This document shows positions 1 through 19,248 of a DNA stretch of 19,248 nucleotides, piece after piece. The stretch lies in NCBI GenBank assembly GCA_003833135.1, contig QZLH01000030.1, positions 217,502 to 236,749 of the forward strand, written 5' to 3'. The translations under genes and the position numbers were made by a program. The notes beneath the pieces were generated by a model. The model was not told the origin of the DNA and made no database searches. It saw nothing but the letters and a program-made list of their open reading frames with translations. This DNA comes from Oehlia diaphana (taxonomy: Eukaryota; Glomeromycota; Glomeromycetes; Glomerales; Glomeraceae). How positions within the stretch are numbered: position 1 is the stretch's first letter; each line of letters begins with the position of its first letter.

Positions 1-313
1 TAGATTGCACTTTCCTAAAAACATATATTCTGAACATAAATCAAGCATTTTTTTAAAAAAATTCATGAAAAATTTTCTTGAATTATTTTTGATTTCTTAT
101 TACGCCTATTATACAATTATTCTTGAACTTTTGAGCTTTATAAATATTACATTAAATATTCAGATATGATGGAGCCAATCTTAAAGTTTTTTCAGTAAAA
201 TTTTCAAATGATTTGGCTAATAATTGATGGATTTATACATGTAAGGACGCCCACATTTAGGATCGCAAAATTACTTACTAATTCTTATCTGAATCATGAA
301 TTAAATGTAAATA

Positions 314-680
314 AAACATTTTGTAGCATATAAGTTTTTCAGGGTAAAATTTGAGCTGTAATTCTGTCACTACTAAAAAAAGCCATCTTTTCTTTGGATT
401 CTGCAAAATTTTAATTTAAAGTGGCTTAGCTCATACATATAAATGTGACGCAGATGCAGAATCACAAGGTTCATATAAACTTGACGGTCATGACGTAAAT
501 GCAGAACCATAAAAGCTGGCAGATAATTATAAACGTGATGCCGCTTAAATAAAATAGTTTGTAGCATTCCATAAATATAATTTTAACAAACATTTTAAAT
601 CAAATATTAATTAATTTTTTAATTCCAAAGTAAAATTTGAGTTGTACTTTTTAGTTTTTACCACCATTAAAAAGCTTAAA
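314..680. repeat. Diverged direct repeat
   Basis: The block TTTGTAGCATATAAG ... GTAAAATTTGAGCTGTA (314-381) recurs as TTTGTAGCATTCC ... GTAAAATTTGAGTTGTA (551-680), the second copy with an AT-rich insertion between the two parts. Confidence 0.55.
435..543. repeat. Short degenerate tandem repeat, period about 40 bp
   Basis: Units begin CATATAAATGTGACGCAGATG (435), CATATAAACTTGACGGTC (472) and ATTATAAACGTGATGCC (525), the first two ending GCAGAAxCA. It lies between the two copies of the larger direct repeat. Confidence 0.5.
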
Positions 681-1140
681 TTTGTTTTTTTTTTAATATT
701 TTATTTTATTATTCTAATATTTTTTCATATAGTGTATGGTTTGAACAATTTTACCAAATCCTCAATTATTTAAATCATAAAAATAGATAAAAGGAAGATA
801 AAAAAAATTGACCCTCTTCTAACTTTCGATTTTTATCTTAAAATTACACATTTTTTAAAATATTTTACATATAGGATCTCAATATTTTAGTATAAATAAT
901 TAAATATGGACATGACATTAAAAACATCAGGTCTATTGCAAATGAAGAAATTGTCCAACAGAAACTACAGCTAAAGTAAATGCACTTGCAGCAAAAAGCA
1001 TTGAAGTTGAAACAATTCATTCAAACCTTAAAAATGGATGTTCTTAATAATAAGCAGTCATTTGTTACGCATGATCAAAATTTACATCAGGAACCTAAAT
1101 AAGAGCTATATTTATAGATCTCAACAAATACTCATATAGA

Positions 1141-1724
1141 GATTGGGATCGATTCTGCATTAATCGAAAATTCGATCAGAATCGATTAAACTCGATTAAT
1201 CGAATAAAAAATCGAAACTATAATGCCGGCCCGAATTACGAAATGATACCCTAGATATATTCGAATCACGTGATATTAGATCTGAAAGTTTTAATTCTGG
1301 CCGGAAGTATAAGCTTGGCCAGAGTTACCGCTGATCTCGTGCAATAAACGTTTTATTTTAAATGCAAAATCATAAAATTTAACAATCAAATGATTTGTGA
1401 TCATTGGAAATTTTTCTGTTACAAATTAATGATGCACAATCAATTAATCGAAATCGAAAATCGAATTTTTTGAATCAAAATTTGAGAAACGTTTCTAATT
1501 ATAGGGGTCGTCTAAAGCCCGTGTTCGATTGTTCGATCACGTGAATTTTCATAGTAGGGTGTTATGAATAGGAATGTGACAAATAATTTTTCACAACTCG
1601 AAAAAATTCAAGTCCCCAGGATAAATAGTAAAAATGGAAACTGTGATGTGATGGGAGAGGCGACAAATAATTTAATGTCACGTGATCGAACACGTTCCCT
1701 AATTATGGAAATCGATTCCAATTC
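1141..1724. mobile_element. Outer inverted-repeat element, split by a nested insertion
   Basis: The ends are GATTGGGATCGATT (1141-1154) and, inverted, AATCGATTCCAATTC (1710-1724). Both flanks carry further AATCGA-rich inverted sequence (about 1160-1215 and 1440-1466). Without the inner element and its duplicated target the length would be about 380 bp. No protein-coding potential seen. Confidence 0.6.
1503..1698. mobile_element. Nested 196-bp MITE with 8-bp target duplication
   Basis: It is flanked by CTAATTAT at 1495-1502 and 1699-1706. Inverted ends carry CGTGTTCGATCACGTGA on the right and the same sequence interrupted by an 8-bp GTTCGATT repeat on the left. An 8-bp duplication fits a hAT-type element; the assignment is inference. 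Confidence 0.7.
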
Positions 1725-2333
1725 TTATTAAATAACTCATAATTTGTAGTAAATGACTTTATCAACTTCCTTTTTTGCGTCATCTTAAAAAGAAAGAAAG
1801 AGAAAGCAACTTTTTATAATTTTTTTTTTACAAGCATTTATATTTTATTGATAGTTATACATAATCATTATTAACAAAATATCATCGATTGTAATTTCCG
1901 TAATATACTCACAAAAAAAATTTTAGTCTTTTAGTCATATACTATCGTACTATAAGAGAATTATGAGTGAGAAACAGTAATGATCTGGAATCATTTTATT
2001 TAAATCGAATAATTAAGAATCTTTTGTTTATAACTTTTAATTCAGATTTATCATATTAGATCGTTCTATTTTTTTTTTTGTCTTAAAGCGACATATTAAA
2101 AAAACACATGGTTTAATGATTTAATATACGATATTCCAATATATTAATTTTATACGAAAAAAAGAGTTTTATTATAATATACTTATTATAAATATAAATC
2201 TGAAGCTGGCCAAAATTTTAAAATTTAGTCATTGACTGATAATCAGCTAATCCGGTTAACCGGTTAAATTTTACCGATTTAATAAATTAAATTTACAGTA
2301 AACTCGATTTCGAATATTCATCCCCTGGTTATT
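1725..2333. other. Gene-free AT-rich stretch
   Basis: It holds a short GAAA-rich run (about 1790-1806), T and A homopolymers, and a CCGGTTAACCGG palindrome near 2255. No credible gene on either strand. Confidence 0.6.
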
Positions 2334-2642
2334 ATGCTCCTCAATTTCATTCCTGAAGAACTTGATTGGAATTTTTTAAACAAACTAATTCACAACGTAC
2401 CATCAAACGCTCTTACTACCTTTTGTATACAATCTTCATATGGACATACAGCACTATTTGAAAGACAAACAATAACAGTTTCAATCAATGGAGACTAGAT
2501 AGTGGGATTACAAAAAACTCTTTCAAATTGTACAAACGATTACCTTAATAATAACTCTTTTTCATCAGATCCTCACAAAAACACAGAAATCGTCAACCTT
2601 CTACATCGCATTATAATTGGACATATTCTCTCTGTACAATGA
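2334..2642 (+). pseudogene. Unrecognised reading frame with one internal stop
   Basis: From ATG 2334 the frame stays open for 102 codons except for a single TAG at 2496-2498, ending TGA at 2640. It reads L-L-N-F-I-P-E-E-L-D-W-N-F, then I-Q-S-S-Y-G-H-T-A-L-F-E, and after the stop V-N-L-L-H-R-I-I-I-G-H. The composition is balanced and richer in GC than its surroundings, unlike chance frames here. I do not recognise the protein. Best guess is a transposon or gene relic. Confidence 0.35.
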
Positions 2643-2741
2643 TTATCTATTATCATAACTATCAGACATACTCACTAGTGTTGATGCCATGAAAATAAAA
2701 TTCGCTATATAGTGAAGAATCAATTCTTGGGATGTTTTCCT

Positions 2742-2753
2742 GTTGACGTCAAC
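2742..2753. promoter_or_regulatory. Palindrome with CRE-like core TGACGTCA
   Basis: GTTGACGTCAAC is a perfect 12-bp palindrome containing the bZIP/CREB-type site TGACGTCA. No gene start is evident close by, so its role is unknown. Confidence 0.3.
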
Positions 2754-3424
2754 AATTTATCAATTGTGACATTTTTTCGAGGTCATATGACTCCGATCAT
2801 TCTCCGAGGGAACAGTTTTACCATTTGACCAAAGCCTGTAAAAACTATAAAAGTAAATTATTGTATATAAAAAGCTTACAAATTTAATATAAGAATGGGT
2901 TTGAGAGTTGAGAAATAAGTTATGTTGTAATTTTTTATTGAAGATTTTATATACTTTCGAAGATTCGTTAAAGTTAATTAATAATATAACTAAATGGTTT
3001 ATAAAATTCAAAAAACTCATGTTCATGCAATTGTAGTTGAAAAATTATTTTAGTCAGTAATGAATAAATTAATAAGTAACCTTTTATTATAAGATATAGT
3101 AACTTAAAGTTTTGTATTATATACTTGATTTAAATAAAATTTTGTTTAGTATTTTATTATTTTTTTTTTCTTACATTTATGTATTTAGCAGTTTACAGTA
3201 TATAACTAAAATTTACACACAAAAAGCAAATGACAATGTTAACCTATATTTCAGAAATTTCAATTTTTAATCGTAAGATTTATTTGTGCATTGGGAATCT
3301 TTGCATTTTTGCCCATACTCCTATACGCAATAGAATACAATCTATATGATGTTAATTCAGTTTGATTACTAGATAAGATATGGAATTATTAAATATTTTT
3401 AATAGTTAATATATCATTTTTATC

Positions 3425-3595
3425 CCTCATTTTTGTCCAAATACTGTCCCTCTTTTTCCAAAATTGAATGGTACTAAAGATTTCCGATTTTACCGAAAGT
3501 TTCCGAAATTTATATGTTTAATCGTCATGTTTTATATTCAGCAGGAAGGATGTTAAACTTAATTATTAATTTGGAATTATTAAAAATAATATCGC
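3425..3595. mobile_element. Worn copy of the same MITE family as at 15.8 kb
   Basis: The stretch GATTTTACCGAAAGTTTCC, ATATGTTTAATCGTCATGTTT and GGATGTTAAACTTAATTATT matches, in the same order, the right half of the element at 15791-16058. The inverted repeat at the right end has decayed to TTTGGAATTATT, and the left end is not recognisable. Confidence 0.6.
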
Positions 3596-4278
3596 TTTTC
3601 TCTAATGTAAATTGGACTCCAATAATAATAATATCAAAAAAAAAGTTATGATTTCATTAAGCCTTAGTTATTTCTTTTTTTTTCTTTATATAGTAAGTAT
3701 GTCTTACCGTTCTAGTCTCTAGGACGCGTAAATATTCTTTTATTTTTTTTTTTTAATAAATAAGAGGAAATTTATACATATAAACATACGTTGTGTATAG
3801 AATTTACGGATTATTACCATATAATTTTTCGAAAATTGTTGCAATGGTCAAAATTCTTCTTTTGTAAAATCGAATGACTTAGTATAACTGAGACCTTTGT
3901 CAATCAATTAAAAAACTACACAGGAGGGAAAATTCATTTTACAAAAATATTTACTAGGATGTTTATGGTAATTTCACAATTAATGACTAGTTTATATATT
4001 AATAGTTTAAAAAATTTTTCTTACACTTCTAAATATCAACATTATAATTTTTTTTTTTTTTGCTTAATAAAGGATTTGAATATAGAGAAATTATTCAATG
4101 ACTAAGTTAAACTTTTCACTATTAATGTAATGTTATCAAGTTTCAAATAAATTTAGCCAATTTACCAGTAGCGTGTTATCTAAACCTAATTAATGGTAAT
4201 TTGCAGGTTCTTTTTTTTATTTGTAACTTAAATGCACAAAGTTTCCGAAATCTATAATGATAAAATTAATTATTTTAG

Positions 4279-4610
4279 CAAACTTTGTGAAAGCTGTGGT
4301 AAAACAAATATAAATATACGCAATCAATGTAGTAAATGGTGCTAATTATGTCAAATAAATCAAATTATTAGTTTAAGTTGACAGAAGCAATTCGAATGGA
4401 TATCATACAACCAGTATATTGATATTAATGAAATAAGAAAAAAATGGGCTTTTTATATTATATTTAGCAAATGGGAATATAATAATAAAGTACAAAGAAA
4501 TGTTAAAGGAATACTAATGAAGCAATTATTTTAAAATGCTTTCATAATATTCCTAAATGAGTTATAAATATTTTCTAAGAATATAATGTTTTAATGTGTA
4601 ATAATGATTT
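4279..4610 (+). pseudogene. Decayed 5' fragment of a TKL-family kinase gene, copy 1
   Basis: After a possible acceptor ATTTTAG the sequence reads K-L-C-E-S-C-G-K, then Q-C-S-K-W-C, a stop, and L-C-Q-I-N. This is the zinc-ribbon head (paired cysteines) typical of one Rhizophagus kinase family. It continues F-E-W-I-S-Y-N-Q-Y-I-D-I-N-E-I, the lead-in to the kinase glycine loop, but the loop has become R-K-K-W-A-F-Y. Several stops follow. It lies directly ahead of a second, better preserved copy in the same orientation, so the pair arose by tandem duplication. Not functional. Confidence 0.7.
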
Positions 4611-4629
4611 ATTTTTTGTATTTTAATAG

Positions 4630-5139
4630 GCCAGAAATACTTTTTGTAATGACAATAAAAATATGATGTATCTCAATCCATATACAAAATATTATAGTAT
4701 GACTTTGAGTTGTGAATGTCATTACAAATATTGTAATGTAATATACGTAAATAAAACTTATAAATGGTGTATAACGTGTCAAATAAATCGCTTGAAAGAA
4801 AATATTGATTGTTTCATTCAAAAAAAGCAGCTAAATATCAGACATCCGACTGATATAGTAATTGAATGGATACCATACAATCAGTTTAATGATATTGAAG
4901 AAATAAATAATAATTCAATTACAATACATTTAGCAAAATGGAAAGATGGTCCTTTATTAGATATAATAAAGTCACAAAAAAATATGAAAGAAATCCAAAT
5001 AAAGCGGTTGTTTTACAATATACAACATATAAATGACGAGGTATATAATTTCATAAGAAGATATGGTCCATTAGATTATGATAAGGATACAAAGAAATAT
5101 GTAATAGTATATCAAAATAAAGTAAATGCAATTTAGAGG
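4630..5139 (+). pseudogene. Truncated kinase 5' fragment, copy 2
   Basis: An open frame from 4630 (first ATG 4663, 157 codons, stop 5137) follows a possible acceptor TTTTAATAG. Numbered from that ATG, it has a cysteine-ribbon (C17, C19, C24, C36, C39), the family lead-in I-E-W-I-P-Y-N-Q-F (67-75) and A-K-W-K-D-G-P-L (91-98). The glycine loop between them is destroyed (N-N-N-S-I-T-I-H). No catalytic loop, DFG or C-lobe follows: the frame stops just after the N-lobe. The tail repeats a D-Y-D-K-D-T-K-K-Y segment. As an ORF it might still be translated as a small zinc-ribbon protein, but a relic is more likely. Confidence 0.7.
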
Positions 5140-5207
5140 TCTGAATTGACCCCTATCTTACAACCGGCCCGCACTTACAGCAAAATTAGAAATTTGATTG
5201 TCAGATT

Positions 5208-5223
5208 GCCGGGTAGCCTGGTT
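5208..5223. repeat. Target-site duplication of the LINE, left copy
   Basis: GCCGGGTAGCCTGGTT, identical to 6592-6607. Confidence 0.85.
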
Positions 5224-6591
5224 TTTATTTTATTTTATTTTATTTTATTTCAGAGAGGAGTAACCAATGAACAAACATAATAGGAGTTAACAACTACAAG
5301 TAGCAAAAAACTAATCTATTAGGGGTACTGTGGCTATTAATCCCGTATAACAGGACCTCACCCTCCAGGCGGAACTACTCTAAAGTCATGGACACTTTCT
5401 TGCATATGATGAAGCATTGGAGATGTTTGGCGTCAAATTTGTAAAACAAAATATGACAGTAAAACTACGCCACTGATAAAGATGAAATTAAAAAGAAAAA
5501 TAACAAATCATCTAAAAATAAAAGTTAGTAAATTATCAGGAGCTATATATAATTAACTGTCAGGTATTTATGCCCTTAGGGCTTATATATGAAATAAAAT
5601 ATTATTAAAAATATAATTATGATATATAGAAAGATCGTTATCTAAAGTTGATAACCATGGTAAGTTGTGAAGAAAATTACTTGTGGTTAAATAAATCCAC
5701 ATTATATTATTTTCTACATGTCGTCTGGATTAATTTAAAGGGCATCGATATTCATTGATCTTAAGATTTAATTGTCTTGATTGATGTTGCGTGTTGTTTG
5801 TGTGATGTTGGCGGTATTGTGTGAATGATTTTTTTGTAATATTGTGTTCTTTTTTATATTGTTTCCATGATACAGCTCTGAATTTCCATATACTTTCGTA
5901 TATATCTTTATGAAGGTCATATAAAAATTTCATTATTAATCATTTTCTTGACTCCTTACTTATTGAAGCAGCTTTAAATGGATAAGTGCTATAGGTGTAT
6001 AATTCATAAGTAAGCAGTATAGGTCAGGAATGTCTTTAATTTGTTGAGGTGGTCTTTTCGTCCATTTGAATATAGAACATCTCATAATCGAGTCGGAGTA
6101 TAACGTGTACAATGAGTTAGATTCTGATGTAATGATCGTCTCGTAATGTGTTTTAAATATCAGTGTTAGAATTTCTAGCACTTTTGGACAATTCCATAGA
6201 TGGTCATTAGTTTCTTTCTCATTTTTACATATAAAACATGTATCAAAATTGTTGAGTAACTCTGGATAATTCCTATTTAGGATATCTAGGGTAGGTAAGG
6301 TATTCTAGAGCATTTGATTCTCCATGCTATATGTTTTGATAATTGTTGATTAGTTGGATTAGTGAACGAATTATATTTGAACCACATTTAAGTAAATTCC
6401 CAATCTATTCGATTATGAAGGGCATAATCTTTTAAGAGTAGAAGGTTGTTGTGTGATAGATGATGTTCGAAATATTGAAAATTAATTATTCTTTTAGTCG
6501 TTTTTTGAATATTTTGGTCAATGATATTGGAGTTGTTAAATATGAGGTGACAAGTTTGATTTCTAAGATGTTGGACGTTAATATTAAAGTG
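5224..6591 (-). mobile_element. 5'-truncated LINE-type retrotransposon
   Basis: The insertion is bounded by a perfect 16-bp direct repeat, GCCGGGTAGCCTGGTT, at 5208-5223 and 6592-6607. On the - strand it ends in a tail of about five AAAAT repeats (5222-5250) lying next to the repeat, as expected for target-primed insertion of a non-LTR element. The 5' end at 6591 starts inside the reverse-transcriptase polyprotein, so it is a dead-on-arrival copy. The unrepeated target reads straight through from 5207 to 6608. Confidence 0.85.
5730..6590 (-). pseudogene. C-terminal end of LINE reverse transcriptase polyprotein, broken
   Basis: On the - strand, pieces in different frames give I-I-D-Q-N-I-Q-K, I-D-W-E-F, W-R-I-K-C and L-P-T-L-D-I-L. 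A C-x-x-C finger follows (C-F-I-C, then H-L-W-N-C-P, near 6240-6185) and then K-E-H-N-I-T-K-K-S-F near 5850. This order (thumb or connection region, zinc knuckle, K-rich NITKK tail) is what I know from AM-fungal LINE proteins. Stops or frame changes near 6392, 6300 and 5965 break it. It ends at a stop at 5730, followed by about 480 nt of 3' untranslated sequence before the tail. Confidence 0.7.
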
Positions 6592-6607
6592 GCCGGGTAG
6601 CCTGGTT
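6592..6607. repeat. Target-site duplication of the LINE, right copy
   Basis: GCCGGGTAGCCTGGTT, identical to 5208-5223. It is followed by ACTCAGCAG, the original continuation of the target. Confidence 0.85.
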
Positions 6608-6680
6608 ACTCAGCAGTAGGTTATTTATTAGAAAAGTATAAATAACACGTGATATGAGTATAATAGTAGATTCTAGAGGA

Positions 6681-7319
6681 TATACGGGGGCCAACTTATG
6701 TTACAAAAATCAATGAATCAACAAATTGAACTGAAGTCACATAAAATTGGTTACACAAAAAAATCCATATTAAATTTCACAAAATTTTTTAGTTTTTTTT
6801 TATTTTTCCCAGCACACATACATAGAAGAGCAGCTGATGTTAAAAGTTAAGGTTATGTGTGCTATCTTTAAATAAGCGAAGTTTTTTTATCCAAATAGGA
6901 CTACTGGTTGCTTTGTTCTTAGTTTTTATATGTTTTTACTGCTTGGTAATAGAAAGTTAGAAAATTACTCTTTTTTTTACAAGATCTCAATAAAAAAATT
7001 ATAAATATTTTTACCTAAAACATTTAAAAAATAGTGTTTACTTCCTTTATTGTGTATTATTTTCAAGTATATAATAAAATTTTATATAATTTTGTGGTAC
7101 TTTAAGTAGCTGATGCTAAATATCTTAAGAACTAGAAACGCGAAGGCGATAAAATTCACATCATGTATAGCTTCGTAATATGCCGTCATGGTGTGATTGT
7201 ATCATATCGTAATTATCATTGTGATTTTCAGATTTTTCGCACATCTATAGTAAACTATATATGGCTTCAGTTCAATCGTGATCCATATATTTGTGTAACC
7301 ACAAGTTGGCCCCCGTATA
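6681..7319. mobile_element. 639-bp inverted-repeat element (MITE-like)
   Basis: The ends are TATACGGGGGCCAACTT (6681) and its reverse complement ending at 7319. The inverted similarity continues inward for about 60 bp and includes ATTGAACTGAAG on the left and CTTCAGTTCAAT on the right. Flanking TA on both sides would fit a Tc1/mariner-type target, but TA may equally belong to the repeat. The interior is AT-rich. A short open frame at 7163-7384 runs out of the right end and is not a convincing gene. Confidence 0.8.
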
Positions 7320-7743
7320 TTTATCTATCCCCTAGGGTAGATTTACCCCGCCCCAAGATATTTTCTACCCCACGTGACTTGTAATTTTGGGCAAAATTAA
7401 TTGTTCGAAATTACTAATATTTTCGTAAAATAATTTTCGTAAAAAAAATTTTTTTTGTACAATAAATCTTAACATTTTTATTCATATTTGAAATTTGAAA
7501 TTTTCCTTATTTATATGAAAAATTTATAAATTTACGTGTCAATTTTTTCTCCTTTTCGGATAAATCTTTAATAGTTTTAATTTAATAAAAGTCATAAAGT
7601 TTTATTATAGGCATAAACGTAAAAATTTTAAGAAAACGATTAAAAAAACAAATTGAAGACCTGTTCCCGTTTCTATATTTTTCACCTCCCACACAGGAGT
7701 TTGATATATAGTTTTTTTGTTTCTATATCCTTAAATTTCATGA
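7320..7743. other. AT-rich spacer with a CCCCTAGGG near-palindrome
   Basis: ATCTATCCCCTAGGGTAGAT at 7323-7342 is a near-palindrome just outside the 639-bp element, followed by CCCC runs and CCACGTGAC. The rest is AT-rich with nothing recognisable. Confidence 0.5.
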
Positions 7744-8165
7744 TCACAAATGCTTCCTGTTTATCAAAAATAAAGTATCCACTATTCCTTTTTGTTGTAT
7801 AAGATGTTTACAAATTAAAAAATGGCTAGTAAGAAAAGACGGACATCCACAGAACCAATTATTGATGTCAGTTAAATATAAGTCATTATTAAGAACTCAT
7901 GATGAAATCTCCTACCATTCCCTTTTGAATGCCTTTCGCCAATCAGCTTTCTCTCGTTTTACAACAAAAAATTTGACCAAATATTCTTTCATTATGTGGA
8001 ACCACTTGCTTCATGATAATAAAGACAACTAAATCCAGGCGCGGGCGAAAGAATTTGTATAGAAAATCACGCTTTAGTACTTTCCAGTGAGCTTCCACAA
8101 ACATATTAGTTTTTATAATTGAAAGTTTATTACTACATCCTGCCGAAACCATAGAAACCACCGGT
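7744..8165 (-). pseudogene. Remnant of MULE-type transposase with SWIM zinc finger
   Basis: After a good acceptor (CCCACTTGCAG at 8166) the - strand reads K-T-N-M-F-V-E-A-H-W-K, F-F-R-P-R-L-D-L-V-V, then, in another frame, R-E-K-A-D-W-R-K-A-F-K-R-E-W. A SWIM-type finger follows: F-C-G-C-P (C-x-C) and L-I-C-K-H-L (C-x-H). The motif E-A-H-W followed by R-P-R-x-D-L-V-V and the C-x-C...C-x-H finger is typical of Mutator-like transposases. One frameshift (about 7960) and two stops (in the 7880-7920 region) break it. The upstream catalytic part is absent from this window. Confidence 0.7.
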
Positions 8166-8770
8166 CTGCAAGTGGGAAGACAAAAAAGGAAGAGGATAAT
8201 GATGGGAAATGAAAAGGAAGAGGGTAACAATAGGATAGTGGAAGATGAAAAGTAAAGAGGATAATGATAGGGAGACGAAAAGGAAGAGGGAAACAATGGG
8301 AAAACAAAAGGAAAGGGCAAATGAAGAGAGAATGAAAAGAAGGAATTAAAATGAAGGGAAAAAATTAGTAAAGAACGAAATGTAATAAGCGAAAAAAAAA
8401 AAATAATAATAAATAAACATACCTTAATCGCAGAAAAGAACCAAATCACTAAAGGAACTAAAAAGAACAAAATAAGTTAGTAGGGGATGAAATATAAAAA
8501 ATAAAATATAAGGAACGAAGTGTAACAGATAAAAAAAAAAAAATATGAATCGGGTCATGTAGTGCTAAACATTCCTTAGTATACCTTTATTACGAAACCA
8601 GAAGGATCAAAGAACCTTAAAAAGAGCGAAAGAGTCAGTAAAGAACTAGTTGTAAGAAACAAACAAACAAAAAAGAAAAAGAAAACACACCTCAAAGCTC
8701 GAGCGAAGGGTTCAAAGAAAATATATATTAAATGTTCTAAAATAAAAGAGAGAAAGACGCGCGTCGCATG
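8166..8770 (-). repeat. Three tandem exon/intron-like units with pyrimidine-rich introns
   Basis: On the - strand three similar blocks each end in a purine-G donor: CTTTGAG|GTGTGT (8690), AATAAAG|GTATAC (8584) and GATTAAG|GTATGT (8422). Each is followed by a T-rich stretch, a branch-like site (TTACTGAC, CTACTAAC, TTACTAAT) and an acceptor (TTTTTAAG at 8616, TTTTTAG at 8458, CTTGCAG at 8166). The putative exons b (8615-8585, 31 nt) and c (8457-8423, 35 nt) are alike. They do not join to the transposase frame at 8165 without stops, so this may be the decayed 5' part of that gene. Confidence 0.45.
8175..8345 (-). repeat. Degenerate polypyrimidine minisatellite (purine-rich on + strand)
   Basis: About five loose repeats of 30-38 bp built on GAAAAGGAAGAGGGTAACAA or GGATAATGATGGGA on the + strand. 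The long - strand frame through it (F/S/P-rich) is a composition artefact. It forms the pyrimidine tract of the putative intron ending at 8166. Confidence 0.7.
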
Positions 8771-10639
8771 TCAAAATAAATTAAACGAATAAACATCAAC
8801 CACGCAAGCCACATAATGGGGAAATTTCCTCCCGGTTAAATATAGTAATTCTCAAAAAAAAATAGGAAAAAATTTAAATTCAGCAATATGGAAGGATGGT
8901 TCATTAAATTACAAACAAATATGAAAGTTACCCAAGTACCCAAGTATAGCAATCATTTTAAAATATTTATGCAAGGAAAACGTTTATTTTTTTAATGGTA
9001 TTTCTTTATTTTTAAAGAACTGTACAATAAGTTTCGAATTTTTTTCTGAAGAAATTTTTAAAAATATCCTTTTTTATAAAGATATTATTAACGTGAAGAA
9101 TCCTAACTTTGAAATTGAAGTTGATCTCAAATTAATTAAATATAAAGAAATTTCAAAATAAAAAAGAAAATATGCACAATACATAATTGATAACCTTTGA
9201 GAAGAAATTGGAAACTTATACATTAGCTAAGCTTGTTTTTAAAATTCATTTATTTAGTACATAAAATATAATAAGATGATTTAAAATACTGTCATAATAT
9301 AAAAGGTATTAAATTTGAACTCTCCAGGCTTGAAATTATTAACCCAATTTCAAATTTTAACAATAATTTTCTTTTTTTTCAAATTAAAATCACAATTTAA
9401 AAAGAATATTATCCTGAATAAAATTCACTTGTTAGTCAAATTAAATAGTAAATTAGTAATTATTGGGAAAATCCAAAAAAAAATTATTTATCTGTTATAG
9501 TCATATAATTATTTATTAACATAATCCCTATTAGAAAAATAAAATAATTAAGAAAATTTTTTATTTTCTAATTTTTTTAAAAAAATCAATAGTATTAGTA
9601 GTATTATAGATAGATATCTTAAGTTATACAGTAAATATTTTCTAATGCAGTACAGATAATAAACTGCATTTGCTTACCAATAAAATTAATTTCAAAAGTG
9701 ATGCTTATAACTTATTTAATTCTTAAATTTTAATATACATCATAAAATTAAATTGCAGATTCTTCTAAAGAGGATACAATAAAAGTACAAATTTTAATAA
9801 TACCAATAAAATTCAATAGAATAACATCAAAGAATTTTTTGCTTGCAACGAATTTACTATTAAGGAAATGGGCAAACTTTTTCTTAGCAAAAAAACATTA
9901 CTTCTTTCTCCCCTTTATTTGATTATTCAGACTAGTTTTTTAATACCCATGATCAAATTAAGTACAACTATGTACACAGAGAAACTCTTATTAGTACTCA
10001 CAAAATCAAATACCTTAAGATAACCTCAACTAAATTATCTGAATTCTACGCTGACTTAATTTGCTCTAGTTGACAAGTTTATGAAGAAAAACGAAAAATA
10101 TATAACTACATTCCATCATATTATAGAATAGTTAGGAAGGATATGTGTTTAGATTAAGGAGGTTAGGTATGTTACGAATTTGGATATGCATTACAGTATT
10201 AAAGTGAGTTTACTTATTATTTAAGGTTAATTTTAATCATAGTCTGTTTTTTCTATTTTGTTCTGATATATACAGATTTCAATAGAAATAATCTTGCTTA
10301 ACAAAGATTATAATCGGGTATTCTTACTTTAGAAAAAAAATCTCACTGGTACAGGCGTGAGAATTTGGGCAAAATGCAAGGAAGCTTTTATGGTAAACCA
10401 ATTTTGGTTGTTAATAAGATTCAACAAGAAAACTAATTATCAAAATCTGAAATATATAATTTTCTTTATCAAGTACATCTATGTAATAATATTTTTAAAT
10501 AAACATATTAAGATAAAATTATTCTTATAGACTAATATATTATATACTGCATACTGTATGTTTTATTTGTTTTTAATTTAAATATAAGTATAAAACATTT
10601 ACAACTTAAATAAAGAACTCTCAAAATGTTTGATGACTC
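8771..10639. other. Long stretch without a recognised gene
   Basis: AT-rich, no motif recognised. One modest open frame lies at 9868-10023 on + (51 codons, open without ATG from about 9822) reading S-K-K-T-L-L-L-S-P-L-Y-L-I-I-Q. It may be a relic, but support is weak. This stretch lies downstream of the pseudokinase gene. Confidence 0.5.
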
Positions 10640-10645
10640 TTTATT
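10640..10645 (-). terminator. Possible polyadenylation signal AATAAA
   Basis: AATAAA on the - strand, about 185 nt after the TAG stop of the pseudokinase gene, in the context TATCAATAAAGAGTC. The hexamer is plausible for a 3' end, but its chance frequency is high here. Confidence 0.35.
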
Positions 10646-10830
10646 GATATACAAAACAATAAAAAGTATAAAAATGCAGTAGAACTGTTATTTTCTTTTG
10701 TCAAAAAATATAAATGCTATAAATTCTAGAATATAAATTCATATATTTTGTTAAATACTATACTTATTTTCATTCCAATGAATCAATAACTATCTATGAA
10801 CTGTACTATAATCCATCAATATAGTTAAAT

Positions 10831-13800
10831 CTAAACCGTTACTAAATTTTTTAATTCTTTTTTTTCTTGGTTTAATTCTAATTTCAATTCATTCAAATTT
10901 TTTCTCAATGAATTTATATCTTCTGCCATCATATTAGAATTTAATTGAATTCTGGTTCCTTTCTGAGAATTAATAGCAAATTTAAAAATTTTGTATTTAT
11001 CAATATTAAAAGAATTCAACTTAAGAATGGTTTCAATCATGAAGCTAACTTCCAACTCTTTATTTTCCCGAACAATTTTTTTTAAGGAATAATAATTTTT
11101 GTTCAACTTTAATAATCCATCATTATATTTTACAAGAATACTTTGAAATTCTTTAGTATATTTGTCAATCAATTTAGATGTTTTCATATCTCTGACAGAA
11201 CCAATAGTATTTCTTTCCTTATCAATAGAACTTTCTAGATGATTACAGCAATTTTGTAATTTTTTAATAGCTTCTTCTCGTAGAGTTAGGAAATCACCTT
11301 TAACTTTCAGAAAATTACTGACTTGATTGAAAACCTGTTTTTTCCTATTGGCATTATAAGAAGCTGAAGTTCTTGATAATTCTTGTTGGAGTTCATTCAT
11401 CTCCTTTTGTTTAGCTTCTTTTTCTTTATGAATTTTCTTAGTACTTTTTCCACTAGTTAATTTATTTAATAATTCCTTTTCAATTTCACTCAATTCTTTT
11501 CTTTTATCTTGTAGCTTTTTAATACGCTTTTGATCAAGGTTAATTAGTCTTTGTTCTAATTCATTTATATTGTCTTCTTTAATCTGTAAAGCTTGAGTTA
11601 ATTGCATTTTGATTTGTTCTTCAGTGATCAATTTTTGTTCCAATTGAGAAATTTCTTTTTCTAACTTGGTTTGCAATTCAGTATTAAGATTTTGATCCTG
11701 TAAAAGATCACTCACCATATTTTGCAACATAACTCTTTCTTGTTCTATTTGTTCATAATTGACTTGGAACTGATTTAATCTATTTTCTAATTGCTCTTTT
11801 TGTTCAATTAAGCTTTCTTTGTGAGATTTTAATTCTTGAATATTAGCTTCTGTTTGAGCTAATTTTTCTTGTAATTTAAAGTCTTCTTGCTTTAACTGGC
11901 TGATTTGATCCTGAACTTGCTGGTTAATTATTTTATTTTGTTCCAACTGTTCAGCTAAATTGGTTAAATTGTCTTGATTTTCATTTTGCAGGTCAATAAT
12001 TTGAGTTCGTAAAATATTTTCTTTTTCTGCAAATTCTTTAATTTGTTTAGCTGAGTTAAGCCTCAAATTTTGATTATTTTGTTCAAATTTAAAATTCCTT
12101 TGTTGTAAATCAAATAATTCATTTTCTAACAGAAGATTTTCTTCTTCTATTTGAGAATAACTTTGTTGTAAATTAACTAACTCATTTTGAGAATTTTGAT
12201 AATAAGTTTCAGCAATCTCTTCTAATTTAAGATTTTCTTTTTCTATTTGAATCAATTGATTTTTAAGTTGTGAATTTCTTTGTTGTAAATTAACTATCTC
12301 ATTTTGAGAATTTTGATAATAAATTTCAGCAATCTTTTTTAACTTAAAATTTTCTTCCTCTATTTGCTTATAGCCAATTTGTAATTGATTTAATTGATTT
12401 TTAAATTGATCTTGCTGAGATTTTAATTCTTGAATAACGGGTTCTGTTTGGACTGATTTATCTTTTAGATTATTTTTTTCTTTTAACTGACTGATTTGTT
12501 TTAACTGTTCAGTCAGCTTATTACTATTTAAAGCTTGCTTTTCATTTTGCAGATTTGTAATTTGGGTTTGTAAAGTACTTTCTTTTTTTGTAAATTCTTC
12601 ATTTTGTAAAGTTAAGTTTTGTTGCAAATTAACTGATTCCATTTGAATATTTTGTAATTTATTTTGAGAACTTGAACTTTGATATTTTTGTTTTAATTCA
12701 AGAAATCCTTGAGAACCTTGTAAAATTAGAATTTCATTTAATTCTTTACTAGTAAAATCATGTAAATGACTTGTATAATATACTTTTGGATGAGATTTTA
12801 CAATAAGGTTATTATGCTTAATTGGTGCATTTATAAATTCCATAATATTGCTTTTTAATTTTTCATTAATATCTTCAATTTTTTTGCCAAAAGGACAAAA
12901 AATCCAATTTTCAATAATGTTTAAAACTTCTTTAGAAGATGGCCTTTTTAATGGATCTTCATCCCAGCATTTTTTCATTAAATCTATATAACATTGTGGA
13001 GTATTTTCAATAATTTCAGGACGTTCACCTTTACAAATACTTAAAGCGAGTTTAAGATCATGTGTTTTATCATTAAATGGTGGAATTTCAGATGTAAATT
13101 CCCACATAATTATAGAAAAACTATACACATCACTAGCTTGAGTATAAGGTTGACCTCTTAAAATTTCTGGTGCTATAAATGGTAAAACTCCATAGATATT
13201 GTTTTCTTTTAAAAAAGATTTTTCAAGTTGATATAATCCTAAATAATCACTAATAAAAATTCCATATATATTTTCTTCATATTTGTTACATAAAATATTA
13301 CCATCATGAAAGTTATAATGAATAAGGCCTTTTCCATGAATATCATTAAGTCCCTCAATAATTTGATATAAATAAAATAATTTTTGTTTCCAATTTTTTG
13401 TTATTTCTGCTAAACATCTTTTTAAACTACCCTCATTTGCATACTTCATTATTAATACATAACTCAAAGTATTTGGATCTTTTGTAAATCCATATATTTT
13501 AATAATTTCATTTGAACTAACAATTTTCCACTATAAAAAACAATATTTAATTAATTAGTATAAATAAATTATAATATTTAATAAAAAAGAAATTTTAGTC
13601 ATACTTCGTTTAAGAAATCATTTAAACTTTCATCTGAATTATTAAGATAATCAAAATATCTAAGAACTACTTCAATATTTTTATATATAGCTTTATATAT
13701 AGTTCCAAATCCTCCTTTATCAATATATTTAATATTTTCAAATTTATCATAAGGAATCCATTTTAATTTATTTTTAGAAATAAATTGATTTATAATTTCA

Positions 13801-16800
13801 CTTCCACTAGTACCAAATCTTTAAATATAAATAAAATTATATTAAAAATTAAGATTCAAAATAAAAATTACAATTAAAAATTTAAATATTAAACAATATT
13901 AATTATACTTACTCTAAATATAATTATAAGATTTTAATATAATAAATAATTAATTTAAATTTTAAATAAATAGTACATAATAACTTATAACTTACCAACT
14001 AAAAAGATTTAATTATTATGAGTAAATATTATAATAATTAAATATAAAAAATATAGGATTATTATAATTAAAATATGCAATACTTACAGGCTAAATAATT
14101 TTTTAAATAATTTAGTTAGTTTAAATTATATGTAAATATTATGTAAATATAATAAATTACTTACGATCTAAATATTTGAATAATTTTATAAATAAAGAAT
14201 CTAATTAGTTTCAAAAATATGTAAATATTACATAAATATAATAGAATTAAATAAATAACATACTCTCTATATTATTAAATAAATAATTTTTTAAATAAAG
14301 AAGTTAGTTAGTTTAAATTTTATGCAAATATTATATAAATATAATAGAATTAAATAAATAATATACTTCCTATATTATTAAATAAATAATTTTTAAATAA
14401 AGAATTTAGTTAGTTTGAATCATATATAAATATTATATAAATATAATAAATTACTTACGATCTATAATTATTTAAATAAAGAATTTAGTTAGTATAAATA
14501 TTATATAAATACAATAGAATCAAATAAATAACTTATAACTTACCAACTAAAAGAAATTACAAAATAAATTTTTAAACAAAGATTTAGTTAGTTTAAATTA
14601 TATATATATATTAAAATAAATATAATAAAATTAAATAAATAACATACTCCCTATATTATTAAAGAAATTATTTTTAATAAAAAATTAGTTAGTTTAAATT
14701 ATATATAAATATTATATAAATATAATAGAATTAAATAAATAACATACTCTCTACATTATTAAATAAATAATTTTTTAAATAAAGAATTTAGTTAGTTTAA
14801 ATTATATATAAATATTATTTAAAAATATAATAAATTACTTACGATCTAAAATATTTGAATAATTTTTTAAATAAAGAATTTAGTTAGTTTAAATTATATA
14901 TGAATATTATATAAATATAATAGAATTAAATAAATAACATACTCCCTATATTATTAAACAAAAAATTTAATTAGTTTAAATTATTATATAAAGAATTTTT
15001 CTAACTATCACCGGGGATGATGATCACCGGTGACTGAAATTATGATGATCGACCAGCATTAAAAAATATAGTGCCGGTAAAAAAATTGATAATTCCGGCC
15101 AACGGTGATGATCACCCCCGGTGATTTGAAATAGAATTAAATAAATAACATACTTCCTATATTATTAAAGAAATAATTTTTTAAACAATTTAGTTAGTTT
15201 AAATTATATGTAAATATTATATAAATATAATAGAATTAAATAAATAATTTATAACTTACCAACTAAAAGAAATCACAAAATAATTTTTTAGTTAGTTTAA
15301 ACTATATGTAAAGATTATATAGAATTAATTAATTAACTTATAGCTTACCAACTAAAAGAAATTACAATATAATTTTTTAAATAAAGAATTTAGTTAGTTT
15401 AAATTATATGCATATGTTTTATAAATATAATAAATCACTTACAATCTAAAATATTTGAATAATTTTTTAAATAAAGAATTTAGTTAGTTTAAATTATATG
15501 TAAATATTATATAAATAAAATAAGTTACTTACGATCTAAATATTTGAATAATTTTTTAAAATAAAGAATTTAGTTAGTTTAAATTATATGCAATATTTTA
15601 TAAATATAATAAATTACTTACAATCTAAAATATTTGAATAATTTTTTAAATAAAGAATTTTAGTTAGTTTAAATTATATGCAATTATTATATAAATATAA
15701 TAGAATTAAATAAATAACATACTCCCTATATTATTAAATAAATAATTTTTTAAATAAAGAATTTAGTTAGTTTATATTATATGCAAACATTAGGCCATTC
15801 CAAATTAATTTTTGGTTTAACCTCCTCCCCCCCCCCTATTTTGAAAATTTTAAAATAATTTAAACACATATGATCACATATGTTTAAAGCATCCCCTCTC
15901 TTTTCTGAAATTGGGTGTACCGAATATTTCTGATTTTACTGAAAACTTCCAGAAATTTTGATATGTTTAAATACCATGTTTGTTTAAGTTATTTCCTCCC
16001 CCCTCAAATTTTTCACCCAGAAAGGACGTTAACTAATTATTAGTTTGGAATGGCCTTATAAACATTATATAAATATAATAGAATTAAATAAATAACATAC
16101 TCCCTATTATTAAATAAATAATTTTTTAAATAAGAATTTAGTTAGTCTAAATTATATGCAAAATACTATATAAATATAATAAATTACTTACGATCTAAAA
16201 TATTTGAATAATTTTAAATAAAGAATTTAGATAGTTTAAATTATATGTAAATATTATATAAATATAATAAACTACTTACGATCTAAAATATTAGAATAAT
16301 TTTTTAAATAAAGAATTTAAATTATATATAAATATTATACAAATATAATAAATTACTTACGATCTAAAATATTTGAATAATTATTTAAATAAAGAATTTA
16401 GTTAATTTAAATTATATATAAATATTATATAAATATAATAGAATTAAATAAATATTTTATAACTTACCAACTAAAATAAATTAAAAATAATTTTTAAATA
16501 AATAAATTAGTTAGTTTAAATTATATCTAAATATTATATAAATATAATAAATTAATTAAATAACATACTCCCTATATTATAAATAAAAAATTTTTTAAAT
16601 AAAGAATTTAGTTAGTTCAAATTATATGTAAATATTATATAAGTTTAATAGAATTAAATAAATAACATACTCCCTATATTATTAAATAATAATTTTTAAA
16701 TAAAGAATTTAGTTAGTTTAAATTATATGTAAATGTTATCTAAATATAATAATAAATTATTTACGATCTAAAATATTTGAATAATTTTTAAATAAAGAAT

Positions 16801-17743
16801 TTATTTAGTTTAAATTATATATAATTATTATATAAATATAATGAATTGCTTACGATCTAAAATATTTGAATAATTTTTTAAATAAAGAATTTAGTTAGTC
16901 TAAATTATATGTAAATATTATATAAGTATAATAAATTACTTACGATCTAAAATATTAGAATAATTTTTTAAATAAAGAATTTAGTTAGTTTGAATTATAT
17001 GTAAATATTATATAAATATAATAGAATTAATAAATAACTTATAACTTACCAACTAAAAGAAATTACAAAATAATTTTTTAAATAAAGAATTTAGTTAGTT
17101 TAAATCATATGTAAATATTATATAAATATAATAGTTAACATACACCCTGTAACATTATTAAATTATTAATAATTATAAAGTAAAGTAATTATAATCAATT
17201 ATTATAATTGTATATAAAAATTAAGTATATACAATAACTTACAATCTAATTTAAATAAATAATATTATTAGTTTAAATTATACATAAATACTTTTAAATC
17301 AATATAAAATTAAATACTTACTTTCTATAATATTAGTAATTATTAAACAATTATAAATAGAAAATTTAGTTATTTAAAATATCATGTAAAATACAATAAA
17401 AAAAAATAGCTGTTAACTTACCAACTATAATAATATTAATAATAAAATTAATATTTGGTTATATAAAATAATAGAAGTAAGTAATTTAATCATTCCGATT
17501 ATAAGATAACCTATTACTTACGAGCTAATATAGTAATTTTTAGAAATAGTTTAAAATTTAAATTATATGTTTAGAATTTACAAACTGCTAAATAATTTTC
17601 TTACTTTTATCTTCCTCAATTTTTGAAACTAGTTTCATTATATTGCAAATTTGGTTTGAAAAAAATTTTAGAGAAATTTTACTTTGTATTAGATATCTAT
17701 ATTCATGTTATATGCTTTTACCTTTATCGTTACTTTGAGCCAT
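10831..17743 (-). CDS. Predicted pseudokinase with long coiled coil, 39 exons including a microexon array
   Basis: Proposed exons on the - strand: 17743-17722 (starts ATG, MAQSNDK), 17628-17605, 34 three-nt exons, one 1-nt exon at 13913, 13818-13605 and 13530-10831 (ends TAG). The total is 1020 codons in one frame, with 38 GT-AG introns. Residues 16-50 come from the microexons. The kinase domain spans about residues 70-332: lead-in WIPYDKF (70-76), intact glycine loop DKGGFGTIY (83-91), APE (241-243), DVYSF (255-259) and the C-lobe arginine at 317. Key catalytic residues are altered: the beta-3 lysine is R103 (VVLR), the HRD aspartate is N194 (HYN), and DFG reads DYLG (216-219). This suggests a pseudokinase that scaffolds or binds partners (inference). 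A coiled coil runs about 390-840, rich in Q/E/L/N, followed by a lysine-rich helical tail at 841-1020. The last two exons are secure. The first two exons and the array are predicted from splice signals and frame alone. The kinase fold is TKL-like, as in the large Rhizophagus families. Confidence 0.72.
12130..12365 (-). repeat. Internal 39-residue duplication in the coiled coil
   Basis: Two adjacent copies of a 117-nt segment inside the last exon both encode the pattern Y-Y-Q-N-S-Q-N-E-(I/L)-V-N-L-Q-Q. Corresponding points fall at 12181 and 12298. A looser repeat of the Q-T-E-x-x-I-Q-E-L-K-S type also recurs further along. This shows that the coiled coil grew by in-frame duplication. Confidence 0.8.
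13605..13818 (-). CDS. Kinase N-lobe exon of the pseudokinase gene
   Basis: This 214-nt exon encodes residues 51-121: FGTSGSEIINQFI, then the lead-in K-W-I-P-Y-D-K-F and the glycine loop, ending D-F-L-N-E. Its donor GTATGA at 13604 opens a 74-nt intron (13531-13604) closed by TTATAG. The next exon continues W-K-I-V-S-S-N-E-I-I-K-I-Y-G-F-T-K-D-P, the usual continuation in this family, so the junction is well supported. The exon contains no in-frame ATG, so the gene must start further upstream. Two possible acceptors, AAAG before 13818 and CTAG before 13806, both need an incoming phase of 2. The 3-nt array together with the 1-nt exon supplies exactly that phase. Confidence 0.85.
15007..15125. 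mobile_element. 119-bp MITE inside a microexon-array intron
   Basis: Terminal inverted repeats ATCACCGGGG (15007-15016) and CCCCGGTGAT (15116-15125), with further GATGATCACCG repeats inside. It is much more GC-rich than the surrounding array. It lies in the intron between microexons at 15154 and 14943 and leaves both splice sites intact. I see no clear target-site duplication. Confidence 0.75.
15791..16058. mobile_element. About 267-bp MITE inside a microexon-array intron
   Basis: Ends are inverted repeats: GGCCATTCCAAATTAAT from 15793, and ATTAGTTTGGAATGGCC up to 16055. The host sequence AAACATTA occurs on both sides, consistent with a target-site duplication of about 6-8 bp. The element carries C-rich runs and a segment (GATTTTACTGAAAACTTCC) that also occurs near 3.5 kb. 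It sits in the intron between microexons at 16101 and 15723 without damaging donor, branch site or acceptor. Confidence 0.8.
17605..17743 (-). CDS. Predicted first two exons of the pseudokinase gene
   Basis: ATG at 17743-17741 opens MAQSNDK plus one base, followed by donor GGTAAAAG at 17721. Reading on without splicing hits TAA within four codons. The 93-nt intron ends at AAACTAG (17629). The second exon of 24 nt gives VSKIEEDK plus one base, followed by donor GTAAGA at 17604. The outgoing phase is therefore 1, exactly what the array and the downstream kinase frame require. The short charged N-terminus is not a recognised domain. This is the weakest part of the model because both exons are very short and rest on splice consensus and phase only; another start further upstream is possible. 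Confidence 0.5.
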
Positions 17744-17810
17744 TACTAAATAATTTTATTGGAATTCTTCCTAAAAAATAGGGTAAATACAATTAAACGC
17801 CTTTATTCGA

Positions 17811-17820
17811 ATATATATAG
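17811..17820 (-). promoter_or_regulatory. Possible TATA box of the pseudokinase gene
   Basis: On the - strand the run TATATATA lies about 70 nt before the proposed ATG at 17743. Position and sequence fit a core promoter element, but TA runs are common in this AT-rich window. Confidence 0.3.
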
Positions 17821-17844
17821 TCGTTTGTGTAATATTATATATGC

Positions 17845-18330
17845 AAAATGCAGATACCAAGAATATTGAAACAAAGAAAATCGAACGGTTATCTAAAAAG
17901 CAAAAGATCATACTTCTACATCAATCAACGCCGATCTTTACGCATTTTTCCCAGCTTCACCATCAAAAAAGCTCGGGCACGTGACCGTGAAAATATTCGT
18001 CACATCGTCACTTATATATATCTGGGGGACTTAGTTTTTTTTCGAGTAAGTAAAAAATTATTCGTCACGCCCTTATTCGTCTTCACGTGTTAGTGCATAA
18101 CGCCGTAATGCGGGCCAAACCAGAGCTTTTTTGATGGTGTAGCTGGGAGAGTTATCTTTACGCAAACAAGTCACGTGATTTACTATTCTACGATATTCCT
18201 AAGAGGTGGAGCGACAACGATATACTGTATACAAAACCTTGTTCAAGATTGGAATTATAGAAACGCCAAGTGTTAAACTAGCTTACAAATACAAGTCAGT
18301 GAAAGCTAAATTAGGTTAACACAAGAAGCG
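17845..18330 (+). pseudogene. Decayed reading frame split by the MITE, possibly retroelement-derived
   Basis: Left of the MITE an open frame reads N-A-D-T-K-N-I-E-T-K-K-I-E-R-L-S and ends H-Q-S-T-P-I-F-T. Right of it, in shifted frames, are F-Y-D-I-P-K-R-W-S-D-N-D-I-L (from about 18186) and L-F-K-I-G-I-I-E-T-P (from about 18240), then K-Y-K-S-V-K-A-K-L-G and a stop. The I-P-K-R-W-S-D-x-D-I motif resembles the N-terminal part of repetitive AM-fungal retroelement proteins as I remember them. That link is unverified. Multiple frameshifts make it non-functional. Confidence 0.4.
17945..18153. mobile_element. 209-bp Mutator-like MITE with 11-bp target duplication
   Basis: It is flanked by ATCTTTACGCA at 17934-17944 and 18154-18164. 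The inverted repeats 17949-17974 and 18123-18148 are 26 bp with a single mismatch (core CACCATCAAAAAAGCTC). Target duplications of 9-11 bp are characteristic of MULE elements. It interrupts a decayed + strand reading frame. Confidence 0.85.
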
Positions 18331-18717
18331 GACAAAAATTTCATGAATGACTGGAGGTGTAAATACTTGATGAAAAGAATTCAAAGTTTTTATACGATGG
18401 TTTAGTGGAAGAATACCGGCTATCAAAATTACAACGGTTCTCTTGGCAAGCAACCCTCAAATTGAAGGAACACATTATGAAAGACCAGGAAACGATTGCA
18501 CAATAAAATACGTCAAACTTTATAAAGCCATGTACGGGAAGATAATAAGACCACATGGTTCTTTGTATATAGAATGTTATTATACTTTAATAATGAAAAC
18601 ATCAAAATAAGATGATGGAAGCGATATATAAATCAGCAATGGAAGAAGAAATAAGTTCATCTTTACAGATAAAGAGTTAAAGAGAATTATTTGGGAAAAC
18701 CGATAAATACGTTTTTA

Positions 18718-18885
18718 ATGGACCAAAGTGCAGTGTCGACAAATACCACGTCATTACAACAGTTGATTGACATTCCAGATGGCGATGAGTTACATTTTGA
18801 CGCGACAGATCTTATGGATTTGGAGAATAATTGTTACACGAAAAAAAAATTTTTTCTTAACTTTTGTTCCTTTGATCATTATTAA
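18718..18885 (+). CDS. Short unrecognised ORF, possibly an exon
   Basis: ATG at 18718 opens 55 codons with a non-AT-biased, acidic stretch (I-D-I-P-D-G-D-E-L-H-F-D-A-T-D-L-M-D-L-E). It then runs into an A/T homopolymer and ends in K/F-rich residues, so the true end is probably near 18835, with an intron or decay after that. I do not recognise a family. Its composition differs from random AT-rich frames nearby. Confidence 0.25.
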   Translation: MDQSAVSTNTTSLQQLIDIPDGDELHFDATDLMDLENNCYTKKKFFLNFCSFDHY

Positions 18886-18900
18886 GGTTGGTCGCCGTAA

Positions 18901-19060
18901 GTAATAATTACGGCATTTTCGGATTACAACCTGGGTTGCAATCCTATTTCAGATTACGACTCAAAATTACGAAAATGCCATATTAAAGTTGTAATACGAA
19001 ATATGCTGTAAGTTCACTAAGTCGTAATTGGTTGTAATTTAGTTTCGTCATTTTTTTTTT
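18901..19060. repeat. Hairpin and attac-rich inverted repeats
   Basis: GGATTACAACC (18921-18931) faces GGTTGCAATCC (18934-18944), an 11-bp stem with one mismatch and a 2-nt loop. Around it, TACGGCATTTTCG (18910) is inverted as CGAAAATGCCATA (about 18970). The motif TAATTACG or its complement recurs to the end of the window, suggesting an inverted-repeat element that may run past 19248. Confidence 0.5.
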
Positions 19061-19083
19061 TTTTCGCGCTAAGTCACGTGACG

Positions 19084-19248
19084 TTACACTAATTTCCAAA
19101 AAAGGAATTTTTGTTCCAATAAATTTGAGACATGGGTGCACAAGCTTACGCTAGTTTCCAAATAAGGAAATTTTTTTGTTGATCATTACACCCATTTCGA
19201 ATATTACACCCATTCCGAACATTACATCAATTACGGCAATTACGTACA
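19084..19248. repeat. Direct repeat and 19-bp tandem repeat at the window end
   Basis: CTAATTTCCAAAAAAGGAAT (19089) recurs as CTAGTTTCCAAATAAGGAAA (19151). From 19184 three degenerate units of about 18-19 bp follow (ATTACACCCATTTCGAA, ATTACACCCATTCCGAA, ATTACATCAATTACGG). Confidence 0.55.

Follow-up and report, generated by a model that had tools for sequence, protein, structure and literature searches.

A kinase gene of Oehlia diaphana with a predicted array of 34 consecutive three-nucleotide exons

In a window of 19,248 nucleotides from the root-symbiotic fungus Oehlia diaphana (the whole stretch of DNA that we analysed), a protein kinase gene on the minus strand appears to contain 34 consecutive exons of only three nucleotides each. 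Judging from the sequences of this locus and its paralogs, it is very probable that these units are spliced successively and, together with a single-nucleotide exon behind them, give a translated segment of 35 residues before the kinase domain (Table 1). If spliced as predicted, each message would undergo more than 30 consecutive intron removals in steps of 3 nt, which would contradict the assumption of a minimum exon length for splicing definition dozens of times in succession, at locus after locus.

An earlier note on this DNA had described 34 units made of an acceptor AG, exactly 3 nt, and a donor of the GTAAGT or GTATGT type, with none of 2 or 4 nt. Our AG-N{n}-GT scan of the minus strand between 17760 and 13600 found the same array: n=3 gave 37 matches, namely the 34 units, an outlying TTT at 17586, and two matches in overlapping frames, and n=2 and n=4 gave zero. 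Elsewhere in the window, a similar scan of both strands returned 2 matches for n=3 and 5 for n=2. The description of the donors holds for most units, but two are weak, and the CTAAC branch-like site ascribed to the introns does not occur in every one: 22 of the 36 that lie between 17604 and 13819 have it in its strict form. The predicted frame closes as the note had it: exon 1 (22 nt), exon 2 (24 nt), the array (102 nt), the 1-nt exon, and the N-lobe exon (214 nt) sum to 363 nt, open from the ATG throughout, with phase 1 held through the array and carried by the 1-nt exon into the frame of the N-lobe exon. The array and the 1-nt exon would thus supply 35 of the 1020 residues of the gene model. 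The N-terminus, MAQSNDKVSKIEEDK, shows by eye no hydrophobic run, and the phase-1 reading predicts the tryptic peptides TLENWFDHHR, NYHFVGR, and NPFEFGTSGSEIINQFISK. The C-lobe exon matches PF00069 (E 7.4e-28) and PF07714 (E 1e-26), and the product is a protein kinase.

Table 1. Predicted exons of the kinase gene, with the insertions found in its introns (positions in the window).
Feature	Positions	Strand	Basis
Exon 1, ATG exon, 22 nt, ends in phase 1 (MAQSNDK|G)	17722..17743	-	conserved in 12/29 loci
Exon 2, 24 nt, phase 1 in and out (VSKIEEDK)	17605..17628	-	sequence model, paralog comparison
Microexon 1 CTC	17522..17524	-	AG-N3-GT scan
Microexon 2 TTG	17422..17424	-	AG-N3-GT scan
Microexon 3 AAA	17322..17324	-	AG-N3-GT scan
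Microexon 4 ATT	17243..17245	-	AG-N3-GT scan
Microexon 5 GGT	17144..17146	-	AG-N3-GT scan
Microexon 6 TTG	17050..17052	-	AG-N3-GT scan
Microexon 7 ATC	16944..16946	-	AG-N3-GT scan
Microexon 8 ATC	16854..16856	-	AG-N3-GT scan
Microexon 9 ATC, weak donor GTAAAT	16765..16767	-	AG-N3-GT scan
Microexon 10 GGA	16671..16673	-	AG-N3-GT scan
Microexon 11 GGA	16569..16571	-	AG-N3-GT scan
Microexon 12 TTG	16468..16470	-	AG-N3-GT scan
Microexon 13 ATC	16361..16363	-	AG-N3-GT scan
Microexon 14 ATC	16280..16282	-	AG-N3-GT scan
Microexon 15 ATC	16192..16194	-	AG-N3-GT scan
Microexon 16 GGA	16101..16103	-	AG-N3-GT scan
Microexon 17 GGA	15723..15725	-	AG-N3-GT scan
Microexon 18 ATT	15622..15624	-	AG-N3-GT scan
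Microexon 19 ATC	15533..15535	-	AG-N3-GT scan
Microexon 20 ATT	15443..15445	-	AG-N3-GT scan
Microexon 21 TTG	15349..15351	-	AG-N3-GT scan
Microexon 22 TTG	15260..15262	-	AG-N3-GT scan
Microexon 23 GAA	15154..15156	-	AG-N3-GT scan
Microexon 24 GGA	14943..14945	-	AG-N3-GT scan
Microexon 25 ATC	14843..14845	-	AG-N3-GT scan
Microexon 26 AGA	14748..14750	-	AG-N3-GT scan
Microexon 27 GGA	14648..14650	-	AG-N3-GT scan
Microexon 28 TTG	14544..14546	-	AG-N3-GT scan
Microexon 29 ATC	14459..14461	-	AG-N3-GT scan
Microexon 30 GAA, weak donor GTATAT	14367..14369	-	AG-N3-GT scan
Microexon 31 AGA	14264..14266	-	AG-N3-GT scan
Microexon 32 ATC	14165..14167	-	AG-N3-GT scan
Microexon 33 CCT	14088..14090	-	AG-N3-GT scan
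Microexon 34 TTG	13996..13998	-	AG-N3-GT scan
Terminal single-nucleotide exon A, phase 1 to phase 2	13913..13913	-	1-nt exon there in 27/29 loci
Kinase N-lobe exon (A|TTT GGT ACT AGT...; FGTSGSEIINQF...GGFGTIYKA)	13605..13818	-	sequence model
Kinase C-lobe and coiled-coil-like tail exon, 899 codons, stop at end	10831..13530	-	Pfam; coiled-coil by eye
I2, terminal-inverted-repeat insertion in the intron that separates microexons 16 and 17	15789..16059		29-nt arms, 83% complementary
I1, inverted-repeat insertion, intron between microexons 23 and 24	14984..15148		60-nt arms, 72% complementary

Within the array, GTAAGT stands 3 nt behind an AG 20 times and a wider donor 32 times; 500 dinucleotide shuffles gave means of 0.018 and 0.048, respectively. 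We also called exons in 29 kinase loci of one genome of 108.8 Mb (the window locus and 28 more), using a chain caller with acceptor and donor matrices that allowed exon lengths from 0 to 40 nt. Of the 776 exons called, 720 were 3 nt long and 26 were 1 nt, while the other 30 had different lengths, some including a 3-nt unit and others looking spurious. The caller retrieved 32 of the 34 window units, missing two because of their weak donors, and gap-filling added these. In an end-to-end scan, 720 of 793 called exons on the real strand were 3 nt long, compared with 12 of 75 in the reverse complement, 1 of 42 in the reversed sequence, and 2 of 61, 1 of 62, and 1 of 62 in three Markov resamples. 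The shuffles and the exon-length controls rule out a chance origin of the 3-nt units. Six of the 12 three-nucleotide exons called in the reverse complement lie in short-intron chains.

The layout is common in this genome, and the earlier note, which had found an array of this size new, understated the case. The number of units per paralogous locus ranges from 3 to 51, with 10 to 51 in 22 of the 29 loci (the window and 21 further) and 3 to 8 in seven; of these seven, two are truncated where their contig ends and the remaining five are short or poorly called. Exon 1 was found with 0 to 4 mismatches of 22 in 12 of the 29 loci, exon 2 retains phase 1 in those paralogs that were read by eye, and a 1-nt exon that fits the frame precedes the kinase exon everywhere except L018 and L026, in which none was found within the stretch examined; L036 has a stop within the kinase exon. 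Genome-wide, a strict pattern matched 1294 times for a 3-nt exon, on many contigs, against 13 times in the control; the corresponding numbers were 8 against 14 for a 2-nt exon and 9 against 19 for a 4-nt exon. Two of the eight 2-nt matches (C46:205935 and C170:3627) have array-like introns, and thus rare 2-nt units may exist within arrays. By extrapolation, the genome would contain about 2600 of the 3-nt exons in total.

The case for translation comes from the order of the units. Read in phase 1, 714 adjacent unit pairs contain 2 stops, against 30.6 +/- 4.2 when unit order is shuffled, and none of 1000 shuffles (718 pairs each) was as low as 2. One of these stops is in L009, in which no exon 1 was found, and the other in L023, in which exon 1 is present. 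Phase 2 has 118 stops over the 714 pairs, and stops occur at background level when one unit is skipped (30/689), when two are skipped (28/660), and when pairs are reversed (35/714). The three most depleted combinations, among those with an expectation of at least 3, are T-AG, T-AA, and T-GA: after the 182 units with a final T, the next unit starts with AA, AG, or GA only twice, compared with 49 times for AT, 49 for GG, and 53 for TT. The difference persists when within-locus repeats and the conserved ATT-GGT pair are removed (2/151 against 109/446, Fisher p 2.5e-13) and when each pair type is counted once (2/75 against 69/260, p 7e-7). Since stops are avoided across introns in one frame, this part of the protein is likely spliced one codon at a time, and since skip joins carry stops at the background rate, selection would have kept only the full consecutive joining stop-free. 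The earlier note had called a stop-free run of 35 codons alone weak evidence; the paralogs turn the evidence for phase 1 into a strong argument and lend support to the codon-by-codon splicing that it had proposed.

Such phase-specific and order-specific avoidance points to a coding constraint, contrary to what a non-coding minisatellite would display. The array could otherwise be viewed as an AT-rich tandem repeat that arose from one intron, with its splice-like motifs copied, and that is removed whole or left untranscribed; its units are indeed tandemly repeated, have intron sequence in common, and lie in a region of 10 to 20% GC. Copying, however, would not explain why AA, AG, and GA are avoided over an intron of 94 nt, and only in a single phase and order. 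Furthermore, divergence has brought the outer introns of the window down to a mean identity of 0.64 to 0.68 with the rest, and they still keep AG-3 nt-GT; a second array behind another kinase has different introns and again 3-nt units, with one 6-nt unit among them. We therefore consider a non-coding repeat very improbable, a plain repeat or a whole-array intron being ruled out by the stop avoidance.

The units could also be translated in phase 0, with each triplet as a codon, which in the window would give a hydrophobic segment (LLKIGLIIIGGLIIIGG...); public models, among them P0002, P0039, and P0100, suggest this reading. This reading was attractive at first because its peptide resembles a membrane helix, and phase-0-like strings before SKFGKS or GKFGKS are present in 7 of 120 public proteins, plus P0002. 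Only 3 of 747 units are themselves stops, against about 23 expected from column frequencies, but this belongs to a general scarcity of TAx (2/747) and TGx (9/747) units, in which TAC (1) and TAT (0) are as rare as TAG (1) and TAA (0); such units would form a GTRNGT donor overlapping the acceptor. Exons 1 and 2 of the window deliver phase 1, the 1-nt exon fits phase 1 in 27 of 29 loci, and the order-dependent avoidance of stops is seen in phase 1. On these three grounds phase 0 is ruled out, and we give it hardly any credence.

In public models of relatives, including P0002, such arrays nevertheless appear to be translated in phase 0. The best place for P0002 in the genome is the window locus, where no path was found for it under stricter rules; with any GT or GC donor its whole start still fails to thread, and the longest suffix that does, ILIGGLIIIGGIGILLIGLIPL, draws first on letters outside the array and then, starting with unit 5, on array units read in phase 0. 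P0002 as threaded omits some units and the N-lobe exon, which also speaks against phase 0. Models of this kind would gain SK by splicing at AGTAA|GTAT in place of A|GTAAGT. Many public models begin at the kinase exon, and the public paralog P0026 begins MAQSNDKV. The phase-1 peptides FEFG and LENW are absent from 120 public proteins (of 556 matches), and a search of annotated proteins with the phase-1 model of L029 gave four candidates, all with E above 10. The N-terminal part of the public models for these kinases is probably incorrect.

Another possibility is that the array generates isoforms. In schistosomes, exon skipping has been proposed to produce isoforms from micro-exon genes, which have many frame-neutral small exons of 6 to 36 nt in succession, making up much of the coding sequence. 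Any subset of the 3-nt exons could likewise be skipped in frame, and their frame-neutral length and the weakness of some donors would agree with this. Nevertheless, joins that skip one or two units have as many stops as the shuffled background, so that skipping as the main use of the array is unsupported, and we consider it unlikely. The resemblance to micro-exon genes lies in the rows of frame-neutral small exons, but the array exons are of single-codon size, are found in kinases, and lack stop protection in skip joins; they are symmetrical but contribute a small part of the gene model rather than much of it. Schistosome micro-exon genes are described as an expanding, fast-evolving family with products in secretions or glands (PMC4350168).

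Consecutive joining in phase 1 leaves room for different origins. Compared with intron windows held out likewise, the exons show about four times more variation, the reverse of normal genes; introns are near-identical within and between arrays, and different triplets are framed by near-identical flanks. The last observation would fit the insertion of near-identical introns at every codon of an older coding stretch, and introner-like elements do occur in fungi (PMC4457414). Such an origin is compatible with our explanation but seems doubtful, given that triplets follow their flank cluster (TTG in 15 of 18 units of one, the others being mainly of the ATC or GGA type), that the block TTG-ATC-ATC-ATC-GGA-GGA is present twice, in order, inside a tandem period of 493 nt in the window, and that unit number varies so widely among paralogs. 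Introners and introner-like elements amount to many near-identical introns per genome (PMC9860276, PMC4457414), as seen here, but they enter many genes, whereas the array introns are arranged head to tail at a spacing of 3 nt and were apparently copied together with their codons.

Modules of one intron and one codon may multiply through tandem duplication, so that arrays could gain or lose whole codons without a frameshift, and the outcome would be a variable N-terminal linker particular to each kinase paralog. It is an evenly balanced proposition that hypervariable parts of these kinases are encoded one codon per exon as cassettes, with the intron and its codon as the evolving unit. We are equally divided on the further idea that modules are duplicated, dropped, and rearranged with the frame always kept, while the diversification of single residues is targeted or strongly selected, as the excess of exon over intron variation suggests; perhaps each paralog thereby carries a private recognition tag. 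Positive selection on amino acids need not be the only driver of the rapid change in the exons: unit base 2, the third codon position, varies at least as much as unit base 1, and intron homogenisation or local mutation could produce the same contrast between exons and introns. With exons varying and introns conserved, the layout would make introns a device for frame-safe evolution of single residues.

Across the arrays, 675 introns of 60 to 130 nt have a mean length of 94 nt and show little bias in length modulo 3 (237/234/204); GTAAGT is present in 557, TAG in 637, and strict CTAAC in 394. Each intron of about 94 nt would be recognised singly, through intron definition. As an acceptor and the next donor are 3 nt apart, they would not be bound simultaneously, and thus the introns would be removed in succession, leaving one codon per step. 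Retention would introduce an in-frame stop for 671 of the 675 introns; if the model is true, a retained intron would nearly always mean a stop, and intron definition, splicing order, and splicing fidelity would become directly testable. Stepwise removal is also known from the ratchet points of recursive splicing, in which a 3' splice site is followed immediately by a 5' splice site and 0 nt are left. An AG abutting a GT (n=0) is absent from the window array, which would leave three translated nucleotides per step.

Many small exons, although not arrays of codon-sized ones, are likewise found in the bicycle genes of gall aphids. This insect gene family evolves fast, is recognised by its gene structure, and consists of putative gall effectors (PMC9168663). 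Closer in exon size are the isolated microexons reported in Arabidopsis APC11 (1 nt; PMC4674806), Drosophila homothorax (3 nt; PMC7392893), and Fusarium CYP621A (1 nt; PMC12940212), the abstract of the last (2026) calling it the second example of the smallest exon and the first in a fungal gene. The likeness lies in ultra-short exons between ordinary introns, and the freely called 3-nt exons do have flanking splice signals, 720 of them against 1 to 12 in the controls. The terminal 1-nt exon of the window is of this isolated type and is required for phase. In these reports, however, microexons are single in each gene, whereas the arrays have dozens in succession in a layout common to many loci; among the open-licence PMC papers listed, no array of 3-nt exons appears in the titles and abstract openings.

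The introns of the window array measure 74 to 104 nt, except for two of 375 and 208 nt that hold the inverted-repeat insertions I2 and I1, and the arms of I1 extend into the host intron.

The minus strand of the window encodes a protein kinase (17743-10831; Pfam PF00069, PF07714) with a long tail that looks coiled-coil-like by eye. A public kinase-like domain-containing protein (P0002) from Rhizophagus diaphanus is 100% identical across 63% of the query and has its best location in this genome at the window locus; in the NCBI taxonomy, this arbuscular mycorrhizal fungus is now placed under Oehlia diaphana, Glomeromycota (isolate MUCL 43196). The earlier note had proposed that 34 units of exactly 3 nt, each an exon-like triplet between full introns, precede the kinase N-lobe exon, and this was confirmed, with no unit of 2 or 4 nt in the window array. 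Its 36 introns measure 74-104 nt, with the exception of two that carry inverted-repeat insertions. The arrangement of GTAAGT with a 3-nt exon occurs 20 times in the array versus a mean of 0.018 in shuffles, and in the rest of the window it is not more frequent than other lengths.

Features of the window and of a second array elsewhere in the same genome (G000)
Feature	Location	Strand	Content
Array	between exon 2 (end 17605) and kinase N-lobe exon (start 13818)	-	34 AG-NNN-GT units and one AG-A-GT
Inverted-repeat insertions	15789-16059 and 14984-15148		within array introns; host splice signals intact
Open frame	4630-5136	+	Cys-rich stretch, then IEWIPYNQFNDIEEI
Open frame	5960-6304	-	contains CFICKNEKETNDHLWNC
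Second array	contig C38 (loci L037, L038); G000:C38:72400-77400 for L037		3-nt units (30) plus a single 6-nt unit

The kinase was used to search the genome, which spans 108.8 Mb in 1672 contigs, and the upstream stretches of 28 further matches were retrieved. Counting the window, at least 3 units were called in all 29 loci, at least 10 in 22 and at least 20 in 20, with a maximum of 51; of the seven loci with 3-8 units, L025 and L026 run into the end of their contig and the others are short or had units called poorly. Arrays open with CTC as first called unit in 14/29 loci, often followed by TTG or TTA, a variable unit, ATT and GGT, and the last is TTG in 22/29. The 22-nt ATG exon (exon 1) is kept in 12 loci, with 0-4 mismatches. 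A 1-nt exon lies at most 115 nt from the kinase exon in 27/29 loci (25 A, 2 G), in a frame matching phase 1, the frame set by exons 1 and 2; the script often reported an AG inside the kinase exon, leaving the frame unchanged, and an AG/A TTT GG acceptor or a close variant is directly readable in 25 loci.

A chain caller was allowed any exon length from 0 to 40; it scored acceptors and donors by a matrix each, apart from exon length, the matrices having been trained on strict 3-nt units. Across the 29 loci, it returned 776 exons, of which 720 have 3 nt and 26 have 1 nt, any other length appearing at most twice; an end-to-end scan gave 3 nt in 720/793, versus 12/75 in the strand control, 1/42 after reversal and 1-2 of 61-62 after resampling. 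Genome-wide, the strict pattern GTAAGT-N(65-95)-TAG-NNN-GTAAGT has 1294 matches versus 13 for the reversed control, while exons of two and four nucleotides give 8 (control 14) and 9 (control 19). Two of the eight 2-nt matches, C46:205935-206028 and C170:3627-3723, have array-like introns and could be units that break the 3-nt rule or have decayed, so judging from sequence there may be rare 2-nt units among the arrays. As the 29 loci contain 372 of the 1294 strict matches and 747 units (27 of them added by a gap-fill that searched for 3 nt only), extrapolation gives about 2600 units in the genome.

If the units are translated in phase 1, as the earlier note proposed, a unit ending in T followed by one starting with AA, AG or GA would create a stop. 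Among 182 T-ending units with a called neighbour, the next unit begins with one of these only twice, versus 49 times with AT, 49 with GG and 53 with TT. These 2 stops compare with 30.6 +/- 4.2 expected when order is shuffled within arrays (0/1000 shuffles as low), which supports the proposed frame. The depletion persists without within-locus repeat pairs and the conserved ATT-GGT (2/151 vs 109/446, p 2.5e-13) and with each pair type taken once (2/75 vs 69/260, p 7e-7), and it is absent from skip-one (30/689), skip-two (28/660) and reversed pairs (35/714); phase 2 contains 118 stops. Where a last base and the following dinucleotide have an expected count of at least 3, no combinations are more depleted than the three that make a stop. 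The two phase-1 stops are in L009, where exon 1 was not found, and L023, where it is present. Given this avoidance and its loss in skipped and reversed pairs, the units behave as if translated consecutively, in order and in phase 1. Selection acting across introns is the effect expected of splicing, which we infer from sequence, the selection itself not being a transcript.

Modules, each an intron with its codon, differ in their triplets even when their intron flanks are near-identical. Pairs were picked on flanks alone and compared at 24 held-out 3-nt intron windows; as the pair sets overlap, no p value is given. With flanks differing by at most 5%, exon difference is 28.9% versus an intron-window mean of 6.3% within loci (82 pairs) and 39.2% versus 8.6% between loci (96 pairs); at 10% or less, it is 37.6% (297 pairs, 4.1 times the intron windows) and 38.3% (721 pairs, 3.6 times), respectively. 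Individual intron windows reach at most 22.5-27.5% within and 14.4-19.6% between loci, these extremes lying at the outer ends of the ungapped flanks. In 21 mutual nearest-neighbour pairs at 3% or less, flanks differ by 1.3% and the exon positions by 9.5, 19 and 33%, with identical triplets in 11. Triplets still track flank type, so modules were probably copied together with their codon and changed afterwards, possibly through selection, local mutation or intron homogenisation.

The array introns (about 94 nt, GTAAGT and TAG, with a CTAA[CT] site in 514/675) would suit intron definition, which has no exon-length requirement. An acceptor and the next donor could not plausibly be bound together at 3 nt, so introns would be removed stepwise, one codon being added per step. 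Tandem duplication of modules, visible in the window as a repeated block, would change length in whole codons. Across the 29 loci, units start with TA in 2/747 and TG in 9/747, a scarcity to be expected if AG-TRN-GT would create a competing donor, GTRNGT, and one that fits a splicing constraint. GC starts none of the 747. In the 22 larger arrays, R, N, L, D, F, Y and W abound in the phase-1 segments, which often start with xLENW or variants (xLNNW, xLSDW; exon 2 determines x, which is T in the window) and often finish with FEFG; a variable linker or recognition tag would be a guess.

Among 120 fetched public proteins, 7 have low-complexity strings ahead of SKFGKS or GKFGKS, including P0039 (LLMLMIGIDLWGIIIIIRIRGRG...LSKFGKSG) and P0100 (GMILIGIILIIIIIVRLRLGLRLLSKFGKSG) of R. 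irregularis. To judge from the proteins, the strings resemble arrays translated in phase 0, each triplet itself a codon, so arrays are probably also present in R. irregularis. P0002 threads partly through the window units in phase 0, skipping other units and the N-lobe exon, and threading found no fit to the window for its first residues. The phase-1 peptides FEFG and LENW occur in 0/120.

The small exons of schistosome micro-exon genes are symmetrical. Among the papers listed by searches of an openly licensed library, none was found to describe arrays of codon-sized exons. Exons of 1-3 nt have been described one at a time in plants, flies and a single fungal gene (PMC4674806, PMC12940212, PMC7392893), and genes made up of small exons are known from schistosomes (PMC4350168).

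Neither open frame elsewhere in the window has a Pfam match. The plus-strand frame appears to resemble the N-terminal part of another kinase from this family and may be a piece of a second kinase gene; the minus-strand frame is suggestive of the tail of a retrotransposon protein.

The second array has introns quite unlike those of the first type and lies 3' of the kinase domain (identified by eye) of another kinase, ahead of two short exons, so the layout is found both in front of and behind kinase domains. Its phase 1 has 0 stops versus 1.7 expected (P 0.09, 6-nt unit excluded) and, as we read the exons next to the array, runs on to end at a stop codon. The same contig holds two further match groups (79860-80373 and 87919-90345), and G000:C19:113027-113440 (minus strand) has two strict matches whose intron sequence differs again (GTAAGTATCATTTGTC...); these may represent a third type of array.
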